Source: Candidatus Pantoea soli
GTDB taxonomy: Bacteria > Pseudomonadota > Gammaproteobacteria > Enterobacterales > Enterobacteriaceae
Length of the DNA stretch: 64,000 bases
Direction of reading: 5' to 3'
NCBI RefSeq assembly: GCF_007833795.1
Contig: NZ_CP032702.1
Location: 496,001 to 560,000, forward strand
Position numbers and translations under genes: made by a program. Of the stretch, positions 1-64,000 are shown in pieces. The stretch's first letter is position 1, and every line of letters starts with the position of its first letter. The notes beneath the pieces are model-generated. The model was not told the DNA's origin and ran no database searches. It was given only the letters and a program-made list of their open reading frames with translations.

Positions 1-2
1 GC

Positions 3-77
3 GGACGCTTCAGCCGTGAAGGTAGCCGTGGTCCGCGTCGCGAAGAGGGTGCCGTTTCCCGTCGCCGTGATGCCTGA
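3..77 (+). CDS. deaD: ATP-dependent RNA helicase DeaD, C-terminal end (partial)
   Basis: Only the last 24 codons are present, reading in frame from base 3 to a TGA at 75-77. They encode an Arg/Gly/Ser-rich tail ending in SRRRDA, which is how enterobacterial DeaD (CsdA, the cold-shock DEAD-box helicase for ribosome assembly and mRNA turnover) ends. A rho-independent terminator follows at once. In E. coli deaD is close to yhbW, and yhbW lies 2.2 kb downstream here, so the neighbourhood agrees. The identification rests on the tail and synteny because the helicase core is outside the window. Confidence 0.75.
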   Translation, partial: GRFSREGSRGPRREEGAVSRRRDA

Positions 78-100
78 GTGATCAGCGCTTAAGCATAAAA

Positions 101-125
101 AAGGACGCTCCGGCGTCCTTTTTTT
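101..125 (+). terminator. rho-independent terminator of deaD
   Basis: AAGGACGC / GCGTCCTT form an 8-bp stem with a TCCG loop at 101-120, followed by a T run to 125. It ends the deaD transcript. The T run is also the first part of the repeat unit that is triplicated just downstream. Confidence 0.9.
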
Positions 126-576
126 ATTGCTGCGTTTCTGCGGCTACACGCCGCCGGCAATCAGCACGCGCTCGCCGGTGACACAGGCTGACTCTTCCGA
201 TGCCAGAAACAGCGCCACCTGAGCCACATCTTCCGGCAGACCGAAGCGCCCGGGCGGCGTTGCGGCGTTGCGGCAAGCTTTTTATTGCTGCATGTCTGCG
301 ATTACACGCCGCCGGCAATCAGCACGCGCTCGCCGGTGACATAGGCTGACTCTTCTGATGCCAGAAACAGCGCTACCTGAGCCACATCTTCCGGCAGACC
401 GAAGCGCCCGAGTGGCGTTGCGGCAATTTTTTTATTGCTGCGTTTCTGCGGCTACACGCCGCCGGCAATCAGCACGCGCTCGCCGGTGACATAGGCTGAC
501 TCTTCTGATGCCAGAAACAGCGCCACCTGAGCCACATCTTCCGGCAGACCGAAGCGCCCGAGCGGCGTTGCGGCAA
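123..576. repeat. three tandem copies of the 3' end of the SDR gene
   Basis: Three imperfect direct copies begin with TTTATTGCTG at 123, 281 and 431, giving units of about 158 and 150 bp. The third copy continues into the intact gene up to about 576. Read on the minus strand, each copy contains the last ~40 codons of the SDR gene, with stop codons TAG, TAA and TAG. Copy 1 has an 8-bp internal gain (a repeated GTTGCGGC). Copy 2 differs at the stop region (TGCATGTCTGCGATTACACG). Copy 3 resembles copy 1 near the stop and copy 2 further in. This looks like slippage or unequal crossing-over followed by divergence or patchy conversion. Confidence 0.9.
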
Positions 577-1198
577 TCAGCTGCGCCCGCAGCGCCGGAT
601 GCATCTTCTTCGCCGCCAGCAACCCCTCCGTCAGAATAATGCCCGGTGCCAGCGCGTTAACGCGGATATTGCGCGGCCCCAGTTCACGGGCCAGTCCCTG
701 CGTCAGGGTATCAATCGCGCCTTTGGTCGCGGACCACAGCACCGATCCCGGCATGCTGCGCTGGCTGTTCAGCGCGCTGAGGTTAATAATGCAGCCGCCG
801 CGCGACGGAAAGTGTTTCGCCGCCTGCTGACAAACCAGCAGGGTGCCCAGCAGATTGACGCTGAGCTGCTGCTGCATGTCAGCGACGCTCAGCGTTGTAA
901 AATCACCGTGATGAAAAATGCCGGCGTTATTGACGACAATATCGGGCGCACCCAGTTCCGCCTGGCTGCGGGCAAACAGGCGCACCACGTCAGCCTCACG
1001 GGCAATATCCGCCTGAACGGCAATCGCGTCGCTGCCCAGCGCGCGGATGTCAGTAACCACATCTGCCGCGCCCGCTTCATCCTGTCGGTAATTGACCACG
1101 ACCCGGGCACCGGCCGCGGCGAAAGTCATGGCGATGGCTGCGCCAATCCCTTTCGACGCGCCCGTCACCAGTGCAATTTTGCCTTCAAGTGCTTTCAT
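452..1198 (-). CDS. SDR family oxidoreductase with an altered active-site motif
   Basis: A 248-residue classical short-chain dehydrogenase. The nucleotide-binding motif TGASKGIG is at residues 12-19 and NNAG at 90-93. The usual YxxxK catalytic pair reads W155-S-A-T-K159, so the proton-donating tyrosine is tryptophan (codon TGG). The start ATG at 1198 is preceded by GGAGAG; an upstream in-frame ATG at 1285 lacks homology-like sequence. The gene is divergent from an AraC-type regulator 180 bp away that probably controls it. It occupies the place next to yhbW where E. coli has mtr. Substrate unknown. The family is clear, but activity is doubtful with Tyr missing. Confidence 0.85.
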   Translation of the reverse strand: MKALEGKIALVTGASKGIGAAIAMTFAAAGARVVVNYRQDEAGAADVVTDIRALGSDAIAVQADIAREADVVRLFARSQAELGAPDIVVNNAGIFHHGDFTTLSVADMQQQLSVNLLGTLLVCQQAAKHFPSRGGCIINLSALNSQRSMPGSVLWSATKGAIDTLTQGLARELGPRNIRVNALAPGIILTEGLLAAKKMHPALRAQLIAATPLGRFGLPEDVAQVALFLASEESAYVTGERVLIAGGV

Positions 1199-1379
1199 TG
1201 TGTCTCTCCACCTGAGATTTCGGGTGTGTAAAGCATGCGCCGTGCAGGCCGGAGCCGGTAGCGCAATCCTGCAAGCTTTTTGCACGATCCTGCAAATCTG
1301 TCCGGCGGGGGCTAGGCGACTGTGCAGCGCCAGGCGAGAATGCGCGCTGAGTCATTTTTCACCGCGGGGCGTGTAACGC

Positions 1380-2297
1380 ATGATTCATCAGGAGCAGTGG
1401 CAGAAATTAGTCGCGCTGATTGCGCGTCATGCACAGGCGGAAGGGCGTAATCACAGCGCCATCGATTTCCTCTCATTTGGCCGCAGCGCCAGACCGACCA
1501 GCCTGTCACAGCTTTCCACCTGGGCCGGTTTTGCGCTGGTGGCACAGGGGCAGAAAGTGCTGCGCATGGGGGACGACGTCATGTACTACGGGCCGGGCGA
1601 TCTGCTGCTGGTCACGCTGGATATGGCGGTACAATCCTGCGTAGTGCAGGCCACGCCGGAAAAACCCAACCTTGGCGTCGGCATCACCATCAATGAAACC
1701 CGTCTGCTGCGCTATCTGGAACATTTTCCGCTGCAGCAGCTCGGCTGCGCCGCAGCCAGCGAGCGCGGTATCACGGTGCATAAGGTGGCTCCCGCGCTGG
1801 TGGACGCCCTAATCCGGCTGATTGAGTTGCTCGATCAGCCGCAGGATATTGCGGCGCTGGCACCGCTGATTGAAAAAGAGATCTTTTACCGCCTGCTGAC
1901 CGGGCCGGAAGGGCCGCGCATCCTGAATATGGCGCTGGCGGAACGGCCGGGCAACAAAGTGGCACGCGCAGTGCGCTGGCTGCGCGAGAATTTTCATCAG
2001 CCGCTGAAGATGGACCAGCTGGCCAGCAGCGTAGGGATGAGCATCTCTTCGCTGCATCACCATTTCAAAGCGGTCACCGCCATGACGCCGATGCAGTATC
2101 AAAAGCAGCTGCGCCTGAACGAGGCGCGGCGGCTGATGGTGATTGAGAAACTGGATGCCGGGACAGCGGGCTACCGCGTTGGCTATCAGAGCGCTTCACA
2201 GTTCAGCCGCGAATACAGCCGGTTTTACGGGCAGTCACCCGCGCGTGACGTGCGCATGATGGCGGTGGGAGCAGACAGTCTGTCCCCACCGCAGTAG
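1380..2297 (+). CDS. AraC family transcriptional regulator
   Basis: 305 residues. The N-terminal part (about 25-170) resembles the AraC_N/YqhC-type ligand or dimer domain, with a cupin-like stretch around GDDVMYYGPGDLLLV (64-78). The C-terminal ~100 residues (195-295) hold the two helix-turn-helix motifs: the first around MDQLASSVGMSISSLHHHFK, the second around GTAGYRVGYQSASQFSREYSR. It is transcribed away from the SDR gene, the usual arrangement of a local activator and its target. It ends 4 bp before the stop of convergent yhbW. The inducer cannot be told from sequence. Confidence 0.9.
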   Translation: MIHQEQWQKLVALIARHAQAEGRNHSAIDFLSFGRSARPTSLSQLSTWAGFALVAQGQKVLRMGDDVMYYGPGDLLLVTLDMAVQSCVVQATPEKPNLGVGITINETRLLRYLEHFPLQQLGCAAASERGITVHKVAPALVDALIRLIELLDQPQDIAALAPLIEKEIFYRLLTGPEGPRILNMALAERPGNKVARAVRWLRENFHQPLKMDQLASSVGMSISSLHHHFKAVTAMTPMQYQKQLRLNEARRLMVIEKLDAGTAGYRVGYQSASQFSREYSRFYGQSPARDVRMMAVGADSLSPPQ

Positions 2298-2300
2298 AAC

Positions 2301-3311
2301 TTACAGTGAACGCGCGGCTTCCATCGCCAGCGCAAACGAGCGCAGACGCGCCTGGGTATCAAAAATCTGGCCGTTAACCATGATTTCATCCGCCTGCGTC
2401 TCGCGCTGCAGCGCTGCCAGGCCACTGCGTACTTTCTCACTGTCACCCACAATCGACATACTCAGCGCCTGCTGCACGCCGTACTGCTCCGAAGGTGACC
2501 ACAGGTTATCCATGTTCTCTACCGGCGCAGGCAGCGGGCCCGGTTTGCCCCGGCGCAGATTAATGAACTGCTGCTGCATGGAGGTAAACAGGAAGCGCGC
2601 GTCGCGTTCGCTGTCGGCGGCCACCACGTTCACGCACACCATCGCATAGGGCTTCTCCAGCCGCGCTGACGGCTGGAATTTCTCGCGGTACAGGTGCAGC
2701 GCCTGGAACAGCAGATCGGGCGCAAAGTGGGAGGCAAAAGCAAACGGCAGGCCCAGACGGGCCGCCAGCTGCGCACTGTAAAGACTGGAACCCAGCAGCC
2801 AGACCGGGATCTTCAGGCCCAGGCCCGGCACCGGCTGTACTGCCGGCTGTTCGCCGGCTTCAGCATCAAACCAGCGAATCAGTTCAGCCACGTCTTCCGG
2901 GAAGCTGTCCGCCTGTGCGCTGGAAAGGTGACGGCGCAGTGCCAGCATGGTGCGCTGGTCTGAACCAGGCGCACGGCCCAGGCCGAGATCGATACGGCCT
3001 GGGTAGAGCGATTCGAGCGTACCAAACTGTTCGGCGATCACCAGCGGCGCATGGTTAGGCAGCATAATCCCACCGGAACCCAGACGCAGGGTTTCCGTAT
3101 TCGCAGCAAGATAGCCAATCAGCACCGAGGTCGCGGCGCTGGCAATGCCGGTCATATTGTGGTGCTCAGCCAGCCAGTAACGGTGAAAACCAAGGGCTTC
3201 AGCCTGCCGCGCCAGCGCCAGCGAATTATGGAAGGCATCGCGCGCGGTCGAACCTTGTGGAATCGGCGCCAGATCCAGTACGGACAGACGAACAGTTTTT
3301 TTCTCAGACAT
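2301..3311 (-). CDS. yhbW: luciferase-like (LLM class) flavin-dependent oxidoreductase YhbW
   Basis: 336 residues from ATG 3311 ([20 protein letters not shown]). It has the bacterial-luciferase-like fold signatures [14 protein letters not shown] near residue 40 and [16 protein letters not shown] near 100, which bind reduced flavin. Length and sequence agree with E. coli YhbW, whose substrate is not established. The gene follows ubiU-ubiV on the same strand after about 115 bp, as in E. coli, and may belong to the same transcript. An in-frame start at 3356 exists, but the ATG at 3311 has GGAGC upstream and matches the family N-terminus. Confidence 0.92.
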
Positions 3312-3427
3312 GGGTGCTCCAGATAAAGATGGCGCAGGTGAAAAGTAAACCTGCACCAGTCAGTATTACGCATCATTCCCCATATTAAAACTGCTAATAA
3401 GGGCAGGCTTATAGCCGGAACGTGCCA

Positions 3428-4306
3428 TTACTGGCGGTTTTCCAGCGCCATGCCTGCCAGACGATGCCAGTAACCGTTGCTGTCACTGCCGTGTGCCAGC
3501 ATAAGCGGAGCGAGCCCGGTTTCATTGGCGCGGAAGCGATCGATCAGCGCCAGCGTCTGTTGATCCTGCGGAGAAAGCCGCACAATGTCGATCCAGCCGC
3601 GCATGCCGGCGAGATCGTTGCCGAGGTTATAGCAGTAACCGCTCAGGGTCTGAATTCCGTTCAGGACAAACACCTGCTGGCCCTCCTGCGAGCGGACCCG
3701 GCGCCCCTGCGGATAGCGGATGCAGCAGGTCTGGCAGTCATCTTTGGCCCGGTTTTCCGCGCGCGCGGTAAAGCAGCGCGCTGACAGCGCCAGCGGCAGA
3801 TGGCCGTAGCCCAGCACCTCCACTTCAAAGCGTTCGCGTACCTCCTCACACTGCTGCAGCAGGCTAATCAGCCAGTCGCGCGACATCTCCACCGGCAGGC
3901 ACCAGCGCGTCATGCCCTCTTTCACCAGTAGACGCAGGGTTTGTGCGTTATATACGTTGAGCTGCGGGCCGGCGACAAACGGCAGCCGCCGCGCGGCGGC
4001 CATATTGACCGTGCCCATGTCGCTGGCTTCCAGCAGAAATTCACCGTTTTCCACGTACCGCCGCAGTTCTTTTACCTCTGACGGCGACTGCAGCAGCGCC
4101 AGCGTGCTGAGCACCACCTGTTTGCCGCTGCCTGCCAGCGCGCGGGCCATCTCCATCCACTGCGCGAAGGCGGTCGCGCGCCGCTTGCTGCAGACGGCTT
4201 CGCCGAGGTAGACAATGTCTGCGCTGCTGGCCGCTACCTGCTGGTAAAACTGCGCCAGCGTAGCGGCAGGCCAGTACCACAGTACCGGACCGAGAGCGTA
4301 TTTCAT
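3428..4306 (-). CDS. ubiV: O2-independent ubiquinone biosynthesis protein UbiV
   Basis: 292 residues, peptidase U32 fold. With UbiU it forms the heterodimer that hydroxylates the ubiquinone ring without oxygen, using prephenate as hydroxyl donor. The four cysteines that hold the [4Fe-4S] cluster are present at C39, C178, C191 and C195, spaced as in E. coli UbiV. Its ATG lies 10 bp upstream of nothing but the ubiU stop: the AAGGAG ribosome site overlaps the end of ubiU, so the two are translationally close. E. coli name yhbV. Confidence 0.95.
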   Translation of the reverse strand: MKYALGPVLWYWPAATLAQFYQQVAASSADIVYLGEAVCSKRRATAFAQWMEMARALAGSGKQVVLSTLALLQSPSEVKELRRYVENGEFLLEASDMGTVNMAAARRLPFVAGPQLNVYNAQTLRLLVKEGMTRWCLPVEMSRDWLISLLQQCEEVRERFEVEVLGYGHLPLALSARCFTARAENRAKDDCQTCCIRYPQGRRVRSQEGQQVFVLNGIQTLSGYCYNLGNDLAGMRGWIDIVRLSPQDQQTLALIDRFRANETGLAPLMLAHGSDSNGYWHRLAGMALENRQ

Positions 4307-4315
4307 GGGATCTCC

Positions 4316-5311
4316 TTACTGCCAGTCACGGTGATAGGCGCCCAGCGTGGTCTGGCTGCCTTCGGAAAGTTCGCCCAGTGCGTGCATCCAGGCTGCCTGC
4401 ACTGCAAACTGCTGCGGCCCGGCTTTGCAGCGATCAATGGCCTGACGCCACACCCGGGTCACCTGTGCCACATAGGCCGGGCTGCGCTGCCGTCCTTCAA
4501 TTTTGACTGAGGCGATACCGGCTTTCAGCAGCGCCGGCAGCAGTGATAACGTGTTCAGGCTGGTGGGCTCTTCCAGCACGTGATAGCGCTGGTGGTCCAC
4601 TTCATAGCGGCCTTTACACAGCGTGGGGTAGCCAGCACTTTCACCGGCCGGATAGCGGTCAATCAGCACCTCGTTCAGGCGTGACTCCATGCCCTGCGGC
4701 GTCTGCTGCCAGCGTACAAACTTTGCCGGTGAGCAGGCACCGGCGCTGTTGGGGGATTCACCGGTCAGCCACGATGACAGATAACAGCGCCCCTCCGCCA
4801 TGATGCACAGGCTGCCAAAGGCGAACACTTCCAGCGGCACCGGTGTGTCCCGGGCAATCTGTTTGACCTGGTGCAGCGAGAGCACCCGCGGCAGCACCAC
4901 GCGGCTAAGCCGGAAATGACGGTGGTAGAAGTGAATGGCTTCACTATTGGTGGCCGAAGCCTGTACCGACAGATGGCGCTCCACCTGCGGATAGTGCCGG
5001 GTGGCATACTCCAGCATCGCGATGTCCGCCAGAATCAGCGCATCCGCGCCGTTTTGCGCGGCAACGTCAATGGCTGACTGCCAGCGACGGATACCGTCCG
5101 GATGCGCAAAGGTGTTGATCGCCACATGCAGTTTGCGGCGATGCTGATGCAGAAAGCGCGCGCCTTCTGCCAGTTTCTTATCGGTAAAATTAAGGCCAGC
5201 AAAGTGGCGGGCGTTGGTGTCATCTTTCAGGCCGACGTATACCGCGTCTGCGCCATGCTCCACCGCCGCTTTCAGCGCAGGCAAATTCCCCGCCGGACAC
5301 AGCAGTTCCAT
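4316..5311 (-). CDS. ubiU: O2-independent ubiquinone biosynthesis protein UbiU
   Basis: 331 residues, the same length as E. coli UbiU (YhbU), peptidase U32 family. The [4Fe-4S] ligands C169, C176, C193 and C232 are all at the E. coli positions. It starts MELLCPAGNL at 5311 behind a GAGGAGAGG ribosome site; an upstream in-frame ATG at 5359 is not conserved in character. First gene of ubiUV(-yhbW), divergent from ubiT. It works with UbiV and UbiT to make ubiquinone under anaerobic or low-oxygen conditions. Confidence 0.95.
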   Translation of the reverse strand: MELLCPAGNLPALKAAVEHGADAVYVGLKDDTNARHFAGLNFTDKKLAEGARFLHQHRRKLHVAINTFAHPDGIRRWQSAIDVAAQNGADALILADIAMLEYATRHYPQVERHLSVQASATNSEAIHFYHRHFRLSRVVLPRVLSLHQVKQIARDTPVPLEVFAFGSLCIMAEGRCYLSSWLTGESPNSAGACSPAKFVRWQQTPQGMESRLNEVLIDRYPAGESAGYPTLCKGRYEVDHQRYHVLEEPTSLNTLSLLPALLKAGIASVKIEGRQRSPAYVAQVTRVWRQAIDRCKAGPQQFAVQAAWMHALGELSEGSQTTLGAYHRDWQ

Positions 5312-5371
5312 ATCCTCTCCTCTCCGGAATCTGAACGCCGTCGAGTGTAGGCGCGGCAAACCGCGCGCATG

Positions 5372-5385
5372 TTGATTTAGGGCAG
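5372..5385. promoter_or_regulatory. possible FNR site in the ubiU-ubiT intergenic region
   Basis: TTGATTTAGGGCAG, 61 bp upstream of the ubiU start. The first half matches the FNR half-site TTGAT exactly; the second half (GGCAG against ATCAA) is poor. FNR control of ubiUV is known in E. coli and fits an oxygen-independent pathway. The site is a candidate only. A second TTGAT at 5443 has an equally weak partner half. Confidence 0.35.
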
Positions 5386-5513
5386 AGAAAACGGCAATGG
5401 TGCAGCGCAGGGGGGATTTTTACCCGTAAGACCGTGGATTCCTTGATCCCGGTTGAGGCGAACGCGCCGCGATGTGGCAATATAGGTAAAATTTTCTGAA
5501 GGGAGTGCAGTGC

Positions 5514-6038
5514 ATGTTTGCGCGCTTACGCGGCCTGATCGTGGATAAAGGCCCTGAATTTCTTGCGTTACCGGTTTCGCTTACCCCGTTTGCAGTGAAA
5601 AAAGCCGCTTTGCAACAACTCCTAAACTGGCAATTTCGTCATGCTTTGGCTGAAGGTGAGTTAGACTTTCTGCAGGGGCGCACCCTGGGGATCGAGATCG
5701 CCGATATCAATCTGCGCTGGATCACCACGCTGCAGCAGGGGCGCCTGAGCGTTTCGCGCGATGCCGAAGCAGACGTCTGGTTTCGCGGCGAAGCAAACGA
5801 TCTGTTGCGGGTGGCAGCAGGCAGAGCCGACCCCGATATGTTGTTCTTTCAGCGACGACTGCTGATTGAAGGCGATACGGAACTGGGACTGGAGGTGAAG
5901 AATCTGATGGATGCGATTGAACCAGAAACCCTGCCAACGCCGTTGCGCACCGGGTTGCAGCAGCTGGCTGCCTTTATTGAGGCTGGAATGACACAGGACG
6001 CGAAGGCCGCTGAGGCACGCGCAGGGAACTCATGTTAA
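5514..6038 (+). CDS. ubiT: ubiquinone anaerobic biosynthesis accessory factor UbiT
   Basis: 174 residues, an SCP2 sterol-carrier domain protein (YhbT in E. coli, same length). It binds polyprenyl intermediates and supplies lipid substrate to the UbiUV hydroxylases. ATG 5514 sits 8 bp after GGGAG; a GTG three codons upstream overlaps that ribosome site and is rejected. It is divergent from ubiUV, and its stop overlaps the start of yhbS by 7 bp, which indicates coupling. Confidence 0.93.
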   Translation: MFARLRGLIVDKGPEFLALPVSLTPFAVKKAALQQLLNWQFRHALAEGELDFLQGRTLGIEIADINLRWITTLQQGRLSVSRDAEADVWFRGEANDLLRVAAGRADPDMLFFQRRLLIEGDTELGLEVKNLMDAIEPETLPTPLRTGLQQLAAFIEAGMTQDAKAAEARAGNSC

Positions 6039-6538
6039 TTCGTACTGAAATTGGTGTGGATGCCGCAGGTATTGATAGCCTGCTGAAGCGCAGTTTTCCT
6101 ACCGCGGCAGAAGCCGAACTGGTGCAGCAGCTGCGTGAAGACGGGCTGCTGACGCTGGGCGTGGTGGCGACCGACGACGAAGGTCAGGTATTGGGCTATG
6201 CGGCTTTTAGTCCGGTTACGCTGCAGGGGGAAGATCGCAACTGGGTGGCGCTGGCACCGCTGGCGGTGGATGCTTCGGTACGCCAGCAGGGTATCGCGCG
6301 GCAGCTGGTGTATGAAGGGCTGGATTCACTGAACGAGTTCAGCTACAGCGCCGTGGTCGTGCTGGGCGATCCCGCCTTTTACAACCCGCTGGGTTTTGAG
6401 CCGGCGGCACGGCACGGTCTGCACTGTCGCTGGCCGGGCAGCGAAGCCGCTTTCCAGGTGTATAAGCTGGCCCCGGATGCCTTCGACGGTGCAGAAGGGC
6501 TGATCGCGTTCGCCGCGCCCTTTAACCGGTCTGAGTGA
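6032..6538 (+). CDS. yhbS: GNAT family N-acetyltransferase YhbS
   Basis: 168 residues. It shows the GNAT core: the beta4 segment [23 protein letters not shown] (about 71-93) carries the acetyl-CoA pyrophosphate loop RQQGIA, and [18 protein letters not shown] is the beta5/C-terminal signature. It overlaps ubiT by 7 bp, as in the E. coli yhbTS pair. The acetylated substrate is not known. Its 3' end overlaps convergent yhbQ by 17 bp. Confidence 0.93.
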
Positions 6539-6809
6539 ACCACGTATGCAGACAGGCAGGCTGCCGGGCAACCAGCAGCAGCTTCTGCGCACGGCTCAGC
6601 TGTTTAACCCGGTACTCCAGCCGTGACGCGGCTGCCCGATCGCCTGCGTCACAGTAAAACACCAGCGTCAGCGGGCCTTTGCCACGCAGCGCGCGTGCGC
6701 CACGGCCCTGTTGATGTTGCTGCAGGCGGCGGTTAACATCCGTCGTAATGCCGGTATACAGCATACCGGCGGCGGTTTGCAGCATATACAGCTGCCAGCG
6801 CTCTTCCAT
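6522..6809 (-). CDS. yhbQ: GIY-YIG domain protein YhbQ
   Basis: 95 residues, a UPF0213-type protein that is a single GIY-YIG endonuclease-like domain: [28 protein letters not shown] has the paired Y-x-L / YTG strands and the conserved arginine. E. coli YhbQ has been linked to DNA damage processing. Start ATG 6809 ([10 protein letters not shown]) is chosen because the family begins there; the longer frame upstream runs into the yhbP leader. Convergent overlap of 17 bp with yhbS. Confidence 0.92.
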
Positions 6810-6887
6810 CTGTCTGACCTCGTTAAATGGCTGGCGGGCAGTGTAGCGCGCCCGCGCGGCTGTCGCTATTTTTGCACGGAGTGACCC

Positions 6888-7301
6888 TTGTCCGATCTTT
6901 CCCATCTGATTCGCTATCTGAAAAAGCAGCACGTGCTGTCATTGTGCGCTCACCACGGCGACGATATGTGGTGTGCCAGCTGTTTTTATGTGTTTGATGA
7001 AACGCGCATGGCGTTCTGGCTGATGACCGAACCGGCTACCCGGCACGGGGCATTAATGCAGCACAATCCGCAGGTTGCCGGCAGCATTAACGGTCAGCCG
7101 AAATCGGTGCTGCTGATCAAGGGCGTGCAGTATCGCGGACGCATTCAGCTGACTGACGAGGCGAGGGCGCGTCAGGCTTATCAGAAGCGTTTTCCGGTGG
7201 CAAAGAAGGTTACCGCACCGCTGTGGGAGATCGTGATTGATGAGCTGAAGATGACGGATAACGCGCTGGGCTTTGGCACAAAGATTACCTGGCAGCGCTG
7301 A
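6888..7301 (+). CDS. yhbP: UPF0306 family protein YhbP
   Basis: 137 residues with a split-barrel FMN-binding-like (pyridoxamine 5'-phosphate oxidase-like) pattern: [23 protein letters not shown] then [24 protein letters not shown]. It matches E. coli YhbP, function unassigned. The start codon is TTG at 6888 after CGGAGTG; no ATG fits upstream. It is divergent from yhbQ with 78 bp between them. Confidence 0.9.
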
Positions 7302-7369
7302 ACCCGGCGTGAACATCATAGTGACACACCGGGCTGACCGCAGGCCGCCCGGCAGGGCGACCAGCAGCA

Positions 7370-7891
7370 TTATGCCGCGTTCAGAATCCGCAGCGATTCG
7401 CGGTTAAAAGCGGGCAGATCGTCAGGGGTGCGGCTGGTGACCAGTTTGTCATCGTCCACCACCACTTCTTTATCGTAAAAATCGGCCCCGGCATTGCGCA
7501 GGTCGATAGCAATGGCTTTCACGCAGGTCATTTTGCGGCCGCGCACGCCATTGGCGCTGATCAGCAGCTGCGGACCGTGGCAGATAGCAAAAATCGGTTT
7601 GCCGCTGGCGACAAACTCTTTAGTGAAGTTGACGAAGCGATCGTCGCCGCGCAGTGAATCCGGCGAGTGGCCGCCGGGCAGCAGCAGCGCATCAAATTCT
7701 GCCGGGCTGACGTGATCAATATCTTTATCGATTTTGACTTCTGCTTTTCCCTGTTTACCTTTCACGATCTTGCCGGCCTGCATCTCAATGGTGACCACTT
7801 CATGGCCAGCCTTGCTGTATGCTTCGGCCGGAGAGGTAAACTCTGAGTCCTCAAACTCATCGGTAATCAGTACCGCGATTTTCTTACTCAT
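7370..7891 (-). CDS. yhbO: DJ-1/PfpI family deglycase YhbO
   Basis: 173 residues of the DJ-1/PfpI superfamily. The nucleophile elbow AICHGPQLL gives C104 and H105, with E12-region acid DEFEDSEF near the N-terminus. E. coli YhbO is a stress-protective protein reported to repair glyoxal-modified proteins and nucleotides; the deglycase label is debated in the field. ATG 7891 follows an excellent AAGGAGGAG site. Next to yraQ as in E. coli. Confidence 0.93.
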   Translation of the reverse strand: MSKKIAVLITDEFEDSEFTSPAEAYSKAGHEVVTIEMQAGKIVKGKQGKAEVKIDKDIDHVSPAEFDALLLPGGHSPDSLRGDDRFVNFTKEFVASGKPIFAICHGPQLLISANGVRGRKMTCVKAIAIDLRNAGADFYDKEVVVDDDKLVTSRTPDDLPAFNRESLRILNAA

Positions 7892-8130
7892 CTTTCTCCT
7901 CCTTGCGGGTTACAAACCTGACGCGTATTCACGTCTGACCTGACAAGTCTGGACGCTGCGCGCGGAAACGCAAGCCAGGCGCAGTTTTGTGATCGCTATC
8001 CAGATAATTCCGGGTGCAGATCAAGTTTCACCGCTTCTGATCTGGTGGAAAAGGCGGCACTGCATAACAATGCGCTGTCCCGGCTGCACCCGATGCGGCC
8101 TGCGTTATTCAGTTGAATACGGAACCTGTG

Positions 8131-9165
8131 ATGACTCAATTCGCCTCCTCTCCGTCCGCGCTGCGCATCGCCCGCTGGAAACCGCTGTTATTCCTTGCGG
8201 TGGTGGTGACGGGCCTGTGGTACGTCAAATGGCAGCCCTACTATGGCAAAGCGTTTACCGCTGCGGAAACGCACTCGATTGGCCAGTCGATCATTGCGCA
8301 GGCGGCGGACTCCCCGTGGCGCGCCGCGCTGGATTACGCGATGGTCTATTTCCTTGCGGTATGGAAGGCGGCGGTGCTGGGCGTGGTGCTGGGATCGCTG
8401 GTACAGGTGCTGATTCCGCGTCGCTGGCTGCAGCGGCTGATGGGCCGTCCGGGGGCGCGCGCCACGCTGACGGGCACCGCGCTGGGCCTGCCGGGCATGA
8501 TGTGCAGCTGCTGCGCCGCGCCGGTGACCGCCGGGCTGCGTCAGGCGCAGGTCTCCGCCGGTGCGGCAATGGCGTTCTGGCTGGCAAACCCACTGCTGAA
8601 CCCGGCGACGCTGATTTTTATGGGCTTTGTGCTGGGCTGGCCGTTTGCGGCCATCCGGCTGGTGGCCGGCATCGTTATGGTCACCGGGATTGCCTCGCTG
8701 GTGCAGCGCAGCGTCCCGGCAGCGGTGGCACCGGCACCGGCCCTGCCGCCGGCCGACGCGCAAGGCTTTCCGTCCCGCTGGCTGCGCGTGATGTGGCAGC
8801 TGTTCTGGAACACTATTCCGTTATATATCGTGGCGGTGCTGCTGCTGGGGGCCGCACGCGTCTGGCTGTTCCCCCATGCCGAAGGCGCGGTTGGCAACAC
8901 GCTGTTCTGGGTAATGATGATGGCAATTGCCGGCTGTTTGTTTGTCATCCCGACCGCCGCGGAAATCCCCATTGTGCAGACGCTGCTGCTGGCCGGCATG
9001 GGCATGGCACCGGCGCTGGCTCTGCTGGTTACCTTACCCGCGGTCAGCGTGCCCTCGCTGCTGATGCTGCACCGGGCTTTCCCGGCGCGGGCGCTGGGCA
9101 TCGCACTCTTCGGCGTGATGTTCAGCGGTATCGCTCTCGGCGCGCTCGCCCTGTGGCTGGCGTAA
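8131..9165 (+). CDS. yraQ: UPF0718 family permease YraQ
   Basis: 344 residues with about eight hydrophobic segments, an inner-membrane permease (DUF318). The conserved loop GLPGMMCSCCAAPV (119-132, cysteines at 125, 127, 128) and the repeat-like NPLLNPATLIFMGFV identify E. coli YraQ. The substrate is unknown; relatives are often near metal or arsenic genes. ATG 8131 is preceded by CGGAAC; a TTG 18 bp upstream is less likely. Its last 132 bp overlap, tail to tail, with the extended end of nrdG. Confidence 0.9.
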   Translation: MTQFASSPSALRIARWKPLLFLAVVVTGLWYVKWQPYYGKAFTAAETHSIGQSIIAQAADSPWRAALDYAMVYFLAVWKAAVLGVVLGSLVQVLIPRRWLQRLMGRPGARATLTGTALGLPGMMCSCCAAPVTAGLRQAQVSAGAAMAFWLANPLLNPATLIFMGFVLGWPFAAIRLVAGIVMVTGIASLVQRSVPAAVAPAPALPPADAQGFPSRWLRVMWQLFWNTIPLYIVAVLLLGAARVWLFPHAEGAVGNTLFWVMMMAIAGCLFVIPTAAEIPIVQTLLLAGMGMAPALALLVTLPAVSVPSLLMLHRAFPARALGIALFGVMFSGIALGALALWLA

Positions 9166-9621
9166 ATACCAGATCTGCTGATTGCGGCTGCCGCGCCAGG
9201 GCAGCCGCGCATCTTTTTCCGCTTCGATAAAGCGCCCGTCAATCAGCACGTCAATCTCAGCCACTACGGCGCGCTGCGCCGCATTCAGCTCCGCCCGCTG
9301 ATAACCGGTCCACAGCCAGATATCTTTATCCGGGCATTCACGGCGGACGCGTTTTACCAGGCGGCGTATGTGCGGGACGTTGCGCGGGTGCAGCGGATCG
9401 CCGCCGCTCAGCGACAAGCCCTGACGCGGAATCCGCCGATCGTTGAGATCGGCAATCAGCTGCTCTTCCATGGCAAGCGTAAAAGGCACGCCGGCGTCAG
9501 GCCGCCAGGTGCTCTGGTTATAGCAGCCGCGGCACTGATGTTCGCAACCGCTGACAAAGAGCGTGCAGCGCGTGCCGGGGCCATTCACCACATCGACGGC
9601 ATAGTAACGCTGGATGTTCAT
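9034..9621 (-). CDS. nrdG: anaerobic ribonucleoside-triphosphate reductase activating protein NrdG
   Basis: Radical-SAM activase that puts the glycyl radical on NrdD. The cluster motif CEHQCRGC is at residues 26-33 and the SAM-binding GGD at 73-75. E. coli NrdG has 154 residues. Here homology-like sequence ends exactly at R154 (NQQIWYLR), but no stop follows and the frame continues for 41 Arg/Glu/His-rich residues on the antisense strand of yraQ. Its ATG overlaps the nrdD TGA (ATGA). The tail is probably a by-product of a rearranged junction. Confidence 0.93.
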   Translation of the reverse strand: MNIQRYYAVDVVNGPGTRCTLFVSGCEHQCRGCYNQSTWRPDAGVPFTLAMEEQLIADLNDRRIPRQGLSLSGGDPLHPRNVPHIRRLVKRVRRECPDKDIWLWTGYQRAELNAAQRAVVAEIDVLIDGRFIEAEKDARLPWRGSRNQQIWYLRQPQGERAESDTAEHHAEECDAQRPRRESPVQHQQRGHADRG

Positions 9622-11756
9622 CGTGCTGGCCCCACCCGGAGATGTTTGACGCGCCGCCGTACCTCCTCCTGCTTCCCGGCGTTAAACGGACGCGCATCCG
9701 GGCTGCCCAGATAGCCACACACGCGGCGCGTTACCGAGACCCGGGCGGCGTCATGATTGCCGCACTGCGGGCAGGTAAAGCCTTTGCTGGTACAGTGAAA
9801 TTCGCCGCGGAAGCCGCAGTCGTAACACTCATCAATCGGCGTGTTGGTGCCGTAATAGGGCACGCGATCATAGCTGTAATCCCACACATCCTCCAGCGCC
9901 CGCAGGTTATGCTGCAGCGAAGGGTACTCGCCGTAACAGATAAATCCGCCGTTCGCCAGGGCCGGGTAAGGCGCCTCAAAGTCGATTTTATCGTAGGGAT
10001 TAACGTGTTTTTCCACGTCGAGATGGAAGCTGTTGGTGTAATAGCCTTTATCGGTAACGCCAGGCACCACGCCAAACCGGGCGGCATCCAGACGACAGAA
10101 GCGATCGCACAGATTTTCACTTGGCGTACTGTAGAGGCTGAAACCGTAACCGGTCTCGGCTTTCCACTGGTCTGTGGCGCGGCGCATATGCGTGACAATC
10201 GCCACGCCTTTTGCCCGCAGCTGCGCATCGTCATAGGGATGCACCGCATTGCCGCTGAGGGCAATAAGGGTTTCATGCAGGCCGATAAAGCCGAGGGAGA
10301 TGGAGGCGCGACCGTTGCGGAAAATCGGCCCGATTTCCTCCTCCGCCTGCAGCCTGACGCCGCAGGCCCCTTCCATATACAGAATCGGTGCCACGCGCGC
10401 TTTGGTTTTTTCCAGCCGGGCGATACGCGTCATCAGCGCCCGCTTCGCCAGCGCCAGACGCGCATCCAGCAGCGCCATAAAGCGGGTGTCATCGCCGCCG
10501 GCCTCCAGCGCAATGCGTGGCAGATTCAGGCTCACCACGCCAATGTTATTGCGCCCGTCGTGAATCTGCTGGCCATTCTCTTCATACACGCCCAGAAAAC
10601 TGCGGCAGCCCATTGGCGTTTTAAACGAGCCAGTGACCTCTACCACTTTGTCGTAGTTAAGGATATCCGGGTACATACGCTGACTGGCGCAGCGCAGCGC
10701 CAGTTGCTTGATATCGTAATTGATGTCGCCCGGGCGGCGGTTCACGCCGTCACGGATGGCAAACACCAGTTTGGGGAAGACGGCGGTTTTATGTCGGGTG
10801 CCCAGACCCGCTATCCGGTTACGCAGAATGGATTGCTGCACCAGCCGCGATGCCCAGTCGGTGCCCAGACCAAAGCCGAAGGTAACAAACGGCGTCTGTC
10901 CGTTGGCGGTATGCAGCGTATTGACCTCATACTCCAGCGACTGAAAAGCGTCGTAGCACTCTTTTTCGGTGCGCGCCCGGGCATAGCCTTCGGCATCGGC
11001 AATCTGCCACTCCGCGGCAATGCGGCGATGCCGCGCCAGGCTGAGATTCACAAACGGTGCCAGCACTTCATCAATACGGTTAAGGGTAGTGCCGCCATAA
11101 ATGTGACTGGCCACCTGGGCGATGATCTGTGCCGTCACGGCGGCAGCGGTGGCGATCGACCTGGGGGGCGCAATGTCGGCATTGCCCATTCTGAAGCCGC
11201 GGGTCAGCATGCCGTGCAGATCAATCAGCATGCAGTTAAACATCGGGAAGAAGGGGGCATAATCGAGGTCGTGGTAATGGATTTCACCGCGCTCGTGCGC
11301 CTGCACCACATCCTGCGGCAACAGGTGCTGCTGCGCGTAATGTTTCGCGACGATCCCGGCCAGCAAATCGCGCTGCGTCGGGATCACTTTACTGTCTTTG
11401 TTGGCGTTTTCGTTCAGCAGCGCCGCATCGGTCTGCTCCACCAGCCCGCGGATCGCATGGTGCAGCCTGCCGCGCTGCTCGCGGGCCCGATCGCGATCGT
11501 GACGGTATTCAATATACGCCCGCGCCAGCTGCGGCCAGCGTCCGGCCATCAGCACCTCTTCGACGGCGCACTGAATCTCATGGATATCCACTTCCGGCCG
11601 GGTCCCTAACCGTTCGCTGACCTGCGCAGCCATGCGGAGGCATTCATCCGCCGCATCCACCTGCGCCGCCCGGGCGGCGGCGCACATTGCTGCTTCAATA
11701 CGCCGGGGGTCAAACGGCACCCTACAGCCGTCACGTTTAATTACAACCGTTGCCAT
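9618..11756 (-). CDS. nrdD: anaerobic ribonucleoside-triphosphate reductase NrdD
   Basis: 712 residues, identical in length to E. coli NrdD. It has an N-terminal ATP-cone (VVIKRDGCRVPFDPRRIEAAM), the catalytic barrel, a C-terminal zinc site from the pairs CYDC and CPQC, and the glycyl-radical motif RVCGYLG with the radical glycine at G681. It reduces NTPs to dNTPs in the absence of oxygen, with formate as reductant. ATG 11756 is 5 bp from GGGAG; the GTG at 11762 overlaps that site. First gene of nrdDG. Confidence 0.97.
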   Translation of the reverse strand: MATVVIKRDGCRVPFDPRRIEAAMCAAARAAQVDAADECLRMAAQVSERLGTRPEVDIHEIQCAVEEVLMAGRWPQLARAYIEYRHDRDRAREQRGRLHHAIRGLVEQTDAALLNENANKDSKVIPTQRDLLAGIVAKHYAQQHLLPQDVVQAHERGEIHYHDLDYAPFFPMFNCMLIDLHGMLTRGFRMGNADIAPPRSIATAAAVTAQIIAQVASHIYGGTTLNRIDEVLAPFVNLSLARHRRIAAEWQIADAEGYARARTEKECYDAFQSLEYEVNTLHTANGQTPFVTFGFGLGTDWASRLVQQSILRNRIAGLGTRHKTAVFPKLVFAIRDGVNRRPGDINYDIKQLALRCASQRMYPDILNYDKVVEVTGSFKTPMGCRSFLGVYEENGQQIHDGRNNIGVVSLNLPRIALEAGGDDTRFMALLDARLALAKRALMTRIARLEKTKARVAPILYMEGACGVRLQAEEEIGPIFRNGRASISLGFIGLHETLIALSGNAVHPYDDAQLRAKGVAIVTHMRRATDQWKAETGYGFSLYSTPSENLCDRFCRLDAARFGVVPGVTDKGYYTNSFHLDVEKHVNPYDKIDFEAPYPALANGGFICYGEYPSLQHNLRALEDVWDYSYDRVPYYGTNTPIDECYDCGFRGEFHCTSKGFTCPQCGNHDAARVSVTRRVCGYLGSPDARPFNAGKQEEVRRRVKHLRVGPAR

Positions 11757-11768
11757 ACTCACTCCCTG

Positions 11769-11816
11769 ATACTACATATTGATGTTTCGGTGCAGTTTAA
11801 TGCCTGTATGTAGTGT
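11769..11816 (-). promoter_or_regulatory. two NrdR boxes upstream of nrdD
   Basis: Two 16-bp elements, ATACTACATATTGATG (11769-11784) and TGCCTGTATGTAGTGT (11801-11816), each match the NrdR consensus ACACTATATATAGTGT at about 8 of the 10 core positions. Their start-to-start distance is 32 bp, three helical turns, the normal spacing of paired NrdR boxes. The ATP/dATP-sensing repressor NrdR should repress nrdDG here. Confidence 0.75.
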
Positions 11817-12138
11817 TTCAGAGTGATTTAATCACCCGGATGTTGACCTGACGCAAGGCAGCGGCGGGGAAGCCCGTACGGTGCGGCGCAGGGTTTTTGT
11901 CAGGCGGCGAAAAGGTGTACGTCGGGCGAATTGCCCGCCGGTGGGCTGGCAGGGGTAAGGGAGCAAAGAGACGATTGGATGCTCAGCATAGTGCCAGGCG
12001 CACGGCCAGGCGGCGCAAACTGCAACACCCGCCGTCGTGCTGCGATGGAGCGGTGTGTGTCGCTCAGAAGCAGGGCGGGACAGAGAGCGGCGCAATGTAC
12101 GCGCGGTATTTTCACAACGCCATGCATTACGCCTTATC
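11817..12138. other. intergenic region between nrdD and ridA, no gene seen
   Basis: About 320 bp with no supported gene; the short frames here have no recognisable protein and poor starts. TTGACCTGACGCAA at 11843-11856 agrees with the FNR consensus TTGATnnnnATCAA at 7 of 10 positions and lies about 90 bp from the nrdD start, so it is a weak candidate for anaerobic activation. The rest is unremarkable GC-rich DNA. Confidence 0.5.
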
Positions 12139-12164
12139 GGCTGGCGCACTTTCCTGCGCCAGCC
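12139..12164 (-). terminator. hairpin downstream of ridA
   Basis: GGCTGGCGCA / TGCGCCAGCC, a perfect 10-bp stem with a 6-base loop, 17 bp after the ridA stop. There is no T run, so it may be a transcript-stabilising hairpin or an imperfect terminator of the pyrBI-ridA side. Confidence 0.5.
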
Positions 12165-12180
12165 TCTGAACGAATCAGGT

Positions 12181-12567
12181 TCAGCGACGCACAGCGATCG
12201 CTTCGATCTCGATCTTCACGTCTTTTGGCAGGCGCGCAACTTCCACGCAGGAGCGTGCCGGGAAGCTGGCCTGATGTTCAGTGAAAAAGGCTTCATAGGT
12301 GGCGTTAACGGTGGCGAAGTCGTTCAGATCCTTTACGAACACGGTGGTCTTTACAATGTCACCCACGCGGAGACCGGCGGCTTCAACAATCGCTTTGACA
12401 TTCTCCAGCGACTGACGCGCCTGCGCCGCCACATCCTCTGCCACTGCCCCGGTGGCCGGATCAACCGGGATCTGGCCGGAGGTGATGATCATGCTGCCGA
12501 GATCCACGCCCTGCACGTAAGGGCCAATCGCTGCCGGGGCTTTTTCAGTACTGATTTCGCGAGACAT
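12181..12567 (-). CDS. ridA: 2-iminobutanoate/2-iminopropanoate deaminase RidA
   Basis: 128 residues, YjgF/YER057c/UK114 family. It hydrolyses reactive enamine/imine intermediates from PLP enzymes such as threonine dehydratase. The family signature VEVARLPKDVKIEIEAIA is at the C-terminus with the substrate-binding arginine in FPARSCVEV. Two ATGs are adjacent (12570, 12567); the second is 5 bp from AAGGAG and fits the usual MS- start. It lies downstream of pyrI on the same strand, as in E. coli. Confidence 0.96.
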   Translation of the reverse strand: MSREISTEKAPAAIGPYVQGVDLGSMIITSGQIPVDPATGAVAEDVAAQARQSLENVKAIVEAAGLRVGDIVKTTVFVKDLNDFATVNATYEAFFTEHQASFPARSCVEVARLPKDVKIEIEAIAVRR

Positions 12568-12645
12568 CATTTCTCCTTAAAAGTGCGCGGCAGGCCGCTG
12601 CCCGCCGCGAAAATGGTCGCTCCATTATAGGGACGACAGAGGTGA

Positions 12646-13110
12646 TTACCAGTGACCCAGCACCACGTGGCGCGCGAACTCTTTCTCACAATATTTGCAC
12701 TTCAGGTGTACGTCATCGGCGCGCTGTTTCACCGCAAAGCTGGAGAACACCGGTTCGCTGCGGCTGATGCAGTTGCTGTTCGGGCAGGTCAGCACGCGCT
12801 CAATGCGCTCCGGCAGGGCCGGAGCGATCTTGGCCACCACTTCGTAGTCGTCGATGCGGTTCACCGTGGCGTGTGGCGCATAAACCGCCAGCTGGTTGAT
12901 CTGATCGTCCGTCAGGAAGGTGTTTTCGATTTTGATCAGATCCTTGCGGCCCATTTCGCCCGACGGCAGATTCAGGCCGATGGTAATGCGCTGATCGGTT
13001 TCTGTCAGACGGAACAGGGAGAGTAATTTGAAGCCGACCTGCGCCGGAATATGGTCAATAACCGTGCCGCGTTTGATCGCTTCAACCTGCAGTTTATTAT
13101 CCTGTGTCAT
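12646..13110 (-). CDS. pyrI: aspartate carbamoyltransferase regulatory chain PyrI
   Basis: 154 residues. The N-terminal allosteric domain binds CTP/ATP; the C-terminal zinc domain, which contacts the catalytic chain, has C109, C114, C138 and C141 exactly as in E. coli. ATG 13110 follows AAGGAG. It begins 11 bp after the pyrB stop and is co-transcribed with it. Confidence 0.97.
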
Positions 13111-13121
13111 CACGCTGCTCC

Positions 13122-14057
13122 TTACAGTGCCAGTTCGCTATTCAGTACCAGCGCCAGCAGTGCCTGGCGCGCGAAGATGCCGTTGCCCGCCTGCTGGAAA
13201 TACCAGGCGTGTGGCGTGTTATCCACGTCGGTGGTGATCTCATCAATGCGCGGCAGCGGGTGCAGCACCTTCATGTTGGCGCGGGCGCCCGCCAGATCGG
13301 CAGCGCGCAGGATAAACTGCGCTTTGACATTCGCGTACTCGGACGGGTCAAGGCGCTCTTTCTGCACACGCGTCATGTAGAGAATATCCAGCTGTGGCAT
13401 CACCTCTTCAATACTGTCATGGCGCGACCACGCAATGTTCTGTTCATCCAGCATATCGGTAATGTATGCCGGCATGGCCAGCGCATCCGGGGCGATAAAG
13501 TAGAAGCGATTGCCGCTGAACTTGGCCAGCGCCTGGGTCAGCGAATGCACGGTGCGGCCATATTTCAGATCACCGACCATGGCCACATTCAGATTATCCA
13601 GCCGCTCCTGCGTTTCGCGGATTGTGAACAGATCCAGCAGCGTCTGCGTCGGATGCTGGTTCGCGCCATCGCCGGCATTGAGGATGGGGACGCCGCCGGA
13701 AAATTCGGTGGCTAGGCGCGCGGCCCCTTCCTGCGGATGACGCATCACGATGGCATCCACGTAAGTGCCAATCACAGAAATGGTGTCCGCAAGGGTTTCG
13801 CCTTTTTTGCCCAGCGAGGTGTTGCTGCCGTCGGCGAAGCCCACTACTGATGCTCCCAGGCGGTGCATCGCCGTTTCAAAGGATAAGCGCGTCCGGGTTG
13901 ACGCTTCAAAGAAGCAGCTGGCAATCACATTGTGTTTCAGCAGTTCCGGCTGCGGCTGGGCTTTCAGCCGTGCCGCTGTGTGCAGCACCTGCTCCAGCTC
14001 GTCGCGGTTGAGATCGTTAATGGAAATAATGTGCTTACGATATAGCGGGTTGGCCAT
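13122..14057 (-). CDS. pyrB: aspartate carbamoyltransferase catalytic subunit PyrB
   Basis: 311 residues, the E. coli length. Catalyses carbamoyl phosphate + aspartate to carbamoyl aspartate in pyrimidine synthesis. The carbamoyl-phosphate motif STRTR is at 53-57, and HPTQ and the aspartate-binding 240s-type loop are intact. GAGGAG-type ribosome site precedes ATG 14057. Expression is controlled by the pyrL attenuator just upstream. Confidence 0.98.
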
Positions 14058-14089
14058 AGCTCTCTCCTCAGCGCTGCCGGATTGCGGAC

Positions 14090-14116
14090 AAAAAAAAGCC
14101 CCTTTACAGGGGCTTT
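14090..14116 (-). terminator. pyrBI attenuator terminator
   Basis: On the minus strand AAAGCCCC / GGGGCTTT pair around a 6-base loop, followed by a run of seven or more Ts, 33 bp before pyrB. It overlaps the stop codon of the pyrL reading frame, so a ribosome keeping pace with polymerase (low UTP) would disrupt it: the classical UTP-sensing attenuation. Confidence 0.92.
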
Positions 14117-14205
14117 CTGGCGATCGATATCTGACGGAAAGAAACGGGTGCGCCGCCTGCGGTCAGGCGAAGAAGAGCGTCAAATTGTGCGCTGCGCTGT
14201 TGCAT
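14104..14205 (-). CDS. pyrL: pyrBI operon leader peptide PyrL
   Basis: A 33-codon frame, ATG 14205 to TAA 14104-14106, behind a GGAGG site 4 bp away. It begins [14 protein letters not shown] and ends RKPL, with the stop inside the attenuator stem. The transcript before the stem has U-rich stretches (GTTTCTTTCC) where polymerase would pause when UTP is scarce. The peptide does not resemble E. coli PyrL in sequence; position and mechanism define it. Confidence 0.75.
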
Positions 14206-14229
14206 GTTTCCTCCGGCAAATTGTGGCGC

Positions 14230-14257
14230 ATTATACGCATTCACCACGCGGCAGCAA
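14230..14257 (-). promoter_or_regulatory. promoter of pyrL-pyrBI
   Basis: Minus-strand -10 TATAAT (perfect) with -35 TTGCTG, 16 bp apart. Transcription would begin about 20 bp before the pyrL ribosome site. Confidence 0.75.
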
Positions 14258-14287
14258 GCGGAAAGTAAACGTTTGCCTGGCGATCAT

Positions 14288-15295
14288 TCAGCGCTGGCCC
14301 AGCGTCGCCACCATCACCGCTTTGATGGTGTGCATGCGGTTTTCTGCCTGATCAAACACAATGCTGTGTGCTGATTCAAACACCGCATTGCTGACTTCCA
14401 TACCGTCATGCAAGCCGTACTGTTCGGCCATCTGCTGGCCCAGCGTGGTCTGGTCGTCATGGAAGGCAGGCAGGCAGTGCAGGAACTTCACCTGCGGATT
14501 GCCGGTCAGGGCCAGCATGGCGCTGTTGACCTGATACGGACGCAGCAGGGCGATACGCTCTTCCCATACGGATTTCGCCTCTCCCATAGAAACCCAGACG
14601 TCGGTATAGATAAAATCTGCGCCCTGTACGCCTTCAGCGATATCTTCCGTCAGGGTGATTTTACCGCCGGTCTGCTGCGCGGCGCTGCGGCACTGCGCCA
14701 CCAGCGTCTCGTCCGGCCAGCAGCCTTTTGGCGCCACCAGCCGCAGATCCAGCCCCACCAGCGCGGCGGCCTCCAGCATGCTGTTGCCCATGTTATTGCG
14801 CGCATCGCCCACGTAAACCAGCGTCATCTCGCTCAGCGCTTTCTCTGGCAGATGCTCCTGCATGGTTAGCAGGTCCGCCAGCAGCTGCGTGGGATGAAAT
14901 TCGGTGGTCAGGCCATTCCACACCGGCACGCCGGCGTATTCTGCCAGCGTTTCCACCAGCGCCTGACCGTAACCGCGGTACTGAATGCCGTCGTACATGC
15001 GGCCCAGCACGCGTGCGGTGTCTTTCATTGACTCTTTATGGCCAATCTGACTGCCGCTCGGGCCGAGGTAGGTGACGTTGGCACCCTGATCGTAAGCGGC
15101 AACTTCGAAAGAGCATCGGGTACGGGTCGAGTCTTTTTCGAAGATGAGCGCGATGTTTTTGCCTTTCAGGTATTGGGTTTCGCTGGCATTTTTCTTCGCG
15201 TGTTTTAATTCACTGGCGAGGGTTAACAGACTGGTGATTTCCGCCGGGGTGAAATCCAGCAATCTCAGGAAATGTCTTGAATAAAGCTGATGCAT
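14288..15295 (-). CDS. argI: ornithine carbamoyltransferase
   Basis: 335 residues. Converts ornithine and carbamoyl phosphate to citrulline in arginine synthesis. Carbamoyl-phosphate motif STRTR at 56-60, HPTQ at 134-137, ornithine-binding SMG loop at 236-238 and the catalytic cysteine in FLHCLP (C274). It lies upstream of pyrBI as in E. coli, where this copy is argI, and has ARG boxes in front. Each gene in this pair uses carbamoyl phosphate. Confidence 0.97.
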
Positions 15296-15318
15296 ACTGC
15301 ACTCCGCATAGCAGTGAT

Positions 15319-15361
15319 AATGAATTAAAATTCAATCTAACCGTATGAATATGCATTTTCA
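15319..15361 (-). promoter_or_regulatory. ARG boxes (ArgR operator) of argI
   Basis: AATGAATTAAAATTCAAT at 15319-15336 is an essentially perfect ARG box. A second, weaker one overlaps TATGAATATGCATTTTCA (15344-15361), or, in the canonical 21-bp register, starts at 15340. Tandem boxes over the promoter are the standard ArgR-arginine repression set-up. Confidence 0.85.
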
Positions 15362-15457
15362 ACCCCAGCGCTAAGAAACTTTCTGTTTTGTGTAGTGGCG
15401 CGCGAGGCAGTGTGGGAAAATAATTGCATTCACTGCCACTATTTTGAGGACACGCCC

Positions 15458-15880
15458 ATGGCATACGAAGCATTGCTGGAAGAACAGCGCGAAGAGACGC
15501 GCCTGATCATTGAAGAGTTACTGGAAGACGGCAGCGATCCGGATGCGCTTTACACCATTGAACACCATCTCTCCTGCAATAATTTCGACTCGCTGGAAAA
15601 AGTCGCGGTTGAAGCCTTCAAGCTGGGTTATGAAGTCAGCGAGCCGGAAGAGCTGGAGCTGGAAGAGGGCGGCGTGGTGATGTGCGTAGATATCCTGAGC
15701 GAGGGCGCACTGAACGCTGAGCTGATTGACGCGCAGGTTGAGCAGCTGGTTAATCTCGCCGGTAAATTCAACGTCGACTACGACGGCTGGGGCACCTACT
15801 TCGAAGACCCGGACGCGGAAGATGAAGACGACGACGGCGACGACATCGACGACGATGAAGATAACGGTGTGCGCCACTAA
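15458..15880 (+). CDS. rraB: ribonuclease E inhibitor RraB
   Basis: 140 residues, very acidic, with a C-terminal Asp/Glu run ([11 protein letters not shown]...). E. coli RraB (YjgD) binds RNase E and changes the composition of the degradosome. Start ATG 15458 ([15 protein letters not shown]) has GAGGA upstream; the longer frame into the argI leader is not homologous. Divergent from argI and upstream of miaE, as in Salmonella. Confidence 0.95.
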
Positions 15881-15935
15881 GCACTGACGGGCGGCACGCG
15901 CCGCCCTGTGAATTTTGCCCGATAAAAGAAGCCCG

Positions 15936-16697
15936 ATGAATTACGCTCCGCTGTTAGATCCTATCCACCAGTTTCTGCACTGCCGCACGCCACAGGCGTG
16001 GATTGACGAAGCCCGCAAGCCGGAAAACCTCACGCTGCTGCTCACCGACCACATGGTATGCGAGCTGAAAGCCGCCCAGACCGCGGTATGGCTGATTCGC
16101 AAATACGTGGCCGACAAACCGAGCGGTGACGCCATTCTGGCGTGGCTGAAACCCTATGAAGATTTCACCTTTGGCGAGCATCACGACAGCGCAGTGATCC
16201 ACGCGCACCGTGGCCTGACCAAAAGCGTGATCGTGCGCAACGCGCTGCCGTGGGCGGATGAGATGGTGGAAAAGATGGTGCTGCTGATCAAAGAAGAGCT
16301 GCACCATTTCTATCAGGTATGGGAGATCATGCAGGCGCGTGGCTTGCCGTACCGTAAAATCACCGCCAGCCGCTATGCCAAAGGGCTGCTGCGGGAGGTG
16401 ACCACGCACGAGCCGGACACGCTGGTGGACAAGCTGATTTGCGGCGCTTACATCGAAGCGCGCTCCTGCGAGCGCTTTGCCAGCCTGGCACCCCACCTGG
16501 ATGCACAGCTGGAGAAGTTCTACATTTCGCTGTTGCGTTCCGAAGCGCGCCACTATCAGGATTACCTGACGCTGGCGGCGCAGATCTCGCCGAAAGATAT
16601 CGCACCGCGCGTACAGGCGATCGGGGAAGCGGAAGGGCGCTTAATCAGCGAGCCGGATAACGAGCTGCGCTTTCACAGCGGCGTCCCCGCCTTCTGA
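15936..16697 (+). CDS. miaE: tRNA 2-(methylthio)-N6-isopentenyladenosine(37) hydroxylase MiaE
   Basis: 253 residues, non-haem diiron monooxygenase that hydroxylates the isopentenyl group of ms2i6A37 in tRNA. Diiron ligands are visible in EELHHF (120-125), EARSCERF (174-181) and SEARHY (202-207). Start ATG 15936 (MNYAPLLDPI). Sits between rraB and yjgM, its place in Salmonella; E. coli K-12 lacks the gene. Confidence 0.95.
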   Translation: MNYAPLLDPIHQFLHCRTPQAWIDEARKPENLTLLLTDHMVCELKAAQTAVWLIRKYVADKPSGDAILAWLKPYEDFTFGEHHDSAVIHAHRGLTKSVIVRNALPWADEMVEKMVLLIKEELHHFYQVWEIMQARGLPYRKITASRYAKGLLREVTTHEPDTLVDKLICGAYIEARSCERFASLAPHLDAQLEKFYISLLRSEARHYQDYLTLAAQISPKDIAPRVQAIGEAEGRLISEPDNELRFHSGVPAF

Positions 16698-16711
16698 CGC
16701 CGGCCAGCCTG

Positions 16712-17215
16712 TTACAGCGTGCGCAGCATGCGCACTTCGCAATCGCCGTGGCCGGTACAACCCATCGCTGTGTCTATCAGTACAAAGCCCAGCGACTCAT
16801 ACAGCTTGATGGCGCGCGTCAGGCTGGCGGTGGTTTCCAGATAGCAGCGGCGGAAGCCCTGCTGGCGTGCATAGTCCAGCGCCTGCAACGCCAGCCCGCG
16901 CGCCAGCCCTAAGCCGCGCACCTGCGGCAGAAAATACATCTTCTGCAGTTCACAAATATCCGGCGCGCTGCACGCCAGCGGCGCGATGCCGCCACCGCCC
17001 ACCACGCGGCCTTCATGCTCAACAATCCAGTAGGCGCTGTTCGCCTCGCTGTAGAGTTCAAACAGCCGGTCGAGGTTGGGATCGGAAACGGTGTAGCCTT
17101 TGTCTGCGGTCAGGCCAAACTCCGCGGACACATCGCGGATCACCCGGGCAATCAGCGGATTATCGGCGGCGGTAATCGGGCGCACCTGCAGGTTCAGGGG
17201 CAGGACGGTGGTCAT
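16712..17215 (-). CDS. yjgM: GNAT family N-acetyltransferase YjgM
   Basis: 167 residues. GNAT core with the acetyl-CoA loop [12 protein letters not shown] (about 98-109) preceded by [10 protein letters not shown], and the C-terminal [10 protein letters not shown] signature. Matches E. coli YjgM in sequence and in position beside the valS region. Substrate not established. Start 17215 has a TTACGATGACC context without a strong ribosome site; a start a few codons later cannot be excluded. Confidence 0.88.
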
Positions 17216-17229
17216 CGTAATCTTCCGGT

Positions 17230-17256
17230 AAAAAAAAGCCGGGCAGAGCCCGGCTT
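17230..17256 (-). terminator. terminator of holC-valS
   Basis: GCCGGGC / GCCCGGC with an AGA loop at 17238-17254, followed on the minus strand by a run of eight Ts. It lies about 26 bp after the valS stop. Confidence 0.93.
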
Positions 17257-17281
17257 CGGTTAAGCATCAGGACTGAAGCGA

Positions 17282-20137
17282 TTACAATGCCGCAATCACG
17301 CCCTGCTGTTCAATCAGTTTTGCTTTCGATTGTTCCAGTTCCGCCACGCGCTCGCGCTCTTTCGCGACCACGGCTTCCGGTGCGCGTGACACAAAGCCTT
17401 CGTTAGCCAGCTTGGTCTGGATCTTCTCGATTTCCACATCCAGCTTCACCAGCTCTTTTGCCAGACGCTCCAGCTCGGCTTCTTTGTTGACCAGATCCGC
17501 CATCGGAATCAGCAGCTCGGCACCGTCGACAATTTTGGTCACCGAAACCGGGCCTTTCTCGCCGGCCGGCAGAATGGTCAGGCTTTCGAGGCGGGCCAGA
17601 CGCGACAGGAAGTTGCGGTTCTCTTCCACGCGACGCTGCGCCGCAGCAGAGCAATCACGCAGCAGAACGTCCAGCGGTTTACCTGGCGCGATGTTCATTT
17701 CCGCACGGATATTACGTACGGCAACGATCGCCTGCTTCATCCACTCGATATCCGCTTTCGCCGCTGCATCTTCTTTCGCTGCGTCATACTGCGGGAACGG
17801 CTGCAGCATGATGGTGTCGTGATCGATGTTCTTCAGCACTTTCACGCGCTGCCAGATGGTTTCCGTGATAAACGGAATGATCGGGTGCGCCAGGCGCAGC
17901 AGCGCTTCCAGCACCGTAACCAGTGTATGGCGGGTGCCGCGCAGTTCTGCTTCGCTGCCGCTGTTCATCACTGGCTTGGTCAGCTCCAGATACCAGTCAC
18001 AGAACTGGTTCCAGGTGAAGTCATACAGAATGTTAGCGGCAATATCAAAGCGATAGCTATCCAGCGCTTCACGGTAGGCTTTTACCGTGCTGTTGAATTC
18101 GGTCAGAATCCAGCGATCCGCCAGCGACAGCTTCAGCTCGCCACCGTTCTGGCCACAATCCTGATCTTCCGTGTTCATCAGCACAAAGCGGCTGGCGTTC
18201 CAAAGCTTGTTACAGAAGTTGCGATAGCCGTCGAGACGCTTCATATCCCAGTTGATGTCGCGACCGGTCGACGCCAGCGCGGCGAGGGTGAAGCGCAGTG
18301 CATCGGTGCCCGAAGGCATAATACCGTCCGGGAACTGCTTCTCGGTGCGTTTGCGAATTTTCTCCGCCAGCTGCGGCTGCATCATGTTGCCGGTGCGTTT
18401 CTCCAGCAGATCTTCCAGCGAAATGCCGTCCACCATATCCAGTGGATCGATGACGTTGCCTTTCGACTTCGACATCTTTTGCCCTTCTTCATCGCGGATC
18501 AGACCCGTCATGTAGACAGTCTTAAACGGCACCTGCGGCTTACCGTTTTCATCTTTGATGAAGTGCATGGTCAGCATGATCATGCGCGCAATCCAGAAGA
18601 AAATGATATCGAAGCCGCTTACCAGCACGCTGGTCGGGTGGAAGGTACGCAGCGCTTCGGTGTTCTCGGGCCAGCCGAGGGTAGAGAAGGTCCACAGGCC
18701 GGATGAGAACCAGGTGTCCAGCACATCGTCGTCCTGGCGCAGCGCCACGTCGGCGCCCAGCTGATTTTCCTGACGCACTTCGTCTTCGGTGCGGCCCACA
18801 TAGACGTTGCCGTTATTGTCATACCACGCCGGGATGCGGTGACCCCACCACAGCTGACGTGAGATACACCAGTCCTGAATATCGCGCATCCAGGAGAAGT
18901 ACATGTTTTCGTACTGCTTCGGCACAAACTGAATGTCGCCGTTTTCAACGGCTTCAACCGCCACTTTTGCCAGCGGTGCGGTGCGCACATACCACTGGTC
19001 GGTCAGCATCGGCTCGATCACCACACCGCCACGGTCGCCGTAAGGAACGGTCAGATCGTGCGGTTTGATCTCGTCCAGCAGGCCCAGTTCGTCGACAGCG
19101 GCCACAATTGCTTTGCGCGCGGCAAAGCGCTCCATGTTACGGAACTGCGCCGGAATCTCATCGCTGCAGACGTCGCTGACTTCCCCGTTGGTGTCGAACA
19201 CTTCTGCCCGCTCGCGGATATCACCGTCGAACGTCAGAATGTTAATCATGGGCAGCTTGTGACGACGACCCACTTCATAGTCGTTGAAGTCATGCGCCGG
19301 GGTGATCTTCACGCAGCCGGTGCCTTTTTCCATATCGGCGTGTTCGTCGCCCACAATCGGAATGCGGCGGTTCACCAGCGGCAGCAGCACCTCTTTACCG
19401 ATCAGATCTTTGTAACGCGGATCTTCCGGGTTAACCGCCACGCCGGTATCGCCCAGCAGGGTTTCCGGACGCGTCGTAGCAACCACCAGGTAATCTTTGC
19501 CTTCGGCGGTTTTCACGCCGTCTGCCAGCGGATAGCGGATGTGCCACATAGAGCCTTTGCTCTCGCGGTTTTCCACTTCGAGGTCAGAGATAGCGGTGCG
19601 CAGTTTTGGATCCCAGTTCACCAGGCGCTTGCCGCGGTAAATCAGGTTCTCTTTATACAGGCGAACAAACACTTCTTTCACGGCATTGGACAGACCTTCG
19701 TCCATGGTGAAGCGCTCGCGCTCCCAGTCAACCGAGTTACCCAGACGGCGCATCTGGCGGGTAATGGTGCCGCCGGATTCCGCTTTCCATTGCCAGATTT
19801 TGTCGATAAAGGCTTCGCGACCGTAATCCTGACGCGTCTTGCCCTCTTCGGCCGCAATTTTGCGCTCAACCACCATCTGCGTGGCGATACCGGCGTGGTC
19901 GGTGCCCGCCTGCCACAGGGTATTTTTCCCCTGCATACGCTGGTAGCGAATCATGGTGTCCATGATTGTCTGCTGGAAGGCGTGACCCATATGCAAGCTG
20001 CCGGTGACGTTCGGCGGCGGGATCATGATGCAAAAGCTTTCCTGGCTGGTATCGCCATTCGGTTTAAAGTAGCCCTGCTGTTCCCAGTGCTCGTAGAGCG
20101 GCTGCTCGATATCTTGCGGGTTATATGTCTTTTCCAT
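17282..20137 (-). CDS. valS: valine--tRNA ligase
   Basis: 951 residues, class I aminoacyl-tRNA synthetase. HIGH-type motif [13 protein letters not shown] at 40-52, KMSKS at 554-558, an editing domain between them, anticodon-binding domain, and the C-terminal coiled-coil arm ([26 protein letters not shown]) typical of ValRS. It starts 5 bp after the holC stop and is co-transcribed with it, as in E. coli. Confidence 0.98.
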
Positions 20138-20142
20138 TTCTG

Positions 20143-20601
20143 CTATGTCGTTTGCGGCGGGGGTGGCGTCGCCGTATTCAATTGGAAACCAACGCTGCGA
20201 TACGCTTTATAGCGGTCACGCGCCAGTTGTTTCAGGGATTCTTCATAAGGTACGAAGTCTATCACTTCATGGAAACCGGTAGCAAAATCTGCGAACTGCG
20301 GCAGCAGGCTGATCAGCAGATCGCGCGGCGAACTGCCCCGGCGCTGCGGCCACGCCAGTTCCACCGGTGCGCCGTAGCGCGGGCCTTCACCGGCCAGATT
20401 GTGCGGCACAAACGCATTTGCCGGCAGCTGCCATAAGGCTTCGTCCAGCCGATTTGCCTGCGCTTCATCTTCGCAGGCAATCAGAATGCGTTTGCCGTCA
20501 CGCCAGCGCGCGGCAGCCAGCATGCACACCAGCGCTTCGATGGCGCTTAAGCCGTCGCTGGCGCTTTCGGACTCCATCACATAGAAGGTGGCGTTTTTCA
20601 T
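20143..20601 (-). CDS. holC: DNA polymerase III subunit chi
   Basis: 152 residues. Chi links the clamp loader to SSB during lagging-strand synthesis. Start ATG 20601 ([10 protein letters not shown]) fits the family; an upstream in-frame ATG 12 codons earlier does not. The C-terminus ends in an unusual TPPPPQTT tail. Between pepA and valS as in E. coli. Confidence 0.95.
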
Positions 20602-20694
20602 GGCGGGTGTCTTTCCATTTAGGGCAGTGGGGCGCATTGTGCACCATACCCGTCATACTTTGTACTGCTGGTGCGCTGACGGGCTGGCGTTTTG

Positions 20695-20724
20695 CCGAAT
20701 CACTGACGTGCATCAGTGATTCGG
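20695..20724. repeat. perfect 12-bp inverted repeat between pepA and holC
   Basis: CCGAATCACTGA and TCAGTGATTCGG flank a CGTGCA loop. No T run follows on either strand. It may be a pepA-holC processing hairpin or a remnant of an interspersed palindromic repeat. Confidence 0.6.
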
Positions 20725-20771
20725 GTTAACCGCGTTATCGTCTGCCTGCGAAGCAACTTACGGGGCCGGGC

Positions 20772-22298
<1,527 letters not shown>

Positions 22299-22550
22299 TT
22301 AAAGACAACGGCCTAAGCTGTCGTTAGAATGTAGCGCGTTCGTAACCCATTAGTTTGTTGCGACGCCATGACAATTTAACGCCGGCGGCCATAATGAGAT
22401 GGGTGACAATGTGTTGTTTTTTCACCACCCTAACGCGTTCGTCATACTATTTTAGCTACCATGACGGCCATTGATGAAGAAAAATGGCTGATAAGCGTTG
22501 AAACTAGCGATTTTCCTGCAAAAAGACAAGTTATCACAGGCGTACTAAGC

Positions 22551-23651
22551 GTGATCATCATTAGATATCTGGTTCGGGAAACGCTCAAAAGCCAGCTGGC
22601 TATCCTGTTCATCCTGCTGCTGATCTTCTTTTGTCAGAAGTTAGTGAGGATTCTGGGAGCTGCGGTGGATGGCGAAATCCCAACAAATCTGGTTCTGACA
22701 TTGTTAGGACTTGGCGTGCCTGAAATGGCACAACTTATCCTGCCCCTGAGCCTGTTTCTGGCAATTTTAATGACCCTTGGGCGGCTGTACACCGAAAGTG
22801 AAATCACGGTGATGCACGCGTGCGGGTTAGGTAAAGGCGTGCTGATTAAAGCGGCGATGATTCTGATGCTGTTCACCTCGCTGGTGGCAGCGGTGAACGT
22901 CATCTGGCTGGGGCCCTGGTCTTCGCGCTATCAGGACGAAGTGACGCAGAACGCCAAAGCGAACCCGGGCGCAGCCGCGCTGGCGGCCGGTCAGTTCCAG
23001 ACCTCCAGCGACGGCAACTCCGTACTGTTCGTGGAAGGAGTGAAGGGCAATACCTTCGGCAATGTGTTCCTGGCGCAGCTGCGGCCGAAAGGCAACGCGC
23101 GGCCTTCAGTGGTGCTGGCGGACAGCGGCCATATGACGCAGCGCCCGGACGGCTCTCAGGTTGTGACGCTGGATAAAGGCACGCGCTTTGAAGGCACGGC
23201 CATGCTGCGCGATTTCCGCATTACGGATTTCGTTAACTATCAGGCGATTGTGGGCTATAAAGAGGCGGTACTGGATCCTAACGATGCCGACCAGGCGGGC
23301 ATCCGCACGCTTTATGCCAACAAAACCCCGTCGTTCCAGGCCGAGCTGCACTGGCGCTTAACGCTGATCTTCTCCGTGCTGGTGATGGCGCTGATGGTGG
23401 TGCCGCTTAGCGTGGTGAACCCGCGTCAGGGACGCGTGCTCTCAATGCTGCCCGCGATGCTGCTTTACCTGATCTTCTTCCTGCTGCAGAGCTCGCTGCG
23501 CTCCAACGCGGCGAAAGGGCGCTTTGACCCGGCCATCTGGATGTGGGTGGTTAACTTCGCCTATCTGGGGCTGGCAGTGGCGCTCAACGTATGGGATACC
23601 GTGCCGATGCGCCGCCTGCGCGCGCGCTTCAGCCGTGGAGGGGCGGTGTGA
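22551..23651 (+). CDS. lptF: LPS export ABC transporter permease LptF
   Basis: 366 residues, as in E. coli. With LptG and LptB2 it extracts LPS from the inner membrane. Six transmembrane segments (three at each end) flank a periplasmic beta-jellyroll. The start is GTG 22551 (reads M-IIIRYLVRETLKSQ), as in E. coli, rather than an ATG 90 bp upstream that has no family similarity. Overlaps lptG by one base (TGATG). Confidence 0.97.
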   Translation: MIIIRYLVRETLKSQLAILFILLLIFFCQKLVRILGAAVDGEIPTNLVLTLLGLGVPEMAQLILPLSLFLAILMTLGRLYTESEITVMHACGLGKGVLIKAAMILMLFTSLVAAVNVIWLGPWSSRYQDEVTQNAKANPGAAALAAGQFQTSSDGNSVLFVEGVKGNTFGNVFLAQLRPKGNARPSVVLADSGHMTQRPDGSQVVTLDKGTRFEGTAMLRDFRITDFVNYQAIVGYKEAVLDPNDADQAGIRTLYANKTPSFQAELHWRLTLIFSVLVMALMVVPLSVVNPRQGRVLSMLPAMLLYLIFFLLQSSLRSNAAKGRFDPAIWMWVVNFAYLGLAVALNVWDTVPMRRLRARFSRGGAV

Positions 23652-24727
23652 TGTTTAAGGTACTTGACCGCTACATCGGTAAAACCATCTTTAACACCAT
23701 CATGATGACGCTGTTCATGCTGGTGTCGCTCTCCGGCATCATCAAGTTTGTTGATCAGCTGCGTAAAACCGGGCAGGGCGCCTATACCGCGCTGGACGCG
23801 GGCTACTACACCCTGCTCAGCGTGCCGAAAGACATTGAGATCTTCTTCCCGATGGCGGCCCTGCTGGGGGCGCTGCTGGGCCTGGGCACGCTGGCCCAGC
23901 GCAGCGAACTGGTAGTGATGCAGGCTTCCGGCTTTACCCGTTTGCAGGTGGCGCTGGCCGTGATGAAAACCGCCATTCCGCTGGTGCTGCTGACCATGGC
24001 AGTGGGGGAATTCGTGGCGCCGCAGGGTGAGCAGATGGCGCGTAATTTCCGTGCGCAGCAGCTGTATGGCGGTTCACTGGTGTCCACGCAGAACGGGCTG
24101 TGGGCCAAAGACGGCAACGATTTTATCTACATTGAGCACATCAAAGGGGATAACGAAATCGACGGCGTCAGCATCTATCGCTTTAACGATCAGCGCCGTC
24201 TGCTGAGCGTGCGCTACGCGGCCACCGCTACCTGGAATAAAGATCAGAAGGTGTGGAAGCTCTCGCAGGTGGATGAATCTGACCTGAACGATCCAAAGCA
24301 GATCACCGGCTCACAAAGCCTCGGCGGCGAATGGAAAACCAACCTGACGCCGGACAAGCTGGGTGTGGTGGCGCTGGATCCGGACGCGCTGTCGATCAGC
24401 GGTCTCTACAACTACAGCAAATACCTGAAGCAGAGCGGCCAGGAATCGGGCCGTTATCAGCTGAACATGTGGAGCAAAATCTTCCAGCCGCTCTCCGTGG
24501 CGGTGATGATGCTGATGGCGCTGTCGTTTATCTTCGGCCCGCTGCGCAGCGTGTCGATGGGCGTGCGCGTGGTCACCGGCATCAGCTTCGGCTTCCTGTT
24601 TTACGTCCTCGATCAGATCTTCGGTCCGCTCAGCCTGGTGTACGGCCTGCCGCCGGTGCTGGGTGCGATCCTGCCGAGCGGCGCGTTCTTTGCAATCAGC
24701 CTCTATCTGCTGCTGAAGCGCCGCTAA
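23651..24727 (+). CDS. lptG: LPS export ABC transporter permease LptG
   Basis: 358 residues. Partner of LptF: six membrane helices, periplasmic jellyroll about 130-260, and the cytoplasmic coupling helix region RSELVVMQASGFTRLQV. ATG 23651 shares a base with the lptF stop, so translation is coupled. Confidence 0.97.
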   Translation: MFKVLDRYIGKTIFNTIMMTLFMLVSLSGIIKFVDQLRKTGQGAYTALDAGYYTLLSVPKDIEIFFPMAALLGALLGLGTLAQRSELVVMQASGFTRLQVALAVMKTAIPLVLLTMAVGEFVAPQGEQMARNFRAQQLYGGSLVSTQNGLWAKDGNDFIYIEHIKGDNEIDGVSIYRFNDQRRLLSVRYAATATWNKDQKVWKLSQVDESDLNDPKQITGSQSLGGEWKTNLTPDKLGVVALDPDALSISGLYNYSKYLKQSGQESGRYQLNMWSKIFQPLSVAVMMLMALSFIFGPLRSVSMGVRVVTGISFGFLFYVLDQIFGPLSLVYGLPPVLGAILPSGAFFAISLYLLLKRR

Positions 24728-24792
24728 GCGCGGCGTTCAGCCGGCAGGCGGGCCGCCCGGATCAGCCGCGGCCTGCATGACGCCTTTCCCGT

Positions 24793-24828
24793 TGCGGCGC
24801 AGTGGATGACGCCAGTCATCGCGCCGCA
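24793..24828. repeat. compound inverted repeat after lptG
   Basis: TGCGGCGC...GATGAC-GCCA-GTCATC-GCGCCGCA forms a 6-bp inner and 8-bp outer stem with a 4-base bulge. The right arm AGTCATCGCGCCGCAGC recurs with one mismatch at about 45964-45980. It may end the lptFG transcript or belong to a REP-like family. Confidence 0.5.
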
Positions 24829-24894
24829 GCGGGCAGGCAAACGGCAGCAGAGCCTTTCACCTGTTCACCACCCGCCTTTACGCCATAGCCCGCA

Positions 24895-26172
24895 TTACCG
24901 CATCGCCTGCACCAGCAGCGGCAGCTGGGACAGCAAGTAGAGCACCAGGCCGATACTGCCGCCCACCAGCGTGCCGTTGATGCGGATAAACTGTAAATCG
25001 CGGCCGATATTCAGTTCGATCTGCTGCGACATCTCGCGTGCATCCCAGCTTTTTACCGTGTCGCTGATGTGGCGCGTCAGGAACGCGGCGAATTCCGGCG
25101 CAACGCTGCGCGCGGCCTCTTCCAGATGCTGGTTCATGGAGCGGCGCAGCGCCTCGTCGGCGGCCAGCGTTTCCCCCAGCCACTGCGCGGACAACCGTAC
25201 CCGCGCCTGTACGCGCGAATCGTCACTGCTGAGATCTGCTTTCAGCCAGCTGCGCAGGTCCTGCCACAGCTCACCGATATACCGATTCAGCGCTTCATCT
25301 TCTTTCAGCCAGCGCCGGATGGATTCGGCGCGTTCAGCCATCTCCGGATCGCCTTTCAGTCGCTCAATCAGCCGCTGTACTGCGCGGTTAAAGCCCTGAC
25401 GGAGCTCGTGTCCCTGGTCGCGCGATACTTCATCCAGGATCGAGTTTACCGCGTTTGTCACCAGCTCCGCGCTGTGTTCCCCCAGCCATTCGGTGGGCAG
25501 CACTTTGGCCTTGATGGGGTGTTCGCGCTTCAGCCAGCGCACGATCTGCGTGGCGATCATGTCGCGCGTGCCTGGCTTTGCCAGCAGGCGCAGCAGCTGC
25601 TCCACGGCGGCGTCCAGCAGCGCCTGATGACGGTTATTTTTCGTCAGGCTGTCCAGCATCATGGCGCTGGACTGGGTGAGATCAACGTTATCCAGTGCGC
25701 GGTGCACCGCCCGGCGAATAAACGCCTGAATGCGCGCGTCGTCGGTCAAATCCAGGAAACCCCGCATCACCTGCAGCAGATGGTGGCCCACGCGATCGGC
25801 ATTGCCCGGCTGGGTGAGCCACTGTGCCAGCATGTGCGACGGATCGTGGCGGCGAATCAGCGCCAGCAGCGAATCGGTATCCAGAAACTTCTCCTGCACG
25901 AAGCGGCCCAGATTCTCACCGATGCGATCTTTATTGCGTGGAATAATCGCCGTATGGCGGGAGATAAACGGCACCGGTACGCGGCGAAACAGCGCCACCA
26001 CGGCAAACCAGTCCGCCAGCGCCCCGACCATCGCCGCTTCAGCAATGGCTTTGATACCCAGCACCCAGAAATTAGCGGGCAGGAACAGGGTGATGATAAA
26101 GATGGCGGCTGCCACCAGCAGCAGCGCCAGCGCCAGCCGCTTGCTGCGTTTAAGTTGTTGATGTTTATCCAT
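24895..26172 (-). CDS. yjiN: DUF445 domain-containing membrane protein YjiN
   Basis: 425 residues. Two hydrophobic helices at the N-terminus (about 12-60) and one at the very C-terminus ([18 protein letters not shown]) bracket a long helical DUF445 region. The family motif [20 protein letters not shown] is at 47-66. Function unknown. It is convergent with lptG and upstream of yjgR. Confidence 0.9.
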
Positions 26173-26226
26173 AGCACCAGTTTAGCAGAGCGCTGATTAT
26201 CGCGCGGATCGGTTCCCGTGTCGCCT

Positions 26227-27729
26227 TCAGCGACGGCGTCCACCCAGCAGGCTGCCGAGTACGCCGCGGATAATCTGGTTCGTCACCTGGCGCGCCGCGC
26301 TTTTTGCCACGCTCTGTACCACGCCGTCGCGCCTGCCGCCGCGCGGGCCGGTGCTGCCAAACAGGATATCCTTCAGGCCGCCCAGAATACCCTCATCCAC
26401 CGCCACGCTGTTGCCTTTGGCTTCCGGCGCATGGCTTTGCTGCGGTGCCTGCTGTACGCCCTGTTGCAGCATTTCAAACGCCGATTCGCGATCGACCGCG
26501 CTGTCGTATTTGCCGTACAGCGGCGAGTGGTTAATCAGTCCGTTACGCTCATCCTGGCTCAGCGGTCCCATGCGCGAGCCGGGCGCGATCACCATGGCGC
26601 GCTGCACCATTGAGGGGCTGCCTTTCTCATCAAGGAAGGAGATCAGCGCTTCGCCGGTGCCAAGCGCCTGAATGGCCTCCACGGTAGTAAAGGCCGGGTT
26701 CGCGCGCAGGGTGTCGGCGGCGCTTTTTACCGCTTTCTGGTCTTTGGGCGTAAAGGCGCGCAGCGCATGCTGCACGCGGTTGCCGAGTTGCCCAAGCACG
26801 TTATCCGGAATGTCCGCCGGGTTCTGGGTGACAAAATAGACGCCCACGCCTTTGGAGCGGATCAGGCGCATTACCTGTTCAACCTTCTCCAGCAGCACCG
26901 GCGGTGCATCGTTAAACAGCAGGTGCGCCTCGTCAAAGAAGAAGACCATCTTCGGCTTATCCCGATCGCCCGCTTCCGGCAACTGCTCATACAGCTCCGC
27001 CAGCAGCCACAGCAGGCTGGTGGCATACAGTTTGGGCATCTGGTACAGCTTCTCTGCCGAGAGAATGTTGATAAAGCCTTTGCCCTGCGCATCGCAGCGT
27101 ATCCAGTCATGGATATCCAGCATCGGCTCACCAAAGAAGTGCTCCGCGCCTTGCTGCTCCAGCGACAGCAGCCCGCGCTGGATGGCGCCCACCGAGGCAC
27201 TGTTGATGTTGCCGTACTGCGTCTGAAACGCTTTGGCATTGTCGCCGATATACTGCGTCATGGCGCGCAGGTCTTTGAAATCCAGCAACAGCAGCCCCTG
27301 GTCGTCTGCAATGCGGAAGATGATCTGCAGTACGCTGGACTGCACCTCGTTGAGGTTCAGCAGCCGCGCCAGCAGCAGCGGGCCGAGATCGGACACCGTC
27401 GCGCGCACCGGATGCCCCTGCTGACCGAAGATATCCCACACCATCACCGGATTCTGCTGCGGCTGCCAGTCGCTAACGCCGATCTGCGCCAGGCGCGCCA
27501 GCAGCTTGTCCGAGGCTTCGCCGGCGGTCGCGATGCCGGTGAGATCGCCTTTGACGTCGGCCATAAACACCGGCACGCCAATATCAGAAAAGGACTCCGC
27601 CAGCTTCTGCAGCGTGACGGTTTTCCCGGTGCCGGTGGCCCCGGTAATCAGGCCGTGGCGATTGGCCATCTCCGGCAGCAGGTGAAGTTGAATCTCAGGT
27701 GTCTGGGCGATCAGCAACGGGCGGGTCAT
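26227..27729 (-). CDS. yjgR: HerA-like DUF853 P-loop ATPase YjgR
   Basis: 500 residues, the E. coli length. Walker A GATGTGKT at 30-37 (K36) and Walker [11 protein letters not shown] with D266/E267; HerA/FtsK-type hexameric ATPase family. The cellular role is not settled. Start ATG 27729 ([16 protein letters not shown]) is used; an upstream in-frame start 20 codons earlier is not supported. The C-terminus is a basic tail rich in Gly/Arg. Confidence 0.93.
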
Positions 27730-27861
27730 GGTGGTTAGCTCTCCGGCAGGACGTGATGAGAGAAAGGATAGCAAGCGGGGCGCCACCACGGGCAGAAGAT
27801 TACGCTGAAAGCGCGGCCTGCCGCTGCGGCACCGGGAAGCGGGGCAGCGGCAGGCAAAAGG

Positions 27862-29433
27862 CTACTGCTTCTGTACCGTATCAAAAAACAGCAGGCTTAC
27901 GCCGATGCCCTGCTGCACATGGGTGACGTTATTGCGCACCGCCACCTGCTGCGCACCCTGCAGCATCACCACAAACGGCGAATCCTGCTGCACGCGCTGT
28001 TGCAGATCGCGATACAGGGCGCGACGCCGTGCCGCATCGCTTTCACCGGCGGCAGCGCGCGTGCTGGCGCTCAGCGCCGGGATGTTCCAGCCTGTGCGCC
28101 AGGCCAGCGTTTTTGCCCCGCCCGGTACGTTGTAAGCAAAGGCGCTGGCATTGGAGTTGGGATCGATATAATCGGCGCCCCAGTAGATAAAGATCGACTG
28201 AAAATCCCGGCCGCGCATTTTGCTCCACAGCGTGGATTCCGCCACCGGCTGCAGCTGAATGTGTACATCGGCCTGCGCAAAGCTGGCCTGCAGCGCCTGC
28301 GCCACATCAATATAGGGCGGCTGGTTGATCACCGTCAGCGAAAAGGTGGTGCCGGGCGGAATGCCGCCTTTCGCCAGGATCGCTTTGGCTTTCGCCACAT
28401 CATAGTGGAAGGGCTGATCCGTCAGCGCGCCGTCAAACCCTGCCGGCAGGAAGCTCTGGTGCACGCGGTACTGGTCCTTGAGTAACGCGGCGGACAGGGT
28501 GTGGTAATCCACCAGCCAGCGTGCCGCCTGCCACAGCGCCGGATTACCGAGCGCCGGCTGCGTGCCATCCTGCGTGTTAAAGCCGAGGTAGTAGATCAGG
28601 CTGGAAGGGAAAGCCTCAATGCGCAGGCTTTTATCCCCTTTCAGCGCATCAATCTGATCCGGCCCCAGCTGATAAGCCACGTCCACATCGCCCTGCTGAA
28701 CCAGCAGACGCCGCGCACCGGCATCGGCCACGCCTTTCAGCAACACGTGTTTCAGCGCTGGCTGCGGCTGTGCCTGCGGGCTGGCAGTCAGCACCAGCGC
28801 CTGCTGCGGCACATACTGCTGCAGCACAAACGCGCCGCTGCCGGCCGAGTGCGTATGCAGCCAGCCGTTGCCGCTGTCGTTGTTCACGCTGTGCTGCAGC
28901 ACGGTTTTACGATCCACAATGGAGGCCACCGGCGCGGTCAGCAGACGCAGCGCCAGATCCTGACCAATCTGCGCCGGCCAGCGCATCTCCAGCTGATGGT
29001 CATTGAGGATGCTGAACTGTTGCGCGATGTTATCCGGCGTCCAGCCAAATTCGGCCAGAATAAACGAAGGCGCTTTACCCAGCTGCACCGCGCGCGTCAG
29101 GGAAAACACCACATCTTCTGCCGTCACCGGATTGCCGCTGGCAAAGCGTGCGTCCGGCCGGAGCGTAAAACGCAGGCTGTGCGGCGCAGCGCCGGGCTGC
29201 CATGCCGTGGCCAGCAGCGGCGCCAGCCGTTGCGGCGCGGTGCGATCGGGTTCTGCCAGCGTCTGATACAGGTTGCGCTGTACGCTGTTGCTGACGGTTT
29301 CAAAACTTTCTGCCGGGTCAAAGCTGATGATGCCATCAAGCGGCACCGCCACCACCAGCGTCTCTTTGGGGGTAGCCGCCTGCAGGGCAAACGCACTGCT
29401 CCACAGGGTAAAAAGAAAGAGGACTGCGCGCAT
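27862..29433 (-). CDS. ABC transporter substrate-binding protein, family 5 (oligopeptide/dipeptide type)
   Basis: 523 residues with a Sec signal peptide (cleavage expected after about ALQA, residue 19). The SBP_bac_5 pattern is clear: LVVAVPLDGIISFDPAESFETVSNSVQRNLYQTL, then LRPDARFASGNPVTAEDVVFSLTRAV. Periplasmic binding protein for a peptide, nickel or similar ligand. No permease or ATPase gene is adjacent, so it is an orphan that may serve a transporter elsewhere. Ligand unknown. Confidence 0.88.
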   Translation of the reverse strand: MRAVLFLFTLWSSAFALQAATPKETLVVAVPLDGIISFDPAESFETVSNSVQRNLYQTLAEPDRTAPQRLAPLLATAWQPGAAPHSLRFTLRPDARFASGNPVTAEDVVFSLTRAVQLGKAPSFILAEFGWTPDNIAQQFSILNDHQLEMRWPAQIGQDLALRLLTAPVASIVDRKTVLQHSVNNDSGNGWLHTHSAGSGAFVLQQYVPQQALVLTASPQAQPQPALKHVLLKGVADAGARRLLVQQGDVDVAYQLGPDQIDALKGDKSLRIEAFPSSLIYYLGFNTQDGTQPALGNPALWQAARWLVDYHTLSAALLKDQYRVHQSFLPAGFDGALTDQPFHYDVAKAKAILAKGGIPPGTTFSLTVINQPPYIDVAQALQASFAQADVHIQLQPVAESTLWSKMRGRDFQSIFIYWGADYIDPNSNASAFAYNVPGGAKTLAWRTGWNIPALSASTRAAAGESDAARRRALYRDLQQRVQQDSPFVVMLQGAQQVAVRNNVTHVQQGIGVSLLFFDTVQKQ

Positions 29434-29964
29434 AATTCGCTTCCTGAGTGATCAATTTCACCACTGTATCGCTGTCATGCGGGCGGCTAAATGCCAGTTT
29501 GTTCTGAGCTGTGCCGGAAATAACAATTGCGTCCCGTCATTAATTAATAGGTTATTTAATCCGCAATTGATCACGGCGCGGAAATAAAAGTTTCATCTGC
29601 TGATTGAGGCGGCCTGATTACCAGGCAAGCGCCGTCAGCGGTACTGGTATGGAAGTATGATTTTTATTGCTTAATTCAGCGTAGCGATTATTTCTGCTTT
29701 CGCACAGTTTCAGTGCTTTGCCTGAAAAAGCATGGGAATCACCGGGCATTTGTCCGGTCTGAGCAGGGTTTGTTGCGATAACAGGCGCTTAGCACTCCCT
29801 AAGCCAAATTGCGCCGGATGACAGATTCTCATCAAAACACATTATTAATTTAATTCTTACATCCTGAAATATTTGTATCCATAAGATTGCCAGGTTGTCT
29901 GCCGATTTATAAATCTATTAACAAAAAATAATTACCTTTCTTAGCAAGTGAGAGCTGTCACGCC
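29434..29964. other. AT-rich regulatory region before the gluconate-type dehydrogenase operon
   Basis: 530 bp without a supported gene. It is clearly more AT-rich than its neighbours, mainly from 29810 on. An inverted repeat CAATTGCG (29524-29531) / CGCAATTG (29562-29569) flanks TAATTAATAGGTTATTTAAT and could be an operator. It presumably holds divergent promoters for the binding-protein gene and the dehydrogenase operon. Confidence 0.5.
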
Positions 29965-30696
29965 ATGCTGTTAGAAAAACCCACCACCAGACGTAAATTT
30001 TTACTCGGGTCGTTACTGGCATTGCCATTAACGGACCTGGTATTAAAAGGACTGACCGCCGCGCAGGCTGCAGAAATGGCCGCCCCGGAACTCGCCGATT
30101 ATAAACCGATCTTTTTCAGCGACGATGAGTGGCAATTTATTCTGGCCGCCACCGATCGGTTAATTCCTGCCGGCGGCAATGGCAAAGCACCGGGCGCGCT
30201 GGAAACCAACGTGCCGATCTTTATCGACCAGCAACTGCACAGCCCGGAATTTGGCGCAGAGATCTATCTGCAGGGGCCTTTTGACGTGCATGCGCCGGCC
30301 ACGATGGGCTATCAGATTCCGTTTACGCCGCAGCAGATGTACCGCACCGGCATTAAGCTGGTGACGCAGTGGACGCAGAGTCATTATCAGAAAGCGTTCC
30401 ATGACTTAAGCGCAGCCGGGAAAGATGCGGTGCTGACCAAAATGAACAAAAACGACGGTATCGACTTCGCCGCCCTCGGTGAGCCGAACCTGAAAGCCTC
30501 GCAGTTCTTCAGCCAGCTGCTTTCCGATACCAAACACGGTTACCTCGCCGATCCGATGTACGGCGGCAACAAAGGCATGAAAGCCTGGATCGCCATCGGC
30601 TTCCCGGGGGCACGTGCCAGCTTCACCGAATGGGTGACGCAGCATAACGTGCCGTATCCGCTTGGCCCGGTCAGCCTGGCAGGCGCGCGCGCCTGA
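29965..30696 (+). CDS. gluconate 2-dehydrogenase-type subunit 3 (gamma), Tat-exported
   Basis: 243 residues. The N-terminus TTRRKFLLGSLLALPLTDLVL is a twin-arginine signal. The rest matches the gluconate_2-dh3 family, the small subunit that escorts the FAD subunit to the periplasm in three-subunit membrane dehydrogenases. First gene of an operon with a GMC flavoprotein and a triple-haem cytochrome c. No good ribosome site lies within 10 bp of ATG 29965, so a different start is possible. Confidence 0.9.
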   Translation: MLLEKPTTRRKFLLGSLLALPLTDLVLKGLTAAQAAEMAAPELADYKPIFFSDDEWQFILAATDRLIPAGGNGKAPGALETNVPIFIDQQLHSPEFGAEIYLQGPFDVHAPATMGYQIPFTPQQMYRTGIKLVTQWTQSHYQKAFHDLSAAGKDAVLTKMNKNDGIDFAALGEPNLKASQFFSQLLSDTKHGYLADPMYGGNKGMKAWIAIGFPGARASFTEWVTQHNVPYPLGPVSLAGARA

Positions 30697-30727
30697 CCTC
30701 CGTATTTGGTAGATGAGACAAAAAAAC

Positions 30728-32497
30728 ATGGCACAGATTACAAAGAAAGAAGTCGATGTCGTCGTATGCGGCCTTGGCTGGGCTGGCTCGCTGATGAGTA
30801 TCGAGCTGGCGCTGGCCGGGCTGGACGTACGCGCCTTAGAGCGCGGCGGCGAGCGCGATTACCCGGATTTTGCCTATCCGAAACCGGCAGATGAATACGC
30901 CTATAACGTGCGCAATAAAGTGTTTGCCACGCCGAAAGAAGTGGCGGTGACCGTGCGTTACAACATGGACCAGACGGCGCTGCCCACCCGTAAATGGGGC
31001 GCGTTTGCGCCGGGCACCGGCGTGGGTGGCGCCGGTATGCACTGGACGGCGGTACTGATTCGTCCGACGCCAACCGACATCAAGCTGAAAACCTATGTCG
31101 ATCAGGCCTACAAGCCGGGCATTTTGCAGGACGACATGCGCGTGATGGATTTCCCGTTCACCTGGGAAGAGATTGAGCCGTATTACTATAAGTTTGAACT
31201 GATCTGCGGCCAGTCCGGTAACACCGGTAACCTGCGCGGACAGATCCTCGAAGGCGGCGATCCGTTTGAAGGCCCGCGCTCAGAGCCCTATCCGCTGCCG
31301 GCGCTGGAAGATACGCTGAATAACGTGATGTTTAAGGACGCGGCGAAAAAGCTGGGCTACCATCCGTTCCCGAACCCGTCAGCCTGTGTCTCCCGCGCGT
31401 GGAAAAACCTGTACGGCAACCAGATTGCCCCCTGCAACTACTGTGGCTACTGCTCTAAATATCCCTGCCTGAACTACTCGAAAGCCTCCCCGCAGACGGC
31501 GGTAATGGATGCCCTGAAGCGCATGCCGAACTTCTCTTATGAAGTGCACGCCGAAGTGGTAAAAGTGGTGCTGCATGAGGATGGCAAAACGGCCAAAGGG
31601 GTGATCTACTTCGACGCAGACGGCAATGAAGTGTTCCAGCCGGCGAAGATTGTGGTGCTCTCCAGCTTCCAGCTGTACAACGTGCGCCTGATGCTGCTTT
31701 CCGGTATCGGCAAGCCTTATAACCCGATTACCGAAGAGGGTGTGGTAGGACGTAACTATGCGTTCCTCTCCAACGGCGGCGCGACGCTGTTCTTCAAAGA
31801 CAAAAACTTCAACTCGTATGCCACCGCGGGCGCGACCGGGCAGATGTTTAACGACATTTCGCCGGGCAACTTTGACGGTCCGGGGCTGGGCTTCCTCGGC
31901 GGCGCGAAGATCCACAGCTCGCAGGCTACCGGCACCCCGATCGCCGCGTCGCTGCCGAAAGGCACGCCTTCCTGGGGCATGGGCTACAAAGAGGGGCTGG
32001 AGCAGTGGTACAACCATTCGATGAAGATCAGTATCACCACCACCTGCCAGTCGTATCGCGATATCTATCTGGATCTGGATCCGCACTACACTGACCATCG
32101 CGGTCTGCCGCTGCTGCGTATGACCTTTAACTGGAAAGAGAATGAGCTGCGCCTGCAGCAGCACCTGAAGGGCATTGTGGGGGATATCGCCAAAGAGCTG
32201 AACCCGGACAGCATGAGCATGAGCTTCCTGCCGATGGGGGCCGACTTCGACCTGACCAAATATGTCTCCACGCACAACGTCGGCGGCGCGGTGATGGGCG
32301 ACAACCCGAAAACGTCAGCGCTGAACAAATACCTGCAAAGCTGGGACGTGCACAACGTGTTTGTACCGGGCGGTAACGCCTTCCCGCAGAACTTCCAGGC
32401 AAACCCGACCGATACCATCGGCGCGATTACCCTGATGGCGGCACAGGCGATCAAAGAGCAGTATCTGAAGAACCCCGGCCCACTGGTACAGGCATAA
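30728..32497 (+). CDS. GMC family FAD dehydrogenase subunit (gluconate/2-ketogluconate dehydrogenase type)
   Basis: 589 residues from ATG 30728 (MAQITKKEVD). FAD-binding motif VVVCGLGWAGSLMSIELALAGLDV near the N-terminus; GMC C-terminal histidine region THNVGGAVMGDNP...VPGGNAFPQN near the end. A cysteine-rich loop (NYCGYCSKYPCLNY) is typical of the large subunit of gluconate 2-dehydrogenase and relatives. It oxidises a sugar acid or polyol in the periplasm and passes electrons to the cytochrome. The exact substrate cannot be told. Confidence 0.9.
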   Translation: MAQITKKEVDVVVCGLGWAGSLMSIELALAGLDVRALERGGERDYPDFAYPKPADEYAYNVRNKVFATPKEVAVTVRYNMDQTALPTRKWGAFAPGTGVGGAGMHWTAVLIRPTPTDIKLKTYVDQAYKPGILQDDMRVMDFPFTWEEIEPYYYKFELICGQSGNTGNLRGQILEGGDPFEGPRSEPYPLPALEDTLNNVMFKDAAKKLGYHPFPNPSACVSRAWKNLYGNQIAPCNYCGYCSKYPCLNYSKASPQTAVMDALKRMPNFSYEVHAEVVKVVLHEDGKTAKGVIYFDADGNEVFQPAKIVVLSSFQLYNVRLMLLSGIGKPYNPITEEGVVGRNYAFLSNGGATLFFKDKNFNSYATAGATGQMFNDISPGNFDGPGLGFLGGAKIHSSQATGTPIAASLPKGTPSWGMGYKEGLEQWYNHSMKISITTTCQSYRDIYLDLDPHYTDHRGLPLLRMTFNWKENELRLQQHLKGIVGDIAKELNPDSMSMSFLPMGADFDLTKYVSTHNVGGAVMGDNPKTSALNKYLQSWDVHNVFVPGGNAFPQNFQANPTDTIGAITLMAAQAIKEQYLKNPGPLVQA

Positions 32498-32501
32498 CCC
32501 C

Positions 32502-33752
32502 ATGAAAATAAAATCATTGTTCATCGCGCACGCGCTACTGCTGGGTGCGCTTGCCGGTTCAGCGCAGGCGGCAGATGACGCCGCGCTGATCAAACAGGGC
32601 GAGTATCTGTCGCGCCTCGGTGACTGCATGGCATGCCATACGGTCCCCGGGAAAGCCGATTACGCCGGCGGTCTGGCGATTGAGTCCAGCCTTGGCACCA
32701 TTTACTCCACCAATATCACGCCGGACAAACAGCACGGCATTGGCAACTACAGCGAGCAGCAGTTCTCCGATGCGGTGCGCAAAGGCGTGCGCGCGGACGG
32801 CTCGCGCCTGTACCCGGCGATGCCATACCCGGATTACGCCAAAACCAGCGATGCCGATATGCACGCGCTGTACCTTTACTTTATGAAAGGCGTGCAGCCG
32901 GTCAGCGAGCCGTCAGCGGAGACAAAGCTAAGCTTCCCGTTCAGCCAGCGCTGGGGAATGCGCTTCTGGAACTGGGCCTTTACGTCTGACAAGCCGTTCC
33001 AGCCGATTGGCGGGGCTTCGGCAGAGGTCAATCGCGGTGCTTACATCGTAGAGAGTCTGGGCCACTGCGGCAGCTGTCATACGCCGCGCGGACTGGGCAT
33101 GAACGAGAAGGCGCTGGACAGCCGCGACGATCAATTCCTGGCGGGTGGCAGCCTGAACCAGTGGGAGGTGCCGTCGCTGCGCGGGCTGCCGCGCTGGAGC
33201 GAGCAGGAGATCGTGGATTACCTGCAAACCGGGCGTAACGATAAAGCCGCGGTAGGCGGTGAGATGACCTCAGTGGTCGAGCACTCCAGCTCGCACATGA
33301 CCGATGCCGATCTGCAGGCCATTGCTGCCTACCTGAAGTTCCTCGGTGGCAATCCGCCGCTGCAGGCCTACGACGTGCAGGCGCAGCAGAAGACCGCCGC
33401 GAAGCTGACGGCGGCGAAGAACCTGACAGAAGGCGAGCGGCTGTATCTGGATAACTGCGGTGCCTGCCACTTTGTTAGCGGCAAAGGCGCACCGGGCGTC
33501 TTTCCGGCGCTGGATCAGGCCACGCTGGTAAACGCCAGCGATCCGAGCGGTTTGATCCACACCATTCTTGCCGGCGCGCAGCAGCCTTCCACGGCAAAAG
33601 CGCCTTCCATGCTGGCGATGCCGCCGTTTGCGCAGCGTCTGAGTGATGAAGAGGTAGCGCAGTTGGCGACCTTTATTCGCCAGGGCTGGAGCAACCAGGC
33701 GACGGCCGTCACGCCGGACGAGGTGGCTAAGGTACGTAAAAAGCTGCACTAA
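32502..33752 (+). CDS. triple-haem cytochrome c subunit of the dehydrogenase
   Basis: 416 residues with a Sec signal peptide (to about ALA-GSAQA, residue 23). Three haem sites: C42-C45-H46, C189-C192-H193 and C319-C322-H323. This is the cytochrome subunit that anchors gluconate-type dehydrogenases and passes electrons to ubiquinone. It starts 4 bp after the GMC gene stop, so the three genes form one operon. Periplasmic face of the inner membrane. Confidence 0.93.
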   Translation: MKIKSLFIAHALLLGALAGSAQAADDAALIKQGEYLSRLGDCMACHTVPGKADYAGGLAIESSLGTIYSTNITPDKQHGIGNYSEQQFSDAVRKGVRADGSRLYPAMPYPDYAKTSDADMHALYLYFMKGVQPVSEPSAETKLSFPFSQRWGMRFWNWAFTSDKPFQPIGGASAEVNRGAYIVESLGHCGSCHTPRGLGMNEKALDSRDDQFLAGGSLNQWEVPSLRGLPRWSEQEIVDYLQTGRNDKAAVGGEMTSVVEHSSSHMTDADLQAIAAYLKFLGGNPPLQAYDVQAQQKTAAKLTAAKNLTEGERLYLDNCGACHFVSGKGAPGVFPALDQATLVNASDPSGLIHTILAGAQQPSTAKAPSMLAMPPFAQRLSDEEVAQLATFIRQGWSNQATAVTPDEVAKVRKKLH

Positions 33753-33770
33753 ACACAGGCTGGGTTAAGG

Positions 33771-33803
33771 CGCGCGTTGCCGGCTTTGCGCGGGCAACGC
33801 GCG
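33771..33803 (+). terminator. hairpin after the dehydrogenase operon
   Basis: CGCGCGTTGCC / GGCAACGCGCG, an 11-bp perfect stem, 19 bp after the cytochrome stop. There is no T run; it may act with a second GC-rich stem at about 33806-33831 between the convergent genes. Confidence 0.5.
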
Positions 33804-33841
33804 GGATAGCGCACTACCGCTGTGTGGTGCGCTGCCCTGAC

Positions 33842-34519
33842 TCAGTGGAAGGTATGCACCACTTCCAGCACGCCGTTAATCACAAACTGCACGCCCATGC
33901 ACACCAGCAGAAACCCCATCAGGCGGGAAATCGCCTCGATGCCGCCTTTGCCCACCAGCTTCATGATGGCACCGGAGCTGCGCAGGGAGATCCACAAAAT
34001 CACCGCCACCACCAGGAACGTCAGCACCGGCGCTACCGTTACCACCCACGCCGGAAAATCGACGCCGGCTTTAACCGTTGAGGCGGAACTGATGATCATC
34101 GCAATGGTGCCCGGCCCGGCGGTGCTGGGCATCGCCAGCGGCACAAAGGCGATGTTGACTGTCTCCTGCGGGTCGTCGTTCGCGTCCAGTTCATCCTGCT
34201 TGTGGCGCGCTTCCACCGAATGGCCCACCGGTTTCGCCGGAAACAGCATGCGAAAGCCGATAAACGCCACAATCAGCCCGCCCGCCATGCGCAGGCCGGG
34301 AATCGAGATACCAAAGGTGTGCAGCACCGCGTTACCGGCGTACCACGCCACCATCATAATCAGGAAAACGTAGAGCGAGGCCTGAAACGCCTGGCGGTTA
34401 CGTTCCGCAAAATTCATGTCGCCCGCCAGACCGAGAAACAGCGCCACGGTCGTCAGCGGGTTCGCCAGCGGCAGGATCACCACCAGTCCCAGCCCGACAG
34501 CTTTTATCAGTTCCAGCAT
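33842..34519 (-). CDS. marC: MarC family (UPF0056) inner-membrane protein
   Basis: 225 residues, six hydrophobic segments. Motifs [16 protein letters not shown] and [23 protein letters not shown] identify MarC. It was once thought to be part of the multiple antibiotic resistance response, which was later withdrawn; its function is unknown. ATG 34519 is 8 bp from GAGAG and matches the family start; a GTG 6 bp upstream is less likely. There is no marRAB beside it. Confidence 0.92.
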
Positions 34520-34586
34520 TATCACATCTCTCTGACAAAGGGCCCGCTGCGCACCGCTCTGCGGCCGGGCGCAGCGGTTTCACCGA

Positions 34587-35222
34587 TCAATGTTTAGGGG
34601 TTTCCAGCGCTTCCAGCATCTCCGGGAAGAAGTCTTCCAGCAGTTCCGGGGTCATCAGTTCGGGGTAATTGATTAAGTGCTCGCGGATACGCTCATTGAC
34701 GTCCGGCAGCAGCCGCCCGGCCGCCTCGCTGGCGGTGATTTTCTTCTGCTTCATCATGCGCAGCACGTTATCCGGCAGGCCGTCTTCATCTTCCACTTCG
34801 TCCACGCCTTCCAGATCGTCCAGCTCGTCCAGCAGCTCCATCAGCGCTTCGATTTGCGGCGTGCGCGACTGGTACTCCGGCGGACGCTCGCTTTCCAGAT
34901 AGCGCAGCAGGGCGCGTACCGGGGAACCATCCGGCGTGGCGGGCGGCTCGCTGGCGAACCAGCTCAGCAGATCGTGCTGGCTCACCTGATGAACGTGATA
35001 GCCGTTGTCGACCAGCTCATCGGCAAGAATATCGGCGGTGTCGTGCTCAATCAGGCAGATGTGGGTGCGATTAGGGGGGAACTGCTCCAGCCACTGATAA
35101 ATCTCTTCGATTACGCTGTCGGCGTAATCAAAGGTCTGGCTGAGAGAGCTGTCATCCGGCTGGTGTACGCTGATGCGAATCAGGTCGGGATCGAAGTAAA
35201 TCGCAATGTTGATGCCTTTCAT
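34587..35222 (-). CDS. conserved acidic protein, function not recognised
   Basis: 211 residues from ATG 35222 (MKGINIAIYFDPDLIRIS). I do not recognise a family. The first ~115 residues alternate strand-like and helix-like pieces (FDPDLIRISVHQ, HICLIEHDTADILADELV) that could be a small alpha/beta domain. The remainder is a helical, strongly acidic linker (ELMELLDELDDLEGVDEVEDEDG) and a C-terminal helix bundle. No signal peptide or membrane helix. Base composition is like the backbone. Single gene between marC and an AhpD-like gene. Confidence 0.75.
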   Translation of the reverse strand: MKGINIAIYFDPDLIRISVHQPDDSSLSQTFDYADSVIEEIYQWLEQFPPNRTHICLIEHDTADILADELVDNGYHVHQVSQHDLLSWFASEPPATPDGSPVRALLRYLESERPPEYQSRTPQIEALMELLDELDDLEGVDEVEDEDGLPDNVLRMMKQKKITASEAAGRLLPDVNERIREHLINYPELMTPELLEDFFPEMLEALETPKH

Positions 35223-35318
35223 GCGCGCTGTCCTGTAAGGGGGCAAAATCTCACTATAGCGTCAGGCAGCAAAGATGAACATGGTGCCGCCAGCAGCTTG
35301 CGCTACCGGCGGTAAAAA

Positions 35319-35798
35319 TTAACGTAAATCAGCACGATCCAGCCCATAGGCGCTGTCCAGCGAGCCCGGCGTGACTTTGGTCGCTACCATCAGGCGGTTC
35401 CAGGCGTTGATAGTGGCAAGGCTGAACATCAGCTCTGCTATCTCTGTCTCAGAGAAGTGCGCCTGTAGCTCACTGTACAGCGCATCGCTAACGCCGTGCG
35501 CGTCGGGGCGGGTAAGGGCTTCCGTCAGCGCCAGCGCCGCTTTTTCCCTGGCGCTGAACAGCGGTGATTCACGCCAGATCGCCACATGATGCAGGCGCAG
35601 TTCGCGCTCACCGTGCAGCTTCGCCTCTTTGACATGCATATCAAGGCAGAAAGCGCAGTGGTTAAGCTGGGAGGCGCGCACATCGGTCAGGTACTTTAGC
35701 TGCTTATCCAGCGAGGCGTTGCTCAGCGCCAGCGAGAGTGCGCTCAGGTTTTTTGCCATCGCTGGCAGGCTGGTAAAAAGATTCACGCGTGATGACAT
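35319..35798 (-). CDS. carboxymuconolactone decarboxylase (AhpD-like) family protein
   Basis: 159 residues. The CMD-fold signature with the CxxC-H active site is SQLNHCAFCLDMHVKEAKLHGE (HCAFCxxxH), as in AhpD-like peroxidase-linked disulfide reductases. ATG 35798 (MSSRVNLFTSLPAM) has GGAGAA upstream; the longer frame is not homologous. It is divergent from a MocR regulator 200 bp away, which likely controls it. Confidence 0.88.
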   Translation of the reverse strand: MSSRVNLFTSLPAMAKNLSALSLALSNASLDKQLKYLTDVRASQLNHCAFCLDMHVKEAKLHGERELRLHHVAIWRESPLFSAREKAALALTEALTRPDAHGVSDALYSELQAHFSETEIAELMFSLATINAWNRLMVATKVTPGSLDSAYGLDRADLR

Positions 35799-35996
35799 GA
35801 GGGTGTTCTCCTGTTGAGTAAACGGGCGCCGGGACAGACCTGCGCAGCGCGGACAAAGGGCGATTGCCGCAGGCCGCACGCGTCGGGAAAAAAGCATCGT
35901 GCTCTCCGGGTTGCGCATTGTGTGGCTGATGCGTGCATCTTAAACTGCGATGTCTGAGCGAAAAGGGTCAAAACCGCTCAAAACAGGCAGGACAAG

Positions 35997-37409
35997 ATGC
36001 CGTCGGCACGATGGGTTGAGGAGAACCGCGTGGGATACAAAGCGATTTACCAGCACTTTCGCCAGCAGATTCTGGCCGGACACCTGAAGCCGGGCGATCG
36101 CGTGCCGTCAATCCGCGTGCTGGCGGGCGAGCTGCAGGTGGCACGGAAAACGGTTGAGGCCGCCTATGAGATCCTCAGCGGCGAAGGCTATTTTGTCAGT
36201 CAGGGCGCGAAAGGCACGCGCGTGAATCCGCAGCTGAAACTGGCCGCGCCTGCCACCGCGCCGGACGCCCCGCCGGCGGCGGCGGCGCATCTGCCGGTGA
36301 TTGAAAATCACGGTGAACTGCGGCTCGGCATTCCGGCGCTGGATGCGTTTCCGCTAAAAAAATGGCTGCTGATCTCCGGCAAAGTGGCGCGCAGTCTGCG
36401 GCCGGAAGAGATGATCACGCCGCCGGTAATGGGGTATCAGCCGCTGCGCAGCGCGATTGCCAGCTATCTCAACATCTCGCGTGGCCTGCAGTGCCAGCCT
36501 GAGCAGGTGTTTATCACCAGCGGCTATCGCGCCAACCTGCGGCTGATTCTGGCGGTACTGGCGCAGCCGCATGACAAGGTGCTGTTTGAAGACCCCGGCT
36601 ATTTCTTTGGTCAGCAGCTGCTGAAACGCATCACGCCGCATCTGCACTTTGTGCCGGTGGATCAGCAGGGCGTGGATGTGGATTACCTGCAGCGCTATCA
36701 CGCCGATGCGCGCTTTGCCGTGGTGACGCCCACGCATCAGAGCCCGCTGGCGGTCACGCTCTCGCTGCCGCGCAAGCATCAGCTGCTGGCGTGGGCGCAG
36801 CAGCAGCACAGTTGGATCATTGAGGATGATTACGACGGCGAGTTTCACTACACGCGTAAGGTGATTCCGGCGCTGAAAAGCCTGGATACGCACGACCGGG
36901 TGATCTACACCGGAACCTTCAGTAAAACGGTGATGCCTGCGCTGCGTATTGGTTATCTGATGATGCCGCAGGCCACCATAGCGCGCTTTCGCGAGCTGGG
37001 CGAAATGCTGGAAACCGGCCTGCCGCTGCTGCCGCAGAAAATCCTGGCGCAGTTTCTCAGCGAAGGGCATTTTTACCGCCACATCAAAAAGATGCGTATT
37101 CTCTATCAGCAGCGGCGCAGCATGATGCTGCAGGCGCTGGAGCACTGTTTTCCCGGTCTGTTTCAGGTGGAGCGGGCCGACGGCGGCATGCACATCGTGG
37201 CGTTTTTGCGGCGCGGCACCGCCGATCACGCCATCGCCAGCCTGTGGGCGCAGCATGCGCTGTTTGTCCGGCCGCTGTCGGCCTGGTATGTACAGACGCA
37301 GAAGCGCTACGGGCTGGTGATTGGCTACACCAATATCCAGTCGTTTGAACAGGCGAGGGCGCTGCTGGCGCGTGTGGCAGATGCGACGTGGGCGTTGCTG
37401 GCGGTATAG
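35997..37409 (+). CDS. MocR/PdxR-type GntR-aminotransferase fusion regulator
   Basis: 470 residues. An N-terminal GntR winged helix (13-78, GYKAIYQHFRQQILAGHLKPGDRVPSIRVLA) joined to a fold-type I aminotransferase domain (about 105-465). The PLP lysine is K310 in TGTFSKTVMPALRIGY and the PLP-ring aspartate is in IIEDDYDGEF. Such proteins use PLP as effector, not usually as enzymes. It probably regulates the divergent AhpD-like gene. Start ATG 35997 has AGGA 4 bp upstream; GTG 36030 is an alternative. Confidence 0.9.
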   Translation: MPSARWVEENRVGYKAIYQHFRQQILAGHLKPGDRVPSIRVLAGELQVARKTVEAAYEILSGEGYFVSQGAKGTRVNPQLKLAAPATAPDAPPAAAAHLPVIENHGELRLGIPALDAFPLKKWLLISGKVARSLRPEEMITPPVMGYQPLRSAIASYLNISRGLQCQPEQVFITSGYRANLRLILAVLAQPHDKVLFEDPGYFFGQQLLKRITPHLHFVPVDQQGVDVDYLQRYHADARFAVVTPTHQSPLAVTLSLPRKHQLLAWAQQQHSWIIEDDYDGEFHYTRKVIPALKSLDTHDRVIYTGTFSKTVMPALRIGYLMMPQATIARFRELGEMLETGLPLLPQKILAQFLSEGHFYRHIKKMRILYQQRRSMMLQALEHCFPGLFQVERADGGMHIVAFLRRGTADHAIASLWAQHALFVRPLSAWYVQTQKRYGLVIGYTNIQSFEQARALLARVADATWALLAV

Positions 37410-37522
37410 CGGCAAGGTGACGAGAGGAGAGGGCGCGGGGGACAGCCCGCGCCGGCTGGCATAAGGTGAATCTGCGGCGATTCAGTCGGCAGGAAGGCGG
37501 CCCCTGAACCCGCGCGAATGAA

Positions 37523-38041
37523 TCACATGCCGATGTATTTTTTGCCCTGCTTCAGCACGACATCGCAGGCTTTGGTTTTCAGCTTCTCACCCATCGGCGA
37601 GTTGCTCAGGCTTTGCAGATTGAGCTGCTGACCGTTGCCGGTGTTCAGCAGGCCGGCCAGCCCCTGCTGGTAATCGGTTTTCTGCTCCTGCGCGGTGGTG
37701 CTGTTCAGGCCGAGCTTGTTCAGCACCTGCTCCTTCACCGACTTCACGTTGTTATCCACCACGTTATGCTGCACGCAGTACTGCATCACGCCAGCGGCGT
37801 TGGTCATGCTGTTGGCGCTGACCGCTTTATTGCCGCCGTTCAGCAGGCCGGTGAGCGTAGAGAGCGACAGTCCGCCGTTTTGCGCGCTGCTGGTGGCGGT
37901 GCCGCTGCTGCTGTTCTGCTGCGACAGCTGTGAGGCGGCGCTGCTCAGCTGATCCTGCCAGCTGGCCGCCGATGCGCTGCCCGCCATCAGGGCCGCCGCG
38001 ATGCCCCATCCCCACATCATGCGTTGTGTTGCCTGTTTCAT
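37523..38041 (-). CDS. yjjA: DUF2501 domain-containing protein YjjA
   Basis: 172 residues with a Sec signal peptide (AAALMAGSASAA, cleaved near residue 25), then a Ser/Gln/Asn-rich segment and the DUF2501 domain with two cysteines (YCVQHNVVDNN... and KACDVVL). Exported protein of unknown role, E. coli YjjA. In E. coli it lies beside opgB; here a leuX island separates the two. Confidence 0.9.
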   Translation of the reverse strand: MKQATQRMMWGWGIAAALMAGSASAASWQDQLSSAASQLSQQNSSSGTATSSAQNGGLSLSTLTGLLNGGNKAVSANSMTNAAGVMQYCVQHNVVDNNVKSVKEQVLNKLGLNSTTAQEQKTDYQQGLAGLLNTGNGQQLNLQSLSNSPMGEKLKTKACDVVLKQGKKYIGM

Positions 38042-38224
38042 TTCAACCTCGTTGTGCTTATTGGTCTGACTGCGTCAGGTGAGGGTAAGAGGGATTTGGC
38101 TTAAGAAAGTTCCGGAGAAAGAGCGCATTAAGGGGAGTTTGAGAGTGTTCTGGTCAGCGGTGGCGCGGGATAAACCGCGACGCTGCTTTTTTCAACGCTT
38201 AGCGCACATCGCCGTCGATTCCGG

Positions 38225-38252
38225 TTGCGCGGCTTGCCCGTCACGGTATAAT
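38225..38252 (+). promoter_or_regulatory. promoter of the tRNA-Leu(CAA) gene
   Basis: TTGCGC (38225-38230), 16-bp spacer, perfect TATAAT (38247-38252), about 29 bp before the mature tRNA. Confidence 0.7.
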
Positions 38253-38280
38253 CGCCAGCGTTTTCCGCATCCTCTTCAGT

Positions 38281-38365
38281 GCCGAAGTGGCGAAATCGGT
38301 AGACGCAGTTGATTCAAAATCAACCGTAGAAATACGTGCCGGTTCGAGTCCGGCCTTCGGCACCA
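38281..38365 (+). tRNA. leuX: tRNA-Leu (anticodon CAA), leuX type
   Basis: 85 bp, from GCCGAAGTGG to the encoded CCA. The anticodon arm GTTGA-TTCAAAA-TCAAC gives anticodon CAA; a long variable arm and the GGTTCGAGTCC T-arm are class II leucine features. Acceptor GCCGAAG pairs with CTTCGGC. leuX is a frequent integration site for genomic islands, and an integrase fragment follows in the same direction. Confidence 0.97.
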
Positions 38366-38454
38366 AGACTCATCTAATTAGTTGTTTCTAAGTAACTTTC
38401 TCTATGTTTTCGCTTGTAATTGCGTAGCCCTACTACAAAAGGCTATACGAGGCG

Positions 38455-38811
38455 ATGTCTCAGCGATATAAACTCTATCGTCGAACCAGTGGCATTTATG
38501 TTGTCCGCATCAGCGTTCCCCAACGTTTTCGTCGATACGCAGGACAGTGTGAGATTCCCACTTCAACAGGCACTCATGACCTTTATGAAGCAAAGCAGAA
38601 GTCCGCGCTCCTGTTGACGGTCTGGTATCAGACCTTACAAGCGTATGAACAATTGAATTATCGAGCTTTAAGTGACTGCGCCCCACTGCCTGATGGTGAG
38701 GGTATGATCTCGCTTTCTAACTTTGCTCAGTCAATCGAGTTGCCTGTATCGCAATTGATTCGAGAGGTGATTAATCGTAACCTCCCGGTATTCTGGCTGC
38801 TGTGTGAATAA
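38455..38811 (+). pseudogene. truncated island integrase, N-terminal fragment
   Basis: 118 codons beginning MSQRYKLYRRTSGIYVVRISVPQRF, the N-terminal domain (DUF6538-like) of large tyrosine recombinases found at tRNA sites. The catalytic C-terminal domain with its R-H-R-Y residues is absent; the frame ends at 38811 and no continuation is found in other frames. It starts 90 bp after leuX and in the same direction, as an integrase should. The island can no longer excise by its own enzyme. Confidence 0.7.
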
Positions 38812-39241
38812 GCAGTATGTTTAGACGATTGACCATCCCCAATTGAATATTCTTCTTATTTCTAAAAGGGCGAAAAACATCGAAATACAGGTGCGTTACG
38901 GTGGCGTTTTACCTTAGCCATGGAGCAGCGTGTTGCAAAAGATCATGAGATATCGTAATGCCTTGTAACCTCGTTGATTTGTCCCAACTACTGATGATCT
39001 TGCTCTGATACGCGATAACGTGGTCTCGATGAGTTTTCGTTATAAACAGTATCGACCATCCCCTCGTTCATCAAGTTGGTTACTATGTTCGCAACATTGC
39101 TAAACCCGGGAAGACCCCATATAGCAAGGGTGCGATCTAGCCTCATCCAGGTTCAGTAGATGTCTTTTTCTGCCCTGACTTTCAAGACATTGAGTTCTGT
39201 AGTGGTTAATGAGTATATCTCCGTTATCATGATGAATTAGG
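38812..39241. other. island DNA with no supported gene
   Basis: About 430 bp of AT-rich sequence between the integrase fragment and the immunity gene. A 63-codon minus-strand frame (39100-39291) overlaps the end of the immunity gene and has no recognisable product. Scattered stops in every frame suggest decayed DNA. Confidence 0.5.
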
Positions 39242-39541
39242 TCAAGCGAGTATGGCGTTTTCCCAACTGGCTTTAAGGCGTAATACCTCACTTAGTAATT
39301 CATCCTCGTTTAAATCATCTTCGTCGATTAACTCAGGATCTGAACAGTAAGAATCGACTAATGAGAAAACTGAGTCAAAAAACCTCTGGGTGGCTATATC
39401 GGCTTTTTTTATATCAGTTGAATCCCTGTAAGTTCGCCATGCGGCGGAGTATTCTTGTTCAAAATCCGGTGCAGCAATGTTACCGCACGTAAATGCGTCA
39501 ATAAGATCCAAAATCGCCGATTCATTTTGATTAAAAGACAT
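39242..39541 (-). CDS. colicin D-type immunity protein (orphan)
   Basis: 99 residues from ATG 39541 (MSFNQNESAILDLIDAF); ATG 39547 two codons upstream is an alternative with a poorer ribosome-site distance. All-helical and acidic; the C-terminal half FFDSVFSLVDSYCSDPELIDEDDLNEDELLSEV has the pattern of the Colicin_immun family, which neutralises tRNase toxins of the colicin D class. The start overlaps the stop of a toxin C-terminus, the normal toxin-immunity arrangement. The toxin itself is broken, so this gene now acts alone, perhaps protecting against relatives. Confidence 0.75.
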   Translation of the reverse strand: MSFNQNESAILDLIDAFTCGNIAAPDFEQEYSAAWRTYRDSTDIKKADIATQRFFDSVFSLVDSYCSDPELIDEDDLNEDELLSEVLRLKASWENAILA

Positions 39542-39657
39542 TGCCATTACCTATTAGGTCGGATGATTGAGTATCTGACAGCTTCCATCCGGAAATGAAG
39601 TTGCCATCAGTTTTTGTCATAACATTTAGTTTGGTTTCTGGATTGTAGTAGTGATAT
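39531..39657 (-). pseudogene. C-terminal remnant of a colicin D-like toxin, cut by an IS
   Basis: The minus strand reads YHYYNPETKLNV then MTKTDGNFISGWKLSD and ends IGNGNVF with TAA at 39531-39533, overlapping the immunity start. The strand-strand-GWKL ending is that of colicin D-like tRNase domains of polymorphic (CDI or bacteriocin) toxins. The IS3-family element enters at 39658. Beyond the IS the frame resumes for 15 codons (about 40877-40921, ...ENQPCPGDLTS) and hits TAA, so the upstream part of the toxin was already lost or is disrupted there. Confidence 0.7.
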
Positions 39658-39685
39658 GACCTGCCCCCAGGATTAGATACAACCT

Positions 39686-40519
39686 TCAGTTAGTAATGTC
39701 GGTTGGTTTTTCTTCATATTTCCCGTCTCGCCAGCCTGCTGCAAATTCAGCTGGCGTCTGGTAATCCAGAGATGAATGTGGTCGACACTCGTTATAATCC
39801 TGCCGCCAGTCATTAATGATTTCCCGGGCATGAAGAATATCGCTGAACCAGTGTTCATTCAGACATTCATCCCGGAAGCGGCCATTGAAGCTCTCAATAA
39901 ATCCGTTCTGCGTTGGCTTGCCTGGCTGGATTAAGCGCAACTCAACACCATGTTCAAAGGCCCATTGATCCAGCGCACGGCAGGTAAACTCCGGACCCTG
40001 ATCAGTTCTTATCGTTGCAGGATAGCCACGAAACAGCGCAATGCTGTCCAGAATGCGTGTCACCTGAACGCCTGTAATCCCGAATGCCGTGGTGATCGTC
40101 AGACACTCCTTCGTGAAATCATCCACGCAGGTCAGACACTTAACCCGGCGGCCGCTGGCAAGAGCATCCATGACAAAATCCATTGACCATGTCAGGTTCG
40201 GCGCATCCGGACGAAGAAGCGGAAGCCGCTCAGTCGCCAGCCCCTTGCGGCGTCGCCTGCGCTTTACACCCAGGCCGTTGAGATGATAGATGCGGTATAC
40301 CCGCTTGTGGTTGACGTGAAGGCCTTCCCGGCGCAGTAACTGCCAGATGCGCCGGTAGCCAAAGCGGCGGCGTTCAAGTGCCAGCTCTGTAATGCGTAGG
40401 GACAGCAACGCGTCAGCAGCCGGACGCTGAGCCGAATAACGGCAGGTCGACAGGGGCAAGCCTGCCAGCCTGCAGGCACGACGTTGCGACAGACCTGCGG
40501 CCTCACACATGACTTCCAC
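39686..40519 (-). CDS. IS3-family transposase OrfB
   Basis: 277 residues from the first ATG; the frame also extends upstream to join OrfA. HTH_21 region [18 protein letters not shown], then the DDE integrase core: [10 protein letters not shown] (D), TDQGPEF (D) and [15 protein letters not shown] (E). Produced as an OrfAB fusion by -1 frameshifting, probably at the A-AAG in CGAAAGTTCTGA at the end of orfA. Catalyses copy-and-paste transposition. Confidence 0.95.
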
Positions 40520-40542
40520 GGCTTCCCGCTTCTGGTCTGTCG

Positions 40543-40806
40543 TCAGAACTTTCGGCCCAGAGCCACCTGAAGCGCCTCCTTATCCAGCATGGCTTCAGCG
40601 AGCAGCTTCTTGAGGCGGGCATTCTCCTCTTCAAGCGACTTGAGCCGCTTCACTTCGGGGACTTCCATGCCGCCAAACTTCTTGCGCCAGGTGTAGAAGG
40701 TGGCGTCTGAAATAGCATGCTTGCGGCAGAGTTCCCGGGCCGAAACCCCGGCTTCTGCCTCGCGGAGAATACTGATGATCTGTTCGTCGGAAAATCGCTT
40801 CTTCAT
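40543..40806 (-). CDS. IS3-family transposase OrfA
   Basis: 87 residues. Helix-turn-helix of the transposase_8 family ([40 protein letters not shown]), then a leucine-zipper helix [27 protein letters not shown] for multimerisation. It binds the IS ends and also forms the front half of the OrfAB transposase. Confidence 0.95.
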
Positions 40807-41055
40807 GGGGACGTCCTCATGTGACTTATGAAGACATTACTAACATCACGGTGTATTAATCAACGGGGAGCAGGTCATATGATGTCAGGTCACCGGGACA
40901 AGGCTGGTTTTCCCTCCTGTATTATGCTGGGTAACTTAGATTTATCGCTGATACAAACAAATTATTGCGATTACGCTCTCATCATGCACAATGTTTAACC
41001 CTGATTAAAATTTATATCAAACAAGCTAATAATCTCTTAAATCACGGGATGGAGA

Positions 41056-44000
41056 ATGGACAGTAATACTCAGGGATTCACTGCATACTGGCGTAACACT
41101 TTGGCTGATGCCGAGTCTGGAAAAGGTGCATTTGAGCGTAAAGATGAAGACTCATTCACAAAATGGCGGGGCGTTAAGTCCGGAAGACTGGACGAGACGA
41201 CTGTCAAATCCCTCTTTGAAAATGAAGGAGAAAAAGTTAAGACAATTGAGGTGCTATTAAGACCTCAGGTATGGATTCGTCAATTCAAGCATGGCAAAGA
41301 GCGAACCGCTGGGGCTCCAGGTATTATTACCCCGCTGGTTACTGCTGCTTTATTGAATCGTGAAGGTTTTTTGTTCCCCTCTGCACCTGCTACCATTCCT
41401 CGTGATTTACTTGAACCACTTCCCAAAGGAAGCTTTGCAATTGGTGAAATGGCCAAATATGACAAATATAAAACTGTAAACAATTCAATCAGTTTTAGCC
41501 CGGAAGATGAGAATGAACACATCCAGGAAACAGAAGAGCAACGGGCGGAACGACATGCACATTATCAGCAGTTATGGCATACATATCTTAAAGATACTGA
41601 CGAACTTTTAAGATACGTCGCTGGCCAATGGCTTGTATCACCTGATCAATATGAATCAGCCGAATATGGCTACATCGTAAAAGCTAACCAGCCCGGTGGG
41701 GCCAGTATCCACATTTTGCCTATGTACGATCATTTACTCTCGTGCAAAAAAGAGGTCCCGTTACTAAGGCGTTTTGCCTCAAAAGAAAAAGTGCCTGTTG
41801 AGTCACTGCTGACCAGTAACGCCATGTTCAGTGAGCGTCTGGGACATTCCGGAGATAAGTTCCCGCTGGCTTTAGCGCAGCGCGACGCACTGAGCCATTA
41901 TCTTACTCAACAGCCGGGTGATATTCTTGCAGTGAATGGTCCGCCGGGAACAGGGAAAACCACCCTAGTGCTTTCTATTATTGCGACTGAGTGGGCGAGA
42001 GCAGCTTTAAAGAAAACCGAGCCACCGGTTGTGATTGCAACATCCACTAACAATCAGGCAGTAACTAACATTATCGAAGCCTTCGGCAAAGATTTTTCCG
42101 CTGGCACCGGGCCTATGGCCGGGCGTTGGCTACCTGAGGTGAAAAGCTTTGGCGCTTACTTTCCATCTTCAGGTCGAAAGGCTGAGGCGGCAAAAAAATA
42201 TCAGACAGAAGATTTTTTTAACCGTGTTGAATCCCTTGAATATGTTGAAGATGCCCGGTACTTCTTCCTTGAAAAAGCAAGGGCAGCTTTTCCGAATGAG
42301 GAATGTGATTCACCTGAACAGGTTGCGGAGCTCCTGCATCAGCGTTTGGTTGAACTCTCTGCAGAGCTTGAGCAAATTGAGCCTGCGTGGGATGACCTGA
42401 ACGCAATCCGCCAGAAGCGACATGCCATCAGTGACGATCTCGAACAGTATATTCAGGATAAGAGAACGTCATTGCTCAATAGCACAAATGAAATCTCGCT
42501 ATTAACGCAGGGCAAAAAACAGTGGGAACAATATCGAGCCGGTGAGTCGATACTGTTCGCTCTTTTCTCCTGGCTTCCCGCCGTTCGTACTAAGCGTCAC
42601 TATCAAATGAAGCTGTTTTTGGAGGCTACGTTTGGCGAAAGAATGACAGCATTCAAGGGATCTCAGCCTGATGGAATTGATGCCTTTATCGATGGATTGA
42701 TTGAACAAGCTCATAAAGAGCAGGCCGGCTATCAACAGCAAATTGATCTTGCTGAGGACATTTCCCGACGTGAAAGCGAAGCAGCTAAACGCTGGCATGA
42801 TATTACTTATTCACTGAAAAATCCGGGCGAAACAGAGTTGAGTCTGCACGAAGCCGATGAACTTGCCGATACACAGCTCCGTTTCCCAATGTTTTTGCTG
42901 GCGACGCATTATTGGGAAGGTCGGTGGCTGATGGATATGGCTGCCATAGATAATATTCAAAAAGAAAAAGGTCGTACTGGTGCGAAAAGTACAAAGGCCC
43001 GCTGGCAGCGTAGAATGAAGCTAACCCCCTGTGTAGTCATGACGTGCTTCATGTTTCCTTACCATATGAAAACCAGCGAGTTTGTCGGCGGCAATAAGAA
43101 ATTCGACGATAACTATTTATATAACTTTGCCGATTTACTCATTGTAGACGAAGCGGGGCAGGTGCTACCTGAGGTTGCCGCAGCCTCCTTCGCGCTGGCG
43201 AAGAAAGCCCTGGTGATTGGTGACACAGAGCAGATTGCGCCTATCTGGAATAGCTTGCCCGGTATTGATATCGGCAACATGGTTGAGGAGAACATCCTTC
43301 CTGTTGGTACTCAAGAAGAACTTACCGAATCTTATGCCCTGGTGTGTGACTCAGGAAAGAGTGCTGCATCTGGCAGTGTCATGAAGGTTGCTCAGTTTAA
43401 TTCGCGCTATCAATATGATCCGGACTTTGCGAGAGGAATGTATCTGTATGAACACCGTCGTTGCTTCGATAACATCATTGGCTACTGTAACACCCTCTGC
43501 TATCACGGTAAGTTGCAGCCCAAACGAGGCGAAGAAAAAGAGACAATATTTCCTGCAATGGGATATTTGCATATTGATGGTAAAGGTGTGCAGGGCAATG
43601 GAGGAAGCCGTTATAACGCCTTTGAAGCTGAGACGATAGTTGCGTGGCTTGCGGCGCATAAAGAGGAAATCGAGCGTCATTATGGTGAACCTCTACATAA
43701 AGTAGTGGGGGTTGTTACCCCATTTTCGGCACAAGTCAGTACGATTAAATCGTCATTACGTAAGCTGGATTTTAATTGTAGTGGCGATGAAAATTCGCTG
43801 ACAGTCGGTACTGTCCATTCATTGCAGGGGGCGGAAAGGGCGATTGTGCTTTTCTCTCCGGTTTATTCGAAGCATGAAGATGGCGGGTTTATCGACAGCG
43901 ACAGCAGCATGCTGAACGTTGCCGTCTCGCGTGCTAAAGATAGTTTCCTGGTCTTTGGCGATATGGATCTGTTTGAAATCCAGCCTGGCTCTTCGCCGCG

Positions 44001-44574
44001 AGGATTACTCGCAAAATACCTCTTTGCGTCTGCCAGAAATGCCCTGCAATTTGAATACAAAGAGCGCCCTGATCTTCATACAGGACAAACCCTGGTCTCT
44101 ACTTTACATGGCGTTGAGCAGCATGATGCGTTTCTAAATCAGACTTTTGAAGCTATCGGTAAGAGTATTACTATTGTTTCACCTTGGTTGACCTGGCACA
44201 AGCTGGAGCAAACCGGTTTTCTGATTTCAATGATGCAGGCTCGCGCTCGTGGCATCGATATCACCGTGGTAACGGATAAAAGTTTCAATACTGAAGATGC
44301 CGATTATGAGAAGCATAAAGAAAAACAGCAGCGCCTTAATGTTGCAGTAAATAAACTTAATGATATAGGCATCGTGACGAAGCTGGTCAATCGTGTTCAC
44401 AGTAAAATTGTGATTGGTGATGAAGATCTATTATGTATCGGATCGTTCAACTGGTTTAGTGCTACACGGCATGAAAAATTTCAACGTTACGATACGTCAA
44501 TGGTATATCGTGGTGGAAGCTTAAAGAATGAAATTAAAACGATATATTCCAGTCTGGAACAGCGTCAGCTGTAA
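41056..44574 (+). CDS. SF1 helicase-PLD nuclease fusion, candidate Mokosh type II antiphage protein
   Basis: 1172 residues. SF1/UPF1-like (COG1112) helicase motifs in order: Walker [10 protein letters not shown] 295-303 (K301), Walker B DEAGQ 698-702, motif [11 protein letters not shown] 722-729, EHRR at 799, motif [13 protein letters not shown] 916-927, motif [10 protein letters not shown] 954-961 (R959). A helical insert of about 350 residues lies between motifs I and II. The C-terminus (about 1045-1165) is a PLD-type domain with one HxK(x)4D site, H1115, K1117, D1122, then GSFNW. This order is that of MkoC, the single-protein type II Mokosh defence system. Residues 1-280 are unrecognised. 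Low GC, in a leuX island. Confidence 0.8.
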
Positions 44575-44611
44575 TTGCGTCATAATATTTTTCTGATAGG
44601 GTTTTGCAAAC

Positions 44612-44651
44612 ATTACCTGGCATCATCGGCATAGTGATGCTGCCAGGTAAT
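44612..44651 (+). terminator. hairpin after the helicase-nuclease gene
   Basis: ATTACCTGG / CCAGGTAAT with an inner CATCA / TGATG stem, 38 bp after the stop. It has no long T run but is the strongest hairpin in the area, and probably ends the transcript. Confidence 0.6.
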
Positions 44652-44710
44652 TATTCAAAGCATTATTTATTGTAGATACATAAATATCCGATACTCCAAT
44701 AAAGTTGGCC

Positions 44711-44764
44711 CCCACACCCACACCCACACCCACACCCACACCCACACCCACACCCAGACCCACA
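44711..44764. repeat. CCCACA hexamer tract, nine units
   Basis: Seven exact CCCACA units, one CCCAGA variant and a final CCCACA in unbroken register. It lies 93 bp upstream of the DUF1176 gene start, at the edge of the island. Such tracts change length by slippage. Confidence 0.95.
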
Positions 44765-44857
44765 CCTTCTCCCGGCACCGCCCTGCGCAAAAAATTCACT
44801 TCTCCCGCGCCGTAAAAATCATCACACTAGCTGCCTTAACCATTATGGAGAGATGGC

Positions 44858-45904
44858 ATGAAAACCCGATTGCTGCTGGCGCTGTCGCTGTTCGCCAGCC
44901 TGAGTGCGCCGCTGCTGGCCGATGATGGCGTCTCCTTTAGCCACAAAGACTGGGAGCTGGCGTGTGATAACACCCGCACCTGCCGCGCCGCGGGCTACAG
45001 TGCGGAAGAGGGCGCAGGCGGTTCCGTCCTGCTGACGCGCGCCGGCGGGCCGGATGCGCCAACGCACGGGCGCGTGGTGCTGGCGGATACCGGCGATGAT
45101 GACTCAAAGCAGGTCGATACTTTGTCGCTGTGGATCGATGATCGGGCGCTGGGGGAAGCGACCAAAGCAGAAAACGATGAATGGACGCTGACTGATGCGC
45201 AAACACAGGCGCTGATCGCCGCGATCAAAGCCAGCGGCAAAGTAGAGTTTCGCGGCGGTGAAGAGCCGTTCGAGCTCTCCGGCAACGGGGCGTTTGCCGT
45301 GCTGCTGAAAATGGACGAGGCGCAGGGGCGGATCGGTACGCCGGGCGCACTGCTGCGCAAAGGTGATAAGCCGGAAAGCAGCGTTCCGCCCGCCGTCGCG
45401 CTGCCGGTGATCCAGCGGGTGAAAGTGGCGAAAGCCGCGCCGCGTCCGCTGACGGCAGATGAGCTGGCAAGCGTGAAACCGAAGCTTGTCGCCTCTCTCA
45501 CCGATGATGACAGCTGCGATAATCTGGCACCAGGAGATGACCAGCCGGAAGAGGGCGCGGAACCGCCGACGCTGACGCCGGTTGACGATCACCACGTGCT
45601 GATCGCCGCCCTCTGCTGGCGCGGTGCCTATAACGAAGGGTACGGTTTCTGGCTGATGGATCGTGCGCTGCAGGGCCAGCCGGAGCTGATCACGGATTCC
45701 GGTTCTGATTACAGCGAAGGTGAGATTACCGAAGCGCAGAAAGGGCGCGGCATCGGTGACTGCTGGAGCACGGCGGCCTGGGTGTGGGATGGCAAAACCT
45801 TTGTGCAGAGCAGCGATGCCACCACCGGCATGTGCCGCGCCATCCGTGCCGGCGGTGCCTGGCAGTTACCCACCTGGGTAACGGAGGTAAAAGCGGCACC
45901 GTAA
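44858..45904 (+). CDS. DUF1176 domain-containing exported protein
   Basis: 348 residues with a Sec signal peptide (LLLALSLFASLSAPLLA, cleaved near residue 21). DUF1176 features: FSHKDWELACDNTRTCRAAGY at the mature N-terminus, and four later cysteines in SCDN, LCWRG, DCWS and MCRA. Periplasmic, function unknown. ATG 44858 follows GGAGAG. The hexamer tract lies just upstream, outside the likely core promoter. Confidence 0.88.
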   Translation: MKTRLLLALSLFASLSAPLLADDGVSFSHKDWELACDNTRTCRAAGYSAEEGAGGSVLLTRAGGPDAPTHGRVVLADTGDDDSKQVDTLSLWIDDRALGEATKAENDEWTLTDAQTQALIAAIKASGKVEFRGGEEPFELSGNGAFAVLLKMDEAQGRIGTPGALLRKGDKPESSVPPAVALPVIQRVKVAKAAPRPLTADELASVKPKLVASLTDDDSCDNLAPGDDQPEEGAEPPTLTPVDDHHVLIAALCWRGAYNEGYGFWLMDRALQGQPELITDSGSDYSEGEITEAQKGRGIGDCWSTAAWVWDGKTFVQSSDATTGMCRAIRAGGAWQLPTWVTEVKAAP

Positions 45905-45994
45905 TCCGGCACCGCCGTTCACGACGCTGTCGCGCGTCAGCGTCTGCCGCCGCGCGCGACAGCAGTCATTGCGCCGCAGCATAAAGCGGCGCGT

Positions 45995-46672
45995 TTACTT
46001 ACCGCAGCACTGTTTGTATTTTTTCCCGCTGCCGCACGGGCAGGGATCGTTACGACCGGTTTTTTCGCCAGCGAAGTAGGGCAGCTGCGGCTCGGGATCG
46101 GGCTGCGCCATGCGCTGCTCCTGCCAGTACTCATGCAGCGCCAGCGCCGCCGGACGAATCGCGTCAATGCTGGCCTCATACGCTTCCGGGGTAAAGGCTT
46201 CACGTTCGGCCAGATGCGCTTCGCTGCCGTGCAGGGCAATGGCCTGTAAGGCGGGCTGCAGCGTCTCCGGCAGTAGCGCCCAGTCGGCGTCCAGCGCCAT
46301 GCCGCGCATATAGCCATAGCACCAGTCTTCCACCACGGTAAATTCCTGTCCTTCCATCTCCTGCATGCCAAACAGCGGTTCGAACTGATCCGGATACTCC
46401 GCCAGCCGCTCGGCAATGTCATTGAAGTGCTGGAAGGTCAGCGCCATAAAGCGATCCCTTTCACGCGGGTTTGCCCATTGCGGAATCTGTTTCTGTCCGC
46501 CCCACAGCGCCACCAGCCACTCGCTCGGCTCAATATCGTTCGGGCCGGAGAGCAGCGCGGTCAGCATGCCATCCAGTTCAGAGGTGTCCACCACTGACTG
46601 TTCATTGCCGTATTTTTCCAGCATATCTTCCAGCCAGTTCAGCTCTTTTTCGGTTAACGGACCCTGATTCAT
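45995..46672 (-). CDS. yecA: UPF0149 / SEC-C motif protein YecA
   Basis: 225 residues. UPF0149 helical domain (about 6-175), then the C-terminal SEC-C zinc motif [21 protein letters not shown]. coli YecA is a SecA-C-like, metal-binding protein of similar length. Start ATG 46672 ([16 protein letters not shown]) follows GGAGAA; a longer frame is not homologous. Single gene here. Confidence 0.9.
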
Positions 46673-46932
46673 CCGGCATTCTCCTGCGGTGTGGTGGTGG
46701 GCAAAATTAATCGGCGCGATTATAGCGGGAAGCGCGCGGCTTTTCCCCTGATGCGTCACGCCCGCCTGCGCTTTTCACATGCTTATTTGCAATTTTAGCG
46801 GGTGGAAAAAGCCCGGCCTGAGGTATGCTGTGGAACGAAAATTGACGCGCAAAGCGCGGCGCGGGAACCTTCTGCGTGCCGGGCTTGTCAGTAAAGTGGA
46901 CAATAAATAATTAACCAGAGTGGAAATCACCC

Positions 46933-47427
46933 ATGCGCAGGACACACGTCACCCTTCTTTCCGCAGGCCTTTTTCTGGGCGCTTTAAGCCTGACGCCAGC
47001 AGCCCTGGCTGAAGGCGAGCAAACGGATAACGTTCCACCGCCACCGCAGGTTGAGCAGAGCGCGCCGGCGGCACCCGCCCAGGATCCCGCTGCCGGAACC
47101 CCGGCCAACAACGAGCCAGCCGAGTCCAGTGGCGACGTCGCGCCGATCCGACCTTCACAGAATGGCGCCGGCCAGCCTTCATCTGCCGCGAATAACTACG
47201 ATCTGCCAGTGATCATCATCGACTACAAAGAGTACAAAGTGGGCGATGTGGTGCCGGACGAGTACCGCAAAAAGCAGTACACCATCGTCGAATGGCAGGC
47301 GCGTCATCTGCCTGCGCCGCAGGAAGGCACGCACTGGGCTTACATTAACGCCAACTACATCCTCATCACCGACGACAGCGGCAAGATCGTGATGGGTAAA
47401 TCCGGCGATATCTTCTTTAAAGGTTAA
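46933..47427 (+). CDS. RcnB family periplasmic protein
   Basis: 164 residues. Signal peptide to about ALA (residue 26), a Pro/Ala-rich linker (30-85), then the RcnB domain: YKVGDVVPDEYRKKQYTIVEWQARHLPAP and GTHWAYINANYILITDDSGKI. E. coli RcnB works in nickel/cobalt homeostasis, but RcnA is not adjacent here, so a metal role is not assured. Confidence 0.85.
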   Translation: MRRTHVTLLSAGLFLGALSLTPAALAEGEQTDNVPPPPQVEQSAPAAPAQDPAAGTPANNEPAESSGDVAPIRPSQNGAGQPSSAANNYDLPVIIIDYKEYKVGDVVPDEYRKKQYTIVEWQARHLPAPQEGTHWAYINANYILITDDSGKIVMGKSGDIFFKG

Positions 47428-47636
47428 GCGGATGCACGGCGGACGCCCTGTCCGCCGGCACCGGCCGGAGAGGGGCTCTTCCTCTCCGTGCTAAAACCGG
47501 CACCGCGCGCTGCGGCGTCGCTTCACTACCTTCCCGTCTTTTTCTCTCGCAAAGGCTTTTCTGCCGGCAGGTGCTTTTGCACCGGCCGCTCTCGTGGCAC
47601 GCTGTCTGGCACGATCCCTCACAAAAGGAGTGCCCT

Positions 47637-48347
47637 GTGTCACAGCCAACCAACCTCTATGGACAGCCACTGGGTGCGGCACTGCCTGACTGGCAACCCC
47701 GCCCGCAACCGCAGGCGGTCGTTCTCAGCGGTCAGTATTGCCGTCTTGAACCGCTGGATGCGGCGCGTCACGGCCGCGAGCTGTTTGCCGCCTACGCCAG
47801 CGCCCCCGACGATCGCGACTGGACGTGGCTGCCGGTCACGCGCTTCTGCCACGAAGCGGACTATCTGGCCTTCGCCCGTGACTGCCAGCACAACCCGGCG
47901 TATCTGCACTTCGCGGTGATAGACCTGCAGACCGGGCGGGCCGTGGGCACGCTGGCGCTGATGCGCATTGAGCCGCAGCATGGCGTGATGGAAGTGGGGT
48001 TTGTGATATTTTCGCCGCAGCTGAAGCAAACGCGCATGGCAACCGAAGCGCACTATCTGCTGATGCGTTACGCCTTTGACACGCTTGGCTATCGCCGCTA
48101 CGAGTGGAAGTGCGACAGCTGCAATCAGCCGTCGCGCCAGGCGGCGCTGCGGCTGGGATTTCAGTATGAGGGCACGTTCCGGCAGGCGCTGGTGTACAAA
48201 GGGCGCAGCCGCGATACCTGCTGGTACGCTGTGATCGACAGCGAATGGCCGCAGCTGAAACAGGGCTTTGAGCGCTGGCTGGCGACCGATAACTTTTCTC
48301 CTGATGGCACCCAGCGCAGTCGGCTGCAGGCATTGCGCGAGGCCTGA
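47637..48347 (+). CDS. GNAT family N-acetyltransferase (RimJ/RimL type)
   Basis: 236 residues from GTG 47637, 6 bp after AAAAGGAG; an upstream ATG at 47571 has no ribosome site. Acetyltransf_3 pattern: YCRLEPLDAARHGRELFAAY, GVMEVGFVIFSPQLKQTRMATEAHYLLMRYAFDTLGYRRYEWKCD, and ALRLGFQYEGTFRQALVYKGRSRDTCWYAV. Likely acetylates an amine of a protein or small molecule; substrate unknown. Preceded by two GC-rich hairpins (about 47440-47490). Confidence 0.9.
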   Translation: MSQPTNLYGQPLGAALPDWQPRPQPQAVVLSGQYCRLEPLDAARHGRELFAAYASAPDDRDWTWLPVTRFCHEADYLAFARDCQHNPAYLHFAVIDLQTGRAVGTLALMRIEPQHGVMEVGFVIFSPQLKQTRMATEAHYLLMRYAFDTLGYRRYEWKCDSCNQPSRQAALRLGFQYEGTFRQALVYKGRSRDTCWYAVIDSEWPQLKQGFERWLATDNFSPDGTQRSRLQALREA

Positions 48348-48390
48348 GCAGGCGCCGGGCCTCGTGCCCGGCCTGCCTGCATAGCAATGA

Positions 48391-50682
48391 TTACTGCGCC
48401 TGCGGGATGACTTTGATCTCCACCATGCCGATCCCCAGCTTGCGTGGATCCTGGCCAGGGATGTTGCCGACGTTGGTCAGCTGTGGTTCCGGCGGCGTAA
48501 TGATCAGCTGATGACTGCCGCCCGGGTTGGTGAAGTGCAGCGTGGTCGTCGAGAAATCGTCGCTCAGCTGGAGCAGCTGTTCCTGATCGCCCACCCGGAC
48601 CGGGATCGGGCGGTGCGCGTTGGCACCAAAGGCGCGCGCGGTAATCACCAGGTCAAAACGGGCGGGCAGCGGGTCGACATACTCAATGTTCACGGCCGGG
48701 GCGAGGTTGGCGTTTGACCAGCGTCCCCAGCTTTCCGGCCGCGAAATGCCGCTGAACTGCTTCACGCTCTGCGGCGCGCCGGGCAGCGTCAGCAAAAAGC
48801 TGTCGGCACGGTAGCGAATGGCGTTGTCTTCCACCCGCATTTGCTGAGTAGTGAGCGCATAGGTGGCGGCGCTGACCGTCTGCGGCGGGAACTGCGCTTT
48901 ACCCTGCCACACCGGCTTATCAATGCGCGTCACCTGCGGATGGCCGCCGGTCTGGCCCATCGCCAGGCAAAGATCGGTAGAGAGCGCCAGCTGCGGCTGC
49001 CACAGCCGGCCCATTTTGAAGCAGCGATCGACCCAGACAAACTTATCGCTGGCGGCGAAGTCGGCCAGCTGGTAACGCAGCGGGGCGGCATATTCGCCTT
49101 CCGGCAGCGGTTCCACCTGCTTATCCCCGATGCGGAACAGAATCGGCAGCTTAAAGGTGGCACCGGAGAAGCTGAAGGTGTTCTTCGGCTGATCGATGGT
49201 GAAACTGTCCATTTTGTCCGGGAAGTTCCACAGCTGAATGATGTCGGCTTTCCAGGCGGTGATCTTCTTCGCCATGTCATCAAACTGGCTGGAGAGGGAG
49301 GCAGAAGAAAGGCTGCTGCGGCCCAGGCCGAGCGCCTTATCGCCACCCAGCAGGTCCAGCACGGTGGCGCCGTTATCCAGCGTGCTGCGCCGGCCGTCCA
49401 GCACCTCCGCCTGCGGCTGATCGCCGCGAATGATCATAAACAGATCGCGTCGCGGCAGTTTAATCAGATACGGGTGCGCGGTGTTGTTCATGGCAAGGTG
49501 ATCGGAGCTGACCACAATCACGGTATTTTTAAACCATGGCGAGGCCTTAATGCGGGCAATCAGCCGCGCCACGTGCTCCTGCGAGCAGGCCACCGCGCTG
49601 AAAGACTGGTTGGGTTTGCCGGCATAGCTGTAGCTTTTGCGCTGGCAGCTGCGCGAGATAAATCCATCCGGATGATGGGTATCCACCGTCAGGGTAAACA
49701 GGGCAAAGCGTTTTTGCTGGCGCGACAGCGCTTCGTACTGTTTAAACACCTCGTCCATCACCGTATCGTCGTAATAGCCCCAGTTGTTGCGGTAGGCGGG
49801 ATCGGCGACGCGGCTTTTCAGCTCCTGCGAACCATACAGGTTTTCCGGGTTAAAGCCGTGCGACAGCAGAAAGGTGTCCTTGCCGGCGAAACGCAGATCG
49901 GCCCCCTGAATAAACCAGTTCTCGTAACCGGAGTTTTTCAGGATGTCACCCAGGCAGAGCGTCTGCGGATAGAAACTGGAGAGCGAAGCCGAGGCATTAC
50001 CATCGAACGGGGCAAACAGCGGAATACCGCACTGCGAAGCCACCATCCCGGCAATGGTGTAATCCGTACCGGGCAGCTGTTCGGTGTTGCTGAAATCCAT
50101 GCTCTGCGCTTTTTCCTGATTCAGTTCCGGTGCCAGGCCAGGGAACGCCTGCGTATCAAAATAGGTCCGCTCCAGACTTTCCCCGTAGATATACACCAGG
50201 TTCAGCTTCGGCTGGGCAATGCGCTTCCCGGGCACTTTGTACCAGCTTTCGAAATCCGAATCCGCCAGCCGCGTATGCGAGGCAAGCAGATCTTTCACCT
50301 GGCGAAAAGCCGGGGTGGTTTGCACCGAACCGGCTGCGCAGGCGATGGCCAGCAGGCTCCAGCCCAGGTGATGGGGCCGGCGCCGGCGGCGCAGCAGCCA
50401 GGAGAGAAAGCAGAACAGCAGGAACAGCGCGGTGATCAGGCCAATTGCCGGCACCACGTATTTACTGACGCCGGCACCGGTCAGGCTGTTGGTCAGGGTA
50501 TAGAGCACCGCATCATTGATCCCCTCGCCGGTAAAATAGTTACTGGCGAACAGCGTGGCGTTGAGCACGATAAACAGCGTCAGCAGCAGCAGAATCAGGA
50601 TGAACCAAAAGGTGTTTCGCCCGGCTTTACATGAATAGACTGCAATTGCAGCCAGAAAGAGCACTAACGACAGCAACTCCAA
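48391..50682 (-). CDS. opgB: phosphoglycerol transferase I OpgB
   Basis: 763 residues, exactly the E. coli length. Four N-terminal membrane helices (to about 125) and a periplasmic alkaline-phosphatase/sulfatase-like domain: [32 protein letters not shown] (nucleophile Thr), [12 protein letters not shown] and [11 protein letters not shown]. It moves phosphoglycerol from phosphatidylglycerol to osmoregulated periplasmic glucans. E. coli opgB is beside yjjA, here 10 kb away across the island. Confidence 0.95.
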
Positions 50683-50881
50683 CGGCAGATCCTCACAATA
50701 GATGACAACGCGGTCCCTGCGCCAGCGGCCCTCTGCGGGGGTTTTGCGTCAATCTATATTGGCTGTCACAGCGCTGCAACCTATCCCGCCAGATTTGTGC
50801 GATGCATTGCGGATCGTCGAAGGGCAGTGCAGGCGGCCTCCAGTCCGGACTGGCAGCAACCCGCAGGAAAGGGCGGAGCCG

Positions 50882-51271
50882 TTACAGTCTGCCGGTCAGG
50901 TATTGCACTTCGCCATCGGCAAAGCTCCAGTCACCTTTGCTGTTGGTAATAAAACTGATCATTAAATCATTGCCGCCTACGCCGCAGTTTTCCTGCAGCT
51001 CACGCGCCAGTTCTGCCATAAACAGCGTCTTCTGCGCCTCGCTGCGCGGGCTGGTATAGACCCGGACCATCACCAGCTTATCGCTGCGCTCAAAGCCAAG
51101 GCCGGTGTCCTGAAAGACCATCTGATAGCTTTTATTTTCATGAACAATCTGATAACGGTCGCGCGGCGGAACCTTAAACGCCGTTAATACGGCACGATGG
51201 GCGGCATCCAGTAAGGTGCGAATCTCTGATTCTGAACGGCCCTGAATTACGTCAAATGTCAGCAGCGGCAT
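50882..51271 (-). CDS. tautomerase family protein
   Basis: 129 residues. Begins MPLLTFDVIQGRSESEIRTLLDAAHRAV, giving the N-terminal catalytic proline after Met removal that defines the 4-oxalocrotonate tautomerase/MSAD superfamily. The length suggests a fused double beta-alpha-beta unit. Substrate unknown. Divergent from a LysR regulator 120 bp away, probably its controller. Confidence 0.88.
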   Translation of the reverse strand: MPLLTFDVIQGRSESEIRTLLDAAHRAVLTAFKVPPRDRYQIVHENKSYQMVFQDTGLGFERSDKLVMVRVYTSPRSEAQKTLFMAELARELQENCGVGGNDLMISFITNSKGDWSFADGEVQYLTGRL

Positions 51272-51391
51272 AAATTAACCCTCGTTTTTGTACGGATGGA
51301 AAGAGTAGGATGAAGCACCATGCTGCCGCTTGCTGCCGGAAAGAAAAAGCGCGCTGAAAAAAATGATTATTTATTATTTTGAACAATCCTG

Positions 51392-52315
51392 ATGAAAGAC
51401 ATAAAAACTGATGCCCTCTGGGTGCATTTGCACTGGCTTACGGTGCTGGCAGAACTGGGCAGTTTCACCCGTGCCGCTGAACGGCTGGATGTCAGCAAAG
51501 CGGCAATGAGCCAGAAAATTAAGGAACTGGAAGAGATGGCGGGCGTGGCGCTGGTGCAGCGCACCACCCGCAGCGTGCGGCTGACATCGGCCGGTGAAAA
51601 GCTGGTGGATGAGCTGCGTGAACCTTTTGCCCGCATTGCGCAAAGCTTTTTCAGCGTACGCGATGAAGCCGGGCCGGTACGCGGTCTGGTGCGGGTCAGC
51701 GCGCCGGTGGCCTTTGCCCGCCAGCAGCTGGTGCCGATCGTCGGCGATTTTCTGCGTGAATATCCGCAGGTGCGCCTGCAGCTCAACGTCACTGACCGGC
51801 TGGTATCGCTGGGCAGTGAAGGCTTTGATCTGGCCATCCGCCACAGCCAGACGCTGCCGGAAACCCACGTCGCGCTGCCGCTGTGTGAAACGCGGGCGCT
51901 GCTGGTGGCCTCGCCCGACTATCTGGCGCGTAACGGTCTGCCGCAGACGCCGCAGGCGCTGCAGCAGCACAACTGTCTTTACTACCCGCGCGGGCTGGAG
52001 TCACCGCAGTGGCGCTTCCGGCTGATCAGCAGCGACAGTGAAACCGTGCAGGTAAAAATTCAGGGTAATTTTGCCACCAACAACAGCGAGTCGATCCGCG
52101 ATGCCGCGCTGCAGGGGCTGGGCATTGCGATGCTGCCGGATTTCAGCGCGCGCGCTGCGCTGGCCAGCGGCAGCCTGCAGGAGGTTCTGCCGCAGTGGCA
52201 GGCGGTCGATGCCTTTGCCGACCGCCTGTGGGTGGTGCGCCCGTATGCCGCGCAGATACCGCGCGCCGTCACCACCTTTATTCACTGGCTACGCGCGCGC
52301 TTTGCTGATGGATGA
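51392..52315 (+). CDS. LysR family transcriptional regulator
   Basis: 307 residues. Winged HTH at 10-68 (FTRAAERLDVSKAAMSQKIKELEEMAGVALVQRTTRSVRLTSAGEKL) and a LysR_substrate domain from about 95. Divergent from the tautomerase gene, which is the usual target arrangement. The last 27 bp overlap the convergent glycosyltransferase gene. Confidence 0.93.
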   Translation: MKDIKTDALWVHLHWLTVLAELGSFTRAAERLDVSKAAMSQKIKELEEMAGVALVQRTTRSVRLTSAGEKLVDELREPFARIAQSFFSVRDEAGPVRGLVRVSAPVAFARQQLVPIVGDFLREYPQVRLQLNVTDRLVSLGSEGFDLAIRHSQTLPETHVALPLCETRALLVASPDYLARNGLPQTPQALQQHNCLYYPRGLESPQWRFRLISSDSETVQVKIQGNFATNNSESIRDAALQGLGIAMLPDFSARAALASGSLQEVLPQWQAVDAFADRLWVVRPYAAQIPRAVTTFIHWLRARFADG

Positions 52316-53308
52316 GGCCAGCGGTGCGCTGAGCGGCGCCAGCGGCTGCATCAGCATGCCCAGCAGGCTGCTGCGGTTGTAGTGCCCCAGCCGCAGGTTA
52401 AAGTCGAGATGCAATTGTTCATTGCCGCTCAGCTTGATCACCGGCGGTGGCGTGTGGGGCCGCTGGTGAAACAGCACGGCGCGTGCAAACGCTTCGCTTT
52501 GCCAGTTGCTCAGCCGCTGATAGTAATAGGCATTGGCTTCACACTTGCGCAGATAGAGGTTAACGCGGCGGTATTCGCGCATCGCGGCCTGCTGCGCCAG
52601 CGAGCCCAGCTGTTGCTGTGGCTCTGTCATTTTCTGCTGCAGCAGGGCAAAATCGTCGCGCTTCGACAGCTCGCTGAAGTAGTTTTGCTCACCAAGGTGT
52701 TTCACCGGGGCATATTGCTTCTGCCACTCGCGGATAAACGGATTGTTGGGCGCGGCGGCAATAAACCAGTTTTCAATCACCGGGCTGAGATAATTTGCCG
52801 TAGCGTTTTCGCGATAATAGCCAATTACGTCCATCCCGCGCGCCTGATGCGTCTGGTGCACCCAGCTGAGATCTTCAAATAACAGCGTGCTGCAATCAAT
52901 GGCAATACCGCCATAGCGCAATAATAACTCCAGCCGAATGACTTCACTTTTTTGCTGCGCGCTTAATTGCACAGAAGTGAAAATAAAATCCGGCAGTACT
53001 TCTTTTACCGTGACGCGATTTAATAAATGAACGCGATGGTCTGGATTATCCCGGCGTATTTTTTCAATATTTAACTGCAGCGATTTCGGTAAATATTCAT
53101 CCTCCCAGTACATCCAGACCTGACGCGGGATCTCGGGCAGTGCCTTTTCGCCAGAAAACAACACGATATTGTCCTCTTCGCTGGGGTCATATTCCGGCGC
53201 GCAGAGCGCATTATGCTGTTTTTTATGAAAAAATGTCTGGCTGGTAAAGGCAATTCTTTTCCAGTGCTGCCAGAGCCGGCGCGCTGGCTGGAGACGTTGT
53301 TTGTTCAT
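52289..53308 (-). CDS. capsular polysaccharide synthesis-type glycosyltransferase
   Basis: 339 residues. Caps_synth / Gly_transf_sug pattern: EIPRQVWMYWEDEYLPKSLQLNIEKIRRDNPDHRVHLL, then SEVIRLELLLRYGGIAIDCSTLLFEDL. The usual DxD is reduced to a single D (AIDCS), as in several Caps_synth proteins. Likely transfers a sugar in surface-polysaccharide synthesis, but no other such genes are near. Start ATG 53308 (MNKQRLQPARR). Confidence 0.8.
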   Translation of the reverse strand: MNKQRLQPARRLWQHWKRIAFTSQTFFHKKQHNALCAPEYDPSEEDNIVLFSGEKALPEIPRQVWMYWEDEYLPKSLQLNIEKIRRDNPDHRVHLLNRVTVKEVLPDFIFTSVQLSAQQKSEVIRLELLLRYGGIAIDCSTLLFEDLSWVHQTHQARGMDVIGYYRENATANYLSPVIENWFIAAAPNNPFIREWQKQYAPVKHLGEQNYFSELSKRDDFALLQQKMTEPQQQLGSLAQQAAMREYRRVNLYLRKCEANAYYYQRLSNWQSEAFARAVLFHQRPHTPPPVIKLSGNEQLHLDFNLRLGHYNRSSLLGMLMQPLAPLSAPLASSISKARA

Positions 53309-53723
53309 GATGCACCTGATTATTGTGATTATGGGAAGCAAGGGTTCCCTGATGCTGGCGGCTGACGCGCGCTTCTTTGTCCTGACGGCTGTGTGTAAAA
53401 CGTCCTGCCACTGCTTAATAAAGCATTTACGGCAGTAAGGCGAATACTTTCTTGCGCTTTCAGATAAACCGGAAAAAGCCGGTGCCGCGCTGAAAAAGTT
53501 TCCGGATAAATAAATTTATCGGTCCTGCGTTTTTTATTTTACGCGCACCAGGATTATTCCTAATAAAATACCGGCGCAGGCACACCGGCGGCGGCACGGA
53601 TTAAAAACCTGTGCTGCCGCACAGATTACGCGCGCTGTATTTTTCGCTGGCCTGGCGGCAGAGTTCTCACGGATGGGGTGATTTAGCTACGCTTAAACCA
53701 GATAAACCACCCAAGGAGGCACT
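53309..53723. other. intergenic region, no gene seen
   Basis: About 415 bp, more AT-rich in its middle (53440-53580), with CCGGAAA / TTTCCGG arms at about 53470-53507 that could form a hairpin. It must hold promoters for the glycosyltransferase (minus) and the beta-propeller gene (plus). No coding sequence is supported. Confidence 0.5.
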
Positions 53724-54674
53724 ATGCCGCACCACAAGCGTGGATTACTGGCGGTTGATAAGCAGGGCAACCGCGTCCTGTTTCTCAATCCCGATAGCTT
53801 TGCCGTTGAGCAGGAGCTGAATGCACTGCCGCCGCGCCCGCATGAACTCCTGATGCTGCCCGCGCTGGAAAAAGCCTATGTGCCGATTTATGGCGATGGC
53901 GTACACGGTGACAATCCCCATCCCGGCCATAAGATTGCCGTGATTGATTTACGCCAGCGCACCATTAAGGGATTTATCGATCTGTCACCGCTGCGCGCGC
54001 CGCACAGCGGCCAGCTGGGACGTGACGGTAAAGTGTATCTCTGTTGTGAAAACAGCGCGGCGGTGGCGGTGATTGATCCGCTCACCGATACGCTGGAGAA
54101 GCAGATTGCGTTGCCCTCGCATAACGCTCACCGGCTGACGCTTTCCCCCAGCGGGCGCAAACTGTTTACGGAAAATGAGGAGGATGCCAGCATCACGGTG
54201 GTGGATCTGTGTGAGGCCGAAGGCCGCATTATCGATAATATTCTGCTGCCGGGGCCAATTGCCGGCATCGCCGCCTCGCCAAAGCACCCGTATCTGGTAA
54301 CCAGCGCGGCAGATGCCCCGCTGCTGTATGTGGTGGATCGCCAGAGTCACCGCATTCGCCAGCGCATCACGCTGCCCGGCCACCAGAAGCCTTGCCAGGT
54401 GGTGCGCTTCAGCGCCAGCGGCGATCGGCTGGTAGCGATAGGCGATCAGGAGCCCGTGGTGACGCTGTTTGACGATCTGCTGAATCCGCTGGGCGACATT
54501 GCGGTGGGCCACCGGCCGATGGATGGCTGCTTCAGCGCCGATAACCGCAGCCTGCTGATTGCCAATGAAGGCGATGGCTCGCTGAGCCTGATCGACCTGG
54601 CGCAGATGAAGGTGATTGCCACACCGCAGGCGGGCACCGGCTGTGAAGTGCTGAGTTATTTCGAGCTGCGTTAA
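53724..54674 (+). CDS. YncE-like beta-propeller protein
   Basis: 316 residues of repeated four-strand blades (GKVYLCCENSAAVAVIDPLTDTLEKQIALP, GRKLFTENEEDASITVVDL, NRSLLIANEGDGSLSLIDL), the YVTN/YncE seven-bladed propeller pattern. No signal peptide, unlike E. coli YncE, so probably cytoplasmic. Ligand unknown. AAGGAGG is 7 bp before ATG 53724. It is convergent with the phosphatase gene, 13 bp apart. Confidence 0.85.
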   Translation: MPHHKRGLLAVDKQGNRVLFLNPDSFAVEQELNALPPRPHELLMLPALEKAYVPIYGDGVHGDNPHPGHKIAVIDLRQRTIKGFIDLSPLRAPHSGQLGRDGKVYLCCENSAAVAVIDPLTDTLEKQIALPSHNAHRLTLSPSGRKLFTENEEDASITVVDLCEAEGRIIDNILLPGPIAGIAASPKHPYLVTSAADAPLLYVVDRQSHRIRQRITLPGHQKPCQVVRFSASGDRLVAIGDQEPVVTLFDDLLNPLGDIAVGHRPMDGCFSADNRSLLIANEGDGSLSLIDLAQMKVIATPQAGTGCEVLSYFELR

Positions 54675-54687
54675 CGCCGGCCGCGCG

Positions 54688-55242
54688 TCAGATAAACGGG
54701 CGGTGATAGATGGCGCTGCTCCAGTGGCGGCTGCTGGCGTGTTTTTCTGCCTGCCAGCCGCGCCGGCGCAGTTCGCGCGCGATCAGTTTATTCATGATGC
54801 CATGCCCCAGCAGCAGTACGGTGCCGTGCTGCGACAGCGCCACCAGCCGGTCAGCCGCCCGGCAGGCGCGGGCGCGCGCATGCTGCACCGATTCCACCTG
54901 TCCGGCATAGCCGCACAGCCACAGCAGCCGTAACAGCGCCAGCCACAGGGTCAGCGGCAGCTGCGGACGTGCATGCGGCAGCAGCGGGAGCGCCACCTCC
55001 TGAAATACCGCGTCCACCGTATCCGCCTGCAGCCCGAGGCGCGTCACGGAGGCGCGGGCTCGCGGCAAAGGACTGGTGGCCACTACACTGGCCTGATGTG
55101 CGATTGCCCGGCTGCGCGGCGGCGGGACATCACAGATAACGGCGCGATCGTAGGCGGCGCACCACTCTGCCAGCGCCCGGGCGCTGACGCGGCCGGTGGC
55201 CGGATGGTCCGGCTTGCCGTGGCGCATAAGGATGATGGTCAT
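54688..55242 (-). CDS. histidine phosphatase family protein
   Basis: 184 residues. The catalytic RHG motif is near the N-terminus (MTIILMRHGKPDHP) with the second histidine in TVLLLGHGIMNKLIAREL. Branch 1 of the phosphoglycerate-mutase-like superfamily, cytoplasmic. Start ATG 55242 has AGGAG 6 bp upstream; the longer frame is not homologous. Substrate not determined. Confidence 0.9.
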   Translation of the reverse strand: MTIILMRHGKPDHPATGRVSARALAEWCAAYDRAVICDVPPPRSRAIAHQASVVATSPLPRARASVTRLGLQADTVDAVFQEVALPLLPHARPQLPLTLWLALLRLLWLCGYAGQVESVQHARARACRAADRLVALSQHGTVLLLGHGIMNKLIARELRRRGWQAEKHASSRHWSSAIYHRPFI

Positions 55243-55523
55243 AACACTCCTGCAAGGTAGGGTTGAGCTGCCGCAGCGAACATTCACGCTAAGCATAGTG
55301 CGGATATGTCATCAAAACTTCACCGAAGTATGCGAAAAACGACGCGTGAATGGTCAGTTAGTCTGCGCTCAATGATAAGCAGTACAGCTGTATTGCGGTG
55401 CCAGAGATGTTTTTTTCGGCAAAGCAGAGCATACCTAATCTCATGAATTAACGTCAGTTTTTCCTGCTAACCCTGAGTTATAGTGAAGATAAATTAATAA
55501 TTTTCACTGCGATCGCTTGATTT

Positions 55524-55539
55524 ATCTACGCGCGTAGAT
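55524..55539. promoter_or_regulatory. 16-bp perfect palindrome, likely LacI-family operator
   Basis: ATCTACGCGCGTAGAT is a perfect palindrome with a central CG, the form of LacI-family operators. The first regulator gene downstream in the same cluster is a LacI-type protein. TTTTCACTG (55501-55509) and CAGTGAAAA (55552-55560) form a further inverted pair around it. Confidence 0.7.
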
Positions 55540-55797
55540 ACACTGTGTCCACAGTGAAAACTCACGGTGCCAGAGACGACGTGGCCTTGAGATGACCCAG
55601 TTACATTTGCACTGCTAATGCGACCGATGACCATAACATCGGCGAAATCAGGCAAAGAGACGAATTCCAACACCAGGGAATTCATTACTGACCTTTCATC
55701 CAGGTAAGCCCACAAACGTCGCCACCGGGGAGTTCCGCTTGTTGCAAGGGAACCGACCCACGGATGGGCGTTTACTGTTTTCACCTCATTCAGGGAA
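55540..55797 (+). ncRNA. candidate structured 5' leader RNA
   Basis: Successive stems: CACTGT/ACAGTG (55541-55556), CCGATG/CATCGG (about 55622-55640), GAATTCC/GGAATTC (about 55661-55682), GTAA-GCCCA pairing with TGGGC-GT-TTAC (about 55705-55775) and, inside it, GTTCC-G-CTTG/CAAG-G-GGAAC. Such dense folding before a transporter suggests a riboswitch or attenuator. I cannot match it to a known class from memory. Confidence 0.4.
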
Positions 55798-55803
55798 ATG
55801 GTT

Positions 55804-57195
55804 ATGACGGTAGATCACTCCGTTCCGCAACACGCTACGCCTCTATCCTCAGCCGCCGATGAGCGGCTGGACACCCCCTCCGGGCGCAAAGATTTCTGGC
55901 GCGCCACCTTCTCCTGCTGGCTTGGCACCGCGATGGAATACGCGGATTTTGCGCTGTATGGCCTGGCCGCAGGCATTATCTTTGGCGATGTATTCTTTCC
56001 CGAGGCCACGCCGGCCATGGCGCTGCTTTCCAGTTTCGCTACCTGGTCTGTCGGGTTTATTGCCCGGCCGATTGGTGCGCTGCTGTTTGGCTGGATCGGT
56101 GACCGTAAAGGCCGCCGGGTGGTGATGATCAGCACCATTATTCTGATGGGCGCGTCCACCACGCTCATCGGGCTGATTCCCTCGTATGCCACTATCGGCG
56201 TCTGGGCACCTGCCTGCCTGGTGCTGCTGCGTTTCACGCAGGGGCTGGGCGCCGGCGCAGAGCTCTCCGGCGGCACCGTGATGCTGGGCGAATACGCGCC
56301 GGTAGCGCGCCGCGGGCTGGTCTCGTCGGTGATTGCGCTTGGCTCTAACAGCGGCACGCTGATTGCCTCACTGGTATGGCTGGCGGTGATCCAGATGGAC
56401 AAGCAGGCGCTGCTGGAGTGGGGCTGGCGCATTCCGTTTCTCAGCAGCGTGCTGATTGCGCTGGTGGCGTTGTGGATCCGTCGTCATCTGCGTGAAACGC
56501 CGGTATTTGAACGCCAGCAGGCGGCTCTGCAGGCTGAGCGCCACGCCACGCTGGCCCAGGCGGCGACGGCCAGCGATACCCGCAGCGTCTGGCAGCGCAG
56601 CCGCGCGTTCTGGACCATGGTGGGCCTGCGCATCGGCGAAAACGGCCCTTCCTATCTGGCGCAGGGCTTTATCGTGGGCTATGTCGCCAAAGTACTGATG
56701 CTGGATAAATCAGTGCCGACCACCGCGGTGTTTATCGCTTCGCTGCTGGGCTTTCTGATCATTCCGCTGGCCGGCTGGCTGTCCGACCGCTTTGGACGTC
56801 GCATTACCTATCGCGGTTTCTGCCTGCTGCTGATGATCTACGCCTGGCCGGCGTTCAGCCTGATGGACAGCCGTGAGCCGGCCATTGTCATTCCGGTGAT
56901 GGTCGTGGGCATGGCGCTGGCGTCGCTGGGCATCTTCGGCGTGCAGGCGGCGTGGGGCGTTGAGATGTTCGGCGTAAAACACCGTTACACCAAAATGGCC
57001 GTCGCCAAAGAGCTGGGGTCTATTCTTTCCGGAGGCACCGCGCCGTTAGTGGCGGCGGCACTGCTGTCGTTTACCGGGCACTGGTGGGCGATTGCGGTCT
57101 ATTTCTCGGCCATGGCGACCATCGGTTTTCTCACCACCTTCGTGGCACCGGAAACGCGGGGACGCGATCTCAATCTGCCGGAGGACGCCGTCTGA
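55804..57195 (+). CDS. MFS transporter, metabolite:H+ symporter (MHS) family
   Basis: 463 residues, twelve membrane helices, MHS family (ShiA/ProP/KgtP relatives). Signatures: GTAMEYADFALYGLAAGIIFGDVFFP, loop 2-3 GWIGDRKGRRVVM and RFTQGLGAGAELSGG. Start ATG 55804 is 8 bp from AGGGA; ATG 55798 is too close to it. First gene of a cluster with a LacI regulator and a nucleoside hydrolase, so a nucleoside or base is a possible substrate (inference). Confidence 0.9.
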   Translation: MTVDHSVPQHATPLSSAADERLDTPSGRKDFWRATFSCWLGTAMEYADFALYGLAAGIIFGDVFFPEATPAMALLSSFATWSVGFIARPIGALLFGWIGDRKGRRVVMISTIILMGASTTLIGLIPSYATIGVWAPACLVLLRFTQGLGAGAELSGGTVMLGEYAPVARRGLVSSVIALGSNSGTLIASLVWLAVIQMDKQALLEWGWRIPFLSSVLIALVALWIRRHLRETPVFERQQAALQAERHATLAQAATASDTRSVWQRSRAFWTMVGLRIGENGPSYLAQGFIVGYVAKVLMLDKSVPTTAVFIASLLGFLIIPLAGWLSDRFGRRITYRGFCLLLMIYAWPAFSLMDSREPAIVIPVMVVGMALASLGIFGVQAAWGVEMFGVKHRYTKMAVAKELGSILSGGTAPLVAAALLSFTGHWWAIAVYFSAMATIGFLTTFVAPETRGRDLNLPEDAV

Positions 57196-57224
57196 CGCAC
57201 ACGGCGGAGGCAGACAACTTTCCA

Positions 57225-57249
57225 CGCTGGCCGGTTCTTCCGGCCAGCG
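57225..57249 (+). terminator. intercistronic hairpin between transporter and lacI-type gene
   Basis: CGCTGGCCGG / CCGGCCAGCG, a perfect 10-bp stem with a TTCTT loop, no T run. It may protect or partly terminate the transporter transcript. Confidence 0.65.
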
Positions 57250-57269
57250 GCACGTAAAAAGAGGCAACA

Positions 57270-58292
57270 TTGGCGAAATCTCCGAATGGAAATGTCACAC
57301 GCAGCGATGTAGCCAAAGCCGCCGGAACCTCGGTTGCGGTGGTGAGTTATGTCATTAATAACGGCCCGCGCCCGGTGGCAGAAGCCACGCGTCAGCGCGT
57401 GCTGGAGGCGATCAGGCAAACCGGCTACCGTCCGAACGCGGTGGCGCGCGCGCTGGCCTCGGGCAGCACAAAAACCTTTGGTCTGGTGGTGCCCAACATT
57501 GCCAACCCCTTCGTGGCCGCGATGGCCCACATGCTGCTGCAGGAGTCGCTTAATCACGGCCACGTCATGCTGCTGGGCGATGCCGGCGACGATCGCCAGC
57601 GCGAGCTGGAGCTGATTCAGGGGCTGCTTAACCGGCAGGTCGATGGCCTGTTTTACACCAGCGTTGATCGCCACCCTTACATTGATGTTATCCAGGCCAG
57701 CGGAACGCCGCTGGTGATGCTGGACCGCATTGAACCGCGTCCCGGCGTCAGCATGCTGCGCGTCAATGAGCGCGAGGCGGCGCGCCAGGTGACCGCCCAT
57801 CTGCTCAGCCACGGCTACCAGCAGGTCGGCATGATCAGCGGACCGCTGGACATGCTGAACGCGTAGGATCGTATTCAGGGCTGGCGTGACGCCATGACCG
57901 ATCAGCGGCTGACGGTTGATGACACGCTGATCTTCCCGGCGAATTACACGCGTCAGGGCGGCTACGAGGCGACAAAACAGATGATTGCCAGCCAGCGCCT
58001 GCCGCGCGCGCTGTTTGCCAGTAACGAAGGGCAGGCAATCGGCTCTCTGCGCGCGCTGGCGGAGCATGGGCTGCGCGTGCCGCAGGATGTGGCGCTGGTC
58101 TGTTTTAACGGCACCGATCAGGCGGCGTTTCATGTGCCGAGGCTGACCACAGTGCGTCAGCCGCTGCGCGACATGGCCCGCAGCGCCATTGCTATGCTGA
58201 AAAGCTGGGACGGCGAGGCAAAACTGGCTGAATTTCCTCACTATCTGGAGATCGGTGAGTCCTGCGGTTGCCAGCCGCATCAACAAAAATAA
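57270..58292 (+). pseudogene. LacI family regulator interrupted by an amber codon
   Basis: One continuous 340-codon frame, broken only by TAG at 57864-57866. The N-terminal half has the LacI HTH (RSDVAKAAGTSVAVVSYVINNG) and hinge, then the sugar-binding core (TFGLVVPNIANPFVAAMAHMLL). After the stop the frame goes on DRIQGWRDAMTDQ to a proper LacI end (GESCGCQPHQQK). The codon before DRIQGW is usually Gln or similar, so CAG to TAG is the simplest change. TTG start at 57270 has AAGAGG in front. As read, the protein would be a 198-residue fragment unless the amber is suppressed. Confidence 0.85.
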
Positions 58293-58304
58293 CCTTATAA
58301 CAAT

Positions 58305-59294
58305 ATGAAAAGACTAATTATTGATTGCGATCCGGGAAACGGTATTGCCGGGGCAAACACTGACGACGGCCTCGCGCTGGCGCTGGCGTTAGCCGCAAAA
58401 TCGCTGTCGGTGGAGTTGATTACCACCGTCAGCGGAAACACGCCGAGCGCCATCGGTGCACAGGTTGCCAAAGACCTGCTGCAGCGGCTGGGGCTGACGA
58501 TTCCGGTGGTGCAGGGCGCACTGCAGGCGCTGCGGGAAGACCCGACGCCGTGGCGGGCACGGCTGGATCATATCGCCGATGACAGCCTGAAAGGGTTGTG
58601 GCAGGGCGTACGTAAGCCGCAGGTGATTGCCGCCGATGGCAACGATGCCGCCGGCGTAATGGGCCAGCTGATTTGCGATAATCCCGGTGAGTTTACGCTG
58701 GTGGCGCTGGGTCCGCTGACCAACGTGGCGCAGGCGCTGCAGCGCTATCCGGCCATGGCGGATGCGGTGGCGGAGATCGTGATTATGGGCGGCGTGTTTG
58801 CGCTGGATGATTACATCAAAGACACCAATTTCGGCCTCGATCCGGAAGCCGCGCATCAGGTGCTGCACAGCGGAGCAACCATCACCCTGGTGCCGATGGA
58901 TGCCACCACGCAGACGCTGCTGACGCATCAGGATCTGACGCGGCTCACCGCGCGCGACCACCCGCTGACGCAGTTTGTGCGTGAAACGCTGCGCCCGTGG
59001 ATCGATTATGCGATGCGTACCCGCCATCTGCCGGGCTGCTGGATCCATGATGCGCTGGTGGTCGCCTGGCTGCTGAATCAGCACGTTGCCGAGGGGGTGG
59101 ATTATCACGTTGATATTGAACTGCGTCCCGGTGCCACGCGCGGTAAAAGCTGGCGCTATCGCACGCCGTTGCGGCTGGATATTGGCGTACCGCCGGACAG
59201 CGGAGCGCTGGTACACGTGATGCAAAACGTGAACAATACGCTGCTGCTGGCGCTGATCGAGCAGGCATTTAACGACCTGCCTTCCCCGCGCTGA
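58305..59294 (+). CDS. nucleoside hydrolase (IUNH family)
   Basis: 329 residues. Cleaves the N-glycosidic bond of nucleosides. The Ca2+-binding N-terminus is DCDPGNGIAGANTDDGLAL (from D7): the common DxDPGxDD has eight extra residues before the DD, a variant seen in part of the family. Other motifs are VALGPLTNVAQAL and EIVIMGGVF, with the catalytic-site histidine region IHDALVVAWLL. Starts 12 bp after the regulator; the transporter may import its substrate. Confidence 0.92.
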   Translation: MKRLIIDCDPGNGIAGANTDDGLALALALAAKSLSVELITTVSGNTPSAIGAQVAKDLLQRLGLTIPVVQGALQALREDPTPWRARLDHIADDSLKGLWQGVRKPQVIAADGNDAAGVMGQLICDNPGEFTLVALGPLTNVAQALQRYPAMADAVAEIVIMGGVFALDDYIKDTNFGLDPEAAHQVLHSGATITLVPMDATTQTLLTHQDLTRLTARDHPLTQFVRETLRPWIDYAMRTRHLPGCWIHDALVVAWLLNQHVAEGVDYHVDIELRPGATRGKSWRYRTPLRLDIGVPPDSGALVHVMQNVNNTLLLALIEQAFNDLPSPR

Positions 59295-59299
59295 TTACC

Positions 59300-59330
59300 G
59301 TCACAGGGCCATTTACCGCGGCCCTGTGAC
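59300..59330 (+). terminator. hairpin after the nucleoside hydrolase gene
   Basis: GTCACAGGGCC / GGCCCTGTGAC, an 11-bp perfect stem with a 9-base loop, 5 bp after the stop. No T run, but a likely end for the operon. Confidence 0.65.
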
Positions 59331-59509
59331 GCCCGCCGACACGGCTGCTTACATCGCGAAGCACTCGCTGACAATTCCCCGCCGCGCTGCGCCTTTCTGC
59401 CATGCTATATACAAACAGTTAACACAATAATAACCAGTGCAACCATTCGCTGGATAACGTTTCCCTTGCCGCCGGCGCACAGCCGGACGCCATCAGACAG
59501 GATACGCCT

Positions 59510-60730
59510 ATGTTTAACTGGACTGCGACCCAGCGCAACGTGGCTTTTGCCAGCTTCGCCAGCTGGACGCTGGATGCCTTCGACTTTTTCATTCTGGTTT
59601 TTGTGCTGAGCGATCTGGCGCATTACTTCAACACCAGCGTCACCGACGTTTCCGTGGCCATTATGCTGACGCTGGCGGTGCGGCCGATTGGCGCGCTGCT
59701 GTTTGGCCGCCTGGCGGAGAAATATGGCCGCCGGCCGATTCTGATGCTGAATATCGTGATGTTTTCGCTGTTTGAGCTGTTGTCCGCGTGGTCACCCAGC
59801 TTTACGGCATTTCTGACCTTCCGCGTGATTTACGGTGTGGCGATGGGGGGCATCTGGGGCGTTGCCTCGTCGCTGGCGATGGAGACCATTCCGGACCGCT
59901 CGCGCGGGTTGATGTCCGGCATTTTCCAGGCGGGCTATCCGTGCGGCTATCTGCTGGCTTCGGTAATTTTCGGGCTGTTCTTTGAGATGGTGGGCTGGCG
60001 CGGCATGTTCCTGATTGGTGCCTGCCCGATTCTGCTGCTGCCGTTTATCTGGTTTAAGGTGCCGGAATCGCCGGTATGGCTGGCCGCCCGCGAGCGTAAA
60101 GAGAGCAACGCGCTGCTGCCGATCATCCGCCAGCACTGGCGAATCTGCATTTATATGGTGCTGCTGATGGCCTGCTTTAACTTTTTCAGTCACGGCACGC
60201 AGGATCTCTATCCCACCTTCCTGAAAGTACAGCATCAGTTTGACGCGCACACCGTGAGCCTGATCGCCATCAGCTATAACATTGCGGCGATGCTGGGCGG
60301 CATCACATTTGGTGCCCTTTCAGAGCGAATCGGCCGCAAAAAGGCAATCATGCTGGCGGCTTTCCTTGCGCTGCCGGTGCTGCCGCTGTGGGCCTTCTCC
60401 AGCGGCTCATGGGCCATCGGCATCGGGGCGTTTCTGATGCAGTTTATGGTGCAGGGCGCATGGGGCGTGGTGCCCACTTATCTCACTGAACTGGTTCCGG
60501 CGAACGCGCGCGCCGTGCTGCCGGGCTTTGTTTATCAGCTGGGAAATCTGATTGCATCCGTCAACGCCACGCTGCAGTCACGCATTGCGGAGGCGCACGG
60601 CGGTAATTACGGGCTGGGGATGGCGCTGGTGGCCGGTAGCGTGGCCGTGCTGATTTGCCTGTTTGTGGCCTTTGGCAGGGAGACGCGCGGCATTAAAATT
60701 TCCGGTGCTGCCGCGCCGGAGTCGCGTTAA
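59510..60730 (+). CDS. MFS transporter, sialate/lactate-type (SHS-like)
   Basis: 406 residues, twelve membrane helices. LDAFDFFILVFVLSDLAHYF in helix 1, GRLAEKYGRRPILM in loop 2-3 and GVAMGGIWGVASSLAMETIP resemble NanT/JEN-type proton symporters for organic acids. The substrate is not determined. Its stop overlaps convergent ybaK-like gene by 4 bp. Confidence 0.88.
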   Translation: MFNWTATQRNVAFASFASWTLDAFDFFILVFVLSDLAHYFNTSVTDVSVAIMLTLAVRPIGALLFGRLAEKYGRRPILMLNIVMFSLFELLSAWSPSFTAFLTFRVIYGVAMGGIWGVASSLAMETIPDRSRGLMSGIFQAGYPCGYLLASVIFGLFFEMVGWRGMFLIGACPILLLPFIWFKVPESPVWLAARERKESNALLPIIRQHWRICIYMVLLMACFNFFSHGTQDLYPTFLKVQHQFDAHTVSLIAISYNIAAMLGGITFGALSERIGRKKAIMLAAFLALPVLPLWAFSSGSWAIGIGAFLMQFMVQGAWGVVPTYLTELVPANARAVLPGFVYQLGNLIASVNATLQSRIAEAHGGNYGLGMALVAGSVAVLICLFVAFGRETRGIKISGAAAPESR

Positions 60731-61191
60731 AGCGGCTCGCAGACATCAATCCATTTCGCCGCGGTGAGTTCAGCCATGCGCTGCGGCGAAATGCGTACCG
60801 CGCTGTAAACGGAACCGGCTGCGGGCAGGACTTCATCAAAACTGCGCAGCGAGACATCGCAGTACACGGTCAGCGGGTTTTCCAGTCCGAACGGACAGAC
60901 GCCGCCGACCGGATGACCGGTCCAGTTCACAACTTCATCCACGCTGAGCATGCGCGCTTTCGCGCCGAGTGCCGCTTTTAGTTTACGGTTATCCAGCCGG
61001 GCATCACCGCGCGTGACGATCAGCACTACGCTCTCTTTCACCTTCAGCGACAGGGTTTTGGCAATCTGCCCTGGCGCAACGCCATGGACGCGTGCGGCGC
61101 GTTCAACGGTGGCGGTGCTTTCCGGCATTTCGATGATGTCGATATCCGGTGCGTGTTCGGCAAAGAAGTGCCGTACCGACTCCAGGCTCAT
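60727..61191 (-). CDS. YbaK/EbsC family aminoacyl-tRNA deacylase
   Basis: 154 residues, YbaK/ProX editing-domain fold: TVERAARVHGVAPGQIAKTLSLKVKESVVLIVTRGDARLDNRKLKAAL and VGGVCPFGLENPLTVYCD with the GxxxP loop. Related proteins hydrolyse mischarged tRNA (Cys/Ala-tRNAPro). This is a stand-alone paralogue; the exact tRNA substrate is unknown. An upstream TTTTTTCTCC region gives a GGAGAAAAAA ribosome site. Confidence 0.9.
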   Translation of the reverse strand: MSLESVRHFFAEHAPDIDIIEMPESTATVERAARVHGVAPGQIAKTLSLKVKESVVLIVTRGDARLDNRKLKAALGAKARMLSVDEVVNWTGHPVGGVCPFGLENPLTVYCDVSLRSFDEVLPAAGSVYSAVRISPQRMAELTAAKWIDVCEPL

Positions 61192-61286
61192 TTTTTTCTC
61201 CGGTAAAAACAGTGCGTAAAAGCTGCCATAAGGCAGGAAAGCTGTAAACGGGAGAAAAGGAGAATCTGTAACAGAATGCGCGGGTT

Positions 61287-62081
61287 TTACTCTGCCGGCA
61301 GGGTGCAGTTGCCGCAGCGTGCCACATCGGGGATACGGTAGCGCTGGCAGCAGCTGCGGCGCACCAGCTCTCCGTTACGCGGAATCATGGTGCGGTAAAG
61401 CGGATTGTCGCTGCCATCGCGCAGCGTACGGCTGAAGAACAGCGCCTGCTCCAGCTGCAGCACCGTGTGCTGCGGCAGCGTGTTTTTCAGCTCGCCCAGG
61501 AACCAGTAAAACGAAAAGCCCATGTTGTTCCAGATGAGTTTCGCATTGATGTCGCCGTGCTGCGTCATGCCGTTTACTGCCGGCAACAGCGTCTGCTGAA
61601 TCAGGCGATCGATACGCTGCAGCGGGCCGAGATAGCGCGCCTCTTCATCTTCATGCACATCGATCCAGAAGGCGCAGGGATGCCCGTGCTCATGAAATTC
61701 AACGTGAATACGATCGGGCGAACAATCCAGTGCGCGCGGCTCCAGTAGCAGTGCCAGCATCAGCGGCGGCAGCAACAGGCCAAAATACCACTGCGCCCAG
61801 AGCGACTGCAGCGGCTTCGCTTCCTGCTGCGCCTCTGGATGGTTACGATAAAGATAGTCAGCGTAGCGCTGCGTCAGACGGCGATAGTGTGCCGGTTGTG
61901 ACCACTCTGCCAGCGTCAGCGTCGCGGCGGGCGCGGGCTGACCCAGTTTCACATTGTCTGCCAGGTAGTCGGGCTGTTCACGCAGCAGATCCTGCAGCGC
62001 AGCCGCTAAGCTGCGGTCGCGCTGCATGAAAATCACCGGATGGGTGCTGAAGCGATGTTCCTGACGCGTGATACCAGCCAT
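61287..62081 (-). CDS. fhuF: siderophore-iron reductase FhuF
   Basis: 264 residues. The C-terminal [2Fe-2S] ligands C244, C245, C256 and C259 (CC-x10-CxxC) are exactly those of E. coli FhuF, which reduces iron from hydroxamate siderophores in the cytoplasm. SLWAQWYFGLLLPPLMLALL and KLIWNNMGF are conserved. Start ATG 62081. Fur box just upstream. In E. coli it lies near yjjZ and the leuQPV tRNAs, as here. Confidence 0.95.
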   Translation of the reverse strand: MAGITRQEHRFSTHPVIFMQRDRSLAAALQDLLREQPDYLADNVKLGQPAPAATLTLAEWSQPAHYRRLTQRYADYLYRNHPEAQQEAKPLQSLWAQWYFGLLLPPLMLALLLEPRALDCSPDRIHVEFHEHGHPCAFWIDVHEDEEARYLGPLQRIDRLIQQTLLPAVNGMTQHGDINAKLIWNNMGFSFYWFLGELKNTLPQHTVLQLEQALFFSRTLRDGSDNPLYRTMIPRNGELVRRSCCQRYRIPDVARCGNCTLPAE

Positions 62082-62111
62082 GCGGCTCCTGCATGAAAAT
62101 GGGAAGCGAAA

Positions 62112-62130
62112 AACAAATGATAATCGTTAC
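62112..62130 (-). promoter_or_regulatory. Fur box of fhuF
   Basis: AACAAATGATAATCGTTAC has a strong central match (ATGATAATCGTTA) to the Fur consensus GATAATGATAATCATTATC. It lies 31-49 bp upstream of the fhuF start, over the promoter. Confidence 0.75.
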
Positions 62131-62228
62131 CGCTTAACTGAGCAAGATCGCAGCAGAGAATAGGTGCAGGGGCAGAGAAGTGCAGGGCGGGCAACCGCGG
62201 GCAGCCTCTCCGGCCTGCCCGCGCGGTG

Positions 62229-63323
62229 CTACACCAGGCTGCCGGAAGGCTGGGTCAGCTTTGGCAGCGCTTCCCAGGCGAGGATCGTGTTGCGTCCCTG
62301 ATTTTTCGCCACGTACAGCGCGCGGTCAGCATTCGCCACCGCCCGGTCAAAATCATCTTCAAAAATGGGCGCAATACCGGCACTGAGGGTCACGTGGGTG
62401 GAAACCTGCGTATTGAAGCGATGCGGAATTTTCAGATCAACCACATGCTGCCGGATGCGCTCGGCCAGTTTCATCGCCATCGAGGCGTTGACGTTAGTCA
62501 GCAGCACCAGAAACTCTTCACCGCCGTAGCGGGTGACCACATCTCTGGAACGTACGGCGTCACGAATCGCGACTGAGACCCGCGCCAGCGCCTGATCGCC
62601 CATCGCATGACCATAATTGTCGTTGTAGGCTTTGAAGTGGTCGATATCCAGCAGCAGCACGTAATGACTGCCGGCGTGGTTCTCCAGAAGGGTATCCAGA
62701 CGGTTTTTCAGCCCGCGCCGGTTATAAAGACCGGTCAGCGGGTCCAGCATACTTAAATCACTGAAACTCTCTTTTTCCTCATACAGCTGGCGCACCAGCC
62801 GACGGGTAAAGGTATCAAAGCGGCGGCGCATCAGATGGTGCAGCGAGAAACCAATCAGCGGCAGCGTGATCGTGAAGAGGATGGTCATTAAATGCTGACC
62901 GTCATCCAGCAGCAATACGGTGATAACCGGCGGGGTAATATGCAAACAGAATGCGATCAAATAGTCGCTAAGAGCGATGGCGCTGATAAAGAATACGCTC
63001 AGCAGGCTGATAATTAAAAAGCTGCCATCGAAATAAAAAACTTCATGATAGCGATGATCAATATGCCACGCCCAAAGCGCCCCTAATATCAGGGCAACAG
63101 GATTTAACAGCGGAAGTTTCTGTTTGCGCGTGATAATCATCCCTGACAGCAGCGCCACGCTAAAGCCTGTCACCAGTAGCACCGGCGGCGAATACACTGG
63201 CGCAGCACGGCCTGAAAACGGCAGCAGGCAAAACAGCGAAACGGCCACATTTAAAAACAAAAACAGCATGAGCGAGAGCCGATACTTGCTGTGTTTCAAC
63301 TCATCATAAGATTGTAATTTCAT
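62229..63323 (-). CDS. membrane-bound diguanylate cyclase
   Basis: 364 residues. Five to six hydrophobic helices in the first 165 residues (no recognised sensor), a short coiled helix, then GGDEF domain from about 190. The active site is GGEEF at 267-271, intact. The inhibitory I-site RxxD (R258-D261) stands five residues before it, so c-di-GMP product feedback is expected. DIDHFKAYNDNYGHAMGD binds GTP. No good ribosome site at ATG 63323; a slightly later start is possible. Confidence 0.93.
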   Translation of the reverse strand: MKLQSYDELKHSKYRLSLMLFLFLNVAVSLFCLLPFSGRAAPVYSPPVLLVTGFSVALLSGMIITRKQKLPLLNPVALILGALWAWHIDHRYHEVFYFDGSFLIISLLSVFFISAIALSDYLIAFCLHITPPVITVLLLDDGQHLMTILFTITLPLIGFSLHHLMRRRFDTFTRRLVRQLYEEKESFSDLSMLDPLTGLYNRRGLKNRLDTLLENHAGSHYVLLLDIDHFKAYNDNYGHAMGDQALARVSVAIRDAVRSRDVVTRYGGEEFLVLLTNVNASMAMKLAERIRQHVVDLKIPHRFNTQVSTHVTLSAGIAPIFEDDFDRAVANADRALYVAKNQGRNTILAWEALPKLTQPSGSLV

Positions 63324-63506
63324 TATTATTAAACTCGTGACAGCCCTGAAATATCAAAGCGCTATCCGCAGGAAATATAGACCCGTGCGGATAGTGAGTA
63401 CATTTTTACTGTGTTGTTAAAAGCGTTATCGGCGGCAATCTAGCATTTTCCAGTAATTCTGTCATCTGACAGACCTGACAGAAAAAAGCGCTACATAATG
63501 AGATTT

Positions 63507-63522
63507 ATTATCATATGATAAT
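63507..63522. promoter_or_regulatory. 16-bp palindrome before the small yjjZ-like gene, possibly Fur
   Basis: ATTATCATATGATAAT is a perfect palindrome 29 bp before the start. It contains ATTATCA and TGATAAT, the two Fur half-sites but in outward order. Neighbouring fhuF is a Fur target, so iron control is plausible. Confidence 0.45.
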
Positions 63523-63550
63523 GTAAACGTTTCTCATATGGAGCTGGGTG

Positions 63551-63835
63551 ATGATCTTTGCGATGCTGGCCGCGTGCGGCCTATGGGCGGTGAGCTGGGG
63601 CATGGGCAAGCGACTCGATAGCGGCTGGGGCGTGCTGCTGCCCTGTGCGGCTTTACCGGTGTTTGCATGGTGGGAACCCGGCTTCAGCCAGTGGCGTGGG
63701 GTAATGATCGTGGCGCTGCTGCTGACGGTTGTGATGCTGTTTCACCGCCGGCTGCGGCGTTATCTGCTGCTGCCATCCTGCCTGGCGCTGGCGGGAGGCC
63801 TGGCGGCGGTGTCGATGAACTTTCATCTGCTGTGA
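63551..63835 (+). CDS. yjjZ: small membrane protein, probable YjjZ (DUF1435)
   Basis: 94 residues with three or four hydrophobic segments (IFAMLAACGLWAVSW, GVLLPCAALPVFAWW, GVMIVALLLTVVMLF, LLPSCLALAGGLAAV). ATG 63551 is 7 bp after GGAG; the GTG just before it is too close. Position between fhuF and a tRNA-Leu(CAG) gene is that of yjjZ in E. coli. The name rests mainly on synteny. Function unknown. Confidence 0.6.
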   Translation: MIFAMLAACGLWAVSWGMGKRLDSGWGVLLPCAALPVFAWWEPGFSQWRGVMIVALLLTVVMLFHRRLRRYLLLPSCLALAGGLAAVSMNFHLL

Positions 63836-63920
63836 GAAGCGCAGAAACGACAAAATCACGCAGCGCGCGATAAGGCATTGGCAAAAACGGAAAAGAGTAA
63901 CCGGGAAGTGAGGACAACAT

Positions 63921-64000
63921 TGGTGCGAAGAGAGGGACTTGAACCCTCACGTCCGTAAGAACACTAACACCTGAAGCTAGCGCGTCTACCAATTCCGCCA
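63921..64000 (-). tRNA. tRNA-Leu (anticodon CAG), 5' end beyond the window
   Basis: Minus strand, 80 of about 87 bp. Encoded CCA at 63921-63923 (as TGG), T-arm GGGTTCAAGTCCC, long variable arm, anticodon loop TTCAGGT giving CAG, and D-arm beginning TGGCGGAATTGG at the window edge. It belongs to the leuQ/P/V type. Confidence 0.96.

Follow-up and report, generated by a model that had tools for sequence, protein, structure and literature searches.

An intact-looking type II Mokosh gene, mkoC, at the leuX integration hotspot of Candidatus Pantoea soli

The 1172-residue product of an open reading frame located near leuX in Candidatus Pantoea soli is, judged by homology, an ordinary member of type II Mokosh, a known antiphage family, and seems to be intact; its activity and mechanism are likewise assigned by homology. 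The window analysed comprises 64,000 nucleotides of contig NZ_CP032702.1 (positions 496,001 to 560,000). The best joint explanation of the data is an intact-looking Pantoea mkoC antiphage gene with its own probable promoter, situated in the leuX integration hotspot and most likely acting through a motor that delivers nucleic acid to a PLD nuclease, and we assign this explanation a probability of about 0.9. Profile-family membership, domain order, motif integrity, predicted folds and location were all observed here, and the antiphage activity is inferred from the family. The features of the locus are listed in Table 1.

Table 1. Features of the leuX island and of mkoC (window coordinates; residue numbers refer to the mkoC product)
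Feature	Position	Strand	Basis
tRNA-Leu(CAA), leuX; integration target and left island edge	38281..38365	+	ARAGORN
Apparent truncated 5′ end of leuX-island integrase (ORF 38455-38811, 118 aa, Pfam DUF6538)	38366..38811	+	ORF, Pfam, homology
Colicin-immunity-like protein, 101 aa (PF09204)	39242..39547	-	ORF, Pfam
Insertion sequence (transposase ORFs 40543-40806 and 39686-40519; inverted repeats 39654-39668 / 40866-40880)	39654..40880	-	ORF, Pfam, repeats
Conserved upstream module; probable promoter TTGCGA 40965-40970, 16 bases, CACAAT 40987-40992	40955..41055	+	Alignment; promoter inferred
mkoC, type II Mokosh gene	41056..44574	+	ORF call and PADLOC profile
Residues 1-270: probable stalk and 1B region of UPF1-like helicase	41056..41865	+	Fold ranges, aligned lengths, secondary structure
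Residues 271-346: RecA-like domain 1, first part (Walker A, motif Ia)	41866..42093	+	Pfam, predicted structure
Residues 394-630: coiled-coil arm	42235..42945	+	Predicted structure, alignment of relatives
Residues 691-990: end of RecA-like domain 1 (DEAGQ, GDTEQ) and RecA-like domain 2 (motifs IV-VI)	43126..44025	+	Pfam, predicted structure
Residues 1011-1172: PLD nuclease domain, one HKD motif	44086..44571	+	Pfam, predicted structure, motif scan
DUF1176 gene, bordering the leuX hotspot on the right in Pantoea	44858..45904	+	Homology

The mkoC product, which begins at an ATG codon, was compared with the PADLOC profiles. It is apparent that the MkoC profile matches from end to end, with residues 1-1170 aligned to profile positions 1-1135 of 1136 at 1523 bits. 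The next model, MkoA, scored 118 bits with its best stretch confined to residues 693-974, no full-length match to this type I protein was found with PADLOC, and the MkoB profile scored 42 bits. Weak scores for the helicase (MkoA) and PLD (MkoB) parts are thus what the protein shares with type I Mokosh, which is described in the relevant part of PMC11672841 as having two genes and a kinase domain; here, in contrast, there is a single gene and no Pfam kinase match was listed, and no separate PLD or kinase gene was found on inspection of the island ORFs and the right-hand neighbour. The same part of that source gives type II as a COG1112-type helicase followed by a PLD nuclease in one protein, the arrangement seen here, and no feature separating the present protein from type II was found. 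An N-terminal SF1 (COG1112-type) helicase with a full motif set is indicated by motifs, Pfam and fold, the COG models themselves forming no part of the comparison. Pfam families above cut-off were AAA_11, AAA_12, PLDc_2 (33.1 bits; cut-off 27) and PLDc. None of the 17 NCBIfam families listed exceeded its own cut-off, and the nuclease NucT family (NF010490) scored 15.4 bits against a cut-off of 211. An earlier note, made from the sequence alone, had proposed a type II, MkoC-like gene in an island setting and had suggested a search with MkoC models; that search returned MkoC as the best model rather than a housekeeping helicase, and the proposal as a whole is judged to be supported. In the protein database, 1333 of 7992 scored candidates passed an E value of 0.001. 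The best of the matches listed, after the entry for the window itself, showed 88 to 85% identity along their full length, and the names among the listed full-length relatives included 'helicase YjhR' and 'AAA domain-containing protein'.

The reading frame and every motif proposed in the earlier note were found at the residues given there: GPPGTGKTT (295-303), DEAGQ (698-702), GDTEQ (722-726), a further helicase motif at 916-927 and VAVSRAK (955-961), followed by the PLD motif H1115/K1117/D1122 and GSFNW (1129-1133). Neither the ordered helicase motifs nor the HKD-plus-GSxN pattern arose in 2000 composition shuffles. In the predicted structure an SF1 helicase resembling UPF1 precedes a NucT-like PLD domain, which agrees with the C-terminal PLD of the earlier reading. 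The helicase part aligns in fold with IGHMBP2, UPF1, senataxin and DNA2. Identity to the structures of these helicases and of the nucleases NucT and PLD4 was 12-23% in the rows quoted, and in those structures, unlike here, helicase and PLD lie on separate proteins. The earlier suggestion that the N-terminus and the long insert might sense infection fared unevenly: by its predicted fold the N-terminus most likely corresponds to the stalk and 1B of a UPF1-family helicase instead of an unidentified sensor, while the insert is the likeliest part to serve in sensing, in binding a partner or in assembly. This insert, the arm, carries a nearly invariant foot (R609, F610, F613 and H618-W624), and no significant match to residues ~394-630 was found in the PDB. 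The aligned relatives have the same helical arm and an N-terminus of the UPF1 type. A sequence search for a solved Mokosh structure returned none, the nine distinct sequences found all being other helicases at 20-25 bits. Among the best 50 viral structures listed against MkoC, the named rows were mainly viral helicases and replicases, and no MkoC name appeared.

The low-GC setting beside a tRNA gene with an integrase scrap, also remarked upon earlier, was confirmed. The stretch from leuX to the DUF1176 gene spans 6.5 kb; G+C content is 0.469 for 38366-44857 and 0.460 for mkoC, as compared with 0.593 for the rest of the window. The integrase scrap aligns with the beginning of a protein annotated as a site-specific integrase (89% over 115 residues). 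At the DNA level, bases 1-434 of a 495-base query starting at 38366 match Escherichia coli O157:H7 at 91.5%, the first matched base immediately following tRNA-Leu in both and the match lying under an annotated site-specific integrase. This query matched 649 of 5426 E. coli genomes, and in 582 the match covered 80% or more of it. The remnant in the window comprises 118 residues, as against a gene of 1950 bases in O157, and from these alignments the scrap is read as the truncated start of the leuX-island integrase; it is unlike the integrase adjoining leuX in E. coli B25FEP. The insertion sequence is presumably IS3-family-like. The immunity-like gene (47 bits) stands alone in the island, with no toxin gene called adjoining it. 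A telomere-like tandem array, (CCCACA)9, lies between mkoC and the DUF1176 gene at 44711-44766. A right-hand att site was sought in the window with the 3′ end of the tRNA, the only exact copy being the tRNA itself; four further matches, each with three mismatches, all fall elsewhere than at the island's right edge. An intact integrative element cannot be delimited.

Approximately 100 bases 5′ of the start codon are kept between mkoC copies at different insertion sites, and similarity falls farther upstream. Two promoter-like boxes 16 bases apart were observed in 20 of 32 upstream regions, a count that describes rather than tests the pattern, which was read off that same alignment; the pair is absent from the other 12 (L017, L018, L023, L025, L028, L034, L035, L037, L038, L040, L069 and L055). 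A general promoter scan demanding 9 of 12 matches did not report the proposed promoter, and returned another weak site at 41005-41033 (one found, compared with 0.9 in shuffles).

Full-length MkoC was found in four of 61 genomes of the genus: in the window, 2.7 kb from leuX; in G329, ~190 bases from leuX; in G018, elsewhere; and in G020, at a contig start. In the order, nine of 295 genomes passed E <= 1e-150 (42-100% identity), and the copy in G162 has two stops. Type II Mokosh was already reported from the chromosome of Pantoea agglomerans, according to the pertinent passage of PMC10999674. Among 35 MkoC loci from named genomes, leuX was present within the fetched flank (up to 10 kb) in seven, always upstream and in the same direction, compared with an estimated chance expectation of ~0.2; three of the seven (L036, L038 and L043) are partial. 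The other 28 had no leuX in reach, and the same was true, within 6 kb, of two E. coli copies obtained later. In a quick tree of 31 proteins, in which leuX beyond the fetched flank was counted as 'other' and the leuX row L036_part, translated across an indel, forms a false long branch, the leuX label required eight changes (six forced by starred branches), as compared with a shuffled mean of 7.3, and 500 of 500 shuffles were as low. Inheritance from one old leuX resident by vertical descent was rejected, since the label is not clustered on the tree; its scatter suggests repeated arrival at leuX. Seven phage records match, one of them, unannotated, over 81% of the query at 31% identity. Frames of 1205-1251 residues at G009:C10:58895-60238, G317:C2:1476846-1478189 and G021:C11:327610-328938 match MkoC residues 677-1146 (the second helicase part and PLD) at 26-28% identity, and by this similarity they appear to encode another Mokosh-like protein.

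A DUF1176 homologue of at least 77% identity lies downstream of leuX on the same contig in 11 of the 24 genus genomes examined, that of the window included, with intervening gaps of 4.3 to 51 kb. Examples of their contents are a type III RM pair with IetS (G001), a type IIG RM enzyme (G006) and McrBC (G013). That leuX is the richest defence spot of E. coli is already in print, as stated in the section of PMC13379101 concerned. The leuX region of G023 encodes a helicase lacking the PLD part, with an MkoC score of 237 bits. Such PLD-less helicases of 1077-1080 residues occur at leuX in G023, G335 and G336 (L059:1352-4594 (+), L077:5339-8572 (-) and L078:14686-17919 (-)), the latter two being 67% identical to the first; no named family fits above cut-off, and the protein may be an MkoC relative with another partner or effector. 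In G004 (L063, L064) and G021 (L062, L065) the gap is 43-51 kb and holds apparent flagellar and chemotaxis genes, as read from protein starts only. Within the gap in G001, a piece at C29:37853-37963 (L049) matches the last 37 residues of MkoC at 59% identity and is possibly the relic of a lost copy.

In E. coli, a distant-mode blastn search with mkoC from the window matched 2274 of the 5426 genomes, with coverage of 80% or more of the query in 65. Two lineages, at leuX (yjhR) and at tRNA-Phe, were then queried separately. The leuX-type query matched 1719 of the 5426 genomes, with 80% or more of the query covered in only 10, and its first 500 bases matched 10 genomes (near mode). The tRNA-Phe query matched 878, of which 829 did so over at least 80%; by this measure of coverage, most copies of the tRNA-Phe lineage are whole and most of the leuX lineage are decayed. 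Both tRNA-Phe copies viewed adjoin tRNA-Phe and an integrase, one copy being complete and the other truncated. Strain 2020CK-00188 carries a complete yjhR ~300 bases after tRNA-Leu, with 72.8% DNA identity to mkoC over the full length. For two further complete E. coli copies leuX lay outside the fetched stretch, and the genes upstream are satellite-like, to judge from their names. The K-12 HMS174 and BL21 Star records, in contrast, keep approximately the last 35% of yjhR, annotated as a frameshifted pseudogene. On the strength of these alignments, E. coli yjhR is the same kind of gene as mkoC. No paper joining the names yjhR and Mokosh was found in a search limited to the open-licence literature.

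Three other explanations of mkoC were considered. The fold alignment with IGHMBP2, UPF1, senataxin and DNA2, together with a weak match to the IGHMBP2 family model TIGR00376, might be taken to indicate a housekeeping helicase-nuclease of repair or RNA processing that merely resembles a defence gene. The TIGR00376 score of 67.5 bits is, however, far below the cut-off of 348.9, the protein is MkoC from end to end, and full-length copies are sporadic in both genus and order, as would not be expected of a core gene; this explanation is considered very improbable. It is somewhat less improbable, though still unlikely, that the family is correctly named and that this copy is a dead relic, silent or useless in its present host. 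Erosion of the island (the short integrase remnant, the insertion sequence and the lone immunity gene) and the decay of relatives at leuX are in keeping with such a fate, but mkoC has no internal stop, its motifs are all intact, and the upstream module is complete, ~75 bases beyond the end of the insertion sequence.

The gene might also serve to ward off plasmids or competing mobile elements, and not lytic phages. Of the three this is the least unlikely, as the neighbours and the insertion site belong to integrative elements and two complete E. coli copies adjoin satellite-like genes, but we do not favour it, the Mokosh family being described as antiphage in the part of PMC11672841 that deals with it. 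Several points weigh against the preferred explanation, that of an intact mkoC antiphage gene. The element around the gene is eroded. The frequent breakage of copies, seen in the leuX-type matches and in G162, would also fit a gene that is costly or only occasionally useful, and the single HKD motif requires that chains pair for the mechanism to operate, which is a point against it.

Under that explanation, the mechanism would proceed as follows. On phage infection, single-stranded nucleic acid would appear, as transcripts or exposed ssDNA; the UPF1-like motor would load on that strand, translocate with ATP and feed it to the C-terminal PLD nuclease, which would cut. Each chain has one HKD motif, so two chains probably pair to form one PLD active site. 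If any part of the chain senses, binds a partner or directs assembly, it would most plausibly be the arm, between motifs Ia and II. Millman et al. (2022) are said to have described the Mokosh family as antiphage. One passage of PMC11291487 states as such, with no test in that passage, that Mokosh degrades foreign viral transcripts. As a further point against the preferred explanation, a paper on P. agglomerans L15, citing others, gives Mokosh as without activity against phage P1 (PMC10999674, in the passage concerned), and a 2026 review groups its mechanism under unknown in the part that treats it (PMC12926258). Among the papers listed, none stood out as a study of how Mokosh works. A bolder proposal, which we hold only tentatively and consider rather doubtful, is that MkoC is a one-chain bacterial counterpart of eukaryotic UPF1-like helicase/PLD nuclease pairs, shredding phage transcripts through a paired PLD site with the arm as infection sensor, and that a promoter-plus-ORF cassette enters leuX repeatedly and then decays.

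Here the domain reading was corrected, the integrase scrap identified, a conserved upstream module recognised and the gene linked to YjhR. A defence family of little-explained mechanism thereby gains an intact-looking copy from Pantoea, and a predicted layout of UPF1-like core, coiled-coil arm and PLD takes the place of an unidentified sensor at the N-terminus. Through the yjhR link, the gene can be studied beside its own relic in laboratory E. coli. If the one-chain, cassette proposal is true, the K-12 and BL21 strains that are the usual hosts of defence screens carry a fossil yjhR and would be natural nulls for the lineage.
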